Shown: positions 1 to 64,000 of the stretch, in pieces
Layout of the letters: each line of letters opens with the position of its first letter
How positions within the stretch are numbered: the first letter of the stretch is position 1
Assembly (NCBI RefSeq): GCF_013314975.1
Contig: NZ_JABTYH010000018.1
Span: 1 to 64,000, forward strand
DNA: 64,000 bases
Direction: 5' to 3'
Source of the DNA: Pseudarthrobacter oxydans
GTDB taxonomy: Bacteria > Actinomycetota > Actinomycetes > Actinomycetales > Micrococcaceae
The notes under the pieces: generated by a model
Database searches by the model: none
What the model was told of the DNA's origin: nothing
What the model saw: the letters and a program-made list of their open reading frames with translations, nothing else
Made by a program: the position numbers and the translations under genes

Positions 1-294
1 CGTCCGCGGACCCCAGCGCACCTCCCGCACGCGGTGGTGCTTGTTCTCCACGGCCTGGCAGTGTTCCAGCAGCTCGTGCGGGGCCAGGCTGGTTTCCACG
101 GTGATCACCATGTTGAGGAAGTCCGGCTGGTTGGGGGGACCGCCCACCGCCCTCGTCTGCACAACCGGCGAGACGGCGAGCAACCGCACCTCCGGCGGAT
201 CAACGAGGTCGGCCACAGCCTCGGACAGGGTGTCGTTGCGCTCACCGAGGTTGCTGCCGAGCGCCAGGACCGCCTTGGTATAGCCGCTGTTCAT
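1..294 (-). CDS. folK: HPPK, 2-amino-4-hydroxy-6-hydroxymethyldihydropteridine pyrophosphokinase (partial, C-terminus outside window)
   Basis: Transfers pyrophosphate from ATP to 6-hydroxymethyl-7,8-dihydropterin, the step before dihydropteroate synthase in folate synthesis; cytosolic. The first 98 codons are visible. They begin with MNSGYTKAVLALGSNLGER, where the ALGSNLG stretch is the HPPK N-terminal signature, and near the edge they show the family motif RWGPRT. The ATG overlaps the folB stop by 4 bp (ATGA), so translation is probably coupled. It is the last visible gene of the folE-folP-folB-folK series. The rest of the protein lies off the left end. Identification is firm. Confidence 0.93.
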   Translation of the reverse strand, partial: MNSGYTKAVLALGSNLGERNDTLSEAVADLVDPPEVRLLAVSPVVQTRAVGGPPNQPDFLNMVITVETSLAPHELLEHCQAVENKHHRVREVRWGPRT

Positions 295-713
295 GGCCCC
301 TCCCCCTGGGCTTGCTTGTCCCCGGCGCGGTTTTCCCCGTCGCGTTCTTCCCCAACGGGCCGGGCGCGGTGGACGCTGACCGCCACGTCACCGAAGGGAA
401 CCTCGATGGGCGCCTGCGGCTTGTGGACGGTGATGTCCACGGCCTCCAGCCGGAACTCGGACAGCAGGCCGTCAGCGATCCGCACTGCCAGGGCTTCGAT
501 CAGGTTCAGCGGCTCGCCGGAGATCCACTCGGTAATACGCTGCGCCACCTCGCCGTAGTGCGCGGTGTCCCGGACGTCGTCGGACTCCGCAGCCTTGGCG
601 AAATCCAGGTACAGCACTGCGTCCACAACAAAAGGCTGGCCCTCGCGGCGTTCAAAATCAAACACGCCGTGATAGCCGACGGCGGTCACCCCGCTCAGCG
701 TAATCCTGTCCAT
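291..713 (-). CDS. folB: Dihydroneopterin aldolase
   Basis: Converts 7,8-dihydroneopterin to 6-hydroxymethyl-7,8-dihydropterin and glycolaldehyde in folate synthesis. The 140-residue product begins MDRITLSGVTAVGYHGVF, with the YHGVFDFERREGQPF region typical of FolB, and ends near the usual family length of about 120-140. An in-frame upstream start at 776 would add 21 residues that are merely the antisense-like read-through of folP's end; the ATG at 713 is preferred because homology begins there. The stop overlaps folK's start (ATGA), and folP ends 10 bp upstream. Confidence 0.93.
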   Translation of the reverse strand: MDRITLSGVTAVGYHGVFDFERREGQPFVVDAVLYLDFAKAAESDDVRDTAHYGEVAQRITEWISGEPLNLIEALAVRIADGLLSEFRLEAVDITVHKPQAPIEVPFGDVAVSVHRARPVGEERDGENRAGDKQAQGEGP

Positions 714-723
714 GGCGCGCGGC

Positions 724-1644
724 TTAGCTGTCGGCGCGGGGTGCGGCCATGCGCGCGGCAACCTTGACGGCGTCAAGGCTGGGGCCGACGTCGTGCACGC
801 GGACGGCCCAGGCGCCGCGGTAGGCGCTGATGGCGGTAATGGCAGCGGTGGCGCCGTCGCGCTCCTCCGGGGCGGCAGCCTTGCCGGCCACTGTGAGCAG
901 GGTTCCGAGGAACCGCTTGCGTGAGGCCCCCACCAGGACGCGGTGGCCCAGGCTGTCCAGCTGGTCCAGGTTCTGCAGGAGCTCCCAGTTCTGGGCGTCG
1001 TTCTTGGCGAACCCCAGGCCCGGGTCCACTATGATCTTTTCCGCGGTGACGCCGGCGGCGTACAGCTTGTCCCGGACGCCTGCGAGTTCGGCCACCACTT
1101 CCCCCGCCACGTCCTTGTAGTCGGCCAGCGAATTCATGGTGCGCGCGTCCCCGCGGCGGTGGGTGAGGATGTACGGAACCTTGGCGGCCGCCACGAACTC
1201 CGCCATTTCCGGTTCGATGCTGAGGCCTGAGATGTCATTGACAATGGCAGCGCCGGCTTCCACCGCGGCGGCGGCGGTGGAGGCATGCGTGGTGTCGATG
1301 CTGACGAGCGCCCCGGCCTTCACCAGTGCCTGGATGACGGGGATGACGCGCTGCTGTTCTTCCTCCGGACTGACGTCCTCGGCACCGGGCCGGGTGGATT
1401 CGCCGCCGACGTCAATGATGTCCGCACCGGCGTAGAACATGCGGAGCCCCGCCGCGATGGCGGTGTCCGCGGTGGCGTGGCGGCCGCCGTCGCTGAACGA
1501 ATCCGGGGTGACGTTCAGGATGCCCATGACCAGTGTGCGGTCCGTAGGCAGGTCTTCGAACCGGGCCGCCGGCCGCGGTTTGCGAAGGATGGGCAGGGGG
1601 GACGTTGCGGGGCCGGTTCCCGGCGCTGCAGCTAGTGAGTCCAT
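724..1644 (-). CDS. folP: Dihydropteroate synthase
   Basis: Condenses 6-hydroxymethyldihydropterin pyrophosphate with p-aminobenzoate to dihydropteroate; the sulfonamide target. It has 306 residues. The DHPS signature GILNVTPDSFSDGG is at about residues 41-54, followed by a GESTRPGA loop and the C-terminal GASRKRFLG phosphate-binding motif. The N-terminal 35 residues are a poorly conserved extension common in actinobacteria. It starts 10 bp after the folE stop and is followed 10 bp later by folB, so it sits in the middle of the fol operon. Confidence 0.95.
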   Translation of the reverse strand: MDSLAAAPGTGPATSPLPILRKPRPAARFEDLPTDRTLVMGILNVTPDSFSDGGRHATADTAIAAGLRMFYAGADIIDVGGESTRPGAEDVSPEEEQQRVIPVIQALVKAGALVSIDTTHASTAAAAVEAGAAIVNDISGLSIEPEMAEFVAAAKVPYILTHRRGDARTMNSLADYKDVAGEVVAELAGVRDKLYAAGVTAEKIIVDPGLGFAKNDAQNWELLQNLDQLDSLGHRVLVGASRKRFLGTLLTVAGKAAAPEERDGATAAITAISAYRGAWAVRVHDVGPSLDAVKVAARMAAPRADS

Positions 1645-1654
1645 GGTCTGAGGT

Positions 1655-2299
1655 TTACCTTCCGAGGATGAGGCTCATGGCTTCGGCACGGGTGGCCGGG
1701 TCATGAAGCTGCCCGCGGACCGCGCTGGTGACGGTCTTCGCTCCGGGCTTGCGGATACCGCGCATTGACATGCACATGTGTTCGCATTCAACAACGACGA
1801 TGGCGCCACGGGGTTTGAGGTAGCGGACCATCGCCTCGACGATCTCAGTGGTGAGCCGCTCCTGCACCTGCGGGCGGCGGGCGTAGATGTCCACGAGCCG
1901 GGCCAGCTTGCTCAAGCCCGTCACCTTGCCCTCGTGCGACGGGATGTAGCCCACGTGGGCCACCCCGTGGAACGGCACCAGGTGGTGCTCGCAGGTGGAA
2001 TAGAACGGGATGTCCTTGACCAGGACGAGTTCCTCATGGTCAAGGTCGAAAGTGGTGGACAGGACGTCCGCGGGGTCGTGGTGCAGCCCGGCAAACACCT
2101 CGGCGTAGGCCTTGGCCACGCGCTTGGGGGTGTCGATGAGGCCGCCGCGGTCCGGGTCCTCTCCGATGGCAAGGAGAATCTCACGGACGGCCGCCTCTAT
2201 CCGGGGCCGGTCCACCTTCTGGTGCTTTGAGTGGTGGGCGCCGCCCTCCGCCGGGTATCCGGCGGAGGCGGGAACGTCGTCGTCGTCGAAGTGGGTCAC
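1655..2299 (-). CDS. folE: GTP cyclohydrolase I
   Basis: Hydrolyses GTP to 7,8-dihydroneopterin triphosphate, the first step of folate synthesis. It has 214 residues. The zinc ligands are visible as Cys103 and His106 in YSTCEHH and Cys176 in ECEHMCM. The start is a GTG located 9 bp after the ftsH stop, with no clear ribosome-binding site in between, so translation probably depends on re-initiation after ftsH. The first 28 residues are acidic and low in conservation; the folded domain begins near [14 protein letters not shown]. Confidence 0.95.
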
Positions 2300-2308
2300 G
2301 TAGAAAGC

Positions 2309-4372
2309 TTAGCCGCGAAGGGTGTCAGGGCCCGCGTCGGTGACGCCGCCCTGGAACGGAGCATCCTCCGGAACACCCTGCGGGTGCGGCGGCTGGGCGT
2401 CGAGCGGCTCATCCAGCCGCGCCTGCTTCGCCTCCTCCTGGGCCTCGCGTTCCGCCCTCTCCTGGCGGGACTCCACCGGACCCGCCATCTGGACCGGACG
2501 GGACTCCTTGGACAGCCACACTTCGCGGAAATCCCGTTTGCGGATGTCGCGGAAGATGTCGGCGATCTCGGCCTGGTTCAGGGTTTCGCGTTCCAGCAGC
2601 TCGAGGGCCAGGCGGTCCAGGACGTCGCGGTTTTCGGTGAGGATGGCGTAGGCCTCGTCGTGGGCCTGGTCGATGAGCCGGCGCACTTCCTCGTCCACCA
2701 CGTAGGCGATCTGGTCAGAGTAGTTCCGCTCGTGCCCGGCGTCGCGGCCCAGGAAGGGCTCGCCGCCGCCCTGGCCCAGCCGCACGGCGCCGACGCGCTC
2801 ACTCATGCCGTACTCGGTGACCATCTTGCGTGCGGTGCCGGTGGCCTTTTCGATGTCGTTGGACGCGCCGGTTGACGGGTCGTGGAACACGATTTCTTCT
2901 GCAACGCGGCCGCCCATGGCGTAGGCCATCTGGTCCAGCAGTTCGTTGCGGGTCACCGAATACTTGTCGTTGTCCGGGACCACCATGGTGTAGCCCAGGG
3001 CGCGGCCGCGGGGCAGGATGGTGATCTTGGTGACCGGGGCGGAGTTCCGCAGCGCTGCCGCCACCAGGGCGTGGCCGCCTTCGTGGTAGGCGGTGATCTT
3101 GCGCTCGTGCTCCTTCATCACGCGGCTGCGCTTCTGGGGGCCGGCCATGACACGGTCAATGGCCTCATCCAGGGCGCGGTCGTCGATGAGGTTGGCGTTG
3201 GAGCGTGCGGTGAGCAGCGCTGCCTCGTTCAGGACGTTGGCCAGGTCCGCGCCGGTGTACCCGGGGGTCTTCTTGGCCACTGCCTTGAGGTCCACTCCGG
3301 GCGCCATCGGCTTGCCCTTCGAATGGACCTGCAGGATCTGGTCGCGGCCGATCAGGTCCGGTGCTTCCACGCCGATCTGACGGTCGAAACGTCCGGGGCG
3401 GAGCAGCGCAGGGTCCAGCACGTCCGGGCGGTTGGTGGCGGCGATGAGGATGACGTTGGTCTTGACGTCGAAGCCGTCCATCTCAACCAGGAGCTGGTTG
3501 AGGGTCTGCTCGCGTTCGTCGTTGCCGCCGCCGATGCCGGCACCGCGGTGGCGGCCAACGGCGTCGATCTCGTCCACGAAAATGATGGCCGGGGAGTTGG
3601 CCTTGGCCTGCTCGAACAGGTCGCGGACGCGTGAGGCACCCACACCCACGAACATTTCCACGAAGTCGGAGCCGGAAATGGAGAAGAAGGGAACGCCGGC
3701 CTCGCCTGCGACGGCACGGGCCAGGAGGGTCTTACCGGTACCCGGAGGGCCGTACAGCAGCACGCCCTTGGGGATCTTGGCGCCGACGGCCTGGAACTTG
3801 GCGGGTTCCTGGAGGAATTCCTTGATCTCCTGGAGCTCTTCGACGGCTTCGTCGGATCCGGCGACGTCGGCGAAGGTCACCTGCGGCATGTCCTTGCTGA
3901 CCATCTTGGCCTTGGACTTGCCGAACTGCATGATCTTGGAGCCGCCGCCCTGCATGCGGGTCATGAGGAACCAGAAAAGGGCGCCCAGGAGGATGACGGG
4001 AATCAGCAGGGAGAGCAGGCCGGAGAACCAGTTGCTCTCAATCGGCTGGTCCGTGTAGCCCTGGGCCGGCCTGGCATCGGTGACGGCCTTGACTACGTCC
4101 TCGGCGCGGGCGTCCACGAAGAAGAACTGGACGCTCTTGCCCTTGTCCTGCCCGTCAAGCTGCAGGTTGTCCTTCAAAGTCAGGTCAACGCGGTTTTCGC
4201 CGTCGAAGATCTTGGCCTGCTCCACCTGGTCCCCGGAGAGCAGTTCAAGGCCCTTGTCCGTGTCGATCCGTGCCGCACCACCGGGGGCAAGCGTTGCAAA
4301 GGCCACCAGGAGCAGACCGACCACGACGACGATCCAGATGCCCGGGCCTTTGAAGAAGTTCTTAGCTTTCAT
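2309..4372 (-). CDS. ftsH: ATP-dependent zinc metalloprotease FtsH
   Basis: Membrane-anchored AAA+ protease that degrades misfolded membrane proteins and regulatory substrates. It has 687 residues. Transmembrane segments lie at about 11-29 and 116-137, flanking a short extracytoplasmic domain. Walker A GPPGTGKT is at 208-215, Walker B at IIFVDEID (263-270), the second-region-of-homology arginines lie in RPGRFDRQ, and the zinc site HEGGH is at 430-434. The C-terminal tail of about 60 residues is charged and disordered, as in other actinobacteria. It lies between hpt upstream and folE downstream, a conserved actinobacterial order. Confidence 0.97.
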
Positions 4373-4605
4373 CTGTTCGGGGGCTGGCCCCGTCCCTTCT
4401 GGTAGTGCTTCACGGCGAGTAGTCTGCGCGCGTGATGGTGCTGCGTCAGCTTCTAGCTATACACCGTCCGGAGTAGATCACGCATGATGAACGGCAAAAG
4501 TTCCCTGTGGGCGTAGCGCCGCCAGGACGGCGGCGGGCCTGGTCAGGGGCGGGGTTCTGCAGGTCAATGCCGACGGCGGCGCGGACGGCGGTCCGGGCGG
4601 GAGGC

Positions 4606-5157
4606 CTACTCGTAAACGTGCGGCGCCAGGGTGCCCACGAAGTCCAGGTTGCGGTACTTCTCGGCGTAGTCCAGGCCGTAGCCGACCACGAATTCGTTGG
4701 GGATGTCGTAGCCGACGTACTTGACGTCGATCTCCACCTTGGCGGCGGTGGGCTTGCGGAAGGCGGTGCAGATCTCCACGGATGCCGTGCCGCGCGATTC
4801 CAGGTTGGTCTTCAGCCAGGAGAGGGTGAGGCCGGAGTCGATGATGTCCTCGACGATCAGGACGTCCTTGCCCATGAGGTCCGTGTCCAGGTCCTTCAGG
4901 ATGCGGACAACCCCGGAGGACTGGGTGCCGGAGCCGTAGGAGGACACAGCCATCCAGTCCATGGAAATGTGGCTGTGCAGCGCCCGGGCCAGGTCAGCCA
5001 TGACCATCACCGCGCCTTTGAGCACGCCCACGATGAGGATTTCGCGGCCCTCGTAGTCCTTGTCGATCTGGGCCGCGAGTTCGGTGATCCGCTGCTGGAT
5101 CTGTTCCTTGGTGTAGAGAACGTGCTTGAGGTCTGCCTGGACGTCGTTTGAATCCAC
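4606..5157 (-). CDS. hpt: Hypoxanthine phosphoribosyltransferase
   Basis: Purine salvage enzyme: hypoxanthine or guanine plus PRPP gives IMP or GMP. It has 183 residues. The PRPP-binding signature VLIVEDIIDSGLT is at about residues 99-111, preceded by the VGVLKGA loop. The start region reads TTG-GTG. The GTG at 5157 is preferred because AGGAG lies 6 nt before it, whereas the TTG at 5160 is only 3 nt away. It lies between tilS and ftsH. The 233 bp separating it from ftsH presumably contain the ftsH promoter, but no clear box was identified. Confidence 0.95.
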   Translation of the reverse strand: MDSNDVQADLKHVLYTKEQIQQRITELAAQIDKDYEGREILIVGVLKGAVMVMADLARALHSHISMDWMAVSSYGSGTQSSGVVRILKDLDTDLMGKDVLIVEDIIDSGLTLSWLKTNLESRGTASVEICTAFRKPTAAKVEIDVKYVGYDIPNEFVVGYGLDYAEKYRNLDFVGTLAPHVYE

Positions 5158-5188
5158 CAATGGCTCCTGTGTAGATGCGGGGGTGCGA

Positions 5189-6400
5189 CTATTTTGCGGG
5201 GGGCTTTTGAGGCCGGAGTACTAGCTTCCCACAGCGTGCGGCTTCGCGGGGAACGGGTTTGCCTTTACCGCCGGCAGCCGGGCTGTCCGCGGGTTCCGCG
5301 CCGGCCAGCTGCGCGAGGGACAGGCGGTAGGCGCTCACTCCGCCGGGGAGTTCCACGGGCCCGGCCGAGCCGTGCCGCCGCAGCAGCGCCTCCGCCGCCA
5401 GAAGGCGCTGGTAGCTGGGCTGCTGCCCGCCGACGTCGGCCGCGGCCTTGGCGATCACGCGGTACCTGATGGCAGCGGGCAGGGCGCGCAACGCCTCCTC
5501 CGGAAGGCTCACCTCCGGACCGTTCCGCTCCACGAGCGACGCGAAGGTGGCTTCGGCCACATCCTCGAGGTAGTCGGCGTCGAGCTGCAGGATGGAGGCT
5601 GTGCGGGCAAGGGATTCCGCGACGCCGGGTCCGAGTTTTTCCTCCAGGCGCGGCAGGACCTCCACGCGCGTCCGGGACCGGGCATAGGACGGGTCCGAGT
5701 TGGTGGGGTCGTGCCACGGCTCGAGTTCCTCCACCTCGCAGATCTCTTCAGTGTCCGCCCGGCGAAGCCCCAGGAACGGCCGCAGCAGGGCACCCCTCGC
5801 CGGCCTCATGCCTGCCAGCGAGCGCGTGCCGGAGCCGCGCGCCAGGCCCAGGAGCACCTGCTCGGCCTGGTCGTCCAGGGTGTGGCCCAGCAGGATTGCC
5901 GCCGCTCCCTGGCTTGCCGCTGCCGCTTCCAGTGCGGCGTGCCGGGCCTCCCGGGCAGCGGCCTCGGGGCCCATGCCGGTGCCGTCCACCGTTACGGTCC
6001 GGATTTCCACTGGGGACAGGCCCAGCTCCTGCAGCATTTCCGCGGTCCTGGCGGCGACCTGCGCGGACCCTTCCTGCAACTGGTGGTCAACCACGGCCGC
6101 CCCGACCGTCACCGGGTGGCCGTCCACATGCCCGCGCCGGGCAAAGTACGCTGCCACGGCTGCCAGGGCCAGGGAGTCCGGGCCGCCGCTGCAGGCAACC
6201 AGGATGTGCCGCGGATAGCCGGCCCGGGCGAGGGCGTCCCCCAGCGCCTTGCGCGCTGTGCCGACGACGGGCGCCAGCCTGCCGGGCCGTCGTCGTCCAC
6301 TGCTGAAACCGCCGCTCATGGCGCCCGCGGCGGTGCCCCCAGTACGGCCCCCGGCGGTGGCTTCGGCGTTGGAAGCGGCTTCAGGCTGGCTGCGCGGCAA
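5189..6400 (-). CDS. tilS: tRNA(Ile)-lysidine synthase
   Basis: Attaches lysine to C34 of the AUA-reading tRNA-Ile, changing its decoding from AUG to AUA; an essential cytosolic enzyme. The PP-loop ATP pyrophosphatase motif SGGPDS is at about residues 71-76 of the long form. The long form has 403 residues and starts at a TTG directly after the stop of the upstream gene, with GGGA about 8 nt before it. An ATG at 6319 would give a 376-residue protein that begins 27 codons later and still contains the whole catalytic domain. I cannot decide between the two starts. It lies upstream of hpt, as in many Gram-positive genomes. Confidence 0.93.
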   Translation of the reverse strand: MPRSQPEAASNAEATAGGRTGGTAAGAMSGGFSSGRRRPGRLAPVVGTARKALGDALARAGYPRHILVACSGGPDSLALAAVAAYFARRGHVDGHPVTVGAAVVDHQLQEGSAQVAARTAEMLQELGLSPVEIRTVTVDGTGMGPEAAAREARHAALEAAAASQGAAAILLGHTLDDQAEQVLLGLARGSGTRSLAGMRPARGALLRPFLGLRRADTEEICEVEELEPWHDPTNSDPSYARSRTRVEVLPRLEEKLGPGVAESLARTASILQLDADYLEDVAEATFASLVERNGPEVSLPEEALRALPAAIRYRVIAKAAADVGGQQPSYQRLLAAEALLRRHGSAGPVELPGGVSAYRLSLAQLAGAEPADSPAAGGKGKPVPREAARCGKLVLRPQKPPAK

Positions 6401-7543
6401 TCAGAGTCCCATCCGCTCAAGCCACAGCTTGGCGTCGTGGATCTCGGGTTCGGTGGGCAGGTGGTCCGCAGACTCCCAGACCCTGTTGAAGCCTTCCATG
6501 CCGGCGGCGTCCACCACGGCGCGGACGAACCTGGCGCCGTCCGAATACTGGCGCATCTTCGCGTCCAGGCCCAGGAGGCTGCGGATGAACTTTTCGATCA
6601 CGCCGCGGTCCTTGCCGCGGTCGTTGAACCTCTGGCGGATGGTCTTCACGGACGGGATGATGCTGGCGTCCACGGCGTCCATCACCACGTTGGCGTGGCC
6701 TTCCAGGAGGCTCATCACAGCGGTGAGGTGCGAGATGGCGGCCTTCTCATCCGGGTCCTGGAGGAGGTCCAGGATGGCGCCCCGGCCGGGAGTGTTCCCC
6801 GAGGCGGTACGGTCCTTCAACGAACGGGCAGCAGCGGTGGCACGCTCCATGAGGGAATCGACGTTGCCCAGCAGGTGCACGCTGAGTTCGTCGATCTGCT
6901 CCAGCATGTGGTGCCGGAGCCACGGTGCGGCGGCAAACTGCACGCGGTGGGTCTGTTCGTGCAGGCACACCCAGAGCCGGAAATCCTCCGGGGTGACGTT
7001 GAGTTCGCGTTCCACGGCCACAATGTTCGGGGCCACGAGCAGGAGCCTGCCGGCCGGAGGCGCGGTGGAGCCTTCGGCGAGGGCGGCGAAGGGATCGTAC
7101 TGGCCAAGGACCTTGCTGGCGAGGAAAGCCAGGACGGCGCCGAGCTGGCTTCCGGTGATGGCCCCGCTGACGCTGGCGGCGCCCGGGCTCAGCGTGCCCT
7201 GCCTGTTTTCCAGCATCTTTTCCATGGCGGGTTTGAGCATCACGGCGAAGCTCTGCGTGTTGGCCTTGGCCCAGGAGGCGCGGTCCACCACCAGCACGGA
7301 GGAGTCGCGGAGGTCGCGCGCGGCTTCCAGCCCGGTGATCTCATGGACATGGTCAACGGACACGTCCGCCAGGCGCCGCAGGCTGCCCACGGCCTCGCTG
7401 ATGGCGGCCTGGTCCAGCACAGGCCCGGCCGGGACCAGGCGCGCGGCGGTGGAGGCGGCGAGGTCCCAGTTGATCAGGGACTGTGCCGTGGCGGACAACG
7501 TCTGGGCTGACGACTCACGTGCGGTGGGCTCCATGGTTCCCAT
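6401..7543 (-). CDS. DUF2342 zinc metalloprotease-like protein
   Basis: Belongs to the actinobacterial DUF2342 family, annotated as putative zinc-dependent metalloprotease or coenzyme-F420-biosynthesis-associated protein; the true substrate is not known. It has 380 residues. The gluzincin-like HEQTH motif is at about 195-199 within LWVCLHEQTHRVQF. The conserved C-terminal half contains EGHANVVMDAV, a glutamate-containing helix that could provide the third zinc ligand. An alternative ATG lies three codons downstream at 7534, with GGGA before it. The stop abuts the tilS start, so the two are probably co-transcribed. Confidence 0.85.
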   Translation of the reverse strand: MGTMEPTARESSAQTLSATAQSLINWDLAASTAARLVPAGPVLDQAAISEAVGSLRRLADVSVDHVHEITGLEAARDLRDSSVLVVDRASWAKANTQSFAVMLKPAMEKMLENRQGTLSPGAASVSGAITGSQLGAVLAFLASKVLGQYDPFAALAEGSTAPPAGRLLLVAPNIVAVERELNVTPEDFRLWVCLHEQTHRVQFAAAPWLRHHMLEQIDELSVHLLGNVDSLMERATAAARSLKDRTASGNTPGRGAILDLLQDPDEKAAISHLTAVMSLLEGHANVVMDAVDASIIPSVKTIRQRFNDRGKDRGVIEKFIRSLLGLDAKMRQYSDGARFVRAVVDAAGMEGFNRVWESADHLPTEPEIHDAKLWLERMGL

Positions 7544-7737
7544 CAGAACACAGCAGGCTGGGGATAGTCCTTAAGTTCGCTCACCGGCGAACCTTCCGGG
7601 GGCATCCGGAGGCATCCGGTCCGCCAGGAACGGCCCTGGACCGCCTGAAGGGTTGGCCAGCAGCGTTCAGGCGGGGAGGGGCCGCTCAGGTGGCAGGGCT
7701 GGCAGGCAGTGTGGCGGGGTCCGCCCTGGCCCGAAGC

Positions 7738-9273
7738 TCAGCGGCAGCCGCAAGCGGCCAGCGCGGTGGCGGCGCGGTCCAGCGCCTCCTTGTTCCCCGC
7801 GGCACCGGGGGTCAGCCCGTTTCCGATGAAGGAAAAGGCCAGGAGCCGGCCGTCCGCGTCCACCACGTAGCCGCTCAGTGCCAGCACTGTGTTTAGGGTG
7901 CCCGTCTTGGCGCGCACCAGGCCCGCACCCCGGGCGGTGGCGGCATCGCCGTACCGGGTGTCCAGGGTTCCGGAGAGGCCGGCCACCGGGAAGCCGTCCA
8001 GCGCCGACCGGAGCCTGGTGTCCGTTCCGGACGTGATGGCCCGCACCACCTCGGAAAACTGCCGGGCCGGGACCTGGTTGCCCATGGCCAGGCCGCACAC
8101 GTCCACCAGTTTCATCCCCTCCGCAGCCAGTCCGGCAGCGGCAAGCTGCGCGCCCACCGCTGCCGTGGCGCCGTCGTAGCTGCCCGGCAGCCCGTCGGCC
8201 AGCGCTGTCAGCCGGCCCAATGCCTCCGCCAGGTAGTTGTCCGAGTCCTGGAGCATCAGGTTCACCTGCTCCGCAACGGTGGCGGACTGGACTTCGCCCA
8301 GCACGACAGGCTGGCTGGTCCCCTCCCCCTCCGGGCGTGCCGGCGCCGTTGTGCCGGCTGCCGGCTGGGGCAGGCGTTCGACGGCGGCTGCCACGGTGAG
8401 TCCCGCGGCCGCGCCTGCGCTGCGCAGCCCGGCGGCGAATTCCTCAGCTGCCGTCATTGCCGCGTCCTGCGGGCGCGGTCCGGTTGTAACGGCAGGATCG
8501 TAGCGGGCGGAATTTAATGCCATGGAATATACGGGAGCGACTTCACCGGCAGCCACGTCCCCTGGTTCCCACGCCGGGTTCAGGGCTGGGCCGGAGAAGA
8601 GGGAATCATCCACCAGGACCTTGATCTCCCCTGTGGCGCCGCCCGTTTGCAGCGCCTCCACGGCCTGGGCGGCCAGCGTTGCCAGGCCTGCGTGGCCCAT
8701 CACCTGGTCCTTCTTGGACCCGCCGGGTCCAAGAAGGACGTCGCCGCCGCCAACCAGCACCACCTGGCCAGGCGCCGGCCCGGCGACAACCCGGGTGGCG
8801 AACGTGTGCTCCGGGCCCAGGACCCGCAGGGCAGCGACCGCCGCCAGCAGCTTCATGTTGGACGCCGGCACCCGGCCTTCGGAACCGCCGCGGTCATACA
8901 GGACCTGGCCGGTGAGCGCATCCTGCACCACGGCGGTGAAGGTTCCGCCGCCATCGGCCGTCAGCAGCGGTTCCAGCTGGGCACTGACGGCGGACGGGAG
9001 CGGGACGGGAGCGGAGCCGTCCGGCGGGGCGAGCCCCGGCACGGGAGAAAGCGCGGTTGGAACCTGCTGCCAGGCGGGCGCAGGCGGAGCGGGGGCTGGT
9101 GGTTCCGGACCCAGGAAGCCCGGCGCGACCAGCAGTGCTGCCGGGACGGCGAGCGCCACCAGAAGCGCTGAGAGCAGGACCAGCGGCCAGGACCTCCGCA
9201 CGCCACCGGAGCCGTTCCCCGCCGCCTGCCGGGCACGGCCAAGCCCCTGATCCCTACTGCGTGTTTTGGTCAT
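7738..9273 (-). CDS. dacB: D-alanyl-D-alanine carboxypeptidase/endopeptidase, PBP4 (DacB) type
   Basis: Cleaves the terminal D-Ala or the cross-links of peptidoglycan; exported and membrane anchored. It has 511 residues from the ATG at 9273. A Pro/Ala-rich linker follows a single hydrophobic segment (about 29-50) that serves as signal or anchor. The serine-peptidase triad of motifs is complete: SNMK (about 138-141, nucleophile), SDN (about 344-346) and KTG (about 456-458). The region between the first two motifs is long, as in PBP4-type enzymes. A GTG at 9309 would add 12 residues and has AGGA close by. It diverges from ppa. Confidence 0.9.
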   Translation of the reverse strand: MTKTRSRDQGLGRARQAAGNGSGGVRRSWPLVLLSALLVALAVPAALLVAPGFLGPEPPAPAPPAPAWQQVPTALSPVPGLAPPDGSAPVPLPSAVSAQLEPLLTADGGGTFTAVVQDALTGQVLYDRGGSEGRVPASNMKLLAAVAALRVLGPEHTFATRVVAGPAPGQVVLVGGGDVLLGPGGSKKDQVMGHAGLATLAAQAVEALQTGGATGEIKVLVDDSLFSGPALNPAWEPGDVAAGEVAPVYSMALNSARYDPAVTTGPRPQDAAMTAAEEFAAGLRSAGAAAGLTVAAAVERLPQPAAGTTAPARPEGEGTSQPVVLGEVQSATVAEQVNLMLQDSDNYLAEALGRLTALADGLPGSYDGATAAVGAQLAAAGLAAEGMKLVDVCGLAMGNQVPARQFSEVVRAITSGTDTRLRSALDGFPVAGLSGTLDTRYGDAATARGAGLVRAKTGTLNTVLALSGYVVDADGRLLAFSFIGNGLTPGAAGNKEALDRAATALAACGCR

Positions 9274-9426
9274 GCCCGTGCCGGTCCTCAAGTCCTGAAA
9301 TTTCCCCACAAGTTCCTGATTCCAGGGCCTCTCGCTATATCCTCGATAATAGTCGGCGGCACTGACAGTCCTTTTTGTTGCCCGTCAGAAGTGCCGCGAA
9401 CCCCCTGACTTGCCGAGGAGCATTCC

Positions 9427-9915
9427 ATGAAGCATGACGTGACCATCGAGATCCCCAAGGGATCGCGCGTCAAGTACGAAGTCGACCACGAGACCGGCCG
9501 CGTCCGCCTGGACCGCGTCCTCTTCACCTCCATGCAGTACCCCACGCACTACGGATACTTCGAGAACACCCTCGGTGAAGACGGCGACCCGTTGGACGCA
9601 CTGGTGCTGCTCCAGGACTTCGACCTGCACCCCGGCGTCATCGTTGAGTCCCGCCCCATCGGCGTGTTCAACATGACCGACGACGGCGGCGGAGATGCCA
9701 AGATCCTCTGCGTCCCCGTGGATGCCCGCTTTGACCACATCCAGGAAGTCACCGACGTCAGCGACTTCCTGATCAAGGAAATCGAGCACTTCTTCACCCG
9801 TTACAAGGACCTGGAGCCGGGCAAGTGGGTCAAGGCCGAGGGCTGGGGCGACCGCGCCGCCGCCGAAGCCGAGCTCGAAGCCTCCATCAAGCGATACGTG
9901 CCCACGGGCCACTAG
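9427..9915 (+). CDS. ppa: Inorganic pyrophosphatase
   Basis: Hydrolyses pyrophosphate to two phosphates, driving biosynthetic reactions; soluble family I enzyme. It has 162 residues, the usual bacterial length. The metal-binding signature [11 protein letters not shown] is at about 51-61, with Asp52, Asp54 and Asp57. The N-terminal [14 protein letters not shown] is also typical. The start is supported by GAGGAG about 7 nt upstream. The gene is monocistronic: it diverges from dacB and is followed by a 20-bp hairpin at 10018-10062. Confidence 0.96.
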
Positions 9916-10017
9916 TCCCCACCGTCTCCCTTACCTCGCTTCGCTCGGTCAGGGAACCCTGCCGGCGTGGGCCCACCCACCGTCACCGTCTCCCGGTGAG
10001 GGCGCCAGCTGACGCCC

Positions 10018-10062
10018 GACGGCGGGTGGTGCGGTTCTTCAGGAACCGCACCACCCGCCGTC
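10018..10062 (+). terminator. Hairpin terminator after ppa (no U-tract)
   Basis: A perfect 20-bp stem (10018-10037 with 10043-10062) and a 5-nt loop lie about 100 bp after the ppa stop. No T-run follows directly, so it would be a U-less actinobacterial type. The stem is very GC-rich. Sequence structure is certain; function is inferred. Confidence 0.6.
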
Positions 10063-10075
10063 GTCATCCCCGGAA

Positions 10076-10132
10076 CTTTTGTCCAGATATGCAGGCTTCA
10101 ACGCCTTCAAAGCCTGCATATCTGGGCAAAAA
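10076..10132. repeat. 23-bp inverted repeat, palindrome family A
   Basis: Arms 10076-10098 and 10110-10132 share the core CAGATATGCAGGCTT and its complement, with an 11-nt loop and only two mismatches near the outer ends. T-runs lie on the outside of the 5' arm and A-runs outside the 3' arm, so in either transcript the U-run is 5' of the stem. It is therefore not a standard intrinsic terminator. It sits 30 bp before the esterase gene. It resembles dispersed intergenic palindromes, but copy number cannot be seen here. Confidence 0.75.
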
Positions 10133-10161
10133 CTCCCAGGAATTTGTGGAATCGTTGCCCT

Positions 10162-11583
10162 GTGAGTTCCGAGCCCCTGTTTAGTCCCCCCTGCGGTCCC
10201 GTTACAGGATGGCGGGACGGCGACGTCCTCCGCGCCACCGGGATCCCGTACGCCACCGCCGGACGTTTCCAGCCGCCTGCTCCGGCCCCCGACTGGACCC
10301 GGCCGTATGCCGCAACCTCCCCTGCTCCCGCCTGCCCGCAAGGGCCCGTGCCCTTCCTGGACGACATCCTGGGCACCCGGTACGGCGAACTGCCCGGGAG
10401 CGAGGACTGCCAGAACCTGTCCATCACCATGCCCCCGGACGTGGACCTGTCCAGCCCGGAAGGCGCGCGGCTGCCCGTGATGGTGTGGATCCACGGCGGT
10501 TCCTACACCACCGGATCGGGCGACCTCGCCATCTTCGACCCGGCGGTGCTGGTGGCCGAGAACCGCGTGGTGGTGGTCTCGGTGACCTACCGGCTGGGGC
10601 TGTTCGGCTTCCTGGCAACCCGCTCGGGCCGGCCTGCCAACCTGGGCCTGCTGGACCAGCTCGAAGCCTTCCGCTGGGTGCAGCGCAACATCGCCGCATT
10701 CGGCGGCGATCCCCGCCGGGTCACGGCCTTCGGCCAGTCCGCAGGCGGTGACGCGATCGCCCACTTGATGGCGACGCCCGAAGCCCCGGCACTGTTCCAG
10801 CGCGCCATTATCCAAAGCGCCCCCTTGGGCATTTCGCGCGGGCGGGCCAGGATGAACCACGCCATGGGCATCGCCGCCGAGGCCGTCACCGAGGAGACTC
10901 CCGCCATGGAAGTGGTGGAACGGGAGGACCACGTGGCGCAGGTGGCGCGGAAGTTCGGGATGCTGGCTGCGATGCCGTTCGGCACCCAGTACGGTCACGC
11001 GCCCCTGCCGGAGGAAACCGGGATCGAGGCCGCCTGGAACCGCTCTGCGCCCGGCGTCGAGATCCTGATAGGCCACACCTCCGAGGAGGCGAGGCTGTTC
11101 CTTCCCCGCAGCCCCTACCTCAGCCGCCTGGACCGTGTTCCCGTCGCCGGCCACACCCTCCTCCGGGCCATCAACTGGGTGGTCACGGAGACTGTTTATG
11201 GCCGGGCAGCCCGTAAGTTCGCCCGCCGGCACGTCCTGGCCGGCGGCAGCGCCCACCGTTACGTGCTGCACTGGCATGCCCCCGGGAACGTCCTCGGCGC
11301 CGCGCACACAATCGACCTGCCGCTGCTCTTCGGAAAGCGGAGCACGTGGGAGGGAGCAGGACTGGTTGCCGGGGCCGGCTGGGAGGACGTGGACGCCGTG
11401 GGACGGGAACTGCGTGCACTGTGGTCAGGTTTTGCGCGCGGTGACAGCCTTGGCGAAGAGGGCGGCATTCCGGGCGCCCTGGACTACACGTGGGAGCGGC
11501 GTCATCAGCCCCGCCGGCGGCCCCGGGTGGTGGAAACCGTGCTGCGGACAGCGTCCACCAGGATGTCCTGGCGCTGGAAGTAG
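10162..11583 (+). CDS. Type B carboxylesterase
   Basis: Predicted hydrolase of carboxylic esters with the alpha/beta-hydrolase fold of carboxylesterase/para-nitrobenzyl esterase proteins; the substrate is unknown. It has 473 residues from a GTG at 10162; a TTG six codons upstream is possible. The oxyanion-hole motif is HGGSY (about 112-116) and the nucleophile elbow is FGQSAGG (about 191-197). A histidine in GAAHTIDLPLLFG near the C-terminus is a plausible catalytic base. The last 79 bp overlap the 3' end of the convergent gene at 11505. The resulting Arg-rich C-terminal tail looks like read-through into that gene rather than conserved protein. Confidence 0.88.
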   Translation: MSSEPLFSPPCGPVTGWRDGDVLRATGIPYATAGRFQPPAPAPDWTRPYAATSPAPACPQGPVPFLDDILGTRYGELPGSEDCQNLSITMPPDVDLSSPEGARLPVMVWIHGGSYTTGSGDLAIFDPAVLVAENRVVVVSVTYRLGLFGFLATRSGRPANLGLLDQLEAFRWVQRNIAAFGGDPRRVTAFGQSAGGDAIAHLMATPEAPALFQRAIIQSAPLGISRGRARMNHAMGIAAEAVTEETPAMEVVEREDHVAQVARKFGMLAAMPFGTQYGHAPLPEETGIEAAWNRSAPGVEILIGHTSEEARLFLPRSPYLSRLDRVPVAGHTLLRAINWVVTETVYGRAARKFARRHVLAGGSAHRYVLHWHAPGNVLGAAHTIDLPLLFGKRSTWEGAGLVAGAGWEDVDAVGRELRALWSGFARGDSLGEEGGIPGALDYTWERRHQPRRRPRVVETVLRTASTRMSWRWK

Positions 11584-12353
11584 GCATTGTGGCCGGCGTC
11601 CCCGACAACCAGGAGACGGGCGCCGGGCACCGTGGCGGCAACGTGCTCCGCCCCGCGGCGGATCCGCGGCCTTTCTTCCTCCCCGATCAGCACCACCAGC
11701 GGGCTGGTTACTGATTCCAGTCCCTGCTGGAAGGCTTCGACGTCCCGTGGGTCAGCGCTGAGGAACTCCCCCTGGCTCTGTTCGAGGCTGCGCGGGTACC
11801 TGGCCGCTTCAATGGCTGTGGCGGTTGATCGGACCCTGATATAGCGGGCAAAGTCCTTCGGGTTGTCCTCGATCCACTGCTCCGTGAAGGAGTTTCCCAC
11901 GCCAAGCCAGATCCGCTCGTCCTGGTCGAGGGAGCTGAACACCTGGAACTTTTCCGGCGTGCCCGCCTGCCCGGGAGGCGGCACCACCAGGGGCCAGCCC
12001 ATCCCGCAGACCACCAGGGCAGCCGCGCTGCCGGGGTGGCGGACCGCCCAGCGGAGCGTGGTCATGCCACCCATGGACTGCCCCACAATGACCGGGTCGT
12101 CCAGGCCCAGGGAACCTATGAAGTGCTCCAGCTCCGCAGCCCGGTCAACCAGGGGTCCCTGCCGCGGGGAGTTCGACGACCAGCCGTGATCGTAGGTGTC
12201 GTACGCCAGCACCCGGAAGTCCCGCTCGAGGTCCTGGATGATCGGTTCCCAGCACGCCGCGGCCGAGGCATGGCCGTGCAGCAGCACCACCGGCCGGCCG
12301 CGGCCGGAGTCCGTGTAGTGGATGTCGTTGCCGAGCAGATCGAGCCAGGGCAT
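11505..12353 (-). CDS. Alpha/beta hydrolase
   Basis: Predicted hydrolase of the alpha/beta fold, related to lactonases, esterases and C-C hydrolases; the substrate is not identifiable. It has 282 residues. The oxyanion-type motif LLHGHASAAACW is near residue 25, the nucleophile elbow GQSMGG near 90-95, and the catalytic His lies in GDAGHNAYF close to the C-terminus. The ATG at 12353 is chosen because AAAGGAA precedes it by about 8 nt; longer in-frame starts lack homology. Its 3' end overlaps the convergent carboxylesterase by 79 bp. Confidence 0.87.
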   Translation of the reverse strand: MPWLDLLGNDIHYTDSGRGRPVVLLHGHASAAACWEPIIQDLERDFRVLAYDTYDHGWSSNSPRQGPLVDRAAELEHFIGSLGLDDPVIVGQSMGGMTTLRWAVRHPGSAAALVVCGMGWPLVVPPPGQAGTPEKFQVFSSLDQDERIWLGVGNSFTEQWIEDNPKDFARYIRVRSTATAIEAARYPRSLEQSQGEFLSADPRDVEAFQQGLESVTSPLVVLIGEEERPRIRRGAEHVAATVPGARLLVVGDAGHNAYFQRQDILVDAVRSTVSTTRGRRRG

Positions 12354-12498
12354 GGGGATGTTCCTTTCGGGCCTGGTCAGCCGGGGCGGCCCACCACGCC
12401 CCAGCCTTGCAGAACCGGGGCGGGGCGTCATCCGCTGTCCAGTACGGGCTGGCGCGCGCCGGTACAGGCCGGGGCGGCCGGCGGTAGAGTCTGGTCAC

Positions 12499-13251
12499 GT
12501 GAAGACGCTCGGAGTGGACCTCGCCGCGGCTGCCAAGAAGACGGCCGTGGCCGTCATCGAATGGAGCCGCGGATCAGCCCGGCTGGTGCACCTCGGGCTG
12601 GATGTGCAGGACGAGGAGATCGTTCCCCTCTTCGGTGCCAGCGACATGACCGGCGTGGACTGCCCGGTTGGCTGGCCGGACGCCCTCATTCCCTTCCTGG
12701 CCGGGCACCTTGCCTTCGACGCCGGACCCGTGCTGGAGTACGACGGGATTGAGGGACGGCGGCTGCTGGCCTACCGGGACACGGACCGCTTCGTCACGGG
12801 CCGGACACGCCTGATTCCGCTCAGTGTTTCCGCTGACAGGCTGGCACATCCGGCCATGCGGTGCGCCGTGATCCAGGCAAAGATCGCAGCACTCCACGGG
12901 CCGCAGCTCCGGGACGGTTCCGGACGCCTTGCGGAGGTCTATCCGGCCGCGTCGCTGAAAATCTGGGGCCTGAACGCCCGCGGCTACAAGGGACGCGGCA
13001 GCTCCGAGGCGGAACGGCTTGCCGTGCTCCTCGGAACCCTCAGGGAACAGGCCCCCTGGCTGGACCTGAACGGCTACGGGGACCGGTTGGCCGGCTCGGA
13101 CGACATGTTCGACGCCGTCATCGCCGCGCTCACGGCCCGCGCCGTTGCCCTTGGACTGACGGCCGGTCCGGACGAGGCGCACGCCGCAGCCGCCCGCACG
13201 GAGGGCTGGATCCACCTGCCGACTTGCGGCCTCGACGGGCTGGTTGCCTAG
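12499..13251 (+). CDS. DUF429 family protein
   Basis: A DUF429-family protein, a family predicted to have an RNase H-like fold and nuclease-like activity but without established function. It has 250 residues from a GTG start. The N-terminal LGVDLAAAAKKTAVAVI is the conserved first strand with an acidic residue. TGVDCPVGWPDALI and the C-terminal GSDDMFDAVIAALTARA helix, with acidic residues, are other family hallmarks. It ends 6 bp before the convergent phosphoketolase stop. No upstream partner suggests a pathway. Confidence 0.8.
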   Translation: MKTLGVDLAAAAKKTAVAVIEWSRGSARLVHLGLDVQDEEIVPLFGASDMTGVDCPVGWPDALIPFLAGHLAFDAGPVLEYDGIEGRRLLAYRDTDRFVTGRTRLIPLSVSADRLAHPAMRCAVIQAKIAALHGPQLRDGSGRLAEVYPAASLKIWGLNARGYKGRGSSEAERLAVLLGTLREQAPWLDLNGYGDRLAGSDDMFDAVIAALTARAVALGLTAGPDEAHAAAARTEGWIHLPTCGLDGLVA

Positions 13252-13257
13252 GGGGAA

Positions 13258-15645
13258 CTAGCCGAGGGTCCAGTTCCGGATCTCCTCCGGGTCCTCACCG
13301 TGCGTGCGGGTGTGTTCGCGCGCCCGCATCCGCCGGTCCTGGAGGCTCTGGCGGAGGGATGAATGCCGCTCGGCCAACCCGGGCACGCGGTCGATGGCGT
13401 CGATGGCCAGCTGGAACCGGTCAATACCGTTCAGCATCGCCATGTCGAACGGCGTGGTGGTGGTTCCCTCTTCCTTGTAGCCGCGCACGTGCAGCCCGTC
13501 CTGGTTGTTGCGGCGGTAGGCAAGCCGGTGGATCAGCGCGGGATAGCCGTGGTACGCAAAAATAATGGGCTTGTCCGCCGTGAAGATCCCGTCGAAGTCC
13601 CGCGCCGGAAGCCCGTGGGGGTGCTCGCTCTCGTCCTGCAGCCGCATCAGGTCCACCACGTTCACCACCCGGACTTTCAGCCCGGGCGCACCCTCTTTCA
13701 GCAGTTCCGCCGCGGCTACGGTCTCCACCGTGGGGACGTCGCCCGCGCAGGCCATCACGACGTCGGGCTCCTCGCCGGGCACCTCGGACCCCGCGAAGTC
13801 CCAGATGCCCAGCCCCCTGCGGCAGTGGTTGGCGGCGTCGGCCGGGCCCAGCCACGTGGGCGAGGGCTGTTTGCCGCTGACCACGATGTTCACGTAGTCC
13901 GTGGAGGCCAGGCAGTGGGCCATGACGCACAGCAGGGTGTTGGCGTCGGCCGGCAGGTACACCCGGATGACCTCTGCCTTTTTGTTCACGGCGTGGTCAA
14001 TGAACCCTGGGTCCTGGTGCGAGAACCCGTTATGGTCCTGCTGCCAGACGTGGGAGGACAGCAGGTAGTTCAGCGAGGGCACCGGCTGGCGCCACGGCAG
14101 CTGCCGGTGCACCTTCAGCCACTTGGCGTGCTGGTTGAACATGGAGTCGACAATGTGGATGAAGGCCTCGTAGCAGCTGAAGACGCCGTGCCGGCCGGTG
14201 AGGAGGTAGCCCTCCAGCCAGCCCTGGCACAGGTGTTCGCTGAGCACCTCCATCACTCTGCCGGACCGCGCGAGGTGCTCGTCGACGTCGTCAATCCGGT
14301 ACTGCCACACCTTGTCGGTGACCTCGTAGACGTTCTGCAGGCGGTTGGACGCGGTCTCGTCCGGGCCGAAGAGCCGGAAGGTCTCCATGTTCAGCGAGAT
14401 GACGTCCCGCATCCACGAGCCGAGCGTGATCATCGGGCTGACGCGGTCCGTTCCGGGCTCCGGGACCTCGACGGCGTGGTCCCGGTACGCGGGCAGCTTC
14501 AGCGCCTTGCGGAGCAGCCCGCCGTTGGCATGCGGCGTGGCGCTCATCCTCAAGGAGCCGGCGGGCGCTGCCACGGCGACGTCGGGCCGGAGCCGGCCGT
14601 CGCCGTCGAACAATTCCGCAGGCCGGTAGGACTGCAGCCACTCTTCCAGCTGCTTCAGATGCTCCCCGTTGGTGCGGACCTCAGAGAGCGGAACCTGGTG
14701 GCTCCGCCACGTCCCTTCCACCTGCAGCCCGTCCACCACGCGGGGTCCCGTCCAACCTTTCGGCGAGCGCAGGACGATCATGGGCCAGCGCGGCGCACCG
14801 TCCACATCCGCTGCCCCGTCCGTTCCGGCCTCCGGCGCCCGGCGCGATTCCTGGATGGCTCGGATGCCGGCAAGGCTCCGGTCCAGCGCTTCGGCGAAGT
14901 CCCTGTGCGCCTGTTCGGTGTTGTCCGGATCCTTCACCGTGACGAAATACGGCTCATGGCCGTACCCGCGCAGCAGCTGTTCCAGCTGCTCTTCCGGCAT
15001 GCGCGCCAGGATGGTGGGGTTGGCGATCTTGTAGCCGTTCAGGTGCAGGATGGGCAGCACGGCACCGTCCGCGGCAGGGTCCAGGAAGTTGTGCGAGTGC
15101 CAGCTGGCGGCGAGCGGGCCGGTTTCGGCTTCCCCGTCGCCAATGACGACGGCGGTGACCAGCTGGGGATTGTCCAGCACCGATCCGTACGCGTGGGCCA
15201 GGGAGTACCCCAGTTCGCCGCCCTCGCTGATGGAGCCGGGGGTCTCGGGGGCCGCGTGGCTGGGGATGCCGCCCGGGTAGGAAAACTGCCGGAAGAGCTC
15301 TGCCATGCCGTCGGCGTCATTGCCCACATGACCGTAGATCTCGGAGTAGGTGCCTTCCAGCCAGGCGTTGGCGACGACGGCGGGGCCGCCATGGCCGGGA
15401 CCTGCCACGAAGAGCATCTCGGCGGAGTCGCGGCGGATGACGCGGTTCAGGTGGGCATAGACGAAGTTCAACCCGGGGGTGGTGCCCCAGTGGCCCAGCA
15501 GCCGGGATTTCGTGTGCTCGGCCTTCAGCGGTTCGCGCAGCAGCGGGTTGGAGCGGAGGTAGATCTGCCCGACGGAAAGGTAGTTGGCGGCGCGCCACCA
15601 GCTGTCCACAAGTTCAAGTTCGTCGTGCCCCATGCTGCTGGTCAT
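13258..15645 (-). CDS. xfp: Xylulose-5-phosphate/fructose-6-phosphate phosphoketolase
   Basis: Thiamine-diphosphate enzyme that splits xylulose 5-phosphate or fructose 6-phosphate with phosphate to acetyl phosphate and a shorter sugar phosphate. It has 795 residues, the family norm. The N-terminal part contains the substrate-binding region around YLSVGQIYL and the TPP/Mg motif [11 protein letters not shown]. The C-terminal part carries the [15 protein letters not shown] region typical of phosphoketolases. The ATG at 15645 is preferred, with GAGGA about 7 nt upstream; a longer reading frame to 15762 has no conserved sequence. No acetate kinase or phosphotransacetylase gene is adjacent. Confidence 0.95.
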
Positions 15646-15782
15646 AACCGTCCTCACGTAGCGTGCTCCCCCGCTGTCGCCATCCGGCAGGTGCGGCCGT
15701 TCCCCCATCGCACCAGATGGGCCAGCCCGAGGCAACCCCGCTTGCCTTGGGGCTGCTACCAACCGGTAGTCTTTGGATTCAA

Positions 15783-16382
15783 ATGTTCACGCTGACAATC
15801 AACCAGACGGATAGCCGGCGCGATGGCGACCGCGTGCCGCAGCTGCTCAAGGACCTGCGGCACATTCCTGCGCGCCTCGACTTCGACCGTTCGGTGGAGG
15901 ACGAGGTCCAGGGCATCGTGGACTGCCCCCACCAGGCGGTGGAGGCAGCGATGATCGCGCTGCGGTGCGGTTCCTGGTACGTGGGGATCGGCGTCGGGCC
16001 CGTCAACGAGCCGTTGCCCAACCAGATCAAGGACGCCTCGGGCCACGGGCTGGTGTATGCGCGGCGTGCCGTGGACCGGCTCCGCAACAGCAAGGAGCGG
16101 GTGCCCGTTGCGGTGGAGGGCCCGCTGGCGGACATAGCCCACGACGCCGAGGCCGTGCTGCGGCTGCTGGGGCATATTGTGCGGGACCGGTCCGGGGCCG
16201 AGTGGCGGGTTCTCGACCTGATGACCCCCGGCGTCCGCGGCCAGCAGAAGGCGGTGGCCCAGGAGCTGGGCATCACCACGCAGGCCGTCAGCAAGGCAGT
16301 GGCGCGGGCGCAGTGGAACGAGGAGCACGCGGCCCGGCCTGCGGCGGCAAGGCTGCTGGCCCTGATCCTTGAGGTGCGCTAG
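15783..16382 (+). CDS. SatD-like helix-turn-helix protein
   Basis: A probable DNA-binding protein of 199 residues. Its architecture resembles SatD-type proteins: an N-terminal domain (about 1-150) with [18 protein letters not shown], then a C-terminal helix-turn-helix at about 155-185 where [20 protein letters not shown] is a clear sigma-like/MarR-like recognition helix pair. The target and signal are unknown. It diverges from phosphoketolase with a 137-bp gap, so that gene is a possible target. The ATG at 15783 has no strong ribosome-binding site, but the in-frame extension upstream shows no conservation. Confidence 0.7.
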
Positions 16383-16394
16383 CGGCTGCCTGCC

Positions 16395-16988
16395 TTAGCG
16401 CTGCGTTGCGGCCATCACCGGTTCGCCGTTGAAGTACTCCAGCTGCCAGCCGTCGATGGCATGGTGGTGCGCCAGGTTCAGGACCGCGTTGTCGATGCTG
16501 GTCAGGGTGCTCCCCACGGCGCGGCTGAGGCTGACCCGCAGGAGCGTCCCGTGGGCGACGACGAGGAGCCGGCTGCCGCGGAATTCCTCGGCGAGTGCCT
16601 CCAGGGCTGCCAGTCCCCGGTCCGCAGCCTCGTCCTCGCTTTCGGCGCCGCGGAAGCCGCCGGGAATGCGCAACGCCTCCAGCTCGGGACCGGCCTGCAG
16701 GCCCTCGGCCGGGCCAAAGCTGCGTTCCGTCAGTTCCGGGACGCGGCGGACATCGCTGAGGCCCAGCCCGGCCGCGATCAGGTCCGCGGTTTCGGCGGCC
16801 CTGCTCAGGGGCGAGGATACGATCGCGTCCCATTCGTAGGCGGACAGCACAGCGACGGCGTCCCGCGCCTGGGCCCGGCCGACGTCGTTCAGGGGAATGT
16901 CCGTGGATCCCTGCAGCCGGCGCTGCGCATTCCAGTCTGTCTGGCCGTGGCGGATGAGGGCGAACGTGGTGAGGGTCATGCTGTCCAT
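16395..16988 (-). CDS. Histidine phosphatase family protein
   Basis: A phosphoglycerate-mutase-like phosphatase of 197 residues. The catalytic RHG motif is in LIRHGQTDWNAQ near the N-terminus. The second catalytic His is in VVAHGTLLRV (about 150), and the phosphate-pocket arginine motif is SSPLSRAAETA. The substrate is unknown; the branch includes broad-specificity and cobalamin-related phosphatases. The ATG at 16988 (MDSMTL) is chosen because AAGG lies 8 nt before it; a second ATG is 9 bp downstream. It starts 16 bp after the stop of the HAD gene, so the two phosphatases are probably co-transcribed. Confidence 0.88.
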   Translation of the reverse strand: MDSMTLTTFALIRHGQTDWNAQRRLQGSTDIPLNDVGRAQARDAVAVLSAYEWDAIVSSPLSRAAETADLIAAGLGLSDVRRVPELTERSFGPAEGLQAGPELEALRIPGGFRGAESEDEAADRGLAALEALAEEFRGSRLLVVAHGTLLRVSLSRAVGSTLTSIDNAVLNLAHHHAIDGWQLEYFNGEPVMAATQR

Positions 16989-17004
16989 TCTGCCTTGTGC
17001 TGCG

Positions 17005-17865
17005 TCAGAGCAGGCTGCGCAGCACGTGGGCGGCGCCGTCGTCGAACACTGAGTGGGTGACCTCGTCCGCGGCGGCGATGACTTCCTCGGGCGCCTGCCC
17101 CATGGCCACGCCACGCCCGGCCCAGGTCAGCATCTCGATGTCGTTGCGGCCGTCGCCGATGGCCACCGTGAGGTGCTGCTCAATGCCAAGCCTCCCACGG
17201 AGGTTCTCCAGTGCACTCGCTTTGGTCACGCCGGCCGCGGCGATGTCCAGCCAGGCCGTCCAGCCCACGGAATAGGTGACTCCGGCGAGGCCCACGTGTT
17301 CGATCGCTTCGTTGAACTCTTCCGGGGTGTTCTCCGTGCTGAAGACCACCACGCGCACGGCCGTGGCTTCGAGCATGGTGTGGAAATCGACGCCGACAGC
17401 CTCGACGCCGAAACTGGGGTCCTGGAAGCGTTCGGTGGACAGGAAGTTCCCGTCAGCATCCTCCAGCGCGTACTTGGCCGAGGGGAGCCGTTCCCGGAGC
17501 GCGCGGAGGGCGGGTCCGGGATCGAAGGTGGCTTTGTGGATGACCTCATAGCCGCCCTCCAGCCCGGGGTGCAGGCGCAGGGTGACACCGCCGTTGCAGC
17601 AGACAGCGTAGCCGCGCTCGATCCCGATCTTTTCGATGATGGGCAAGGTGGCGTTGAGGGACCGGCCTGTGGCGATCATGACCTCGTGCCCGGCAGCCAC
17701 CACGGCCTGCGCCGATTCGCGGACGCCCGGGGACATGTGGCCGTCGTGGTCCACCAGCGTGCCGTCCACGTCCAGGGCGACCATGAGCTTGTGCCCGTTA
17801 GTGTTGTTGTGGTCGTCTCGCCGGTCATCGTTGCCGGCGACTGAGGTTTCAGTCAGCGTTGTCAT
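17005..17865 (-). CDS. Cof-type HAD hydrolase
   Basis: Haloacid-dehalogenase superfamily phosphatase of the Cof/type IIB group, which commonly acts on sugar phosphates or phosphorylated cofactors. It has 286 residues. Motif I is ALDVDGTLVD (about 30-39), motif II is IATGRS, and motif IV is AIGDGRNDIEML near residue 236. The cap domain lies between motifs II and III. The first 25 residues are polar and unconserved. It is transcribed toward the histidine phosphatase gene 16 bp downstream. A second HAD gene of the same class is at 51397. Confidence 0.88.
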   Translation of the reverse strand: MTTLTETSVAGNDDRRDDHNNTNGHKLMVALDVDGTLVDHDGHMSPGVRESAQAVVAAGHEVMIATGRSLNATLPIIEKIGIERGYAVCCNGGVTLRLHPGLEGGYEVIHKATFDPGPALRALRERLPSAKYALEDADGNFLSTERFQDPSFGVEAVGVDFHTMLEATAVRVVVFSTENTPEEFNEAIEHVGLAGVTYSVGWTAWLDIAAAGVTKASALENLRGRLGIEQHLTVAIGDGRNDIEMLTWAGRGVAMGQAPEEVIAAADEVTHSVFDDGAAHVLRSLL

Positions 17866-18114
17866 TCACATAGTGAAGCAGACGACCCACCACGGCGCTA
17901 GGACGCAGGCCACAGATATGTTGAACACCGCATTAACACTCGCTGGTTTGCTGCGGCCATGCGGTCACACCCTGCGGGACACCGCCTTCCGGACCCCGCA
18001 CCCCGGCGTTCGCGGGTGCTTTGACTGTTCCGGGGTGCGCACCGCCACGTGCACTTATCCACATGCACCGGCTCCACGCTTCAACGGTCCTGCAGTCAGC
18101 CAGACGATAGTCGC

Positions 18115-19111
18115 ATGCACCTGATTCACGCCGGCAGCGTCCGCCGCAGCACTGGAGACGTCCGCTCGCTCAGCCGCCGTTATGCCCGCGGCGAGCTGGT
18201 CCGCGTCAGGAAGGGCATCTACGCATCAAAAGAAGAGTGGATTTCGCTGCCGCCCTGGGGAAAGGTACCGCCAGACAGTCCTGGCAGTGGACCTTGAACT
18301 GCCGCAGTCAACGTTCTGCCTGCATACGGCTGCTGTTGTGTGGGACCTGAATCTGCTGGAAGTGCCGGGCTTCGTCCACCTGTCAGGAGCATCGAGGGGG
18401 CACGTCGGCCGCTGCGTCCCAACAACGTCCGCTGCCCGGCGGTACTCGGGAGAAACCGGACTGGAACGGATCACCTCCTACGGCGTCCGCCGGCACCCCG
18501 GACCAACAGCGGCAGTCCGCCACAAGAACCTTTTGGTGACGCCCTTACCGGAAACAGTGGTGGGCGTCATTGCCAGGGAAAACTTCGCGGCCGGAGTGGT
18601 CCTGGCCGACCACGCCATGAGCCGGCGGCGTGCTTCCGGCCCCCACCTGGGCAGAGAGGATCTGCTCAGGCAGGCCTCCCTGCTCACCTCGGAGGCAAGG
18701 CGCAGGTGGGTCACCCAGGTCCTTGATTTCGCGGAGACGGACGCGGAGTCGCCGGGCGAGTCACTGAGCAGGGCGCAGATGCATGTTCTCGGGTTCCCGG
18801 CTCCCCTCCTGCAGGCAAAAGTGCATGTGGGAGGGGTCCTCATTGCTCGAACTGACTTCCTCTGGCCCCGCCACCGGTTGATTGGGGAGTTCGACGGCGC
18901 CGCCAAGTATCTGCGCGACGAGTTCCTGGGAGTTCAAACGGCGCGCCAGGCCGTCCTTGCGGAGAAGAAACGCGAGGACAAACTCCGGGCGGCGGGGTTC
19001 CGGGTCGTCCGATGGGATTGGGCGACAGCCGCTGATCCTGCGCGGTTTGAAGCATGCCTGCGGCAGGCGGGCTTAGCGAACACGCCCGAAAATACAGGAA
19101 GCACCCGCTAA
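18115..19111 (+). pseudogene. AbiEi-like / DUF559-type endonuclease-fold gene, frameshifted
   Basis: The first frame (18115 on) encodes MHLIHAGSVRRSTGDVRSL with an AbiEi-antitoxin-like winged-helix start and GIYASKEEW. The remainder, from about 18260 to the TAA at 19111, is in the next frame and carries a DUF559/Vsr-like C-terminus: DFLWPRHRLIGEFDGAAKY, then EKKREDKLRAAGFRVVRWDW. Removing one G from the GGGG run at 18257-18260 joins the frames into a 331-residue protein reading LPPWERYRQT. Such fused proteins are common in actinobacteria; their role is unproven. Either a real disruption or a homopolymer sequencing error explains it. The stop lies inside the palindromic repeat that follows. 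Confidence 0.85.
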
Positions 19112-19198
19112 TGGACGTTGCACCCGCGGGTTCGCGGGTGCAACGTCCGTTAGCGGGTGCAACGTCCATACGCGGGTGCAACGTCCATATGCGGGCGC
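19101..19198. repeat. Palindrome plus tandem 19-bp units, family B
   Basis: Arms 19101-19128 and 19133-19160 pair over 28 bp with one mismatch around the 4-nt loop GGTT. The 19-bp unit AACGTCCATNNGCGGGTGC occurs three times in tandem (19142-19160, 19161-19179, 19180-19198), plus once and a half in inverted orientation. It lies between a broken plus-strand gene, whose stop codon it contains, and the end of serS 14 bp away. No T-run follows the stem in either direction. Confidence 0.85.
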
Positions 19199-19212
19199 AG
19201 GAGGAGCGGAAG

Positions 19213-20493
19213 CTACAGGACCGGGAGGACCTCAAGGCCACCCAGGTACTTCTGCAGCGCCTTGGGCACGTTGACCGAGCCGTCCGCGTTCTGGTGGTGC
19301 TCCAGCAGCGCCACAATCCAGCGGGTGGTGGCCAGCGTGCCGTTCAGGGTGGCCACAGCGCGGGTGCCCTTGGCAACCCCCTCCGGATTCACCGCGCGTT
19401 CGCGGATGTTCAGGCGGCGGGCCTGGAAGGTGGTGCAGTTGGACGTGGAGGTCAGCTCACGGTACGCGCCCTGGGTGGGGACCCAGGCCTCGCAGTCGTA
19501 CTTCCGTGCGGCGGAGGTGCCAAGGTCACCGGCTGCAGTGTCGATCACCCGGTAGGGCAGCTCGCACTTGGCCAGCATTTCCTCTTCCCACGCCAGCAGC
19601 CGCTGGTGCTCGGCGGCGGCCTCTTCCACCGTTGTGTAGATGAACATTTCCACCTTGTTGAACTGGTGGACCCGGATGATGCCGCGGGTGTCCTTGCCGT
19701 GCGAGCCGGCTTCGCGGCGGTAGCAGGAGCTCTGGCCCGCGTAGCGGATGGGGCCGTCGGAGAAGTCCAGAATCTCGTCCGCGTGGTACCCGGCCAGCGC
19801 GACTTCCGAGGTGCCCACCAGGTAAAGGTCGTCTTCGGCAAGACGATAGATCTCGGCGTCGTGCTTTACGTCGAAGCCCGTGCCCTGCATGGTCTCCGGG
19901 CGCACCAGCGTGGGCGTGATCATCGGGACGAAGCCGGCTTCGATGGCCTGGTCCATGGCCATCTGCAGCAGCGCCATCTCCAGCCGGGCACCAACGCCGC
20001 GGAGGAAGTAGAAGCGGGCACCGGAAACCTTCGCGCCGCGCTCCATGTCAATGGCGCCGATCAGTTCACCGATTTCAAGGTGGTCCCTGGGCTCAAAGTC
20101 GGGGAATTCACGCGGGGTGCCCACCGTCTTGACCACCACGTAGTCGTCCTCGCCGCCCTCGGGTACGCCGTCCTCAATGACGTTGGGGATGGTGCGAAGC
20201 AGCTCATCCTGCTTGCTCTGCGCGGCATCGGCCTCGGCGGAGGCAGCCTTGACCGCGTTGGCCAGCTCCTTGACTTCCGCCAGCAGGGCCTTCTTTTCGT
20301 CGCCCTTCGCCTGGGCTACCTTCTTGCCGAACGCGTTCTGCTCGGCCCGGAGGTTCTCGAAGCGGATCAGCGCCGCCCGGCGCGCGGAATCCGCGGAGAT
20401 GATCGCGTCCACCACTGACTCGTCCGCGCGGCGGGCACGCTGGCTGGCACGGTATTTGTCCGGGTTTTCGCTGAGGTCTTTTACGTCGATCAC
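19213..20493 (-). CDS. serS: Seryl-tRNA synthetase
   Basis: Charges tRNA-Ser and tRNA-Sec with serine; class II synthetase. It has 426 residues, as expected. The N-terminal coiled-coil arm (about 30-100) is rich in Ala, Glu and Lys. Motif 2 is around [18 protein letters not shown] and motif 3 around [18 protein letters not shown]. The start is GTG at 20493 or the adjacent GTG at 20496; homology begins at [15 protein letters not shown] long open frame continues upstream but is not coding. It diverges from the lipid-kinase gene. No T-box or tRNA-like leader was seen. Confidence 0.96.
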
Positions 20494-20583
20494 CACACAA
20501 GGGTATCCAATCCCGCGCGCGACGGCGGGCGGCAGCGGACGGGCGGGCCCGCCCGGCTTCCGCCGGGCTACTGTTGAGGCACC

Positions 20584-21639
20584 ATGAGCGACTGGATCCT
20601 GTACCTGCTGACCGGGGTGGCCCTTGCGTTTGCCATCTCCAGCTGGTGGGGCGTGCGCAGGCTCAAGGCCCTGCACATCCGCAGTACCGTGGGCGGCGAT
20701 GCCCAGGATCCGGGCCTCACCGAACAGCGTGTCGCGGTGATCCTCAACCCCATCAAGGCACAGTCGGACGAAGCGAAACGCCTCATCCAGCGAGGCTGCC
20801 TTGCGGCAGGCTGGGAGGACCCCGTCTTTTTCGAAACGACGGCGGAGGACCCCGGCTACTCGCAGGTGGCGGCCGCCCTCGCCTCCAGGCCCGACGTCGT
20901 CCTGGTGGGCGGCGGCGACGGGACCGTCCGCGTGGTGGCCGAGTCCCTGGTGCACACCAACGTGGCCATGGGCCTGATTCCGCTGGGCACGGGCAACCTC
21001 CTGGCGCGGAACGTGGACCTGGACCTGAACGACCTGCACGCCAACGTCAACACCGCCCTGTTCGGCCGGCAGCGCCATATCGACACTGCCCGGATGGGCG
21101 TCGAAAACTCACGCACCGGCAGCTCCTCCGAGCACGTGTTCCTGGTGATCGCCGGTATCGGCATGGACGCTGAAATCCTCGCCGACACCAACGCCGGCCT
21201 AAAAAAGGCTGTGGGCTGGCTGGCGTATACCGAGGCAGGCATGCGGCATTTGCCCGGACGCCGGAAGAAGGTCTCGATCTCCCTGGACGGCAGCCCGGAG
21301 CAGGTCCGGAACATCCGCAGCGTCCTGTTCGCGAACTGCGGCCTGATCCCGGGCGGCATCGATTTCATTCCGCAGGCCATGATTGACGACGGCATGCTGG
21401 ACGTGGTGGTGATGAGCCCCCGCAGTGCCCTCGGCTGGCTGCTGATGTACGTCAAGATCATGTTCAAGCACAGCGGGAAACTGCCCGTCATGACCGTCTA
21501 CCGGTCCGGAAGGGTGGTCATCAAATGTCCCGAACCGATGGCCATCCAGCTGGACGGTGATACGGCCGGTGAAGCCACCAGGCTCACCGTCCAGGTGGAG
21601 CCGCGCTCCCTGCTGATCCGGGTCAAGGGCCAGGATTAG
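20584..21639 (+). CDS. Diacylglycerol kinase-like lipid kinase
   Basis: Member of the DAGK-catalytic/sphingosine-kinase-like family, which phosphorylates diacylglycerol or related lipids; the exact lipid is uncertain. It has 351 residues. One N-terminal transmembrane segment (about 3-22) anchors it to the membrane. The nucleotide-binding motif GGGDGT is at 109-114 and [11 protein letters not shown] follows. The C-terminal lobe has the family's IQLDGD stretch near residue 320. It diverges from serS and ends 3 bp before the stop of a small convergent gene. Confidence 0.9.
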
Positions 21640-21642
21640 CGG

Positions 21643-21846
21643 CTATTCGCTATTGCGCTTCTTTACCTCCGCCGCCTTAGCCGCCGCGTGGGCCTCGGAC
21701 TGCTCCCGGATCATGGCCTGCTCTTCTTCGAAGCGCAGGCGGTCAGCACGGTCGGCGTCGTCCCCGTCCCAGTCCTGGTTGTCGGCAGTGGGCCGGGGGT
21801 TGACGATCATCCCCTGGCCGTCGTTGTCGGTGCCGCTGGCAGTCAT
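21643..21846 (-). CDS. Small charged hypothetical protein
   Basis: A 67-residue acidic/basic mixed protein with no membrane segment. The second half (RLRFEEEQAMIREQSEAHA onwards) is predicted helical. I do not recognise a functional family, though similar short proteins are common in Micrococcaceae. The start is an ATG, and the coding bias (G/C at third positions) supports expression. Its upstream region carries a GTAAGCAT element at 21889, a degenerate copy of the dyad found before other small-protein genes here. Confidence 0.7.
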   Translation of the reverse strand: MTASGTDNDGQGMIVNPRPTADNQDWDGDDADRADRLRFEEEQAMIREQSEAHAAAKAAEVKKRNSE

Positions 21847-21888
21847 GACGCGCTCCCTTCGCTAGGGGCCATCCCCCGTGTGGATCAA

Positions 21889-21902
21889 GTAAGCATACGC
21901 AT
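21889..21902 (-). promoter_or_regulatory. Degenerate GTAAG-N4-CTTAC-type element
   Basis: Plus-strand GTAAGCATACGCAT. The left half GTAAGCAT matches the dyads at 25779 and 49503; the right half is poorly conserved. It lies about 42 bp upstream of the small gene starting at 21846. Weak by itself; listed because it belongs to the set. Confidence 0.3.
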
Positions 21903-21940
21903 TGTCCACAACCCGCGGAAGTACTTGGAACGGCATTCAC

Positions 21941-22921
21941 CTACGCTTTGGGCGAAGCGGAGGAACCGTTTTCGGCGGGCTCTCCTGCAGGCCGGAGAAT
22001 GCCTGCCACCCACGCCCGTGCCGATTGGAAGGCCTGGTCAGCAGTGTGCGGCTCAACCGGTGCTGCCTGCAAGTCGGCCCGCGGATATGACCCCAGGAAG
22101 CGGGTGGCGGGACTGATGCGGTGGAGCCCGGCCAGGGCGTCGGCCATCCGTTCGTCGCCCACGTGCCCGTCGGCGTCGATGCTGAAGAAGTAGTCCCCGA
22201 GGTACTGTCCGGTGGGCCGGGACTCGATGCGGCTGAGGTTCACTCCCCGGCTGGCGAACTGGTCGAGGATTTCCATGAGGGCGCCGGGCCGGTCCTCGGG
22301 GAGCGGGACCACCAGCGTGGTCTTGTCCGCACCTGTGCGCGCGGGCAGGACACCCGGCCGGCTGACCAGGATAAAACGGGTCACGGCGTCCGGGTTGTCG
22401 CCGATATCCTCAGCCAACACCGAGAGTCCGGGCTGCTCCCGGGCCACCAACGGAGCGCAAATGGCGGCGTCATAATGGCAGTCCTCTTCAAGGAGCCCCA
22501 GGGCTGAGGCAGCCGTGGACGGGCCGGGAACATATTCTGCTGACGGAATATTTGCGTCCATCCACAGGCGGCACTGTGCCCAGGCATGGCCGTGGGTTGA
22601 TACCCGCCGCACGTCGGCCAAGCGGACTCCGGGCCTTGCCACCAGCACGAAGCTGATGGGCACCAGGACTTCGCGGATAATCCGCAGCTCGCCACCGCCG
22701 GCGATCGCGTCGAGGGTGGCGGTGACGCCGCCTTCAACGGAGTTTTCGATCGGGACCATCGCGGCGTGGACTGATCCGTCGCGCACCCAGTCCAGTGCAG
22801 CGTTGACGTTCGAGGCCGGGACGCGGGTGGCCTGCCCGGCGTCCGGCACCTGCAGGAGGGCTGCCTCGGTGAAGGTACCCTGTGGCCCCAGGAAGGCATA
22901 GGTGGGGGAGGACGCGGACAT
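21941..22921 (-). CDS. pheA: Prephenate dehydratase
   Basis: Converts prephenate to phenylpyruvate in phenylalanine synthesis. It has 326 residues. The catalytic domain begins YAFLGPQGTFTEAAL and includes VPIENSVEGGV and the substrate-site STHGHAWAQCR (Thr-His-Gly). An ACT regulatory domain follows from about residue 200 (TTLVVPLPEDRPGALMEIL) with the phenylalanine-binding ESRPTGQYLGDYFF motif, so feedback inhibition by phenylalanine is expected. The second ATG (22921) is preferred because AGGA lies 6 nt before it and abuts the first ATG (22927). The C-terminal extension after the ACT domain is unconserved. Confidence 0.95.
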   Translation of the reverse strand: MSASSPTYAFLGPQGTFTEAALLQVPDAGQATRVPASNVNAALDWVRDGSVHAAMVPIENSVEGGVTATLDAIAGGGELRIIREVLVPISFVLVARPGVRLADVRRVSTHGHAWAQCRLWMDANIPSAEYVPGPSTAASALGLLEEDCHYDAAICAPLVAREQPGLSVLAEDIGDNPDAVTRFILVSRPGVLPARTGADKTTLVVPLPEDRPGALMEILDQFASRGVNLSRIESRPTGQYLGDYFFSIDADGHVGDERMADALAGLHRISPATRFLGSYPRADLQAAPVEPHTADQAFQSARAWVAGILRPAGEPAENGSSASPKA

Positions 22922-23003
22922 ACACATTCCTTTACGGGATCAGCGCCGACGGGAGCGCCGGCAGAAGCTGCAGCCGGGACATGCCCGGGTCCAAGCCTCC
23001 CTG

Positions 23004-23330
23004 CTAGAGCACCATCGGCTTCAGGCCGTTGTCCGAGACGAGCGGCTTGCCGGCCTCCAGCCACATGTCCATCCCGCCGGAAACGTTGATGGCGGTATAG
23101 CCCTGGCCGGTAAGCCACTGCGCAGCGCGGAAGGAGCGCCCGCCGGTGCGGCAGATGACGTAGACATCCTCGTCCGGATCGAGTTCATCCAGCCGCGCCG
23201 GGAGCTGGTCCATGGGAATGTGGAGGGCACCATCTGCATGGCCTGCCACCCACTCGTAGTCCTCGCGGACGTCTAGGATGACGGCGTCATCGGGGATGTC
23301 GCCGACGGGGACGTTGTCGAAATCGCTCAT
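23004..23330 (-). CDS. Single-domain rhodanese
   Basis: Rhodanese-like sulfurtransferase domain of 108 residues. The active-site loop is CRTGGRS (about 60-66), with Cys as the persulfide carrier, preceded by ILDVREDYEWVAGH, the family signature. Short single-domain forms supply or carry sulfane sulfur, but the acceptor here is unknown. It lies 83 bp upstream of pheA on the same strand and diverges from the amidase gene. Confidence 0.9.
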   Translation of the reverse strand: MSDFDNVPVGDIPDDAVILDVREDYEWVAGHADGALHIPMDQLPARLDELDPDEDVYVICRTGGRSFRAAQWLTGQGYTAINVSGGMDMWLEAGKPLVSDNGLKPMVL

Positions 23331-23526
23331 GGAGGGTCCTGCCTTCGCGGATCGGTGTCGGATTAAAGCCTAGTGCTTCCGCCTCCACCTGGCGGCAGGC
23401 CCGGCCCACGTTAAGCTTCTGAGTGACCCTAGGAGGAACCGTTGTTCCCTGCGCAGCCCGCCCCGGCCACTGCCGGAAGCCGCAGCTTCCCGCCACGGCA
23501 CTGCCCTGGCGTGGAGGCGTGCGGCC

Positions 23527-24954
23527 TTGCCTGAACTCCACGAACTGCCGGCCGTCGCCCTCCGGGATCTCCTGCGGAAGGGGCAGGTGTCAGCGGCGGA
23601 GGCCGCGGCGCATTTCCTGGCCAGGATCGAACAGCAGAACCCGCTGCTGGGCGCTTTCATTACGGTGACGGCGGAACAGGCGATGGCGGACGCCCGCACC
23701 GCCGACTCGGCGCGTTCCCACACCCCTTCCGGGGAACTGCCCCTGCTCCACGGCATGCCCCTGGCTTTCAAGGACCTCACCGACGTGGCGGGTGTGGTGA
23801 CCACCCACGGCAGTGCGGCCCTGGACCATAAGCCGGCACCCGCGGACGGCCCCCTGGTTGCCCTGCTCAAGGAAGCGGGCGTGACCCCCCTGGGCAAGAC
23901 CCAGGTTCCCGAATTCGGGCTGACGGCCTACAGCGAAAACCGGATTGCGCCTCCGTCGCGCAATCCCCATGCCCTGAGCCGAAGCTCAGGGGGCTCTTCC
24001 GGCGGCAGCGCTGCAGCCGTGGCAGCGGGACTCCTGCCTTTCGCCCCAGGCACCGACGGCGGCGGCTCGGTCCGGATCCCCGCAGCCGCCTGCGGGCTGG
24101 TAGGGCTCAAGCCGGGCCGCGGTGTGGTCCCGGCCGGTGAAAGCGCTGGTGATCCCGCGCGGCTGGTGGTGGCCGGTCCCATCGCCCGGGACTCCGTGGA
24201 TGCGGCGCTCATGATGGACGCCCTGGCGGCACCTGGCGCGGCAGGCAGGCCGGATGGCGGCTACCTTGCAGCGGTAGGCCAGGAGCCTCCGCGGCTGCGG
24301 ATCGGCATCAGCCTGGACAGCCCGTGGTCCGGCACCTTCCCCTTCATCCCGGAGCAGGATGCGCTGGATGCCCTCCGGGTGGGCGGGGACCTGCTGGAAC
24401 ATGCCGGGCATGCCCTCAGCGACGCTTCCATCCGGTACGACAACCGGTACCCGGACGCCTTCACGTCGGCATGGACAGCCGCAGTGGGCGCGGCCAGGAT
24501 CAGCCCCCACCGCGAGGCCCTGCTGGCGCCCCTCACCCGCACCTTCCGGCGCCGCGCCCAGCAGCGGAGCCCGGCCAAACTCGCCGAGTCCCTCGCATTC
24601 CTGCGCCAGTTCCAGCAAGACACCGTGGCGCAGTACGCGCAGTGGGACCTGATGCTCATGCCGTCGCTCGCCCAGGCACCGCGCCCTGTGGGCTGGTTTA
24701 CCGGTGCCATGCACGGCACTGACCGCTGGCCCGCCGCGCAGTGGCCGGGAGATGCCGACGGCGATTACCGCAAACAGTGCGAATACGCTCCCTGGTCCTC
24801 CATGGTGAACGTCTGCGGACTGCCGGCCATCACGCTCCCCGTGCACTGGACCGGCGGGGCGCCAGGGCTGGGGCTGCCGATGGGAATCCAGCTTCTGGGA
24901 CCTCCGGGATCAGAGTCCCTCCTGCTGCGGGTGGCGCGCCAGCTGGGCTTCTGA
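23527..24954 (+). CDS. Amidase signature family enzyme
   Basis: Hydrolyses an amide bond; related to GatA and indoleacetamide/aliphatic amidases. The substrate is unknown, and no gatB or gatC is adjacent. It has 475 residues. The Ser-cisSer-Lys triad is visible: Lys82 in AFKDLTDVAG, cis-Ser157 in SSGGSSGGSAA and nucleophile Ser181 in DGGGSVRIPAA. The start is a TTG, chosen because GGAGG lies 9 nt before it and homology starts with LPAVALRDLLRKGQ. No signal peptide is present. Confidence 0.9.
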   Translation: MPELHELPAVALRDLLRKGQVSAAEAAAHFLARIEQQNPLLGAFITVTAEQAMADARTADSARSHTPSGELPLLHGMPLAFKDLTDVAGVVTTHGSAALDHKPAPADGPLVALLKEAGVTPLGKTQVPEFGLTAYSENRIAPPSRNPHALSRSSGGSSGGSAAAVAAGLLPFAPGTDGGGSVRIPAAACGLVGLKPGRGVVPAGESAGDPARLVVAGPIARDSVDAALMMDALAAPGAAGRPDGGYLAAVGQEPPRLRIGISLDSPWSGTFPFIPEQDALDALRVGGDLLEHAGHALSDASIRYDNRYPDAFTSAWTAAVGAARISPHREALLAPLTRTFRRRAQQRSPAKLAESLAFLRQFQQDTVAQYAQWDLMLMPSLAQAPRPVGWFTGAMHGTDRWPAAQWPGDADGDYRKQCEYAPWSSMVNVCGLPAITLPVHWTGGAPGLGLPMGIQLLGPPGSESLLLRVARQLGF

Positions 24955-25097
24955 CCAGCATGTTTGTCCAGCCGGGCCAGTTGTTGACCTCCTCCTTACG
25001 CCCGCTTAATGCGCCTGTAACCCGCGGGGAGCAGACTTGTGCCCGTGCCAGGCCGCGGCACCCTTCCGCCAGCCACTGCTCGACGAGGAGTTCCCTT

Positions 25098-25325
25098 ATG
25101 AAAGCTGAAAATTCCAGCACGCCTGCCGGCGGGGTGCTTCCTCAACCGGACGGCGCCAGGCCGGACCTCAGCAACGCAACGATCAGGGAGGACCTGGCCG
25201 GGCGGGGCCGCTGCGCCCTGGTCCATCTCCCCACCGGACGGACCTGCCTCCTGCAGCTCCGGCACCATGGACCGTGCGAGTTCCACCGTCCACAGGAGGC
25301 CGACGACGTCGTCGCCGGCGGGTGA
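25098..25325 (+). CDS. Small hypothetical protein (75 aa)
   Basis: A 75-residue product with a good ribosome-binding site (GAGGAG about 8 nt before the ATG). The first 30 residues are polar and low complexity. The rest (REDLAGRGRCALVHLPTGR, then a Cys/His-containing stretch) has a single Cys pair and could fold as a small beta domain. I do not recognise the family. It precedes another small gene at 25454 on the same strand, separated by 128 bp. Confidence 0.6.
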   Translation: MKAENSSTPAGGVLPQPDGARPDLSNATIREDLAGRGRCALVHLPTGRTCLLQLRHHGPCEFHRPQEADDVVAGG

Positions 25326-25453
25326 CCGCGACGTAGAGCACGAGCGCCGGCGGGCATGGGCACAGGAAGCCGGGCCGTGCGTTGCGCAAAAGTGTCGACT
25401 CCGCCGCGGATCAGGAGGACGATTAAAGGGCAGTCACTGTGAGGAGGTCTGTG

Positions 25454-25657
25454 ATGTGCTATTCATCCAGCAAGGACTTCGGGTGGGGCATCAGGAAAGA
25501 ATCCGACAGCAAGCCCGAGGCAAAGCACGAAGCCCCGGCGGAAACTCCGGAGAAGCCGGTCAAGGCACAGGACTTCACGTTCTGGGCATTCCCGGACTGG
25601 CGGAAGACACGGACGCCGGGCACCCGTTCAGCTGAACGGAGCAAGGAGAGGGTCTGA
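25454..25657 (+). CDS. Small conserved actinobacterial protein (67 aa)
   Basis: A 67-residue protein starting MCYSSSKDFGWG, followed by a Lys/Glu/Pro-rich central part and an aromatic segment DFTFWAFPDWRK. The MCYSS...GW start is seen in small uncharacterised actinobacterial proteins. The ATG at 25454 is supported by GAGGAGG 7 nt upstream. It is followed within 20 bp by a terminator-like hairpin, so it is probably monocistronic. Function unknown. Confidence 0.7.
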   Translation: MCYSSSKDFGWGIRKESDSKPEAKHEAPAETPEKPVKAQDFTFWAFPDWRKTRTPGTRSAERSKERV

Positions 25658-25675
25658 GGCCGCGTCAAGGTCAAC

Positions 25676-25702
25676 GGAAGGGTCTTCGCTGAAGGCCCTT
25701 CC
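25676..25702 (+). terminator. Intrinsic terminator after the 67-aa gene
   Basis: A 12-bp stem (GGAAGGGTCTTC with GAAGGCCCTTCC, one T-G wobble) and a 3-nt loop start 19 bp after the stop at 25657. It is followed by CATCTTTCC, a weak pyrimidine tail. Confidence 0.6.
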
Positions 25703-25778
25703 CATCTTTCCTGGCCGGCGGCAGGCCGGAGCGCGTCCCGCATTGTGCTGCGGCAAACCCTCCCACTATGGTTGAACC

Positions 25779-25792
25779 ATAAGCATGCTTAT
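25779..25792 (+). promoter_or_regulatory. ATAAG-CATG-CTTAT dyad with adjacent TATTAT
   Basis: A perfect 14-bp palindrome 27 bp before the lapA-like start. TATTAT (25790-25795) overlaps its right end and would serve as a -10 box, so the dyad sits in the spacer or -35 zone. A close copy lies at 49503 and a matching dyad at 43575. Confidence 0.5.
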
Positions 25793-25819
25793 TATCTGCA
25801 CGTGACGAAGGGAACCAGC

Positions 25820-26275
25820 ATGAGTACCGGAAACTACCCATCCGCAGGACAGCCGGAACCGGGAACCGGGAACCACGCCGGCATCCCCTCCGCGCCGGCC
25901 CGCACGCCCTCCCCCGCGGATTCCACCGCGGACTCCGCCCTGGCCCGTCCGGACGCGGCCCCGCCGGCAAGCACGGGCACGCCTGCGCCACAGCCATCGG
26001 CCGCTGCAGACCAGCCAAGGGTGACCCGGGCGGGGGTTGTGTGGGCGGCAGTCGTAGCGGCCCTGGTGCTCCTGATCCTGCTGATCATCTTCATCCTCCA
26101 GAACCAGGACCAGGTGGCCGTCCGGTACTTCGGCCTGGAAGGTCTTGTGCCGCTGGGCATGGCGCTGTTTATTGCCAGCGTGACCGGAGGGGTCCTGGTT
26201 GCCATGGCCGGCGGCGCCCGCATCCTCCAGCTCCGCAGGAACGCCCACCGCGCACGGCTGCGGCAACGGAAGTAG
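25820..26275 (+). CDS. LapA family (DUF1049) membrane protein
   Basis: Lipopolysaccharide-assembly-protein-A-like domain protein; in Gram-positives these small membrane proteins have no established role. It has 151 residues. A long Pro/Ala/Thr-rich N-terminus (about 1-65) precedes two transmembrane helices (about 73-95 and 112-134) joined by QNQDQVAVRYFGLEG, the conserved DUF1049 loop. The C-terminus is Arg-rich and cytoplasmic. The ATG at 25820 follows GAAGGGAA. A dyad element lies just upstream. Confidence 0.85.
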   Translation: MSTGNYPSAGQPEPGTGNHAGIPSAPARTPSPADSTADSALARPDAAPPASTGTPAPQPSAAADQPRVTRAGVVWAAVVAALVLLILLIIFILQNQDQVAVRYFGLEGLVPLGMALFIASVTGGVLVAMAGGARILQLRRNAHRARLRQRK

Positions 26276-26385
26276 GGCGGCGGAACCGGAAGAAGGCGGG
26301 TGCAGCGCAGCCGGGCACAGCGATTCCTCCCGTAGAGCGCAGCCGGTCTTGAGTCCGACGGCGGCCTCCGCGGTGCGCGGTCAGC

Positions 26386-27894
26386 TCACCGCGCGCCGAG
26401 GTTGCGGTACTTCGCTGACCGCGCGGCGATGAGCCCATCCACGGGAAGACCGGCGATCGACGCCAGCTCGTATTCGATGGCCCGGGCCATCCGCACGCAG
26501 AACTCACGGGGTTCCAGCGAGGCGTCATCGCGCTCGTCCACGATGTGGTCCACCAGGCCGTGGGCATAAAGGGACGCCACATTCACCCCCTGCGCCTGGG
26601 CCATCGCGGGTGCATGCTCCACGGTGCGGTGCACGATGGCACTGGCACCCTCGGGAGGCAGGGGGGACAGCCAGCTGTGCTGTGCCGCGATGGTCCTGTC
26701 CGCGGGCAGCAGCGCCAGCGCCCCTCCCCCGGACCCCTGGCCCAGCAGCACCGAGACTGACGGCGCGGCCAGCCCGATGAGTTCGTGCAGGGACCGCGCA
26801 ATCTCTCCTGCCAGTCCGCCTTCCTCCGCCTCCTGCGAGAGCGCCGCACCCGCAGTATCGATGACGGTGAGCAGCGGCAGCCTCAGCTCCTCCGCAAGTT
26901 TCATGCCGCGCCGGGCTTCCCGCAGTGAACCGGGGCCCATGCCGGCGGCGGCCTTGCGCAGCGGGCGGGCGTGGCCCAGGACGATGCAGGACTGCCCGCC
27001 GAAGCGCGCCAGGGCCAGCAGCAGCCCGGGGTCCTTCTCCCCCTGGCCCGTCCCGTTGAGCGGCAGCGCATCGACGGCACCAAATTTCAGGAGCTGCCTC
27101 AGGTCGGGACGCCGGGGATGCCGGGAAATGCCGATGGAGGTCCAGGCGTCCGCAGCAGCGGGCCGCACCGCGAGCGTGGCAGGCGCCTGCGGAAGGGCGG
27201 CCTTCTCCCCGCACAGGATGTCCAGGGCCCGGGCCACCAGGCCGGCAAGCTGGCCGGGCTCCACAACGCCGTCGATCAGTCCCTTGCTGAACAGGTTCTC
27301 CGAAGTTTGCACGTCTGCAGGGAAAGCCTCCCCGTACAGCGCCTCGTAAACCCGGGGGCCGAGGAACCCCAGCAGTGCCCCGGGTTCGGCCACGTTGATG
27401 TGGCCCAGGGATCCCCAGGAGGCCATGACGCCGCCGGTGGTGGGGTGCCGCAGGTAGACGAGGTACGGCAGCCCGGCCTGGCGGTGGGCCCGGACGGCCC
27501 CGGTGATCTTCACCATGGACAGGAAGGCCAGTGTCCCTTCCTGCATGCGGGTGCCGCCGGAGGCGGGCCCGGCGAGCAGCGGCAGCCCCTCGGCGGTGGC
27601 CCGTTCGACGGCGGCTACGATCCGCTCCGCCGCGGCGTGGCCGATGGAGCCGGCCAGGAAGGAGAATTCGCTGACGATCACCGCCACCCGGCGCCCCCTG
27701 ATGAGCCCGGCGCCCGTGATCACGGACTCGTCGGTCCCGCTCCGCTCCCGGGCTATTGCCAGGTCGCGGAAGTACTCTGCGGAGACCTCGGGTTCCCGTG
27801 CCGGCGCATCCCAGGAAACGAAGGAACCGCGGTCCACCACGTTGTCCAGCAGTTCAGCCGCGCCCAGGTGCCGCACCTTTTCCGTCGTCGGCAT
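26386..27894 (-). CDS. Acyl-CoA carboxylase carboxyltransferase, fused beta-alpha (AccD-AccA type)
   Basis: Transfers CO2 from carboxybiotin to acetyl- or another acyl-CoA. It has 502 residues: an AccD-like beta half (about 1-235, with GPASGGTRMQEGTLAF and HPTTGGVMASWG), then an AccA-like alpha half (about 245-502, with VIDTAGAALSQEAEE and GQGSGGGALALLPADR). The N-terminal Cys4 zinc ribbon of E. coli AccD is absent. No biotin carboxylase or BCCP gene is adjacent, so the partner must be encoded elsewhere. It converges with lapA. Acetyl-CoA is the default substrate guess; propionyl-CoA cannot be excluded. Confidence 0.85.
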   Translation of the reverse strand: MPTTEKVRHLGAAELLDNVVDRGSFVSWDAPAREPEVSAEYFRDLAIARERSGTDESVITGAGLIRGRRVAVIVSEFSFLAGSIGHAAAERIVAAVERATAEGLPLLAGPASGGTRMQEGTLAFLSMVKITGAVRAHRQAGLPYLVYLRHPTTGGVMASWGSLGHINVAEPGALLGFLGPRVYEALYGEAFPADVQTSENLFSKGLIDGVVEPGQLAGLVARALDILCGEKAALPQAPATLAVRPAAADAWTSIGISRHPRRPDLRQLLKFGAVDALPLNGTGQGEKDPGLLLALARFGGQSCIVLGHARPLRKAAAGMGPGSLREARRGMKLAEELRLPLLTVIDTAGAALSQEAEEGGLAGEIARSLHELIGLAAPSVSVLLGQGSGGGALALLPADRTIAAQHSWLSPLPPEGASAIVHRTVEHAPAMAQAQGVNVASLYAHGLVDHIVDERDDASLEPREFCVRMARAIEYELASIAGLPVDGLIAARSAKYRNLGAR

Positions 27895-28273
27895 GCTACT
27901 TCGCCCCGGCGGTCACGGTGGCTGCAAGGCCCGGGCAGTCGCTCGCCTCGCACCGCAAGATTGCCGATGCCATCCGGAGCCAGGACGCTGAGGGGGCGGC
28001 GGAGGCCATGCTGGCCCACATCGAGCTGGTCTCGGACGTGGAGCTGCTCCGCTAACTGCACTCCCCTGGCAGGCGGCCGCGCAGTCGACGGGCCAGGCCG
28101 CCAAAAAGCTGTTGACCGGGCCCTTCGGCGATCCTAAAATCTGGACATCACCTGAGCCTGCCCCTGGTGCTTGCAGGTATTTCTTCCAGCGAGTATTCCT
28201 TCCAGCGAGGTGCCCCGGCGCCTCTCACTTCCCCTCATATTGCACAGGGCCCAGACCCTTAGCGGAAGCACTG
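27895..28273. other. Intergenic region between accAD-like gene and FAD oxidase
   Basis: 379 bp with no intact gene. It contains the FCD remnant at 27936-28055. Beyond that, a duplicated ATTTCTTCCAGCGAG / ATTCCTTCCAGCGAG direct repeat lies near 28180-28210. No clear promoter was identified. Confidence 0.6.
27936..28055 (+). pseudogene. Remnant of a GntR/FadR (FCD) regulator C-terminus
   Basis: About 40 codons read SLASHRKIADAIRSQDAEGA and then a helix containing AMLAHIELV before a TAA. The H-x2-I-x2-AI-x3-D-x2-GA-x2-AM-x2-H spacing is that of the last helices of FCD-domain GntR regulators. There is no DNA-binding domain or start codon upstream; instead the accAD-like gene begins 41 bp to the left, divergently. 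The fragment is therefore the tail of a deleted regulator. Confidence 0.65.
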
Positions 28274-29704
28274 ATGATGTCCACAGTCCATGACACCAAC
28301 CGGGAACCGGAAATACAGCAGGCGCTGCACGGGCTGCGCGCCAGGCTGTCGGGTTCCCTGATCGAGCCGGATGATCCCTTGTACGACGAAGCCCGGCGGG
28401 TATGGAACGGCATGATCGATCTCCGGCCACGCGCCGTCGTCCGCGCCGGAGCGATAGCCGACATTGACGCCGTGCTGGATGCCGTCCGGCGCAGCGGCCT
28501 GGCGCTGGCCGTCCGTGGCGGGGGGCACAACATCGCCGGACACGGCAGTGTTGAAGGCGGGCTGGTACTGGACCTGGGACCGCTGAAGCACGTGCACGTG
28601 GACGCCGGGAGGAGGCTGGTGACCGTGGAACCCGGAGCCACCCTGGCCGACGTCGACCACGCAACCGCCGCATACAACCTTGCCGTCCCGCTCGGAGTGA
28701 TCAGCGGAACTGGCGTGGCGGGACTTGCCCTCGGCGGCGGCGTGGGCTGGCTGACACGCTCCAACGGCCTGACCCTGGATAACCTGGAATCCGTGGACGT
28801 GGTCACCGCCACCGGGGAACACCTGCGCGCCAGCATGCAGGAGAATCCTGAGCTGTTCTGGGGGCTGCGCGGCGGCGGCGGAAACTTCGGGGTGGCGTCC
28901 TCCTTCACCTTCCGCGCCCGGCCCCTGCCGCCCCAGCCGCTGGGAGGGAACCTGTTCTACCGGCCCGAACACTGGCGCAACGCCCTCCTGGCTTTTGCCG
29001 GCTGGACCCGGGACCTGCCGGACGGGATGAACCCGATCGCCTCGTTCCTGGTCTTCCCGGAAGAGTTCGGGATGGGCAGCGACCCGTGGATGATCATAGG
29101 ATTCGCGTGGGTGGCAGAGGACCAGCAGGCAGGGCTCGCCCTGGTTGACCAGCTCCGGGCCGCCGCGCCTCCCGACCAAGAGGAAATCGGCCCTACCTCC
29201 TGGCTTGACTGGCAGAGCGCCATGGACAGCGTGTTTCCCAAAGGTTCCCGCGGCTACTGGAAGAACGTCTCCTTCTCCCGCCTCGACGGGGAGTCAGTGG
29301 ATGTCCTGCTGGGCTTCGCCTCCGAGCTGGCATGGGAAGGTACCGGCATTGACATCCACCACATGGAGGGAGCGTTCGGACGGGTGCCGGAGGATGCAAC
29401 GGCGTTCCCCAACCGTTCTGCCCGCTACTGGCTCAATGTCTACGGCTTCTGGCGGGACCCCAGCGAGGACGAGCGGCTGACCGCGTTCGCCCGCACGGCC
29501 TACGGGCTTATGCAGCCGTTCGCGGAGCACGGCGAGTACGTCAACTTCCTGGGCGCCGAGGCGGGGCCCAGGGACGCGGACGCCGCCCGCGCGGCCTACG
29601 GGCCGGAGAAGTTCCGGCGCCTGGCAGCCCTCAAGGACCGCTATGATCCCCACAACCTCTTCCGCCTCAATCACAACATCCCGCCAACACAGGCGTTCAT
29701 GTGA
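28274..29704 (+). CDS. FAD-binding oxidoreductase with BBE domain
   Basis: Flavoprotein oxidase or dehydrogenase of the PCMH/berberine-bridge family; typical substrates are sugars, oligosaccharides or alkaloids, unknown here. It has 476 residues. The FAD-binding segment RGGGHNIAGHGSVEGGLVLD (about 79-98) contains the His that can bind FAD covalently. GGGVGWLTRSNGLTLDN follows. The C-terminal BBE motif is visible as YGPEKFRRLAALKDRYDP then NLFRLNHNIPP. Two adjacent ATGs compete; GGAAG lies 5 nt before the first. No signal peptide is evident. Confidence 0.9.
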   Translation: MMSTVHDTNREPEIQQALHGLRARLSGSLIEPDDPLYDEARRVWNGMIDLRPRAVVRAGAIADIDAVLDAVRRSGLALAVRGGGHNIAGHGSVEGGLVLDLGPLKHVHVDAGRRLVTVEPGATLADVDHATAAYNLAVPLGVISGTGVAGLALGGGVGWLTRSNGLTLDNLESVDVVTATGEHLRASMQENPELFWGLRGGGGNFGVASSFTFRARPLPPQPLGGNLFYRPEHWRNALLAFAGWTRDLPDGMNPIASFLVFPEEFGMGSDPWMIIGFAWVAEDQQAGLALVDQLRAAAPPDQEEIGPTSWLDWQSAMDSVFPKGSRGYWKNVSFSRLDGESVDVLLGFASELAWEGTGIDIHHMEGAFGRVPEDATAFPNRSARYWLNVYGFWRDPSEDERLTAFARTAYGLMQPFAEHGEYVNFLGAEAGPRDADAARAAYGPEKFRRLAALKDRYDPHNLFRLNHNIPPTQAFM

Positions 29705-29736
29705 TCACAGGCGCCCATGTGATGGGGTGAGCGGCC

Positions 29737-30297
29737 CTAGAACGTGTACGTGGGTCCGCTGGTGGAACTGGCGATCGCCAGGCCGATGATGGCCAGCAGC
29801 CAGAACGCGCCGTAGCCCAGGAGGCACAGGTAGCCCAGGACCAGCCCGGCAATGGACATGCCCCTGCCGGCCGGTTCGCGTTTGAGCGCCATGTGGCCGG
29901 TGATGATTGCTGCAATCTGCGGGAGCAGGAGCCAGCCCATGATCACCGAGGCGATACCGCACACCATGCTGGCGATGCTCAGCGTCTTGGGCTCCGCCTG
30001 CATGCCGTAATACCCCTGCGGGGCGTACGGGCCTGCCGGCTGGCCATAAGGGGCGGGCTGCTGGTTGTACGGGCTCGGCGGCTGGCCGTAGGCACCGCCG
30101 TACTGGCCGGGTCCGCTATGCGTGCCTTGCCCGTAGCCACTCCCACGGCCATCCTGCCCGTAGCTGCCCTGCCCGAAGGTCGGCGCGGAGGGCGACTGGC
30201 TGCCGTAGGGCGGCACGAAACGGGGCGGTTCAAGGCCGGACGGCGTGCTGGAGTCGGGCTGGCCGGATTCAGGCCGCTGGCTGGGCTGGTCAGACAT
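29737..30297 (-). CDS. DUF4190-type membrane protein with Gly/Tyr/Pro-rich N-terminus
   Basis: It has 186 residues. The N-terminal about 105 residues are a low-complexity cytoplasmic tail rich in Gly, Tyr, Gln and Pro with repeated YGQ and PYxQ units. Two transmembrane helices follow (about 110-132 and 148-176), separated by GHMALKREPAGRGMSIAG, the DUF4190 signature. No function has been established. It is 51 bp downstream of the NERD gene on the same strand, so they may share a transcript. Confidence 0.85.
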   Translation of the reverse strand: MSDQPSQRPESGQPDSSTPSGLEPPRFVPPYGSQSPSAPTFGQGSYGQDGRGSGYGQGTHSGPGQYGGAYGQPPSPYNQQPAPYGQPAGPYAPQGYYGMQAEPKTLSIASMVCGIASVIMGWLLLPQIAAIITGHMALKREPAGRGMSIAGLVLGYLCLLGYGAFWLLAIIGLAIASSTSGPTYTF

Positions 30298-30348
30298 GGT
30301 TCCCCCTAGGAATTGTGGTTCCAGCCTACCCCCGGCCCAGGGGCGGAT

Positions 30349-31215
30349 CTATTGCCCCCAATAGGGCAGGATGTACACCGCAAAGATGACGAACGCCGCA
30401 AGCAGGGCTAATCGTCCGGCGCCGCCGGTACCGTGCCGGCGGGCCTTTGGAGCCGCGCGGTGGCCCGCTGGTCGGTAGCCTTCCCCCGTCCCGGCGGCCG
30501 AAGGGTTGCCCCGGACCGCCGGCCGCACTGACGAACCCGACCTGGCGGCGGGAGCTCCGGCATTCGCCGGTGGCGCCGCGGGCGGAACCACCGTGCCCGG
30601 GCGGACGTGCCGGAACGCCATGATGCCCGGTTCCTGTTCATGGGTGAGGTCCTGGCCCAGCTGTGCGTACAGCCCCGCCACGGCCTGCTGGTCCAGCACC
30701 TGGGGCAGTGCCTCGATGGCACCCACCACACGCTGCGTCCCGGCCACGGCCACGTCCGACGCGGTCACCCCAAACAGGTCCGGCTGGGCGGCCATGCAGA
30801 TCAGCGGGCGGACCAGCCGCCGGTACGGCGGCGACACCACGGACGATACCGCGGCACACTGGGCCAGGGCGCCTTCCACCGCCTGCGTCCGTGCGTACCG
30901 GCCCTGCCAAAGCACCCCGGACAACACCCGCACCTCGCCGGTCCAGTTCTTGCAGTCGACCACCACTACACCGCCAGGCCCCACGAGGACGTGGTCCAGG
31001 CTGGCCTTCGGCCGGCCGGGCCAGTGCACGTCATGGAGCACGTACCAGCCCCGCGGGACCAGTTCGCCAAGCTTGTCCGCAACCACCTTCTCGCTGACGG
31101 CATCCGCATCCCAGGGCTTTGTGGCGCCTTCGGCCTCGTCCAGCCGGCGCTTGAGCCTGGCCACCCTTTCGGCGGCCAGCCTGGACTGCTCGGCTTTCCC
31201 GTCTCCTGCCCCCAT
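30349..31215 (-). CDS. NERD domain protein, C-terminal membrane anchor
   Basis: Carries a nuclease-related domain: SLDHVLVGPGGVVVVDCKNW (about 73-92) has the D-x(n)-D-x-K arrangement of the restriction-endonuclease-like fold. The domain covers about 40-200. It is followed by a Pro/Ala/Arg-rich disordered stretch and one C-terminal transmembrane helix (about 267-284). It has 288 residues; nuclease activity is inferred, not shown. A 10-bp G-rich hairpin (31243-31267) lies in the leader just before the ATG. It diverges from pgm. Confidence 0.85.
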   Translation of the reverse strand: MGAGDGKAEQSRLAAERVARLKRRLDEAEGATKPWDADAVSEKVVADKLGELVPRGWYVLHDVHWPGRPKASLDHVLVGPGGVVVVDCKNWTGEVRVLSGVLWQGRYARTQAVEGALAQCAAVSSVVSPPYRRLVRPLICMAAQPDLFGVTASDVAVAGTQRVVGAIEALPQVLDQQAVAGLYAQLGQDLTHEQEPGIMAFRHVRPGTVVPPAAPPANAGAPAARSGSSVRPAVRGNPSAAGTGEGYRPAGHRAAPKARRHGTGGAGRLALLAAFVIFAVYILPYWGQ

Positions 31216-31463
31216 GGCCGCCCCTGCTTCCCTGCCGGAAGGACGACGGCGGGGGGGCCGCCGTCGTGCCTTGCTCTCGGATGAATTCCCCGACTTTTTC
31301 GAAAGTAACAGGGCGTGCAGCGGCCGGTATATAAGTACTTTGGTGGGGTCTGTACTCAGGTTGACTACTCGTTTGATGACGATCTTCCGTCACAGGCCGG
31401 ACACAGTGGCCGCATTCCGGACGGATCGTTTTGACTCAGGTCCCTGTCTGGCATGCTGGTGGC

Positions 31464-33126
<1,663 letters not shown>

Positions 33127-33137
<11 letters not shown>

Positions 33138-33624
33138 CTGCCCCGGTTTCCGGCAGGCTCCAGAGCTGCAGGATGCGCCGGACGGTGCGTTTACCGTCCG
33201 GCGCCATGTCCACCAGCGCCACCCGGTCAAGCACCAGGGTGTCGCCCGGGCGCAGGCGGCGGCCGTGCAGGTGGGAGATGTGCGGCCGGTAGCCGGACCT
33301 GGTGTGGGCCGGAGTGAGGATCCTGCCGCCGGCGCTTTCGACTGCCGCGGCCAACTGCCCGTGCAGTGCCTGCAGGTCCGGCTGCGGCCGGACAAGGCTG
33401 ACGGGCACGGAGCCGTTCCGGCCGAACCCCGCGTCCTCCCCCACTGTCAGTGCGGCGCCCAGTGCCGTCTCCGCAGGTGGCCCGGCGAGCGCCGCAAGCT
33501 GTTCGGCGACGGCGTTGTCGACGTCGAACCGCAGCAGTGTGATGTGCAGGGGCCACTGCGTCCGCGGAAAGACCTGGCCTTCAGCCACCGGCTCCACGAA
33601 CGCGACGACGACGAAGTTCCGCAT
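33127..33624 (-). CDS. 2'-5' RNA ligase family (2H phosphoesterase) protein
   Basis: A 2H phosphoesterase of 165 residues with both H-x-T/S motifs: HITLLRF (about 26-32) and HISHLHG (about 128-134). Such proteins hydrolyse or form 2'-5' phosphodiester or cyclic phosphate bonds; the natural substrate is unknown. The ATG at 33624 ([12 protein letters not shown]) is chosen because the first beta strand begins there. A large palindromic repeat lies 31 bp upstream. Its stop overlaps the pgm end by 11 bp. Confidence 0.83.
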
Positions 33625-33654
33625 CCGCCCAGTGTGCCACTCCCCCGCGGCCCA

Positions 33655-33744
33655 ACGCTCTCTCACTTAATGCCCTTTAACCGCCATCGCTCTCTCACGC
33701 ATGAGAGAGCGATGGCCAAAAAGCTGCATTAAGTGAGAGAGCGT
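33655..33744. repeat. 90-bp nested palindrome, family C
   Basis: Outer arms ACGCTCTCTCACTTAATGC (33655-33673) and its exact complement (33726-33744) are 19 bp. Inner arms 33683-33697 and 33702-33716 are 15 bp, perfect, around a 4-nt loop. Both contain CGCTCTCTCA, so this 10-mer occurs four times (two each way). The two 9-bp fillers between inner and outer arms pair poorly. It lies 15 bp past the nitroreductase stop and 31 bp before the 2H start. No U-tract follows. Confidence 0.88.
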
Positions 33745-33759
33745 CCCGGGGGTTGGGGG

Positions 33760-34365
33760 TTAGACGGTGCGGACGACATCCTCGTAGGAGAACTTGGGCT
33801 TGGCCTCGCCCCAGGCGTCTGCGGCGGGCTGGCCGATGTTGACCACCAGGAAGCTCTTCTGGTCACCCGCGGGGAAGAACGCCTCATCGATGGCACCGAA
33901 GTCGGCTCCGGTCATGGGGCCCGCGGAGAACCCGAGGGAGCGTACGGCCAGGATGAAGTAGCCGGCCTGCAGGTGCGCGTTGTTGTTGCCCGTGGCGGCG
34001 GCGAGTTCCGGGTTGGCGTCGTACATGGCCTTGGGGGCGTTGTAGCCGGGGAGGAAGGTGTCCCACTGGCCCGCCCAGTTGGTGTCATAGCTGAGGATGG
34101 CCACCAGCGGGGCGGAGGCGGTCTTGGCGCGGTTGCCTGGCATGAGGGCGTCAACAAGCTTGGCGCGGGCTTCGTCCGAGCGGACATAGGTGACGCGCAG
34201 CGGCTGGGAGTTGAAAGCGGTGGGGCCGAACTTGGTGAGCTCGTAGATGGCCTGCGCCTGCTCGTCGGTCACCTCTCCGGTGAACGAGTTGGCGGTGCGG
34301 GCCTGCGCGAAAATAGCGTCGACGGCGGCCGGATCGATAACCGCTTCTTCATGGGCAATGGTCAT
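33760..34365 (-). CDS. Nitroreductase-family malonic semialdehyde reductase (RutE-like)
   Basis: FMN-dependent nitroreductase-fold enzyme of 201 residues. It resembles RutE, which reduces malonic semialdehyde to 3-hydroxypropionate in Rut pyrimidine degradation: the segments AQARTANSFTGEVTDEQ, LTKFGPTAFNSQPLR and GNRAKT align with that family. The gene diverges from a uracil-type NCS2 permease, which supports a pyrimidine role, but no other rut genes are present. Other nitroreductase functions cannot be excluded. A palindromic repeat lies just past its stop. Confidence 0.8.
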   Translation of the reverse strand: MTIAHEEAVIDPAAVDAIFAQARTANSFTGEVTDEQAQAIYELTKFGPTAFNSQPLRVTYVRSDEARAKLVDALMPGNRAKTASAPLVAILSYDTNWAGQWDTFLPGYNAPKAMYDANPELAAATGNNNAHLQAGYFILAVRSLGFSAGPMTGADFGAIDEAFFPAGDQKSFLVVNIGQPAADAWGEAKPKFSYEDVVRTV

Positions 34366-34574
34366 TGGCGTACCTTTCGCTGTGCCTCCCCGTTTGCGTC
34401 GGGGCCGGCGTCGTTGCTTTCCATGGTTGCAACTTCAACCAGCGGTGTCCTCTTCCCGTGACGGCCCGTGACATCGGACACAACGGTCCGTGGGCAGGGC
34501 GCGGGCGGTATCCTTGTCCCAGTTAATCTCCGCCCTCCGCGGCATCCCCGAAAGCCCCCGAAAGGCCTCCGCCC

Positions 34575-35927
34575 ATGAGCATGCTCGGAATCAAATGGAA
34601 GCTGCACGGCACAGGCAAGTCCATCAAGCCGGGGCACGTGGTGGCCCCCGATGAGCGCCTGGCCTGGCCGCTGACCATCGGCGTGGGCATGCAGCACGTG
34701 GTGGCCATGTTCGGCGCCACGTTCCTGGTGCCCATCATCACCGGCATGCCCCCTGCCACCACTTTGTTCTTCTCCGGCATCGGAACGCTGCTCTTCCTGG
34801 TGATCACCAAGGGCCGGGTTCCCAGTTACCTCGGCTCAAGCTTCGCGTTCATCGCACCCATCATGGCGTCCCAGCAGCAGTTCGGCGTGCCGGGAGCGCT
34901 GGGCGGCGTGGTCCTGGCCGGCGCGGCCCTGGCCCTGGTGGGCGCCATCGTCCAGAAGTTCGGCGCGGGCTGGATCAACCGGCTGATGCCGCCCATCGTC
35001 ACCGGTGCCATCGTGGCGCTGATCGGGCTCAACCTCGCACCGGCGGCCAAGCAGAATTTCGACGCCGCCCCCGTCACCGCCGTGGTCACCCTGGCCACCA
35101 TCATCCTGGTCAGCGTGCTGTTCCGGGGGATCCTGGGCCGCCTCAGCATCCTGGTGGGCGTGGTGGTGGGCTACCTTGTGGCGATGCTGCGCGGCGAAGT
35201 GAGCTACGACAAGATGGAGGCTGCGGCCTGGGTGGGCCTGCCACAGTTCCAGACTCCCGAGTTCCATGTGGGTGTCCTGGGCCTGTTCGTGCCCGTGGTG
35301 CTGGTCCTGGTTGCGGAGAACATCGGCCACGTCAAGTCCGTAGCCGCCATGACCGGCCAGAACCTCGACGGCGTGTCCGGCCGGGCGCTGATGGCTGACG
35401 GCGCCGCCACGGTGTTGGCCGGCTTCGGCGGCGGCTCCGGCACCACCACGTACGCAGAAAACATCGGCGTCATGGCCGCCACCAAGGTTTACTCGACGGC
35501 GGCATACTGGGTGGCCGGCGTCTTCGCCATCGTCCTGAGTTTCTCCCCCAAGTTCGGCGAGCTCATCGCCACCGTCCCGCCCGGTGTGCTGGGCGGCGCG
35601 GCCACCATGCTGTACGGCATGATCGGTATCCTCGGCGTGAAGATCTGGGTGCAGAACAGGGTGAACTTCTCGAACCCGGTGTATCTGACCACCGCCGCCG
35701 TGGCACTCATCATCGGCATCGCGGACTACACCTGGACCATCGGTGACCTGAAGTTCACCGGCATCGCACTGGGATCAGCAGCGGCCCTGGTGATCTACCA
35801 CGGCATGAAGGCCATCGCGAAGGCCCGGGGCACGGCGGCCGAGCCCGAAACCGAGCCGGCGGGGCTTCCTCCCCAGGCCAAGGCAGCGGGGAACGCTGCC
35901 GCCCGGCGCGCCCCGAAAAAGCGCTAG
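34575..35927 (+). CDS. NCS2 uracil/xanthine permease
   Basis: Nucleobase:cation symporter-2 family carrier, probably for uracil (UraA/RutG-like). It has 450 residues and about 12-14 transmembrane helices. VGMQHVVAMFGATFLVP is the N-terminal NCS2 signature, and VAENIGHVKSVAAMTG carries the substrate-binding Glu. FGGGSGTTTYAENIGVMA is the second conserved region. A Pro/Ala/Lys-rich tail of about 35 residues is cytoplasmic. It diverges from the RutE-like gene. Its TAG directly abuts the TAG of the convergent SGNH gene. Confidence 0.92.
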   Translation: MSMLGIKWKLHGTGKSIKPGHVVAPDERLAWPLTIGVGMQHVVAMFGATFLVPIITGMPPATTLFFSGIGTLLFLVITKGRVPSYLGSSFAFIAPIMASQQQFGVPGALGGVVLAGAALALVGAIVQKFGAGWINRLMPPIVTGAIVALIGLNLAPAAKQNFDAAPVTAVVTLATIILVSVLFRGILGRLSILVGVVVGYLVAMLRGEVSYDKMEAAAWVGLPQFQTPEFHVGVLGLFVPVVLVLVAENIGHVKSVAAMTGQNLDGVSGRALMADGAATVLAGFGGGSGTTTYAENIGVMAATKVYSTAAYWVAGVFAIVLSFSPKFGELIATVPPGVLGGAATMLYGMIGILGVKIWVQNRVNFSNPVYLTTAAVALIIGIADYTWTIGDLKFTGIALGSAAALVIYHGMKAIAKARGTAAEPETEPAGLPPQAKAAGNAAARRAPKKR

Positions 35928-36845
35928 CTAGGCCTCCTTCAGGGACAAGGGCTCGGCAGGCAGTCCCGGAGGATGGACTGCCTGCAGATGCCCATGCCCG
36001 AAGACGGGCCCGGGACGGGGACGTTTGGGAACCAGCGGGGCCTCCGCGGGGTGCCTGACCTGGCGGATTGCCCAGGGTACGAGGTATTCGCGGGCCCAGG
36101 CGATGTCCTTGGCCCGGGCTTCCTTCCAGTTGCGGGGCGGGAGCGCCTTGGGCTGCAAGGGTTCAAGGCTGTGGGGAACGGCCAGCGCCTGCAGCACTCC
36201 CAAGGCTATGGTGTGGTGGCCCAGCGGCGAGAAGTGCAGGCGGTCAGGGTCCCACATGCCGGGCCTGGTGAGGTCACGCAGGCACCACAGGTCAACCATC
36301 ACAGCGTTATGCCGGGCGGCCACCACGTGCAGGTTTTCGTTGAGGATGGCCACTTTGCCGCGTATCTGGCCGAAGACCGGTGTGGCGCCCCAGTCGGGAC
36401 CGGCGAAGAGGACCACAGTGGCCCCGGAACGGGTGAGCTGCTCCACTCCGGCGTCGATCTTCTCGGCCAGCTTGTCCGGATCGCTGCGGCGGAACACAAT
36501 GTCGTTGCCGCCGGCGGAGAGCGTCACCAGGTCAGGCTGTGCGGCGAGCGCCGGCCCCACCTGCTGATCCAGGATCTGCTGCAGCCGCAGGCCCCGGATC
36601 GCGAGGTTGGCATAGGCGAAATCCGGCTGTCCCGCGCTGAGTTCCTCGGCCACCCTGTCAGCCCAGCCCCGTAGCCCGCCCTGGTTCTTGGGCTCGGGAT
36701 CCCCCACCCCCTCCGTGAAGGAGTCGCCGAGTGCCACATAGCGGTGCCACGGGTGATGCCCTGGTCCAGGAGCCTGTTCCGCCGGGCTTGCCATATCCAG
36801 GCCAACCGGCCAGCCGGGCGACTGCTCCTGCTTCGGCGTTGTCAT
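35928..36845 (-). CDS. SGNH/GDSL hydrolase
   Basis: Esterase or lipase of the SGNH family, 305 residues. Catalytic blocks: GDSFTEG (block I Ser, about 40-46), a Gly in NLAIRG, GGND (block III Asn, about 113) and DRLHFSPLGH (block V Asp/His, about 197-206). There is no signal peptide, so it acts in the cytoplasm. The C-terminal extension of about 90 residues beyond block V is Pro-rich; similar extensions occur in actinobacterial homologues. Its start overlaps the stop of the ANTAR gene by 4 bp (ATGA), so it is translationally coupled to it. Confidence 0.9.
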   Translation of the reverse strand: MTTPKQEQSPGWPVGLDMASPAEQAPGPGHHPWHRYVALGDSFTEGVGDPEPKNQGGLRGWADRVAEELSAGQPDFAYANLAIRGLRLQQILDQQVGPALAAQPDLVTLSAGGNDIVFRRSDPDKLAEKIDAGVEQLTRSGATVVLFAGPDWGATPVFGQIRGKVAILNENLHVVAARHNAVMVDLWCLRDLTRPGMWDPDRLHFSPLGHHTIALGVLQALAVPHSLEPLQPKALPPRNWKEARAKDIAWAREYLVPWAIRQVRHPAEAPLVPKRPRPGPVFGHGHLQAVHPPGLPAEPLSLKEA

Positions 36846-37741
36846 GCCGTCCTCCCTTCCGCGGTGCGGGATGCGTCCTTGCCCCGCCCGGCCCTCCGCC
36901 GGCGGGGCTGTTCCTCCTGCTCCAGCTCGGCTGGGGGCAGCAGGCGGAAGTCCGCGACGCCGTCGGGCGTTCCTTGCCTGAGCCCGGCGGGCTCCCTGCC
37001 GGGCTCCCCGGGCATGGGGTTCTCCCTCCCGGGACCCGGCGCAACAACGTTCAGCGCGGCATCGCGCAGGTCGAGTTCGTGGTGCACCGCCTGTGTCTGC
37101 AGGAACCGCAGTGCCCCCTCGCGGCTGAGGCCGTACTCGTCCATGAGGCTGCGCACCGCCAGGTCCACCAGGACAAGGGAGCTTTGCACGACGGCGATGC
37201 CCGCTTTGGCCTCGGCGCGTTCGGCCGTGCGCACCACAACACGCAGGGCCCGGGCCACATGGTGCGCGTAGCTGCGGCTTCGGAGAAGGTCGTCGCTGCT
37301 GAAGGCGTGCGGGACGGCGGCGTAGAGGTTGATGGCGGCGCTCGTCCCGCCTTCGGAGGCGATCGGCATGGACAGGAGCGACTGGACCCCATGGCCGGCG
37401 GCCGCGCTGGCGTACCCGGGCCAGCGCCGGTCCCGGCTGACGTCGGACAGCAGCACGAATTCGCCGGTACGGAGGGCTTCGAGGGCCGGTCCGTCAGCGA
37501 AGGAGCACTGTTCCTGGTTTGCTTCGAGTGCTCTCTCGGTGCTGGCGGCGACGGTGTGTGCCTGTCCCAGGCGGAAGAGCGTGGCCGCCCAGCTGATGCC
37601 GCGCTGCTCGCCCCTGATGTCCGCCATGAAGTCACGGGTGACTTCCCAGAGGTACGTTTCGACGTCCTTGCTGTCGAACACCTGTTCCGGGGGTACTGGA
37701 AGGGGTCCCCAGCCGAGCTGCGCTGCGGGTTCAGCCGCCAT
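36842..37741 (-). CDS. GAF and ANTAR domain protein
   Basis: Predicted signal-responsive RNA-binding antiterminator. It has 299 residues. A GAF-like sensor domain (about 30-165) is followed by an ANTAR-type helical domain (about 175-235) with AGIAVVQSSLVLVDLAV and SREGALRFLQTQAVHH, resembling the three-helix ANTAR core (A-l...S...A...L). The C-terminal 65 residues are disordered and Arg/Glu-rich. ANTAR proteins bind dual-hexaloop RNAs to prevent termination; no such pair was identified here. It is coupled (ATGA) to the SGNH hydrolase, an obvious candidate for co-regulation. Confidence 0.8.
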   Translation of the reverse strand: MAAEPAAQLGWGPLPVPPEQVFDSKDVETYLWEVTRDFMADIRGEQRGISWAATLFRLGQAHTVAASTERALEANQEQCSFADGPALEALRTGEFVLLSDVSRDRRWPGYASAAAGHGVQSLLSMPIASEGGTSAAINLYAAVPHAFSSDDLLRSRSYAHHVARALRVVVRTAERAEAKAGIAVVQSSLVLVDLAVRSLMDEYGLSREGALRFLQTQAVHHELDLRDAALNVVAPGPGRENPMPGEPGREPAGLRQGTPDGVADFRLLPPAELEQEEQPRRRRAGRGKDASRTAEGRTA

Positions 37742-37889
37742 GATTTACGCCTTGGTTGAAGCGCTCCGGCCTACTGCAAAACCTCTTTCTAAGAATACGT
37801 CTCCAGCGCGTTTCAAGGGAGGGGCAGTGCGTTCCGGCCTGCGGGGTTCACACCGTGGACACACGGCATCGCAGGCGCCCCCCGACATG

Positions 37890-37939
37890 AAAAAGGCCTC
37901 CGCGGCGTGGTTCGCAGGGAACCACGCCGCGGAGGCCTT
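37890..37939 (-). terminator. Strong intrinsic terminator (minus strand)
   Basis: A perfect 21-bp stem (37893-37913 with 37919-37939), a 5-nt loop and, on the minus strand, a TTTTT tail (37894-37890). It lies 43 bp after the stop of the acidic 117-aa gene. One of the clearest terminators in the window. Confidence 0.9.
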
Positions 37940-37982
37940 CAGGGACGGCGGTTACCGCCCCCAGGGAGCGGCAGCCGTCCCG

Positions 37983-38336
37983 TTACCCGGCGTCGAAGCT
38001 CTCGCCGCCGTCGTCGTTCGGTGATTTCTCCTCGGGCAGGTCGTTGCCGCTGCCGTCCGGAAGGCCGGCGGCTTCCTGGCCGGACTCGGACGAGACCGGG
38101 GCCGAGCCCTGAGAGTCGTCGTTGGACTCATCAATCTCGGCGGCGCTGGAGGGAAGATCAACGTCGCGGGGCACGGGATCCGCCTCCGGATCGGACTGCG
38201 GCTCGTTGGTGTCGGCGCCGCCCGCGCCGGAACCGTTCACTGGCGCCTGGGATCCGCCCATCTCCTGCTCGGCGGTGGGAGTGCCGTAGCCGCCCGGGTC
38301 CGATTCGGGCTGGGCATGCTGGTTTTCCTGCGTCAT
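37983..38336 (-). CDS. Acidic low-complexity hypothetical protein (117 aa)
   Basis: A 117-residue protein rich in Asp, Glu, Ser, Gly and Pro with almost no hydrophobic residues, so it is probably intrinsically disordered. No family is recognised; similar acidic small proteins sit in stress regions of Micrococcaceae. AGGAGGAAATC precedes the ATG, an excellent ribosome-binding site. It follows the SDR gene by 55 bp on the same strand and ends at a strong terminator, so it is probably the last gene of that transcript. Confidence 0.65.
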   Translation of the reverse strand: MTQENQHAQPESDPGGYGTPTAEQEMGGSQAPVNGSGAGGADTNEPQSDPEADPVPRDVDLPSSAAEIDESNDDSQGSAPVSSESGQEAAGLPDGSGNDLPEEKSPNDDGGESFDAG

Positions 38337-38391
38337 GATTTCCTCCTGTTGTCGGTTCGGATGAAGCTGTCCTGCTGGCGTGGATACAGCG

Positions 38392-39291
38392 TTAGAGGCC
38401 CTTGCCGCCGGTTACCGGCAGCACTGCCCCGGAAATGTAGGAGCCGTCCTCGGAGGCCAGCAGCACATAGGCGGCCGCGAGCTCGGCCGGCTGGCCGGCC
38501 CGTTCCAGTGGCGTGTCCTGGCCGAACGTGGGGAGTTTGTCCGGCCATTCCGTTGCCGGGATCAGCGGGGTCCAGATGGGCCCGGGGGCTACGGCGTTGA
38601 CCCTGATGCCCTTGGGCCCGAGTTCCTGTGCCAGCGCCTTGGTGAACGCCACCTGGGCGGCCTTGGTCATGGCGTAGTCGATCAGCGCCGGGGACGGGTT
38701 GAAAGCCTGGATCGATGCCGTGGTGATGATGGACGCGCCCGGCTTCAAATGGGGTACCGCGGCCCGCGCCGTCCACAGCAGGGAGTAGAGGTTGGTCTTG
38801 AAGACCCGGTCGAATTCCTCGGTGGGCAGCGACTCCAGGCTTTCGCGGTTCTTTTGGTACGCGGCGTTCAGGACCACCACGTCCAGCCGGCCGAATCCGG
38901 ACGCGGTTTCCTCAGCGATGCGGGTGCTGAAATCCTCTTCCCGGCCGTCTCCCGCAAACAGCAGGACCCGCTGGCCGGCCTTGCGGATCCAGTCTGCGGT
39001 GTCCTGCGCGTCCTCTTCCTCTTCCGGAAGGTAGGAGATGGCTACGTCGGCGCCCTCACGCGCGAAGGCGATCGCGGCGGCCTTGCCGATTCCGGAATCG
39101 CCGCCCGTGATGAGGGCGGCCTTGCCCTGGAGTTTGCCGTGCCCCTCGTAGCTCAGTTCCCCGTGGTCAGGCTTCGGGTCCATCGGCGCCGTGAGCCCGG
39201 GCTGCTTCTGCTCCTGCTCCGGGAACGGTCCGGAGTGGTAGCCGCCCCGGGGATCCTTTGGCTGGTCCTTCTGCTTGTCTGTGTCGCTCAT
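38392..39291 (-). CDS. SDR oxidoreductase, general-stress type (YhdF/YdaD-like)
   Basis: Short-chain dehydrogenase/reductase of 299 residues. A polar N-terminal extension (about 1-45, rich in Lys, Asp, Pro, Gln) precedes the Rossmann fold. NADP(H)-binding TGGDSGIGKAAA is near residue 62; the catalytic Ser is in TTASIQAF and Tyr/Lys in YAMTKAA. The extended N-terminus and DxKPDHGE-type start match Bacillus general-stress SDRs. The substrate is unknown. ATG 39291 is preferred over one five codons upstream. It is followed by the acidic 117-aa gene. Confidence 0.9.
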   Translation of the reverse strand: MSDTDKQKDQPKDPRGGYHSGPFPEQEQKQPGLTAPMDPKPDHGELSYEGHGKLQGKAALITGGDSGIGKAAAIAFAREGADVAISYLPEEEEDAQDTADWIRKAGQRVLLFAGDGREEDFSTRIAEETASGFGRLDVVVLNAAYQKNRESLESLPTEEFDRVFKTNLYSLLWTARAAVPHLKPGASIITTASIQAFNPSPALIDYAMTKAAQVAFTKALAQELGPKGIRVNAVAPGPIWTPLIPATEWPDKLPTFGQDTPLERAGQPAELAAAYVLLASEDGSYISGAVLPVTGGKGL

Positions 39292-39495
39292 AGTCCGCCT
39301 GCTCACTGTGTCGGTTTTCGAAGAGCTCCGCCGTGCACCTGCTCTTCGAAGCTATCCCGGCCGGAGGAACAAAGTCCACCGATCGGAGCGAATAATCAGT
39401 AAACTTATCAAATGTAGGTCGCGGTGCAACGCCTGCCGTGTTTCCGGGCACGGGAAGAGCAGAAAGGGAGCGGGCAGGCGGAGGAAGGAGAGGCA

Positions 39496-40017
39496 ATGTC
39501 CGAGGTGGAGGATTACACGGGCAGGACGGGCAGGAACGAAACCCGTGAGGAGCAGCTGGACCGCAACTGGGCCGAACTGCTGCAGGAGATGCGGGTGCTG
39601 CAGATGGGCGTCCAGATCCTGGCCGGATTCCTGCTCACGCTCCCCTTCCAGGAGCGCTTTGAAATACTTGACGATTTCCAGGTTGGCCTCTACCTCACCA
39701 ACGTGGTGATTGCTGCGCTCACCACCGCGCTCATCCTCCTTCCGGTCAGCGTGCACCGGAGGCTCTTCCGGAAGCGGCTCAAGGAAACCCTGGTAGCCAG
39801 CGGGGACACCATCGCAAAAATCACCCTTGCGGGAATCGCGCTGTTGAGTGCGGGTACCGCTGCGCTGGTTTTCGACGTGACCGCCGGACGTACGGCCGGC
39901 CTCACAGCCGGCGGAGCGCTGATGGCGGTGATGGTGGTCCTGCTGGTCTACGTCCCCGTACACCTGAACAGGCGCGCCGCCGCGGGGCAGGGATCGCCCC
40001 ACCCGAACGGGGAATAG
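39496..40017 (+). CDS. DUF6328-type membrane protein
   Basis: It has 173 residues. After a charged N-terminus (about 1-40) come four predicted transmembrane helices (about 42-58, 66-92, 112-132 and 138-156). The region NWAELLQEMRVLQMGVQIL resembles DUF6328. Function unknown. GAAGGAGAGGC immediately upstream is a strong ribosome-binding site. The next gene begins 3 bp after its stop, so the two membrane proteins form an operon. Confidence 0.78.
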   Translation: MSEVEDYTGRTGRNETREEQLDRNWAELLQEMRVLQMGVQILAGFLLTLPFQERFEILDDFQVGLYLTNVVIAALTTALILLPVSVHRRLFRKRLKETLVASGDTIAKITLAGIALLSAGTAALVFDVTAGRTAGLTAGGALMAVMVVLLVYVPVHLNRRAAAGQGSPHPNGE

Positions 40018-40019
40018 CC

Positions 40020-40682
40020 ATGGCCAGGTGGATCAAGGAGCACGGGCTGCTCCTGGTCAATGCCGGGCTGTTCCTGGCTTTCCTGGCCGGGATGATCCTG
40101 ACGGGGGCAGCCAACTACAGCGAGGAACAACAGGCGCACGGGGGCTCCGCCGTGTCAGTCCTGCAGTTTATGGCCACCGGGGAATTCGTTGAAGCCACCT
40201 TTGAAAACTGGGAGAGCGAGTTCCTGCAGATGGCCATGTACGTGGTCCTGACGGTGTTCCTGTTCCAGAAGGGCTCCTCCGAATCCAAGCCGGTCGGCAC
40301 AGCCGCGCCCCAGGATGAGGATCCCCGCCAGGCCGCCATCAGCAAGGCCACCCCGTGGCCCGTGAAGCGGGGCGGCGCCGTGCTGAAGGTGTATGAGCAT
40401 ACGCTGTCGATACTCCTGTTTGCCCTCTTCCTGGGATCGTTCGCCGCGCATGCGCTGGGCGGCGCGCAGGCGTACAACGAGGAACAGCAAAGCCACGGGC
40501 AGCCCTCTGTCACCGCCCTCCAGTACATGGGCACCAGCCGGTTCTGGTTCGAGTCCTTCCAGAACTGGCAAAGCGAATTCCTGGCCGTCGCCGTCCTCGT
40601 GGGGGCGTCCGTTTACCTTCGCGAGAAGGGGTCGCCGGAATCCAAGCCCGTTGCGGAACCCCATCACGACACCGGCACCTGA
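40020..40682 (+). CDS. DUF6766-type membrane protein with internal duplication
   Basis: It has 220 residues in two similar halves. Each half has a transmembrane helix, a YxEEQQxHG motif (YSEEQQAHG near 33-41, YNEEQQSHG near 152-160), a FESFQNWQSEFLAVA or FENWESEFLQMA segment, a second helix and a KGSSESKP or KGSPESKP tail. This is a clear internal duplication of a two-helix unit. Function unknown. It lies 3 bp after the DUF6328 gene. Confidence 0.82.
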   Translation: MARWIKEHGLLLVNAGLFLAFLAGMILTGAANYSEEQQAHGGSAVSVLQFMATGEFVEATFENWESEFLQMAMYVVLTVFLFQKGSSESKPVGTAAPQDEDPRQAAISKATPWPVKRGGAVLKVYEHTLSILLFALFLGSFAAHALGGAQAYNEEQQSHGQPSVTALQYMGTSRFWFESFQNWQSEFLAVAVLVGASVYLREKGSPESKPVAEPHHDTGT

Positions 40683-40710
40683 ACCGATGTTCCAGGGTCA
40701 CTGTCGCGCC

Positions 40711-40744
40711 GCGGGTCATTGGCGGGAGCGCCCCGCTGACCCGC
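40711..40744. terminator. Hairpin between convergent genes
   Basis: GCGGGTCA (40711-40718) pairs with TGACCCGC (40737-40744); the enclosed sequence can form a smaller GC stem. It lies between the ends of the DUF6766 gene and glycerate kinase, so it could end both transcripts. There is no clear T-run. Confidence 0.45.
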
Positions 40745-40763
40745 CCAGGTTTCCGCCGCGCTG

Positions 40764-41888
40764 CTAAGCGCCCTCGAGGACCTGGCTTGTTGCCCACGCC
40801 AGGTACTTGGCGGCATGGGCGACGGCGTCCTGGGGGCTGGGAGCCACGTCCAGCAGCTGCGCGGCAGCCACCACCCCGTGTTCAGCAAGCTCCTCGGGCG
40901 TCACCAGGATGCGGCCGGCCACGACGATGACGGGAATCCCGCGCTCCCGTGCCGCGTCGGCGAGCGCGATGGGCGCTTTTCCGGTCAGGGACTGCGAGTC
41001 CATGGAGCCTTCCCCGGTGATCACCAGGTCCGCGTCACCCAGTTGCCCGGCCAGGCCGGTGAGTCCCGCCACCAGCGCGAAGCCGCCTTCCAGCGTGGCA
41101 CCGGTGAAGGCAAGGAACGACGCCGGGAAGCCGCCGGCGGCGCCGGCGCCTGGGACGTTCACGTCCCGGCCGGTGGCCTCACGGAGGATGGACGCCCAGT
41201 TGCGGAGGCCGGCGTCGAGCAGTTCCACGGCGTCGGCGTCCGCGCCCTTTTGCGGCGAGAAGACGTGCGCGGCGCCGGACGTTCCATAGAGCGGATTCCT
41301 GACGTCCACGGCGATCCTGAAGGTGGTGGCGGCAAGCCGGGGATCCAGCCCGCTGGTGTCCAGTGCCGCGACATCGGCAAGTGACCCGCCACCCAGGGGC
41401 ACCACGTTCCCGGCGGAGTCGAGCGGCTTAAGGCCCAGGGCGCGGAGGGCGCCACTGCCGCCGTCCGTCATGGCCGATCCGCCCAGGCCAAGCACGATCT
41501 CCGTGGCTCCGGCGTCCAAGGCAGCCGCAATGAGCTGTCCGCAGCCGTAGCTGTGGGCCCGGAGCGCGTTGGCCGGGGTGGGCTCCATCTCTGCAAGGCC
41601 GGAGGCCTGGGCCGTTTCGATGACAGCGGTGACCTTGCCGTCGTCGGCCTTGTTGATGGCCCACGCGGCGCCGAGGGGGGCGAGGATGGGACCGACCACG
41701 GCGTTGAGCCGTTCCTCGAAGCCGGCGGCCACTGCCGCCTCCAATGTTCCCTCGCCGCCGTCGGCAATGGGGAACTGGGTGGCAACGGCCTCCGGGTACA
41801 CGCGCAGCGCGCCTTCCGCGATGGCAGCAGCGGCTTCAGCCGCCGTCAGGGAACCCTTGAACTTGTCCGGAGCAATAAGAATGCGCAT
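40764..41888 (-). CDS. glxK: Glycerate kinase
   Basis: Phosphorylates glycerate to 2- or 3-phosphoglycerate (GarK/GlxK family). It has 374 residues. It begins MRILIAPDKFKGSLTAAEAA, the family hallmark, with GGSAMTDGGSGALRALG near residue 132 and DLVITGEGSMDSQSLTGKAP near 280. ATG 41888 is preferred: GGAG lies about 7 nt upstream. Longer starts add an unconserved leader. It converges with the DUF6766 gene. Confidence 0.93.
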   Translation of the reverse strand: MRILIAPDKFKGSLTAAEAAAAIAEGALRVYPEAVATQFPIADGGEGTLEAAVAAGFEERLNAVVGPILAPLGAAWAINKADDGKVTAVIETAQASGLAEMEPTPANALRAHSYGCGQLIAAALDAGATEIVLGLGGSAMTDGGSGALRALGLKPLDSAGNVVPLGGGSLADVAALDTSGLDPRLAATTFRIAVDVRNPLYGTSGAAHVFSPQKGADADAVELLDAGLRNWASILREATGRDVNVPGAGAAGGFPASFLAFTGATLEGGFALVAGLTGLAGQLGDADLVITGEGSMDSQSLTGKAPIALADAARERGIPVIVVAGRILVTPEELAEHGVVAAAQLLDVAPSPQDAVAHAAKYLAWATSQVLEGA

Positions 41889-41975
41889 GCGCTCCATCAT
41901 GCCAGCAGTCGACGGGAAAGCGCTTGCCGAATCCGTCATCCGGACAGCTCGCCCACCGCACCGCAGCCGTACGGC

Positions 41976-42785
41976 CTACCCTTCGCGCCACTCCTGGCTG
42001 GTGATGTGGGATCCGGCCTGCGGCCCCATCTGCAGCATCCCGCCATCCACCGCCCAGGAGGCGCCGTTCACGTAGCTGGAAGCAGGCGAGGCCAGGAAGG
42101 CAATAACGGCGGCAACTTCCCGCGCGTCACCGGGCCTGCCCAGCGGGACACCCGGCCGGTCCTTGGTGGCGGCGTCCTCATTTTCCTGTCCGGTCACGGG
42201 TGTGGCGATCTCCCCCGGCGCCACACTGTTGGCAGTAATGCCGTGCTCGGCAAGCTCAAGCGCCAGGGTCTTCATGAGTCCGCCGAGGCCGTGCTTGGAC
42301 GCGTCGTAGGCGGCGGCCCCTACCCTCGGCTGGAATTCATGGACGCTGGTGACGGCAATGAGGCGCCCGCCCCGGCCCGCCTTTACCATCCGGCGGGCAG
42401 CGGCCTGGAGGCACACAAACGCGCCGTTGAGGTTGGTGTCCAGGGTGCGCATCCAGGTGTCGACGTCGATGTCCAGGAACTTGGTCCCGTCGCCGGTTCC
42501 GGCATTGTTGACGAAGACGTCCACTCCGCCCAGCCCCTCCGCCAGCTCGTCGACGACGGCCGCGGCGGCATGGAGGTCAGTGGTATCAAGCTGCCGCACC
42601 ACGGCCTTGCGGCCCAGGCCGCGGATCTCTTCCGCCGTACCCTCGGCCCCGGCCTTGTCCGAGTGCCAGGTGACGCCCACGTCCATTCCTGCCCGGGCCA
42701 GGGCGAAGGCGGCAGCCTTGCCTATGCCGGAGTCCGATCCGGTCACGATGGCGGTACGTGGCGTGAATCCTGCGGTGTCATGCAT
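41976..42785 (-). CDS. SDR family oxidoreductase
   Basis: Short-chain dehydrogenase/reductase of 269 residues. The cofactor motif is TGSDSGIGKAAA (about 15-26), NNAG follows at about 93-96, and the active site has Ser in VTSVHEF and Tyr-Lys in YDASKHG. The C-terminal VNGASWAVDGGMLQM is typical of classical SDRs such as glucose 1-dehydrogenase or 3-oxoacyl-ACP-reductase-like enzymes. The substrate is unknown. It lies upstream of glycerate kinase on the same strand, separated by 87 bp. Confidence 0.9.
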   Translation of the reverse strand: MHDTAGFTPRTAIVTGSDSGIGKAAAFALARAGMDVGVTWHSDKAGAEGTAEEIRGLGRKAVVRQLDTTDLHAAAAVVDELAEGLGGVDVFVNNAGTGDGTKFLDIDVDTWMRTLDTNLNGAFVCLQAAARRMVKAGRGGRLIAVTSVHEFQPRVGAAAYDASKHGLGGLMKTLALELAEHGITANSVAPGEIATPVTGQENEDAATKDRPGVPLGRPGDAREVAAVIAFLASPASSYVNGASWAVDGGMLQMGPQAGSHITSQEWREG

Positions 42786-42885
42786 GGCGGCAGCCTTTCA
42801 GTCGGTCATGCATCCAACGCGTGGAGCATTCAGGTGGTGGGGCATTCGGTGGACGAAGCCTTCAGCGGGAGATGGCTCCAGCGGC

Positions 42886-43305
42886 TCAGGCCGGGCGGCG
42901 GAGCTCCGGCGACGGCGGGTACTCGCCGTTCCGCGGAGCTTCCGGCTCTTCCGGCACGGCCATCAGCGGGACTGCGAACGTCACCACCGGGCGGCCTTCC
43001 GGATCATCGGCCGACCGGATGGTCAGGCTCCTGGTGCCCGGGGGCACCGAAGGGGTGAAGGTCTGCAGGTTCCGGGACTCCAGCGTGGCCGAGTCCCGGA
43101 AGGAATACTCGGTGCCGAAGTGGTCCTGCAGGATAAGGCGCGGCTCGGGGCCGTCGGCGGAGGCCAACTGGATGTTGACCACCAGCCCGGTAGCCCAGAT
43201 TTCGACCGAAAGGATGGTGAACTCCGTGCGGTGGGTGACGTGCTGGCCGTAGGTCGGCGGCAGCAGCATCCCCCGAAGGCCGCCGGAGGGAATGAGTTTG
43301 CGCAT
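42886..43305 (-). CDS. Hypothetical beta-rich protein (139 aa)
   Basis: A 139-residue soluble protein without Cys. Alternating hydrophobic strands (TEFTILSVEIWATGLVVNI, RPVVTFAVPL) suggest a small beta-sandwich. I do not recognise the family; some similar proteins carry unassigned DUFs. The final 20 residues are Pro/Glu-rich. The start is an ATG. A 48-residue gene lies upstream on the same strand, 89 bp away. Confidence 0.65.
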   Translation of the reverse strand: MRKLIPSGGLRGMLLPPTYGQHVTHRTEFTILSVEIWATGLVVNIQLASADGPEPRLILQDHFGTEYSFRDSATLESRNLQTFTPSVPPGTRSLTIRSADDPEGRPVVTFAVPLMAVPEEPEAPRNGEYPPSPELRRPA

Positions 43306-43394
43306 CGTGGTTCCTGTAGGTTCTGGGGCCGACGTTGGCGAAGCGGCGCCGGCCTGGAAGCCGGTGCCGGGCAGCGCGCGGCGGGCGGGGTGGC

Positions 43395-43541
43395 TTAGGC
43401 GTGGTCGCGGCCGGCGTTTTTCGGGCGGAAGAGCGGACCGCTGCGGGCCCTGCCGTCGCGGGGGCCGGCACCCAGGCCTTCGCCATGCCAGCCTGATGCA
43501 GGGCCGCTGATCCTCTTGCCCTTGCCCTTGCCCTGTTCCAC
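43395..43541 (-). CDS. Small basic hypothetical protein (48 aa)
   Basis: A 48-residue reading frame from GTG 43541 to TAA 43395. It is Gly/Lys/Arg-rich: EQGKGKGKRISGPASG, then WHGEGLGAGPRDGRARSG and RPKNAGRDHA. The composition is that of a basic, possibly nucleic-acid-binding small protein. GGGAAAGG lies about 9 nt before the GTG, and a promoter-like TTGACA and a dyad are upstream. Function unknown. Confidence 0.55.
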   Translation of the reverse strand: MEQGKGKGKRISGPASGWHGEGLGAGPRDGRARSGPLFRPKNAGRDHA

Positions 43542-43574
43542 GGTAGCCAGCCTTTCCCCCGGAAGCTCTAACTA

Positions 43575-43588
43575 GTAAGACTACTTAC
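43575..43588 (-). promoter_or_regulatory. GTAAG-ACTA-CTTAC dyad
   Basis: A perfect 5-bp-arm dyad with a 4-bp spacer, 33 bp upstream of the 48-aa gene. The arms are the same as those of the dyads at 25779 and 49503, only the spacer differs. It overlaps the region just downstream of the predicted -10 box. Confidence 0.45.
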
Positions 43589-43589
43589 C

Positions 43590-43619
43590 ATGTAGCCTCC
43601 GGATCCTCCCTCGTGTCAA
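43590..43619 (-). promoter_or_regulatory. Predicted promoter of the 48-aa gene
   Basis: On the minus strand TTGACA (43619-43614) is followed after 18 bp by CTACAT (43595-43590). The -35 match is perfect; the -10 is moderate. Confidence 0.45.
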
Positions 43620-43698
43620 GGGCTTTGGATCTCTCTTGTGGAACAACTGTGGGGATCACCAACAGGAACCCGACAGCCCCCGGGGCGTGAACCCCTGC

Positions 43699-44532
43699 CT
43701 AACCCCGCGGGCGCAGCACAGCGAAATAGCCCGGAACCCGGCTTTGCCCGTCCACCCCGGTCGTCGGGTTCGTTTCGATGGCCACCTCACCGTCGGCCAG
43801 GAGTTCCCAGGCCTCCGGCGGAAAGGCCCGCGAGCGCTCGTCCGGGCCGAAGTGGCCGGGCATGGGCAACCCGCGGATGGCCCGTTCCAGCGGGGCAGGG
43901 ATGCTGCGGGTTGTGGCGCCGAGGTGGGAAACATACTGCACCGGGTTGCCTTGGAAATTGGTCTCCGCCAGGAACACCGTGCCGCGGCGTCCGGCCAGGA
44001 GCCGCAGGTTGTCCACCATTGCCGCCTGGTCCGCTGCATCCAGGACGTGAAGGACGCCCCTGATGAAGACGTTCGCGTCGCCTTGGACGCTGAGTGCCCG
44101 CGCCGCTCCGGTCCCGGTCATGTCCAGGGCCTGGTAACGGACCTTGGCTGCACCCCTGCCGGCCTGGGTCTCCGCGTCGGCATGGGCTACGGCGTGCCCG
44201 GATACGTCCACGCCCACGGCCTCGGTAAAAACGCCCGCCAGCGCCCTGGTGAAACGGCCATGCCCGCAGCCCACGTCAATGACGGGAAGTTCCCGGTCCA
44301 GGTATCGGAGCAGGACGTCCCTGTAACCAAGGAATTCGTTGTCCGTACCCGGGTCCCAGAGAATTTCGCTGCCGGCACCCTTCCCCCGGATGCCCGCCCA
44401 GTACGTGTCCCACGCCACCGGCCGGTCCTTGGGGGCAGAGCGGGACAGCCTGATGAGCTTGGGGAGCATCAGGTACTTCTGCAGGACGGAACGCACAGAC
44501 TTTGCGGCTGGGGACTTCGCTGGGGAGGACAC
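43699..44532 (-). CDS. Class I SAM-dependent methyltransferase
   Basis: Predicted methyltransferase of 277 residues. The SAM-binding motif I is VIDVGCGHGRF (about 85-95), followed by acidic motif II AVGVDVSG. The acceptor is unknown. The start is uncertain. GTG 44532 is preferred because third-position GC falls sharply upstream of it. A TATATT lies exactly 7 nt before this GTG, as expected for a leaderless mRNA, while no ribosome-binding site is present. A frame open to 44652 would add 40 unconserved residues. Confidence 0.8.
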   Translation of the reverse strand: MSSPAKSPAAKSVRSVLQKYLMLPKLIRLSRSAPKDRPVAWDTYWAGIRGKGAGSEILWDPGTDNEFLGYRDVLLRYLDRELPVIDVGCGHGRFTRALAGVFTEAVGVDVSGHAVAHADAETQAGRGAAKVRYQALDMTGTGAARALSVQGDANVFIRGVLHVLDAADQAAMVDNLRLLAGRRGTVFLAETNFQGNPVQYVSHLGATTRSIPAPLERAIRGLPMPGHFGPDERSRAFPPEAWELLADGEVAIETNPTTGVDGQSRVPGYFAVLRPRG

Positions 44533-44539
44533 GGAAACA

Positions 44540-44545
44540 AATATA
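44540..44545 (-). promoter_or_regulatory. Candidate -10 box for a leaderless methyltransferase mRNA
   Basis: TATATT on the minus strand ends 7 nt before the GTG, so transcription would begin at or next to the start codon. There is no good -35. Confidence 0.4.
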
Positions 44546-44728
44546 GGTGCCCCGCCACTCCCGGACGCGACCTGCCGGAATGTTGCAGGCCGCATGTCCG
44601 CGATTCCGGCACTTACCCGCCCGCGCGGGGCCGGGGAAAGCCCACCTCCCACTTAACGTGCGGCTTTCACTGAGCCGCCCGTCCGGCGTCGCCATACAAT
44701 GTACTCAACTGGGAGGGAAGGGGGCACT

Positions 44729-46369
44729 GTGGCGGCTGAATCGCCGAGTGACCTGCGTGCGCCGCGCACCGCCGTCGTGGCAGATCCCGACGGCGGGCGG
44801 CTGGAATTTTACGCCCGGACGTTGCGGGACGCCGGCTACAGCGTCCTGTGCGCGGGGAACGCTGACGAACTCACCGCTGCAGTGGATTCAGGCCAGCCCT
44901 CCGTGGTGGTTGTCGACGCCTCGCTCTCCGCCGTGGAAACGGCCGCGCCGGTCCTGGTGGTGGTGGACCTGTACAATCCGGCTGAGCTCGCAGCCATGAG
45001 TCCCGCCGGCATCCACGACTGCATCGCCAAGCCGCCGCCGCCCCGGGAACTGGTCCACCGGGCCACCGCACTGATCGACCAGGTGGCACGCCGCAAGGCC
45101 GCACGGCAGGAAACCGAAGCCCTCCGCGAACAGCTCCGGGAAGTATCCGCCGCTGTCCGGGCAACAAACGATCCGGAGGAAATAGCCCGCCTCGTGGTGG
45201 CCGGCTTCGGCCGGACGTTCAAGGCCGACCACGTCTGGCTGGCCACCTTCGAGGACAGCCGGGTTCCCCGCATCCAGGCCGCATGGAACAGGCCGGGGCT
45301 GGAACCCCTCCCGGAACAGGCGCTTCCGGATGAACAGTACTCGCGGCAGACGGCGGACCGGCTGTGGGCCGGCGCCGAGACAATGTCCACCGCCGGGACG
45401 GAGGAGCCTGCGGCGGGAGACGCCCCTGCACCGGGGATCGCCAACGCGGTCTCCTCGCTGGCGGTGCCCATGGGCGAGGGAAGCTCATCGCTGGGCATCA
45501 TCTGGATCGCGATGCTTGACGGGCCGCGGACATGGTCCGGCACCGAGCTCGGGCTCTTGCAGCACGTGGCCGGCAATGCGGCGCACGGACTCATCCAGAG
45601 CCACCTGATCAGCAGCCAGCAGCAGGTGGTGAAGCAGCTGCAGCAGCTCGATAAGGCCAAAACCGACTTCCTGGCCACGGTGAACCATGAGCTGCGGACG
45701 CCGCTGACGTCCATCATGGCGTACCTGGACATGATCCAGGAGAGCACCGAACAGCCTGTCTCCCCCGAGGTCCACCAGATGCTGGACATCGTGGTCCGGA
45801 ACACGGAGCGGCTCCGGATCCTGATCGAGGACATGCTGAGCGTCTCCCGCAATGGCCTTGACGACAGCCTGATGCACCTCACTCCCGTACGGCTGGGACA
45901 CACCCTGGACCTGGTCGCGGCGGCACTTCGGCCCCTGGCCACGCAGCAAAACGTCACCATCGCCGTGGACCCGGTCCCGGAGGATCCGGAGATCCTCGCC
46001 GATGAGGTGCAGCTGCAGCAGGTCTTCACCAACCTGGTTTCCAACGCCATCAAGTTCACCCCGAGCGGTGGGCGGATTGAGGTGGGCAGCGAGTCGCACG
46101 CGGCCTCGGACGGCTCCCGCTGGGCCACCGTCAGCGTCGCGGACACCGGCATCGGCATTTCGAGCGACGAGATCGACCACGTCTTCACGCGGTTCTACCG
46201 GGCCTCCAACGCCATGACCGGAGCCATTCCCGGGACCGGCCTGGGGCTGGCGATCACCAAGGACATCGTGTCCCGCCACGGCGGCCGGATCGACGTGTCG
46301 TCCACCCTGGGCAGCGGCACCACCGTCACCGTCAGCCTGCCCCTTGATACCCGCAGCCAGGAAAACTGA
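44729..46369 (+). CDS. Sensor histidine kinase with N-terminal receiver-like and GAF domains
   Basis: It has 546 residues and no membrane segment. Residues about 12-115 form a receiver-like domain: an acidic VVADPD, a potential phosphoacceptor Asp in SVVVVDASL and Lys in IAKPPPP. A coiled-coil (about 120-150) leads to a GAF domain (about 145-300). The kinase core follows: H-box NHELRTPLTSIMAYLDM (about 328-344), N-box VFTNLVSNAIKF, G1 VADTGIGIS, F-box FTRFYRAS and G2 GTGLGLAI. The GTG at 44729 follows AAGGGGG. No separate response regulator is adjacent. It is 19 bp before a GGDEF-EAL gene, so the output is probably linked to c-di-GMP. Confidence 0.9.
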   Translation: MAAESPSDLRAPRTAVVADPDGGRLEFYARTLRDAGYSVLCAGNADELTAAVDSGQPSVVVVDASLSAVETAAPVLVVVDLYNPAELAAMSPAGIHDCIAKPPPPRELVHRATALIDQVARRKAARQETEALREQLREVSAAVRATNDPEEIARLVVAGFGRTFKADHVWLATFEDSRVPRIQAAWNRPGLEPLPEQALPDEQYSRQTADRLWAGAETMSTAGTEEPAAGDAPAPGIANAVSSLAVPMGEGSSSLGIIWIAMLDGPRTWSGTELGLLQHVAGNAAHGLIQSHLISSQQQVVKQLQQLDKAKTDFLATVNHELRTPLTSIMAYLDMIQESTEQPVSPEVHQMLDIVVRNTERLRILIEDMLSVSRNGLDDSLMHLTPVRLGHTLDLVAAALRPLATQQNVTIAVDPVPEDPEILADEVQLQQVFTNLVSNAIKFTPSGGRIEVGSESHAASDGSRWATVSVADTGIGISSDEIDHVFTRFYRASNAMTGAIPGTGLGLAITKDIVSRHGGRIDVSSTLGSGTTVTVSLPLDTRSQEN

Positions 46370-46387
46370 GCACAATGCAGGAACACG

Positions 46388-47935
46388 ATGTTTGCGGATA
46401 ACGACCCGCGGCTCTCCCAGCTGCTGGAAGGCATTGTGCGGCTGGCGTCCGGCGACCTCACCTCCCGGATCGAGGTGTCCCCTGCGCGCGACGAGCTCGA
46501 CGCGATCATCATGGGCACCAACCTGCTGGCCGAGGACCTGCAGATCATCTATGAGGAGCTCGAGCAGCGCGTGCAGGTGCGCACCCAGCTCCTCCACGAG
46601 GCCCACCTGGAAATGCAGAAGATGGCCATGCAGGACCCGCTCACGGGCCTGGCAAACCGTTCCGCCCTGATCGACGCACTCAAGGATGCGCTGGAGGCGG
46701 ACGCCGCGTCCCCTTCCGGGGAGGGCCCGGCCCTCCTGCTGATGGACCTGGACGCCTTCAAGTCCATCAACGACAGCCTGGGCCACACCGCCGGCGACCA
46801 CGTCCTGGTGACCGTGGGCGAAAGGATCCGCAGCGCGGTCCGTGAGTCCGACGTCGTTGCCCGCCTGGGCGGTGACGAGTTCGCCATCGTCCTGCCCGCG
46901 GCGTCCCCGGACCAGGCAGGCATCGTGGGGCACCGCATCCTGGCGGCCCTGGGCCAGCCGGTGGAGCTGCCCGGCCGCAGCGTGCGCTGCGGTGCGAGCA
47001 TCGGACTCAGCGCCGGCGGCGCCGGCAAGACCCCGGAGGACATGCTGATGGAGGCCGACGTCGCCATGTACGCCTCCAAGGCTGAAGGCCAGAACCGGCT
47101 GCACCGCTTTGAACCCGGGCTCCTGCTGGTCCGCAGGCTCCGCAGCCAGCTGGTGGAGGACCTGCGTGCCACCCTCAAGGACGGCGGCCTCACGCTCTAC
47201 TACCAGCCCGTGGTGGAGCTGGCCACCGGGCGGATCGAAGGCGTGGAGGCCCTGGTCCGCTGGAACCACCCGACACGCGGCTTCATCATGCCCGACGAGT
47301 TCATTCCCCTCGCCGAAGAGGCCGGGCTGATCTCCGAGCTGGGACTGTGGGTGCTCCGGGCCGCGGTGCACCAGCTCCGCGAATGGATCAACGCGTCCCT
47401 GGTGGACAGCCGGTTCTCCGTCCGGATCAATATCTCGGCCACAGACCTGCAGAGCCTGCAGTTCATCGAGGACGTCAGGAACGTCCTGAAGGAAACCGGC
47501 GTCAGGCCCGAACAGGTGGTCCTGGAGCTGACGGAAGTGGCAATCGTCAAAGGGAACGAGCTGGACCGCTACTCGCTGGGCGGGCTGCGGGGCCTGGGCG
47601 TCGGCATCGAGATCGACGATTTCGGCACCGGGTACTCGTCCATCAGTTATTTGCGCCGGCTGCCGGTGGACCGGGTCAAAGTAGACCGGTCCCTCATCAC
47701 CGGCCTGGGAAGCGACCCCACCCAGCCGGCACTGGTGTCAGCGGTCCTGCAGCTCATCAGGGCCTGTGGGCTGGAAGCCGTGTGGGAAGGTGTGGAAACG
47801 GCAGAGCAGGCCGAGTTGCTGCGCGGCCTGGGCTGCCTCAGCGCCCAGGGCTATTTCTTCAGCAGGCCGGTCCCGCCTGAACAAATTCCGGCATTATTGG
47901 CGGGCCAGGCGGAAAGCGCAGCCCGGCAAGGGTAA
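46388..47935 (+). CDS. GGDEF-EAL c-di-GMP enzyme
   Basis: Cyclic-di-GMP synthase and/or phosphodiesterase of 515 residues, soluble. A HAMP-like helical N-terminus (about 1-80) precedes GGDEF (active site RLGGDEF, about 157-163) and EAL (from about 260). The EAL active-site residues are present: VEALVRW, NISATD, ELTE, DDFGTGYSS, KVDR and EGVET. Both domains therefore look catalytically intact. It is 19 bp downstream of the histidine kinase gene and shares its transcript. A standalone EAL gene lies 166 bp downstream. Confidence 0.93.
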   Translation: MFADNDPRLSQLLEGIVRLASGDLTSRIEVSPARDELDAIIMGTNLLAEDLQIIYEELEQRVQVRTQLLHEAHLEMQKMAMQDPLTGLANRSALIDALKDALEADAASPSGEGPALLLMDLDAFKSINDSLGHTAGDHVLVTVGERIRSAVRESDVVARLGGDEFAIVLPAASPDQAGIVGHRILAALGQPVELPGRSVRCGASIGLSAGGAGKTPEDMLMEADVAMYASKAEGQNRLHRFEPGLLLVRRLRSQLVEDLRATLKDGGLTLYYQPVVELATGRIEGVEALVRWNHPTRGFIMPDEFIPLAEEAGLISELGLWVLRAAVHQLREWINASLVDSRFSVRINISATDLQSLQFIEDVRNVLKETGVRPEQVVLELTEVAIVKGNELDRYSLGGLRGLGVGIEIDDFGTGYSSISYLRRLPVDRVKVDRSLITGLGSDPTQPALVSAVLQLIRACGLEAVWEGVETAEQAELLRGLGCLSAQGYFFSRPVPPEQIPALLAGQAESAARQG

Positions 47936-47975
47936 AGTACTGCGCTTTTGTTTCCCGCGATATACGATCATCGTG

Positions 47976-48026
47976 CGGTGTCTGGGTTTTCGTCGCCGCG
48001 AAAATCAGGTTTCAGCATGGACACCG
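47976..48026 (+). promoter_or_regulatory. Structured leader between the two c-di-GMP genes
   Basis: CGGTGTC (47976-47982) pairs with GACACCG (48020-48026), and inside it TTTTCG (47987-47992) pairs with CGAAAA (47999-48004). AATTTT follows the outer stem, so it may be a terminator or a riboregulator. It does not match the c-di-GMP-I (GEMM) consensus by eye. Confidence 0.4.
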
Positions 48027-48047
48027 AATTTTAAAGGCGTTTGGAAA

Positions 48048-48077
48048 TTGAACAACATCGGGGCCAATGGGTCATTA
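48048..48077 (+). promoter_or_regulatory. Predicted promoter of the standalone EAL gene
   Basis: TTGAAC (48048-48053), an 18-bp spacer, then TCATTA (48072-48077), 25 bp before the ATG. It would allow expression independent of the kinase operon. Confidence 0.35.
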
Positions 48078-48101
48078 CTTCGTCAACTGGGGGCGTAGCT
48101 A

Positions 48102-49163
48102 ATGTCGGTTCGAATACAGGCATGGGGAATTATTGCCGCTGTGCTGGCGGATACTGATCCGTCCGGAGCGGCTGTCCGGCAGCGGTTGAGCAACAGCCTG
48201 GATGAGAATCCGGGAGTGCCGGAACGGGCGCTGCTCGAATATCTCCTCGATACGCGGCGCAGCGATGCCAACACCGCGGAAACGCTGGAGAGCGCGCGGG
48301 AAATGCGGCTCACCCCCGCGGTCCCGCCGAAAGTGGCGGAGCAAATCGACGCGATCCGCAGCATGTCACGCATCAGCGCGCTGCTCGAAAGCCAGATGCT
48401 GATGACCGCCTTCCAGCCCATCTACGGGCTGGAGGAAAAGAGCGTGGTGGGAGTCGAGGCATTATCCCGGTTCGTCAGCGATGACGGTGCCGCCGCGGAA
48501 CTGTGGTTTGCCGAGGCCGCCGCCGTCGGCCTGGGCGCGAACCTGGAATTCGCCGCGCTGGGATCCGCTGCCGCTGCGGCGAAGTCGCTTCCCGGGAACC
48601 TGTTCGTATCCCTTAACATTTCGCCCGCTTCCTGTCTGGATCCCCGGCTGCCTGAATTGTTTGACCACATCGATCTCCCCATCAACCGTGTGGTGCTCGA
48701 AATGACGGAGACCGTCAAGGACGAGGAATACCCGCAGTTCATTTCCGCCATCAATCCGCTGCGTGACAGGGGACTGAGGATCGCCGTGGACGACACCCAT
48801 TCAGGGGCGGGGGCGCTGAGCCGGATGGTGCACCTGCGGCCGGACTTCCTGAAGCTGGGCCGGAATGTCATTGGCGATGTGGACAAGGACGGCATCCAGC
48901 GTGCCCTGGCCGCCTGCCTGGTGGATTTCGCGGAACAGATCGGCACCACGCTTGTGGCTGAGGGGGTGGAGACCGTGGGGGAACTCAAGGTCCTCACCGA
49001 ACTCGGAATCAGCGCCGGGCAGGGCTACCTGCTGGGCCGGCCCTCTGTCCGGCCCAAGGACTGGGCCAGCTGGAACGGCCGCCTGGACCTGGACGGGCTC
49101 AACCGCCACTTTGCCGGACGCGAGCAGGCCGGGGAGGCTTCGGTCGCCAGCGAACAGCACTGA
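48102..49163 (+). CDS. Standalone EAL domain protein
   Basis: Probable c-di-GMP phosphodiesterase or degenerate c-di-GMP sensor of 353 residues. An uncharacterised helical N-terminus (about 1-95) precedes EAL. Most catalytic residues are there: VEALSRF, LNIS, EMTE, VDDTHSG (instead of DDFGTG), EGVET and a Gln in AGQGYLLG. The K-x-D motif is KLG (Asp replaced by Gly), and the loop-6 sequence is atypical, so activity may be low. The start has GGGGGCG before TAGCTAATG. It has its own leader and possible promoter. A terminator hairpin follows. Confidence 0.88.
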   Translation: MSVRIQAWGIIAAVLADTDPSGAAVRQRLSNSLDENPGVPERALLEYLLDTRRSDANTAETLESAREMRLTPAVPPKVAEQIDAIRSMSRISALLESQMLMTAFQPIYGLEEKSVVGVEALSRFVSDDGAAAELWFAEAAAVGLGANLEFAALGSAAAAAKSLPGNLFVSLNISPASCLDPRLPELFDHIDLPINRVVLEMTETVKDEEYPQFISAINPLRDRGLRIAVDDTHSGAGALSRMVHLRPDFLKLGRNVIGDVDKDGIQRALAACLVDFAEQIGTTLVAEGVETVGELKVLTELGISAGQGYLLGRPSVRPKDWASWNGRLDLDGLNRHFAGREQAGEASVASEQH

Positions 49164-49179
49164 CCCGGCCGGCGGCGGC

Positions 49180-49216
49180 GCAGGGGCCCTCGGGACGGCG
49201 TCCGGAGGGCCCCTGC
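49180..49216. terminator. Hairpin terminator between convergent genes
   Basis: GCAGGGGCCCTC (49180-49191) pairs perfectly with GAGGGCCCCTGC (49205-49216). It is placed 16 bp after the EAL stop and 8 bp after the stop of the opposite small gene, so it probably ends both. There is no T-run. Confidence 0.6.
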
Positions 49217-49224
49217 CGCGGGTG

Positions 49225-49446
49225 CTATTCGCTGTGGCCCTGGTCGCCGCTCATCTGGTCTTCCGCAGGCGGAGTCTCGCCCGGAGGCACTCCCCCGCCC
49301 GGTTCCAGCCCCGTGATGTTGCCTTCAGCGGGATCAGGATTCGACGAGTCGGCAGAGTCCTTCCCGCCTTGCCCGGTGCCGCCCGGCGGGGTCTTGCCCG
49401 GCTGGTCCGGGTTAGCGGGATCGTTTTCGGGATGGTAGCTGCTCAT
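49225..49446 (-). CDS. DUF6480-like small protein
   Basis: A 73-residue acidic, Gly/Pro-rich soluble protein, probably disordered. The segment GLEPGGGVPPGETPPAE is characteristic of DUF6480. No function is known; members occur widely in Actinobacteria. AAGGA precedes the ATG by about 10 nt. It diverges from the 149-aa acidic gene, with the dyad element at 49503 between them. Confidence 0.75.
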   Translation of the reverse strand: MSSYHPENDPANPDQPGKTPPGGTGQGGKDSADSSNPDPAEGNITGLEPGGGVPPGETPPAEDQMSGDQGHSE

Positions 49447-49502
49447 GGTGCTTGCGTCCTTCCTGCCGGGCCGCGGTTCCTTGCCCCGGCTCTGGACTAA
49501 TT

Positions 49503-49519
49503 GTAAGCATGCTGATAAT
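49503..49519 (+). promoter_or_regulatory. GTAAG-CATG-CTGAT element with adjacent GATAAT
   Basis: GTAAGCATGCTGAT (49503-49516) differs from the dyad at 25779 by two bases. GATAAT (49514-49519) overlaps its right end and is a -10-like hexamer. It lies between two divergent small-protein genes (57 bp from one start, 70 bp from the other). Confidence 0.45.
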
Positions 49520-49586
49520 TCTGGAGGGGTAATGCTCCGGGCATCCGCTGGGGTGCCCGGCACGCAAGGTCGGAAGGAGCAGTCAC

Positions 49587-50036
49587 ATGGGTATCGGCGA
49601 CAGCATCGGCAAGGCAGCAGAGAACGCCATAGAGGATCTGGCAGGGACATCAAAGCCCACTGAGACAGCGCATGTTCCCGAGCCCACGGACCCGAACGAT
49701 GACGTGGAGGTCCACTCCTCCATCAGCGAAGGCTCCAACGCCCTGGAGGCGGAGAAGCAAAAGGTCCCGGGGCCCAATGCCGGAGCGGCTCCGGCCCCGG
49801 CCTCGGAATCCCCCTTTGGCGGGGACCTGGAGCCGGATGAGTCGGACGACGACGGCGGGCCGGCTGGCAGTGCGTCCGCACCGGCGGATGAAGCGGCTGC
49901 ACCGGCGGGCGGATCGCCTGCGTCCCAACGCGCCGTCCCCGGGCCGGGCGGCCTTCCGGAGCCCAACCCGGACGAGCTGCGGGCCGACCCTTCAGAAGGC
50001 GACCAGGACCCGTCCACCAGCACTGGCCGCGGCTAG
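49587..50036 (+). CDS. Acidic low-complexity hypothetical protein (149 aa)
   Basis: A 149-residue protein. The N-terminus MGIGDSIGKAAENAIEDLAG could form an amphipathic helix; the rest is Asp/Glu/Pro/Ala/Ser-rich and likely disordered. CGGAAGGAGC lies just before the ATG. The start resembles CsbD-like or general-stress small proteins by composition, but I see no definite family. It shares the dyad-containing intergenic region with the DUF6480-like gene. Confidence 0.65.
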   Translation: MGIGDSIGKAAENAIEDLAGTSKPTETAHVPEPTDPNDDVEVHSSISEGSNALEAEKQKVPGPNAGAAPAPASESPFGGDLEPDESDDDGGPAGSASAPADEAAAPAGGSPASQRAVPGPGGLPEPNPDELRADPSEGDQDPSTSTGRG

Positions 50037-50130
50037 CAGCACAGTCCGGCGGGTAGCGGCACGGCCCGCGGCCGGCCCGAGGCCAGCGGGGGTCCGGGGC
50101 AATGCTGCCCGGACAGGGCTGCCGGCGCAG

Positions 50131-50934
50131 TCAGCCGTGCGGCCATTCCCCGCGTTCACGCAGCACTTCCCGGAGCAGGTCCGCGCGGTCCGTGACCAGT
50201 CCGTCCACGCCCAGCTCCAGGAGCCGGCGCATCTCGTCCGGGTCGTTGATGGTCCAGGCATGCACCACGAGGCCCAGGGAGTGCGCGCGCCGGACAAAGC
50301 CCGGCGTCACCACGTGCACCGGGCCATAGCCCACCGGCACCTGCAGGGCGTGGACTCCGCGAAGGTTCCAGCGCATGCTCCACCTGAAGACCGGCCCGGG
50401 AAGCAGGCGGCCCAGCACAGTGAACAAACCCACGGACACAACACCTGCCGAAGCCGCCACGGGCTGGCTCAGCAGCTTCAGCACCGCCCGCCGCCGGCGG
50501 TCCGAGAAGCTGGTCAGCAGTACCCTGTGGTGCACCTGGTGCTCTTCGATTGCGGCTGCGATGCTGCGGACCGAGTTCCAGTCCTTGACGTCCACGTTGA
50601 GCCGGACCCCGGGCAACTCCGCAAGCAGCTCGTCCCACCGCGGGATGGGCTCACGCCCGCCGATCCGCGCCTTGGCTACCTCATGGGCGGGGAGCTCGGA
50701 CACCCGGCCGCTGCCGTCGGTGACCCGGTCCAGCGTTTCGTCGTGGAAGAGGAGCACCACGCCGTCGGCTGTGGTGTGGACGTCCGTCTCAAGGTAACGG
50801 TAGCCGAGGTCGACGGCGGCGCGGAACGCGGCCATGGAGTTTTCCAGGCCGTCCCGGGAAAAGCCGCGATGCGCCATCGCGATGGGTATCGGGGACCCGT
50901 CCGCGGCGGCATGGTCGAAGAACGGGAGCGTCAC
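50131..50934 (-). CDS. Glycerophosphodiester phosphodiesterase
   Basis: Hydrolyses glycerophosphodiesters to glycerol 3-phosphate and an alcohol; cytosolic, since no signal peptide is seen. It has 267 residues from a GTG. The active-site start is AHRGFSRDGLENSMAAF (His-Arg, then Glu-Asn). ETDVHTTADGVVLLFHDETL carries the metal-binding Glu/Asp and second His. The C-terminal VVHAWTINDPDEMRRLLELG and DGLVTDR complete the TIM barrel. It is followed by no obvious partner. Confidence 0.92.
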   Translation of the reverse strand: MTLPFFDHAAADGSPIPIAMAHRGFSRDGLENSMAAFRAAVDLGYRYLETDVHTTADGVVLLFHDETLDRVTDGSGRVSELPAHEVAKARIGGREPIPRWDELLAELPGVRLNVDVKDWNSVRSIAAAIEEHQVHHRVLLTSFSDRRRRAVLKLLSQPVAASAGVVSVGLFTVLGRLLPGPVFRWSMRWNLRGVHALQVPVGYGPVHVVTPGFVRRAHSLGLVVHAWTINDPDEMRRLLELGVDGLVTDRADLLREVLRERGEWPHG

Positions 50935-50979
50935 ACTGCGAGCGTACTCCTGGAGCGCCGGCTGCCCGGCCAGGCAGCG

Positions 50980-51246
50980 TCAGTCCTCGTAGGCGGCTGC
51001 GTCTTCCTGGAGGACGATGTCCACACCGTCGCTGCAGTGCAGCAGCGTCCGGCCGCGGCCGCCGTCGAAATCGATCCACACCGCGGAGTGGTCGGCAGTG
51101 ACTGCGTCGACCAGGCCGCCGGCCTCGAATCCCGGGGCGAGGAGCACGCGGACGCGGTCACCCGCAGCGAGTTTCTTCCAGTGCGGTGCGGGCGTTGCCT
51201 GGCGCGGCAGCGCGTCGGCGGTTCCAAGCTTCGTTTTTCTTGCCAT
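50980..51246 (-). CDS. Small basic/beta hypothetical protein (88 aa)
   Basis: An 88-residue protein with a Lys-rich start. Beta strands such as GDRVRVLLAPGFEAGGLVDA and SAVWIDFDGGRGRTLL suggest a small SH3-like barrel. I do not recognise the family. AAGGGG precedes the ATG by 5 nt. It lies 45 bp upstream of the GDPD gene on the same strand, so the two may be co-transcribed. Confidence 0.65.
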   Translation of the reverse strand: MARKTKLGTADALPRQATPAPHWKKLAAGDRVRVLLAPGFEAGGLVDAVTADHSAVWIDFDGGRGRTLLHCSDGVDIVLQEDAAAYED

Positions 51247-51396
51247 TGTTACCCCTTGAGCCTGTTACCCGGAGCCGGGATGGAGGGGTTGGGCCCTCCA
51301 TCCCCAAGGTTAGGGAGCGAAGGTGAACGCGAGGTGAGCGCCAGCTGTGAAAACGGCGCTGCGTCCGGCGGGCCGGGGAGGAAGTCCGGCCCGGAA

Positions 51397-52215
51397 TCAG
51401 GAAATCTGTACGCCCAGCGAGGCCAGCCGGGACTCCAGAACCTGGGCCACGCCGTCGTCGTCAAAATGGGGCGCCTGCTGCCCGGCCGCGCGGATCGCCT
51501 CCGGGTGCCCGCTGGCCATGGCGTAGCCGTGCCCGGCCCAGCGGAGCATCTCGATGTCGTTGGGCATGTCCCCGAACGCCACCACGTCCTCGGCGCCGAT
51601 GCCCAGGGCGGCGGCGTATTCGGCGAGGGTGACGGCTTTGTTGACCCCGGGCAGGGCGAGCTCGAGCATCGACACCCCCGGCGAGGAATGCGTTGCAGAG
51701 GCAAGATGTTCGACGGCGGGGGCCACCTCGGCGAGGAAGTCGTCGGCCGTGCCTTCGCGGACGATGGCCAGGAACTTCACCACGGCGTCGTCCGCTGCCA
51801 GCGTTTCGGCCAGCGGCGCCGGCGTGAATTCGGAGAGCAGCTCACTGGAGCCGTTTTCGATGAAGCCGGGTTCGAGGTGGAACCCCCCGAGCGTTTCGGC
51901 GGCGAACAGCGCGGCGGGACGCAGCCGTTTGATGACGCGGCGGACTTCCAGGACGGCGTCGAGGGTCAGCGTCCGGGCGGAAACGAGCTTGTCCGCCTCA
52001 AGGTCCCAGACGACGGCGCCGTTGGAGCAGATGACGGTGCCGGTGTGGCCGAGCTGGTCCTGCAGGGGGTGCAGCCAGCGCGGCGGGCGCCCGGTGACGA
52101 AAACGAGTTCGACGCCGGCGTCCCGGCAGGCGTGGAAGGCCCGGACGGTGCGGTCGCTGATTTTGCCATCGTGGCCGAGAATCGTTCCGTCTATATCGCT
52201 TGCTACCAACCGCAT
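51397..52215 (-). CDS. Cof-type HAD hydrolase
   Basis: HAD superfamily phosphatase of 272 residues. Motif I is ASDIDGTILG, motif II FVTGRP, the Lys of motif III is in NKAVTLAEYA, and motif IV is AFGDMPNDIEML (about 216-227). The cap domain is of type IIB. It is related to, but not a close duplicate of, the HAD gene at 17005. The ATG is at 52215. It diverges from the AraC-type gene. The substrate is unknown. Confidence 0.88.
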   Translation of the reverse strand: MRLVASDIDGTILGHDGKISDRTVRAFHACRDAGVELVFVTGRPPRWLHPLQDQLGHTGTVICSNGAVVWDLEADKLVSARTLTLDAVLEVRRVIKRLRPAALFAAETLGGFHLEPGFIENGSSELLSEFTPAPLAETLAADDAVVKFLAIVREGTADDFLAEVAPAVEHLASATHSSPGVSMLELALPGVNKAVTLAEYAAALGIGAEDVVAFGDMPNDIEMLRWAGHGYAMASGHPEAIRAAGQQAPHFDDDGVAQVLESRLASLGVQIS

Positions 52216-52357
52216 CCTGCCAGTCTACGTTGAGGTATGGGCCGGAAAACCCGTGGGGACCGGTTTACTGCGCTCCGGGTGAACGCGATCGAATCGAACC
52301 GCAATAGTTGGGTGCGGGGTGGCACATGCGCGCAGGCTTGTAGGTGAAGGGGGAACC

Positions 52358-53224
52358 GTGATCTCGGCGCTCAACCAACTCGTCGATTACATCGACGGTC
52401 ACCTCACCGAGGAGATCGCCGTTGATGACCTGGCGGTCAGCCTCGGCATGACCGAGTACCACCTCCGCCGCATGTTCTCATCACTGGCCGGCATGCCGCT
52501 CTCCGAGTACGTCCGAAGGCGCCGCATGACGGTGGCGGCAACGGAGGTCCTCGACGGCGGCGAGCTGCTGGCAATCGCTGTGCGGTATGGCTACGGCTCT
52601 ACCGAAGCTTTCAGCCGGGCATTCCGGTCAGTTCACGGCGCCGGACCCGGCGACGTGCGCCGGGACGGCGGGCCCCTTCGCACGCAACCGCAGCTCAGGT
52701 TCCGCCTGACCGTAGAAGGGAACACCCCGATGGACACCCGCATCGCAGACCGGCCGGCATTCCGGCTCATCGGCCATCCGGCCCGTGTACCCCTTATCCA
52801 CCACGGTCCAAACCCGCACATCCAGGCGCACATCGCCTCACTGCCGGCAGCAGAGCACGACCGGCTCAAAGCACTGGGCAACACCGACCCCAGGGGCCTG
52901 CTCCAGGTGAGCGCCGACGTCGACCCGGACTACACGGAGGGCAGCGAGCTCACGTACCTCCATGGCGTGGCCGTAACCCCAACGACGCCGGCGCCCGGGG
53001 ATCTCGACGCGATCGAGGTCCCCGCGGGCACGTGGGCGGTCTTCCGCGCCGAAGGGGCGTACCCTGCGGTTCTGCAATCCACCTGGGCATCCACAGCCAC
53101 CGACTGGTTCCCGTCGAACCCGTGGCGGCTGCGCCCGGGCCCCTCGATGGTGGCAGTCCTGGATCGCAGCGCCGACTTCAGCACAGCAAGCTGCGAATTG
53201 TGGCTCCCGGTAGAACGTGCCTGA
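52358..53224 (+). CDS. AraC-family regulator with GyrI-like C-terminal domain
   Basis: It has 288 residues. Two helix-turn-helix motifs at the N-terminus (about 1-100): LAVSLGMTEYHLRRMFSSLAG and IAVRYGYGSTEAFSRAFRSV, both AraC-type. The C-terminal domain (about 125-288) is GyrI/SOUL-like and binds small ligands in related multidrug regulators such as Rob and BmrR. GTG 52358 is preferred, with AAGGGGGAACC upstream. The likely effector and targets are unknown; neighbours give no hint. Confidence 0.88.
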   Translation: MISALNQLVDYIDGHLTEEIAVDDLAVSLGMTEYHLRRMFSSLAGMPLSEYVRRRRMTVAATEVLDGGELLAIAVRYGYGSTEAFSRAFRSVHGAGPGDVRRDGGPLRTQPQLRFRLTVEGNTPMDTRIADRPAFRLIGHPARVPLIHHGPNPHIQAHIASLPAAEHDRLKALGNTDPRGLLQVSADVDPDYTEGSELTYLHGVAVTPTTPAPGDLDAIEVPAGTWAVFRAEGAYPAVLQSTWASTATDWFPSNPWRLRPGPSMVAVLDRSADFSTASCELWLPVERA

Positions 53225-53278
53225 CGGATCAGCCCCGCTCTCCGGAGGCGCTGGCCAGCCGGTACAGCCAGGCCCGGA

Positions 53279-54124
53279 TCACTTGGTGTCTTTGGCCGCT
53301 TCAGGGCCGGCCCGCCGGGACCTTCCGCCCAGCCGGGCGGTGACCTTCGCTGCGGCGCCGGCGCAGGCCTCCCCCAACGCCTGCAGCCTGTCTTGGGACA
53401 CCCGGAACCGGGGTGCGGGGATCAGGACGGCCGCCACCACCTCGCCCCGGTGGTCGAAGACGGGTGCCGCCAGCCCCACCTCATCAATGGAGGTTTCGCC
53501 GTAGTTGACGGCCCAGCCGCGCCGGATGTCGTCCTTGAGCCGGACCAGGTAGGCGTCCAGGCTGGAGTCATCCAGGCCCGGGTAGCTGATGGCCCCGCTG
53601 CTGAGCAGGGACCGGACCCGGGGTTCAGGTTCTTGGGCCAGGAAGACCTGCACCGAGGCGCTGAGGGCGTCGTTGTACCGTGCCCCCAGCGGGGTGGTGT
53701 GCTTAATCTGGTGGTGGCTGGCAATCTGCTCCACGCAGATGGATTCATCGCCGCTCCACACCATCAGTGCGCTTGTTTCGCCGGTCTGCTCCGAGAGCTC
53801 GCGGAGTACGGGATAGGCAACGCGGCGCTCCTCAAGCTCGGCGAGGAGCGGCCCGGCCACGGCAATCAGCCCCAGCCCGAGCCGGAACCGCCGCGTTTCG
53901 GCGTCCCGCTCCACCAGGTGCTCCTGCTCGAAGGTTGCCAGGATCCGAGAGACCGTGCTCTTGTGCAGCCCCACGCGGTTGGCGATCTCGGTGACGCCAA
54001 GCAGGGGCTCGTCCGCCGAGAATGTCCGGAGGACCGCAATCGCGTTGACGATGACGGAAGCGCCCTTGCTGTCGCCGTTGCCTGTGGTCTCGGATTCTGT
54101 TGCACTCATGGTGTTACCCATCAT
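53279..54124 (-). CDS. IclR-family transcription regulator
   Basis: Predicted regulator of creatine catabolism, 281 residues. The N-terminal winged helix has TEIANRVGLHKSTVSRILATF. The effector-binding domain from about residue 100 includes LGARYNDALSASVQVFLAQE and RRGWAVNYGETSIDEVGLAAPVF. Several ATGs lie at the start (54124, 54121, 54109); none has a clear ribosome-binding site, so the start is uncertain. It is 85 bp downstream of creatinase, with a hairpin between. GTTGC-based operators upstream of the MFS gene are the suggested targets. Confidence 0.9.
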   Translation of the reverse strand: MMGNTMSATESETTGNGDSKGASVIVNAIAVLRTFSADEPLLGVTEIANRVGLHKSTVSRILATFEQEHLVERDAETRRFRLGLGLIAVAGPLLAELEERRVAYPVLRELSEQTGETSALMVWSGDESICVEQIASHHQIKHTTPLGARYNDALSASVQVFLAQEPEPRVRSLLSSGAISYPGLDDSSLDAYLVRLKDDIRRGWAVNYGETSIDEVGLAAPVFDHRGEVVAAVLIPAPRFRVSQDRLQALGEACAGAAAKVTARLGGRSRRAGPEAAKDTK

Positions 54125-54140
54125 TCCCTAAGGGAGGGCC

Positions 54141-54172
54141 GGAAGCGGCGCCATGGGGATGACGCCGCTTCC
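54141..54172 (-). terminator. Hairpin between creatinase and iclR
   Basis: A 10-bp stem (GGAAGCGGCG at 54141-54150 with its complement at 54163-54172) and a 12-nt loop. It lies 38 bp after the creatinase stop. Without a U-run it may only partly stop transcription and lower iclR expression. Confidence 0.45.
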
Positions 54173-54209
54173 GGGTGTTCGCCGGGCCTGGTGGAGCCCG
54201 TTGGGGACG

Positions 54210-55463
54210 TTAGGCGCCGATGATGTTGTACTCGGGTCCGAACGGGAACTTGGTGATGTTCTCCGCGCCGTCCTCGCCCACCACCAGGATGTCGTGCTCG
54301 CGGTACCCGCCGGCACCCGGCTGGCCCTCGAGGACGGTGATCATCGGTTCCATGGAGACCACCATGCCCGGTTCCAGCACCGTGTCGATGTCCTCGCGGA
54401 GCTCGAGTCCGGCTTCGCGGCCGTAGTAGTGGCTCAGGACGCCGAACGAGTGGCCGTAGCCGAAGGTGCGGTTGGCCAGGAGCCCGTAGCCCACGTAGAT
54501 CTCGTTGAGCTCGGCGGCGATGTCCTTGCAGACGGCGCCGGGCTTGATGAGTTCCAGGCCGCGCTTGTGGACTTCCACGTTGATGTTCCACAGCTCCAGT
54601 GAGCGGGCATCCGGTTCACCGTAGAACAGGGTGCGCTCCAGCGCCGTGTAGTAGCCCGAGGTCATGGGGAAGCAGTTCAGGGACAGGATGTCGTGTTCCT
54701 GGATCTTGCGGGTGGTGGCCCAGTTGTGGGCGCCGTCGGTGTTGATGCCGGACTGGAACCACACCCAGGTGTCGCGGATTTCGGAGTCGGGGAAGGTCCT
54801 GGCGATTTCATGGACCATGGCCTCGGTGCCGATCAGGGCAACCTCGTACTCGGTGATCCCGGCGGTGATGGCGTTGCGGATAGCTTCGCCGCCGAGGTCG
54901 CCGATGCGTGCGCCGTGCTTGATGACCTCGATTTCCTCGGCGGACTTGATCATGCGCTGGCGCATGGCGGCCTGGGCCACGTCCACCAGGGTGGCGGACG
55001 GGAAGGCCGCCTGGATCTTGTTCCGGTTGTCCAGCGGCAGCGAGTCGTCCTCGACGCCGAGGCGGCGCGGGTTGATGCCGCGGGTCCGCAGGACTTCCTG
55101 GATGGCGAAGATGTAGTTGTCGCGGCGCCAGTCCGTGTAGACGATGTTGTCGCCGTAGCTGCGGCGCCAGGGCATTCCGGCGTCGATATTGGCGGTGACG
55201 GTGACGGTGTCATCCTTGGTGACCACCATGCCGTAGGAGCGGCCGAAGGTGGTGAAGAGGAAGTCTGAGTAGTACTTGATGGAGTGGTAGCTGGTGAGGA
55301 CGACGGCGTCCAGGTCCTTCTCGGCCATGATGCGGCGCAGGCCGGCCAGGCGGCGCTCAAACTCGGTGTCGGAGAACGTGAGGCTCACCTTCTCGCCGTT
55401 CTTGAGGATCTTGGTGCGCTCGAGTTCGGCGACAGTGGTGGCGTTTTCGGTGGTGATGGTCAT
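54210..55463 (-). CDS. Creatinase (creatine amidinohydrolase)
   Basis: Hydrolyses creatine to sarcosine and urea; an M24 (pita-bread) family enzyme without metal requirement. It has 417 residues. I recognise it by extensive agreement with Pseudomonas creatinase: SYHSIKYYSDFL, TANIDAGMPWRRS, YTDWRRDNY, WFQSGINTDGAHN (catalytic His about 246, equivalent to His232), SLNCFPMTSGYYTALERTLF, TFGYGHSFGVLSHYYGREAG and VLEPGMVVSMEPM. It lies between the MFS gene and iclR on one strand. A related Xaa-Pro-type peptidase is unlikely given this identity. Confidence 0.9.
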   Translation of the reverse strand: MTITTENATTVAELERTKILKNGEKVSLTFSDTEFERRLAGLRRIMAEKDLDAVVLTSYHSIKYYSDFLFTTFGRSYGMVVTKDDTVTVTANIDAGMPWRRSYGDNIVYTDWRRDNYIFAIQEVLRTRGINPRRLGVEDDSLPLDNRNKIQAAFPSATLVDVAQAAMRQRMIKSAEEIEVIKHGARIGDLGGEAIRNAITAGITEYEVALIGTEAMVHEIARTFPDSEIRDTWVWFQSGINTDGAHNWATTRKIQEHDILSLNCFPMTSGYYTALERTLFYGEPDARSLELWNINVEVHKRGLELIKPGAVCKDIAAELNEIYVGYGLLANRTFGYGHSFGVLSHYYGREAGLELREDIDTVLEPGMVVSMEPMITVLEGQPGAGGYREHDILVVGEDGAENITKFPFGPEYNIIGA

Positions 55464-55526
55464 CGTGGCGATGCCTTTCTCTCGTGCATTTGTTGAGGTG
55501 CAGTTGGTTTTGGTGTGGGGGGGAAG

Positions 55527-56870
55527 CTATTCGTGCCGCAGGGGCTCTTTGCAGGTTTCCCTGGAGAGCGACACGGCAATGAGGGAGACGACGGCGGCAG
55601 CCACCAGGTACCAGGCCGGAGCCAGGTCGCTTGCGGTTGCGGCGATGAGGAGTGTCGCCATGAACGGGGCGGTGCCGCCGAACAGGGCGTTGGAGAGGTT
55701 GAAGCTGACCGCAAAGCCGCTGTAGCGCACCCGGGTGGGGAACATTTCCGCCAGGAAGCTGGGGAGTGTGCCGTCGTTGAGGGTGAGCATGGCGCCCAGC
55801 AGGATCTGGACCAGGACGATGACCAGGAAGTTGCCGGTGCCGAGCAGTGCGAAGGCGGGGACGGTCAGGACAATGAAGGCAACCGATGCGCTGATCAGCA
55901 CCTTCTTGCGCCCGTACCGGTCCGAGAGCATGCCGGTGAGGAAGATGAAGCCGATGTAGGTGATCAGCGCGATGGTGGTGGCAAGGAATGATTCGGTTTC
56001 GCCCAGGCCCAGTTCCGAGGACAGGTAGGTGGGCATGTAGCTGAGGATCACGTAGAAGCCGACGGCGTTGAGCAGCACGGCGCCGACGGCCTGCAGCAGC
56101 TGCCGCCAGTGGTTGCGGAAGAGGCTGGAGACAGGGGCCTTGACGGCGTGGTCCTCGGCGGCCAGTTCACGGAATACGGGGGTGTCCTCAAGCTTGGTCC
56201 GGATGTACCGGCCGATCAGGCCCATGGGGGCTGCCAGCAGGAAAGGCAGCCGCCAGCCCCAGCTCTGCATCGCCTCGGTGGAGAGAAGGGTGGTCAGCAG
56301 GCCGGCCATGAGTGAGCCCAGGAGCAGGCCGGCGGCGGTGCTCGCGGGGACGACTGCGGCGTACAGGCCACGCCGGTTGGCTGGGGCGTACTCCACCAGG
56401 AAGGCCGAGGCACCCGCGTATTCACCGGAGGCAGAGAAGCCCTGGACCACCCTGATGATCAGGAGCAGGACGGGCGCCCAGATGCCGATGGTGTCGTAGC
56501 CCGGAATCAGCGCTATGCAGAACGTGGCTCCGGACATGATGAGGATGGAGAGGGAGAGTGCTGTCCGCCGTCCCACCCTGTCGCCGATGTGGCCCCAGAC
56601 GAAGCCGCCGAGCGGGCGCACCAGGAAGGAGATGGCAAAAAGGGCGAAGGTCAGCAGCAGCCCGGTCTGCGGATCGGATTCCGGGAAGAAGACCGTTGCG
56701 ATAGTGACGGCCAGGTAGCCGTAGACGGCGTAGTCGAACCATTCAACGAAGTTGCCGATGAAGCTGGCAGCGATGACCCGGCGCCGCGTTTCCTTGCTGA
56801 CGGCACTGTCGGCAGGTGCGGGACGCGGGTCGCTCACGATGCTGCCCGGGGAGGAAGTTTCGTTACTCAT
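55527..56870 (-). CDS. MFS metabolite:H+ symporter (MHS type), probable creatine/betaine-like uptake
   Basis: It has 447 residues and 12 transmembrane helices. FIGNFVEWFDYAVYGYLA starts helix 1, GGFVWGHIGDRVGRRTAL is the MFS loop 2-3 motif, and FSASGEYAGASAFLVEYAP is typical of the proline/betaine/shikimate (MHS) branch. The substrate is inferred as creatine or a related N-methyl compound from its position before creatinase. ATG 56870 follows GGTGGA. The promoter (56920-56948) and operator lie directly upstream. Confidence 0.9.
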   Translation of the reverse strand: MSNETSSPGSIVSDPRPAPADSAVSKETRRRVIAASFIGNFVEWFDYAVYGYLAVTIATVFFPESDPQTGLLLTFALFAISFLVRPLGGFVWGHIGDRVGRRTALSLSILIMSGATFCIALIPGYDTIGIWAPVLLLIIRVVQGFSASGEYAGASAFLVEYAPANRRGLYAAVVPASTAAGLLLGSLMAGLLTTLLSTEAMQSWGWRLPFLLAAPMGLIGRYIRTKLEDTPVFRELAAEDHAVKAPVSSLFRNHWRQLLQAVGAVLLNAVGFYVILSYMPTYLSSELGLGETESFLATTIALITYIGFIFLTGMLSDRYGRKKVLISASVAFIVLTVPAFALLGTGNFLVIVLVQILLGAMLTLNDGTLPSFLAEMFPTRVRYSGFAVSFNLSNALFGGTAPFMATLLIAATASDLAPAWYLVAAAVVSLIAVSLSRETCKEPLRHE

Positions 56871-56890
56871 ATGTCCACCAAAGTGTTGTG

Positions 56891-56918
56891 GTTGCATTCA
56901 GCGCAACGCTGTTGCAAC
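56891..56918. promoter_or_regulatory. Candidate IclR operator, site 1
   Basis: GTTGC-ATTCAGC-GCAAC-GCT-GTTGC, then AAC. The palindrome GTTGC-N7-GCAAC is followed by a direct GTTGC repeat 20 bp from the first. It overlaps the predicted transcription start of the MFS operon, which suggests repression. Confidence 0.6.
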
Positions 56919-56919
56919 A

Positions 56920-56948
56920 GACTAAGGCGTGATGGCCGCCACAGTCAA
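56920..56948 (-). promoter_or_regulatory. Predicted promoter of the MFS-creatinase-iclR operon
   Basis: On the minus strand TTGACT (56948-56943), a 17-bp spacer, then TTAGTC (56925-56920). The start point would be near 56913, inside operator site 1. Confidence 0.5.
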
Positions 56949-57058
56949 TGGTTTCGAGGCGGCGAATTACAGTTCCGGAAAAGGCCAATTTGAGGAGCGC
57001 CAAATCAACCCCAGCACTTGGGCCACACTTATGGGCTGGGGAGATTGAAACCCCAAGA

Positions 57059-57083
57059 GTTGCTTTGAATGCAATAGAGTTGC
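57059..57083. promoter_or_regulatory. Candidate IclR operator, site 2
   Basis: GTTGC-TTTGAAT-GCAAT-AGA-GTTGC: the same spacing as site 1 with different filler sequence. It lies about 60-90 bp upstream of the predicted plus-strand promoter, which would suit activation or looping. Confidence 0.55.
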
Positions 57084-57145
57084 GGAAAGCTTGCGCACTA
57101 ACCTCGCCCGCCCGGCGCCCAGGCAGGTCCAACCGCGCGGTTCTA

Positions 57146-57174
57146 TTGACACCCACTACGGCGACTGACATATT
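57146..57174 (+). promoter_or_regulatory. Predicted promoter of the formaldehyde/formate operon
   Basis: TTGACA (57146-57151), a 17-bp spacer, then CATATT (57169-57174). The leader to the ATG would be about 190 nt. A partial GTTGT-N7-GCAAT site follows at 57199-57215. Confidence 0.45.
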
Positions 57175-57369
57175 TCGAGTAAGCGCTATACGCACCGTGT
57201 TGTGCATTACGCAATTGGGGAGGCCCGGACGGAGGGTCGGGGAGGCACGACCACCCGTTCGGGTGCCTGCCACCCGTCCCTTTGGGTAGCCGTCCGGAAG
57301 CGTCGCAGCTTCTAGACTTGGGAGTCGGGCCGGGATCTTTGTCCGGCCAACGAAAGGAACACAGGAATC

Positions 57370-58455
57370 ATGGTTCATAAAGTCAAGGCAGTCATCGCCA
57401 AGGAAAAGAACGCTCCGGTGTCAGTGGAGACCATCCTGGTGCCGGATCCGGGCCCGGGCGAGGCCCTGGTGGACATCCTGACGTGCGGTGTCTGCCACAC
57501 GGACCTGCACTACAAGCAGGGCGCCATCAACGACGATTTCCCCTTCCTGCTGGGCCATGAAGCCACCGGTGTGGTCAGCGCTGTGGGTGACGGCGTTACC
57601 TCCGTCGCCCCCGGCGACCGCGTCATCCTGAACTGGCGCGCCGTGTGCGGTGAATGCCGCGCGTGCGCCAAGGGACAGCCCCAGTACTGTTTCAACACCG
57701 CCAACGCCACCCGGAAGATGACCCTGGAGGACGGCACGGAGCTCTCCCCCGCACTGGGGATCGGGGCCTTCGCCGAAAAAACCCTCGTCGCTGCGGGACA
57801 GTGCACCAAGGTGGATCCCGAGGCTGATGCGGCCGCCGTCGGCCTGCTGGGCTGCGGCATCATGGCCGGCATCGGCGCCGCCATCAACACCGGTGAGGTC
57901 AAGCGCGGCGAGTCCGTGGCGGTGATCGGCTGCGGCGGTGTGGGCATCGCCGCGATCGCCGGCGCCAAGCTCGCCGGCGCCACCACGATCATCGCCGTGG
58001 ACATCGACGCCAACAAGGTGGACATGGCCACATCCCTCGGCGCCACGCACGGCATCGACTCCAGCAAAGAGGACCCCGTCGAGGCCATCCGCGCCCTCAC
58101 CGGAGGCAACGGGGCGGACGTGGTGATTGACGCCGTCGGCCGTCCTGAAACGTACAAGCAGGCGTTCTACGCCCGCGACCTCGCCGGACGCGTGGTCCTG
58201 GTGGGCGTCCCGACGCCGGCCATGCAGCTTGAACTGCCGCTGCTGGACGTCTTCGGCCGCGGCGGCTCGCTCAAGTCCTCCTGGTACGGCGACTGCCTGC
58301 CCTCCCGCGACTTCCCCATGCTGGTGGCGCACTACAAGCAGGGCAACCTGGACCTGGACGCGTTCGTGACCGAACGGATCACCATCGACCAGGTGGAGGA
58401 AGCCTTCGACAAGATGCACGAGGGCAAGGTCCTGCGTTCGGTGGTGGAGCTCTAA
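57370..58455 (+). CDS. S-(hydroxymethyl)mycothiol dehydrogenase (mycothiol-dependent formaldehyde dehydrogenase)
   Basis: NAD-dependent zinc alcohol dehydrogenase that oxidises the formaldehyde-mycothiol adduct. It has 361 residues. Catalytic zinc ligands: Cys39 in TCGVCHTD and His63-Glu64 in GHEATG. Structural zinc Cys at 93, 96, 99 and 107 in [20 protein letters not shown], which is typical of the mycothiol form. The Rossmann motif GCGGVG is near 182-187. The ATG follows GAAAGGAA. It is fused by a 1-bp overlap (TAATG) to the MBL gene. Formaldehyde from sarcosine demethylation is the natural substrate source here. Confidence 0.92.
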
Positions 58456-59072
58456 TGGTCGCCATCGAGAACCTGGTCACCTCGGGGACATTTTCGCTCG
58501 ACGGCGGCACCTGGGACGTGGACAACAACGTCTGGATCGTAGGCAATGACGAGGAGTGCGTGATCATCGACTCCCCGCACGACGCCGCCGCGATCATCAA
58601 CCAGGTCCGCAGCCGGAAGGTCAAGGCCATCCTGCTCACGCATGCGCACAACGACCACATCGGTGCTGCCCGCGAGGTTGCCGACGCCGTGGGCGCCCCG
58701 ATCTACCTGAACCCCGAGGACCTGGTCCTCTGGGAACAGGTGTACCCGGACGCGCACCCGGACCGGGAACTGGCCGACGGCGACGTGTTCGAAGTGGGCG
58801 GTGCAACACTGAAGGCCATCCACACCCCCGGCCATTCCCCGGGCTCCACCTGCTTCTACCTGGAAAGCGAAGGAACGGTCTTCACCGGAGACACGATGTT
58901 CAACGGCGGCCCGGGTGCCACAGGACGGTCCTACAGCGACTACCCCACCATCCTGGCCTCCATCCGGGAACGCCTGCTCACCCTCCCGCCCGGGACTGTG
59001 GTCCGCACCGGCCACGGGGACAACACCACCATCGCGGCCGAAACGGAAACGCTGGCGAAGGTTTCGCAGTAG
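58455..59072 (+). CDS. MBL-fold hydrolase
   Basis: Metallo-beta-lactamase-fold enzyme of 205 residues. The metal site THAHNDHIG gives His63, His65, Asp67 and His68. Further ligands are His in HTPGHSPGS, Asp in FTGDTMF and His in RTGHGDN. It overlaps the mycothiol-dependent dehydrogenase gene by 1 bp. That constant partnership suggests a thioesterase step on S-formylmycothiol, giving formate and mycothiol (glyoxalase-II-like); this is inference. A GC-rich hairpin follows. Confidence 0.88.
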   Translation: MVAIENLVTSGTFSLDGGTWDVDNNVWIVGNDEECVIIDSPHDAAAIINQVRSRKVKAILLTHAHNDHIGAAREVADAVGAPIYLNPEDLVLWEQVYPDAHPDRELADGDVFEVGGATLKAIHTPGHSPGSTCFYLESEGTVFTGDTMFNGGPGATGRSYSDYPTILASIRERLLTLPPGTVVRTGHGDNTTIAAETETLAKVSQ

Positions 59073-59095
59073 CCGTCGAGCTGAGCATCGCGCGG

Positions 59096-59121
59096 GGCGC
59101 GCCGGGATTACCCGGCGCGCC
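59096..59121 (+). terminator. Hairpin between MBL hydrolase and FDH-like gene
   Basis: A perfect 11-bp stem (GGCGCGCCGGG with CCCGGCGCGCC) around an ATTA loop, 24 bp after the MBL stop. There is no U-run. It could be a partial terminator or mRNA-stability element within the operon. Confidence 0.45.
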
Positions 59122-59207
59122 TTCGCGGCGCCAGCGGCAACCGCGCCTTCGTGGCGCCCACGCAACACAGTACAAACACCACGCATGCCGGTAAGGAAGT
59201 TGGAACA

Positions 59208-61562
59208 ATGAAGTTCGGTAAGCAGCCCGCCCCCGTTGCGGACATTGACGAGGACAACCTCGAAGTCCATAAGCCCAAGGCCGAGGCGGCAGGCGTGAAG
59301 GCCGTGATGGTGGCGCTGGAACGCGCGGTGGCCCAGGCCGGGGTGGCCCGCACGGCGCACTCGCTGCTGCGGCTGAACCAGCGGGGCGGTTTCGACTGCC
59401 CGGGCTGCGCGTGGCCGGAGTCGGACAAGAAGCGCAAGACCGCCGAGTTCTGCGAGAACGGCGCCAAGGCGGTGGCCGAGGAAAACACCCTCCGCACCGT
59501 CGGTGCCGAGTTCTGGGCCAGGCATTCGATCGCCGAGCTCTCGACGAAGACCGAGTACTGGCTGGGCAACCAGGGCCGGCTGAGTGAACCCGTGGTGATC
59601 CGGGCAGGCGAGAGCCACTATTCACCGATCTCCTGGGGTGATGCCTTCGACCTGATCGGCGAGCATGTGCGGGCCACCACGGCCGACCGTTGCGTTTTCT
59701 ACACCTCCGGGCGCACCGCGAACGAGACGGCGTTTATGTACCAGCTGTTCGCTCGGGCTTTGGGCACCAACAACCTGCCGGACTGCTCCAACATGTGCCA
59801 CGAGTCCTCGGGTTCGGCTCTGAACCCGACCATCGGGATTGGCAAGGGGACCGTGTCCCTGGACGATATCCATGATTCCGAGCTGATCTTCGTGGTGGGG
59901 CAGAACCCCGGGACCAACCATCCGCGGATGCTGTCCGCGCTGAAGGAATGCAAGGACAAGGGCGGCAAAGTGGTGGCGGTCAACCCGCTGCCCGAGGCCG
60001 GGCTGTTCAACTTCAAGGACCCGCAGACCGTCTCCGGCGTGGTGGGCGGCGGCACGCCGCTTGCCGACGAATACCTGCAGATCAAGGTCGGCGGTGACCT
60101 GGCACTGTTCCAGGCCCTTGGCCACCTGCTCCTGGCGGAGGAAGAGCGGAACCCGGGCACCGTCGTCGACCATTCCTTCATCGAGGCGCAGACAGACGGG
60201 TTCGCCGCCTACCGCGAGGCCCGCGGCAGCCTGGACTGGGCCGAAACCGAGAAGGCCACCGGGCTGACCCGGGAGCAGATCGAGACCGTTGCCGGGATGC
60301 TCATCAAGTCCAAGGCCACCATCTTCTGCTGGGCCCTGGGCGTCACCCAGCAGCCGCACTCGGTGGACACCATCAAGGAGATGGTCAACGTCCTGCTGCT
60401 GCAGGGCAACTTCGGCAAGCCCGGAGCCGGCGCCTGCCCGGTCCGCGGGCACTCCAACGTCCAGGGCGACCGCACCATGGGCATCTGGGAAAAACCCAAG
60501 GAATGGCTGCTGGAGGCGCTGGACACCGAGTTCGGGATCACCTCACCCCGGCACCACGGGTATGACGCCGTGGAAGCGATGGAGGCGTTCGAACGCAACG
60601 AGGTGGACGTTTTTGTGTCCATGGGCGGCAACTTCTCCCTGGCCTGCTCCGACACCGAGACCCTGGAAGCCGGCATGCAGCGGATCGGCCTGACCGTGCA
60701 CATCTCCACCAAGCCCAACCGCTCCCACATCGTCCACGGGCGCACCTCGCTGATCCTGCCCACCCTGGGCCGGACGGACAAGGACGACAAGCACCCCAAC
60801 GGCGCACAGTTCCTCTCCGTGGAGGACTCGATGTCCGTGGTCCACTCCACCCAGGGCAGGCTCACGCCGGTCTCCGAGCACCTGCTCGCCGAACCCGTCA
60901 TCGTGGCACGGATGGCCGAGGCCGCGTTCGGCCCGGACCACCCCGTGGACTGGAAAGCCATGGCCGAGGACTACGACGTGATCCGCGACCACATCGCCCG
61001 CGTGCTGCCCGGCTTCGAAGACTTCAACGCCAGGATCCGGACCAAGAACGGGTTCGTCCTGCCCAACCCGCCGCGCGATACCCGGTCCTTCAAAACCGAC
61101 ATCGGCCGGGGCCGGTTCACCGTGAGCCCGCTGGAATACCTCACCCCGCCCGACGGGCACCTGGTGCTCCAGACCATCCGCAGCCACGACCAGTACAACA
61201 CCACCTTCTACGGCCAGGACGACCGCTACCGTGGCATCTCCAGCGGCCGCCGGGTGATCCTGGTGCACCCCGAGGACCTGGTGGAGCTGGGCTTCAAGGA
61301 CCGGGACCTGGTGGACGTGGTCAGCACCTTCCGCGGCCACGACCGGCAGGCCGACAAGTTCCGCCTGATCGCCTACCCCACCGCCAAGGGTTGTGCCGCC
61401 GCGTACTTCCCCGAAGCCAACGCCCTGGTCCACAAGGAAAACGTGGCCCGCGAATCCAACACCCCCGGCTTCAAAGCCATGTTCGTCCGGTTCGTGCCGC
61501 ACCTCGCGGAAACCACCGACCAGGATTCTTCCGGGCAACTGGAGCCTGCCACGGCGGGATAG
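59208..61562 (+). CDS. FdhF/YdeP-family molybdopterin oxidoreductase (formate dehydrogenase-like)
   Basis: It has 784 residues and is cytosolic, with no Tat signal. The N-terminal Cys pair GFDCPGCAWPE (Cys64, Cys67) and a later Cys (FCENG) may bind a [4Fe-4S] cluster. The molybdopterin domains carry CVFYTSGRTANE, the CSNMCHESSG segment (Cys193, Cys197) and VGQNPGTNHPRML. The C-terminal molydopterin-dinucleotide-binding domain is around IRSHDQYNTTFYG. Formate oxidation is inferred from its place after formaldehyde dehydrogenase. YdeP-type proteins have unproven substrates, so this is a moderate claim. TAAGGAAG lies upstream of ATG 59208. Confidence 0.85.
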   Translation: MKFGKQPAPVADIDEDNLEVHKPKAEAAGVKAVMVALERAVAQAGVARTAHSLLRLNQRGGFDCPGCAWPESDKKRKTAEFCENGAKAVAEENTLRTVGAEFWARHSIAELSTKTEYWLGNQGRLSEPVVIRAGESHYSPISWGDAFDLIGEHVRATTADRCVFYTSGRTANETAFMYQLFARALGTNNLPDCSNMCHESSGSALNPTIGIGKGTVSLDDIHDSELIFVVGQNPGTNHPRMLSALKECKDKGGKVVAVNPLPEAGLFNFKDPQTVSGVVGGGTPLADEYLQIKVGGDLALFQALGHLLLAEEERNPGTVVDHSFIEAQTDGFAAYREARGSLDWAETEKATGLTREQIETVAGMLIKSKATIFCWALGVTQQPHSVDTIKEMVNVLLLQGNFGKPGAGACPVRGHSNVQGDRTMGIWEKPKEWLLEALDTEFGITSPRHHGYDAVEAMEAFERNEVDVFVSMGGNFSLACSDTETLEAGMQRIGLTVHISTKPNRSHIVHGRTSLILPTLGRTDKDDKHPNGAQFLSVEDSMSVVHSTQGRLTPVSEHLLAEPVIVARMAEAAFGPDHPVDWKAMAEDYDVIRDHIARVLPGFEDFNARIRTKNGFVLPNPPRDTRSFKTDIGRGRFTVSPLEYLTPPDGHLVLQTIRSHDQYNTTFYGQDDRYRGISSGRRVILVHPEDLVELGFKDRDLVDVVSTFRGHDRQADKFRLIAYPTAKGCAAAYFPEANALVHKENVARESNTPGFKAMFVRFVPHLAETTDQDSSGQLEPATAG

Positions 61563-61662
61563 CCCCCGCGGCGCTCCTACCGGCAGAACGACGACGGCGG
61601 CACGCGGCAGGTGCCCGTGTCGCCGTCGGTGTTTCATCCACACGCCGGTGGCCGATGCGTAG

Positions 61663-63160
61663 TCACGCGCGGACGCGGAGGAAGCGCTCCAAGGCGTCCT
61701 CTCCCGGCGACTGGGCAGTGTGCAGGAAATCCGCCGTACCTAGCTTCAGCTGGCTCGGCCAGTGGGGTGGTTCCCAGTCCTGGTGTTCGCTTTTGTAGTG
61801 GCGACCGGTGGGTGAGGTCCAGCCGGGTGGTTGGTTTTTGGTGGCTGGTGTTGGTTTCCAGCCGCTGGTGTGCCGGAGTTTGTGGTGTTTCGGGCAGGGC
61901 TGTCCCAGGTTGCTGATCCCGGTGGTCCCGCCGTGGTGCCAGGCGACGAGGTGGTCTGCCTCGTTGTCGAGGGAGTTGTTGCTGCAGCCGGGGAAGGGGC
62001 ATTTGCCGTCCCTCAGCCTGAGCCAATTCCGCATGGCCTTGGTGACCCGGTAGCTGGTGCGCCCAATTTCCAGTGGTGCCCCGTCCCGCGGGTCGACCAG
62101 GACGCGGTGAAAGGAGTCTGCTCCGTGTGCAACCAGGTTTCGTGCCATGGACGGCGGAACGGGGCCGAACCCGTCCAGCACCGCCGGCTCCTCCGTGAGG
62201 CCCATCAACGAGAACACCGGCACGGTGACCAGGACCTGGGCCCGGATCCCCGGGGAAAGCAGGCCAGCACCGGTTCCTGCACCGGCTCCGTCGCTGTCGC
62301 TTGCTTCCTCGCCGTTACCTGCACTGTTGTCTGCATGGAAGGTTGCACTGGTTCCGCTGGTGAGGATGGCTTCGGCGAATTTGTCGGTCCGGAGTTGGGT
62401 GAGGGTGCGGGGTTCGTTGGGTCCTTGTGCGGCCCGCGCGAGGGCGTTAAGGCGGTTCCAGCCTGCCATGGCCTGGTCGGCGGGGAGGCAGGCCGAGAGC
62501 CAGGCCATGCCGTCCTGGTCCGGCCGGTATTCCACGCGCCGTTCAGCAACCCCCTTGGCATGGCGCTTTTCAATGGATTCGGCGTGGTGGCGGTTCACGC
62601 CAGGTCCGGGCTTTGTGCCGGAGCCGGTGCGCCGGCATTTCGCCGATTGCTGCGGCGGTGGGCGGTTTAGGGACGGACGGGTCGAGGAAGTGGGCTTCCA
62701 AGGCGACGACCCCGGCCGGGTCCAGGGTTGCGGCCTCGTCAACCATGACCAGGGCGTGCTGCCAGGAGATCGTCCCGGACTGCAATGCCGATAACGTCCG
62801 CGGCAACTCCTTGGTCAGCGCGTGGGATACGGACAGGAACGTACCCGCTGCCCGGTGTCCGAGAGCCAAAAGGCAGCCGATTTCCGCCGCGACAGCCATC
62901 TCCTGCGCCTGCACCGGCATATCCGGCGCTATGGCTTGGGCGCTGTCCGCATACTTCACGGCAGCACGGGCCTTCAGGCCTGCGAAACCGGCCTCCACCT
63001 CCCGCACCCCGGCAAGGATGTCCAGGCTCCCCTCCGCCAGCCCGGCCAACGGATCGGCAGCAGAGAACGGCTCCGAACCACACCCGTCCACCTCAGCGTT
63101 GAGCACGGCAAGGGCGGCCCTGATATCCGCAAACGCCCTCGCCACCGCTTCGCTGCCCAT
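61663..63160 (-). pseudogene. DUF222/HNH endonuclease, frameshifted
   Basis: The first frame (63160 to about 62592) encodes a DUF222 N-terminus beginning MGSEAVARAFADIRAAL and ending AHRLRHKARTWRE. The next frame, to the stop at 61663, continues RHHAESIEKRHAKGVAERR and ends with an HNH motif: CPFPGCSNNSLDNEADHLVA, then WHHGG and CPKHHKLRH. Deleting one G from plus-strand GG at 62592-62593 restores a continuous protein of about 498 residues. Members of this family occur in many copies in actinobacteria and may be linked to mobile elements. Sequencing error cannot be ruled out. Confidence 0.88.
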
Positions 63161-63217
63161 AAACCCATCCTGCCAAGGGGGTCCGACAATAAGCCGGGAA
63201 CCGGGCCGGCACACGAA

Positions 63218-63252
63218 AAACCGGGGGCCGCCTGTTCGGCGGCCCCCGGTTT
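63218..63252 (-). terminator. Intrinsic terminator of the GcvT-domain gene
   Basis: A perfect 15-bp stem (63218-63232 with 63238-63252), a 5-nt loop and, on the minus strand, a TTTTT run. It lies 29 bp after the stop at 63281. Confidence 0.85.
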
Positions 63253-63280
63253 CCGATGACAAGTACGGACAGGTTCCGGG

Positions 63281-64000
<720 letters not shown>

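Follow-up and report, generated by a model that had tools for sequence, protein, structure and literature searches.

To which protein, and to which promoter, does a pair of identically built 25-bp patterns belong when it lies between a creatine operon and a divergent gene unit? The question is raised by the window considered here, i.e., the whole analysed stretch of 64,000 nucleotides, in which a sequence-only reading had pointed to two copies of GTTGC-N7-GCAAY-N3-GTTGC, at 56891 (site 1) and 57059 (site 2), and had taken them for operators of the IclR-family protein encoded at 53279. The main text of a family survey (PMC8222616; Suvorova and Gelfand, 2021) states that tetramer binding is possible for IclR proteins and predicts three-box operators in 32 orthologous groups. 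For PcaU, PobR and HmgR it gives an external direct half-site as reported (PcaU binding needs it), and it leaves 'alternative dimerization' as possible for three-box sites; this main text contains neither 'creatin' nor 'Arthrobacter'.

Other regulators have been connected with creatine genes. As far as the available text of PMC8864220 goes, creatine genes of Corynebacterium glutamicum are under the control of AmtR, which, in a likeness to the present locus, controls a putative MFS transporter gene in an operon with a creatininase gene; AmtR, however, is a TetR-family nitrogen regulator with another operator, and 'IclR' is absent from that text. The LysR-type SoxR reported for Arthrobacter sp. 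TE1826 (cited in PMC4941409, in the text available) is, like the putative repressor here, a negative regulator in a creatinine/sarcosine cluster, but both the protein family and the gene cluster differ from those of the window's IclR. Literature searches on IclR with creatinase and on creatine regulation in Arthrobacter returned no report of this regulon among the matches listed. Three-box control by IclR proteins is already known; the proposed creatine regulon, with its unusual second site, would be a new case of it.

Genomes and loci compared

A scan of named genomes with the window's IclR protein yielded 66 loci. The genus sample comprised 198 genomes, 168 with an IclR match at E 1e-40 or better and 30 without one (hereafter IclR-free), 10 of these 30 being assigned by elimination. 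In other genera 95 genomes gave a match, from which 18 loci, mostly the best-scoring, were taken; two of them, L239 and L240, are the same DNA as L091 and L093, respectively. As the named loci overlap with the genus and other-genus genomes, the samples are not independent.

Gene content of the locus

The window derives from a 4,689,826-base genome (4.69 Mb) and carries on the minus strand, to the left of the sites, an operon encoding an MFS transporter, a creatinase and the IclR protein, with gaps of 63 and 85 bp between the genes (Table 1). Site 1 had been described as overlapping the start of this operon. It does cover the predicted transcription start, but the transporter most likely begins at ATG 56870, outside the site, and not at the in-frame ATG 56897 within it, because ATG 56870, a GGTGGA-like ribosome-binding site and the first transporter codons are kept in 12 aligned sequences; with this start codon, site 1 falls within promoter and leader, 21-45 bp upstream of it. 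An AraC-type gene (52319-53224) adjoins the operon; among the loci compared, its only matches are in L003 (the locus of the window itself), L004 and L096.

The regulator contains IclR-family domains scoring above gathering (PF09339, HTH_IclR, 52.9 vs. 22; PF01614, IclR_C, 82.1 vs. 24). The layout of the sites had been likened to that of PcaU/PobR-type regulators, and the combination of a palindrome with an external direct half-site is indeed that given for the PcaU/PobR activators of Acinetobacter in the survey text (PMC8222616). The likeness does not extend further: PcaU and PobR act on aromatic catabolism, whereas the window's protein misses the TIGR02431 (PcaR/PcaU/PobR) cut-off (88.9 vs. 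284.75 bits) and site 1, overlapping the predicted transcription start, is placed like a repressor site. The best NCBIfam match, NF045644 (BhcR), also remained below its cut-off (119.7 vs. 350 bits), and membership of either the PcaU/PobR or the BhcR group was rejected on these curated thresholds. Residues 97-269 match the solved effector domain of a near relative in the IclR family, PDB 3obf (E 5.6e-82), whose 176-residue chain corresponds to the effector part only.

Table 1. Genes, promoter elements and candidate sites of the creatine locus, in window coordinates.
Feature	Position	Strand	Remark
IclR-family regulator, last operon gene, proposed binder	53279..54124	-	domain matches; co-occurrence
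Creatinase (creatine amidinohydrolase)	54210..55463	-	best solved relative 1chm (E 6.3e-172); Creatinase_N + Peptidase_M24
MFS transporter, 447 aa, probable creatine uptake	55527..56870	-	function inferred from context
Site 1 (main operator, putative), GTTGC-N7-GCAAC-N3-GTTGC, GTTGCATTCAGCGCAACGCTGTTGC	56891..56915	+	predicted creatine-operon transcript, about +22 to -3
-10 box TAGTCT, creatine operon promoter	56919..56924	-	site 1 starts 3 bp downstream
-35 box TTGACT, creatine operon promoter, spacer 18	56943..56948	-	box conserved across loci
Site 2 (auxiliary operator, putative), GTTGCTTTGAATGCAATAGAGTTGC	57059..57083	+	168 bp from site 1, start to start
mscR promoter TTGACA-17-CATATT	57146..57174	+	87 bp downstream of site 2 start
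Palindrome ('third copy'), GTTGTGCATTACGCAAT	57199..57215	+	predicted mscR transcript, about +18 to +34
mscR, S-(hydroxymethyl)mycothiol dehydrogenase, divergent unit gene 1	57370..58455	+	TIGR03451, 671.2 bits (cut-off 512.9)
MBL-fold hydrolase, divergent unit gene 2	58455..59072	+	profile matches
FdhF/YdeP-family molybdopterin oxidoreductase, divergent unit gene 3, start provisional	59151..61562	+	TIGR01701, 910.6 bits (cut-off 582.15)

An exact site pair and the creatine promoter

Both copies are in place, identically spaced and free of mismatches. The genome-wide search that had been suggested for the 25-bp pattern returned exactly two matches to GTTGC-N7-GCAAY-N3-GTTGC, both at this locus, and none to the reversed pattern, a simple base-composition estimate being 0.0145 exact matches per genome. 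When up to two mismatches are allowed, shuffling gives an expectation of 0.36 matches for the window, a count of two being reached in 5 of 100 shuffles. Like the three-box operators of the survey text (PMC8222616), the site consists of three half-sites in alternating direction, one pair with the wide group 1 and the other with the narrow group 2 spacing; compared by eye with the three-box consensus, site 1 agrees at 14 of 17 group 1 and 10 of 14 group 2 positions. It differs from the sites in that text in its half-site (GTTGC here, GTTYC/GTYCG there), as well as in the occurrence of two three-box sites, mostly 131-168 bp apart, many copies of site 2 having lost the middle box.

Site 1 was exact in 61 of the 66 named loci; the contigs of L071 and L074 end before it, and L091, L093 and L094 carry it with a one-base variant in box 3. 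On the operon's strand it is flanked by boxes of the form TTGACN and TANTCT, the window promoter being TTGACT-18-TAGTCT at 56948-56919. Across the 61 loci, AGANTA (the reverse of TANTCT) follows site 1 at 3-4 bp in 59, and at 26-28 bp there is (A/C)GTCAA in 54 and GGTCAA in the other seven. Transcription starts are predicted at about 56912 for the creatine operon and about 57181 for mscR. Coverage of the predicted transcription start is a repressor-type position and, because site 1 overlies this start, the protein bound there is taken to repress.

Co-occurrence with the IclR gene

The exact motif was present in 141 of the 168 genomes with an IclR match and in none of the 30 IclR-free genomes (Fisher p 5e-20, computed without correction for relatedness), while the reversed pattern gave nine matches in the 198 genomes. 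Among the 27 IclR-match genomes lacking the exact motif, 21 carry a pair of one-mismatch sites separated by 144-147 bp and three (G071, G075, G188) have one such site near the IclR gene; no one-mismatch site was found near that gene in G049, G121 and G159, the IclR matches of the first two being weak (E about 1e-67 and 1e-66). With one mismatch allowed, scattered single matches appear in IclR-free genomes and controls, and a pair 144-147 bp apart was found in none of the IclR-free genomes.

Outside the genus, 18 of 18 loci, with IclR proteins 61-78% identical, have a site scoring 21-44 bits in front of the transporter or the creatinase. The motif is thus conserved upstream of orthologous regulons, a check that had been proposed for it, and this conservation, together with the confinement of the exact form to IclR-match genomes, favours the earlier assignment of the sites to the IclR protein encoded at 53279. 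Creatinase and transporter each have their own site where the two are split (L249, L250, L093 and L094, the last two with a second site further on), as do, in L091, the creatinase and a BCCT-like transporter with a creatininase-like gene (names by eye). The third-best match in L091 reaches only 2.1 bits, so the creatinase there has no site pair; a strong second site was also lacking in L241, L244 and L254. Judged from these arrangements, the putative operator module travels with the creatine genes. The loci vary in other respects: L242, L243, L244 and L248 have a second creatinase gene about 1.1-1.2 kb beyond the transporter start, creatinase and iclR are separated by about 0.8-1 kb in L091, L093 and L094, and in L091 the creatininase-like and BCCT-like genes lie between the creatinase and glyA-sox.

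Conservation and neighbours of site 2

With the site-1 matrix, a site 2 of positive score is obtained in 58 of 61 loci (at 131-168 bp from site 1 in 54) and one of at least 10 bits in 49; a score of 10 bits or more was reached at none of 1.84 million flanking positions (prefiltered on GT). Its score exceeds that of the opposite strand in 58 of the 61 loci (the reverse being true of L066, L070 and L078) and the highest among 50 shuffles in 55, falling short of the latter in L035, L043, L046, L062, L066 and L078. The 20 mscR loci conserve boxes 1 and 3, which carry 1.9 and 2.0 bits per column, and vary in box 2 (0.96) and in the flanks (0.2), while eight loci of another clade keep boxes 2 and 3, with a GGYRC-like box 1. 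Since the positions of site 2 come from a matrix or direct-repeat search, the invariance of the outer boxes is partly built in, and better support is provided by the narrow location, the strand, and the shuffle and flank scans. This box comparison, made by groups, covers 51 of the 61 loci; the group labelled 'no divergent gene' includes L099, which fell outside the ORF-filter run, and overlapping ORFs on the plus strand are present in L049 and L098 as well.

The neighbour of site 2 is mscR, glyA-sox (L044, L051, L065, L090) or betA (L053, L056, L068, L092), and in 12 loci the nearest ORF passing a codon-composition filter is convergent. A further clade of 16 loci keeps the pair at 144-147 bp, the nearest filtered ORF being convergent in seven, divergent in seven and ambiguous in two (L259, L260); these stretches gave no match to mscR, glyA, soxB or betA. 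Pfam returned nothing for one of the divergent proteins, and a convergent one is a 4Fe-4S protein. Site 2 is retained in these convergent settings although spacer identity is near the random level (median 0.49).

In 24 loci (20 mscR, four betA) site 2 lies 80-91 bp before TTGACA (mean 86.8, sd 1.9), the intervening sequence not being conserved; the distance between sites 1 and 2 has an sd of 20 in these loci, or 10.2 without L092, which has about 90 bp extra between the sites. At the four glyA-sox loci, a perfect or one-mismatch site 2 overlaps the glyA -10 region by eye. Among 16 mscR loci without a nearby transporter match (L124 aside), seven have the mscR promoter and the palindrome without site 2, and the other nine have none of the three. 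The window genome's own glyA-sox operon carries no site (best score -0.4 in 9 kb searched) and was rejected as a further target.

Distance between the sites

Distances between sites 1 and 2 gather at 131-147, 154-157 and 163-168 bp, with 186, a few outliers and none at 148-153; the 131-147 bp spread covers more than one helical turn, so the pair is not strictly phased. For all 58 loci, R(10.5) was 0.29 (95% of jittered copies below 0.24), and the distinct values were not significant. After a clustering that collapsed to four groups (76 of 79 loci in one, 10 of 89 loci dropped), p was 0.16-0.46. Reclustering (84 of 86 loci) brought p to 0.005 or below, the best period being near 11.0-11.3, with shared ancestry still included. 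Given these mixed results strict phasing is not established, and helical phasing of the pair is suggestive only. In loop-forming pairs of the lac/gal type, two operators at a helix-phased distance serve one promoter through one bivalent protein, and removal of the far site leads to loss of repression. Looping is the preferred, and a plausible, link between sites 1 and 2.

The palindrome at 57199

A third, partial copy had been counted at 57199. The sequence is there, but its inclusion in the set is not supported, since the palindrome also occurs at seven mscR loci without a nearby transporter match and in 7 of the 30 IclR-free genomes; the candidate third copy was rejected accordingly. The palindrome class occurs once in the window's own genome and, at that distance after TTGACA, in 87 of the 198 genus genomes (two matches for the reversed control). 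Five of the seven IclR-free cases are at mscR-type promoters and two are of the ferredoxin-reductase type; among these genomes mscR was located for G005 only, the palindrome match there beginning 209 bp ahead of the gene. Palindromes of this class also precede betA and a ferredoxin-reductase-like gene (L194, L202; named by eye). Those at mscR, betA and the ferredoxin-reductase genes look like a C1/betaine regulon of another regulator, and the 57199 palindrome is probably an operator of such a regulator of betaine/C1 genes. In L194 and L202, from position 1500 on, the palindrome after TTGACA is directly followed by a second one (GTTGCATTCGTGCAAC in L202).

Regulatory model and alternative explanations

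Because the sites are kept, and usually paired, beside the creatine operon in relatives, they are very probably docking sites of the operon's IclR. The fuller reading, in which site 1 is the repressing operator of the operon's own IclR and site 2 an auxiliary one, probably joined to it by a loop, is the one we consider likely. We infer binding, repression, induction, looping and any effect on mscR from the comparisons above, as follows. IclR bound at site 1, just downstream of the -10 box, would block its own operon's promoter; a putative inducer, creatine or a creatine product, would release it. Site 2, mostly about 12-16 helical turns upstream, would reinforce the control exerted at site 1, with a bivalent IclR tetramer probably holding both sites and looping out some 130-170 bp. 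At loci with a pathway-related divergent promoter nearby (mscR, betA, glyA-sox), site 2 could touch that promoter too.

Three alternatives concern the binder or the number of sites. Short boxes, and the fact that two-copy families are often due to chance, might suggest a fortuitous pair or a mobile repeat, to which we give practically no credence in view of the expected 0.0145 matches per genome, of nine reversed-control matches in 198 genomes as against 141 genomes with the motif and of flanks that are unlike both between sites and between loci; the conservation of the sites already contradicts it. Co-occurrence cannot separate IclR from any gene travelling with the operon, and another conserved regulator might therefore bind the sites; we regard this as improbable, the layout being that described for IclR proteins and IclR staying with the creatinase gene in the other-genus loci examined, while the neighbouring AraC-type gene was rejected as the binder, given that it was matched in three loci only. 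Hardly better are the prospects of a three-site intergenic array in which the same IclR would also use 57199 as an operator. The alike half-sites (GTTGY/GCAAY), the single occurrence of the class in the genome and its steady place 137-144 bp after site 2 across loci would fit such an array, but the 57199 palindrome has no third box, and its class recurs without a nearby transporter match, in IclR-free genomes, and before betA and the ferredoxin-reductase-like gene.

A more serious competitor, though still one we hold to be rather unlikely, would have site 2 serve the divergent unit as its operator (at mscR in the window, at glyA-sox or betA in other loci), one IclR coordinating creatine hydrolysis with the disposal of sarcosine-derived formaldehyde. 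It draws on the nearly fixed distance to TTGACA across non-conserved sequence, on the overlap with the glyA -10 region, and on the partners there, which belong to C1, choline or sarcosine metabolism. Against it, site 2 is kept in the 12 loci with a convergent neighbour, the 16-locus clade keeps the pair without a match to any of the expected partner genes, seven of the 16 mscR loci without a nearby transporter match have promoter and palindrome without site 2, and the genome's own glyA-sox operon has no site. As site 2 is kept with changing or convergent neighbours, the divergent unit alone cannot explain it, and this role was dropped as a general explanation; the steady 86.8-bp distance and the glyA -10 overlap nevertheless make a second role at the neighbour possible. 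The earlier proposal that one protein controls both divergent units is thus not supported as the general reason for the pair and survives as a possibility beside mscR. We regard site 2 as auxiliary to the main operator at the creatine promoter, not simply as the operator of the divergent unit.

A narrower version of the auxiliary-operator reading is offered tentatively, with a degree of belief slightly below that given to the divergent-unit operator: an IclR tetramer would loop the full three-box site at the transcription start to a distant site that often has only the outer, same-direction boxes. If so, a direct repeat two helical turns apart, and not a palindrome, would be the minimal IclR site, and the pair would have persisted while neighbouring operons replaced one another. 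The frequent retention of the outer boxes but not the middle one makes site 2 a naturally occurring test of how IclR proteins read three-box sites. The locus also offers a testable regulator for creatine breakdown in common soil bacteria, with a defined operator and the solved effector domain of a near relative, and it advises caution in crediting two divergent units with a common operator, as the neighbour changes and the pair stays.

Other features of the window

The mscR leader (about 190 nt) contains, within 57216-57369, G+C-rich, hairpin-like stretches conserved in eight aligned sequences, with both sides changed in two of 41 predicted pairs; no Rfam family matched at gathering score within the window, and an RNA family reading was rejected. 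At 61663-63262 there are two overlapping minus-strand ORFs in different frames, one without a Pfam match and the downstream one matching DUF222 at positions 141-306 of 306, which may together represent a frameshifted DUF222 gene.
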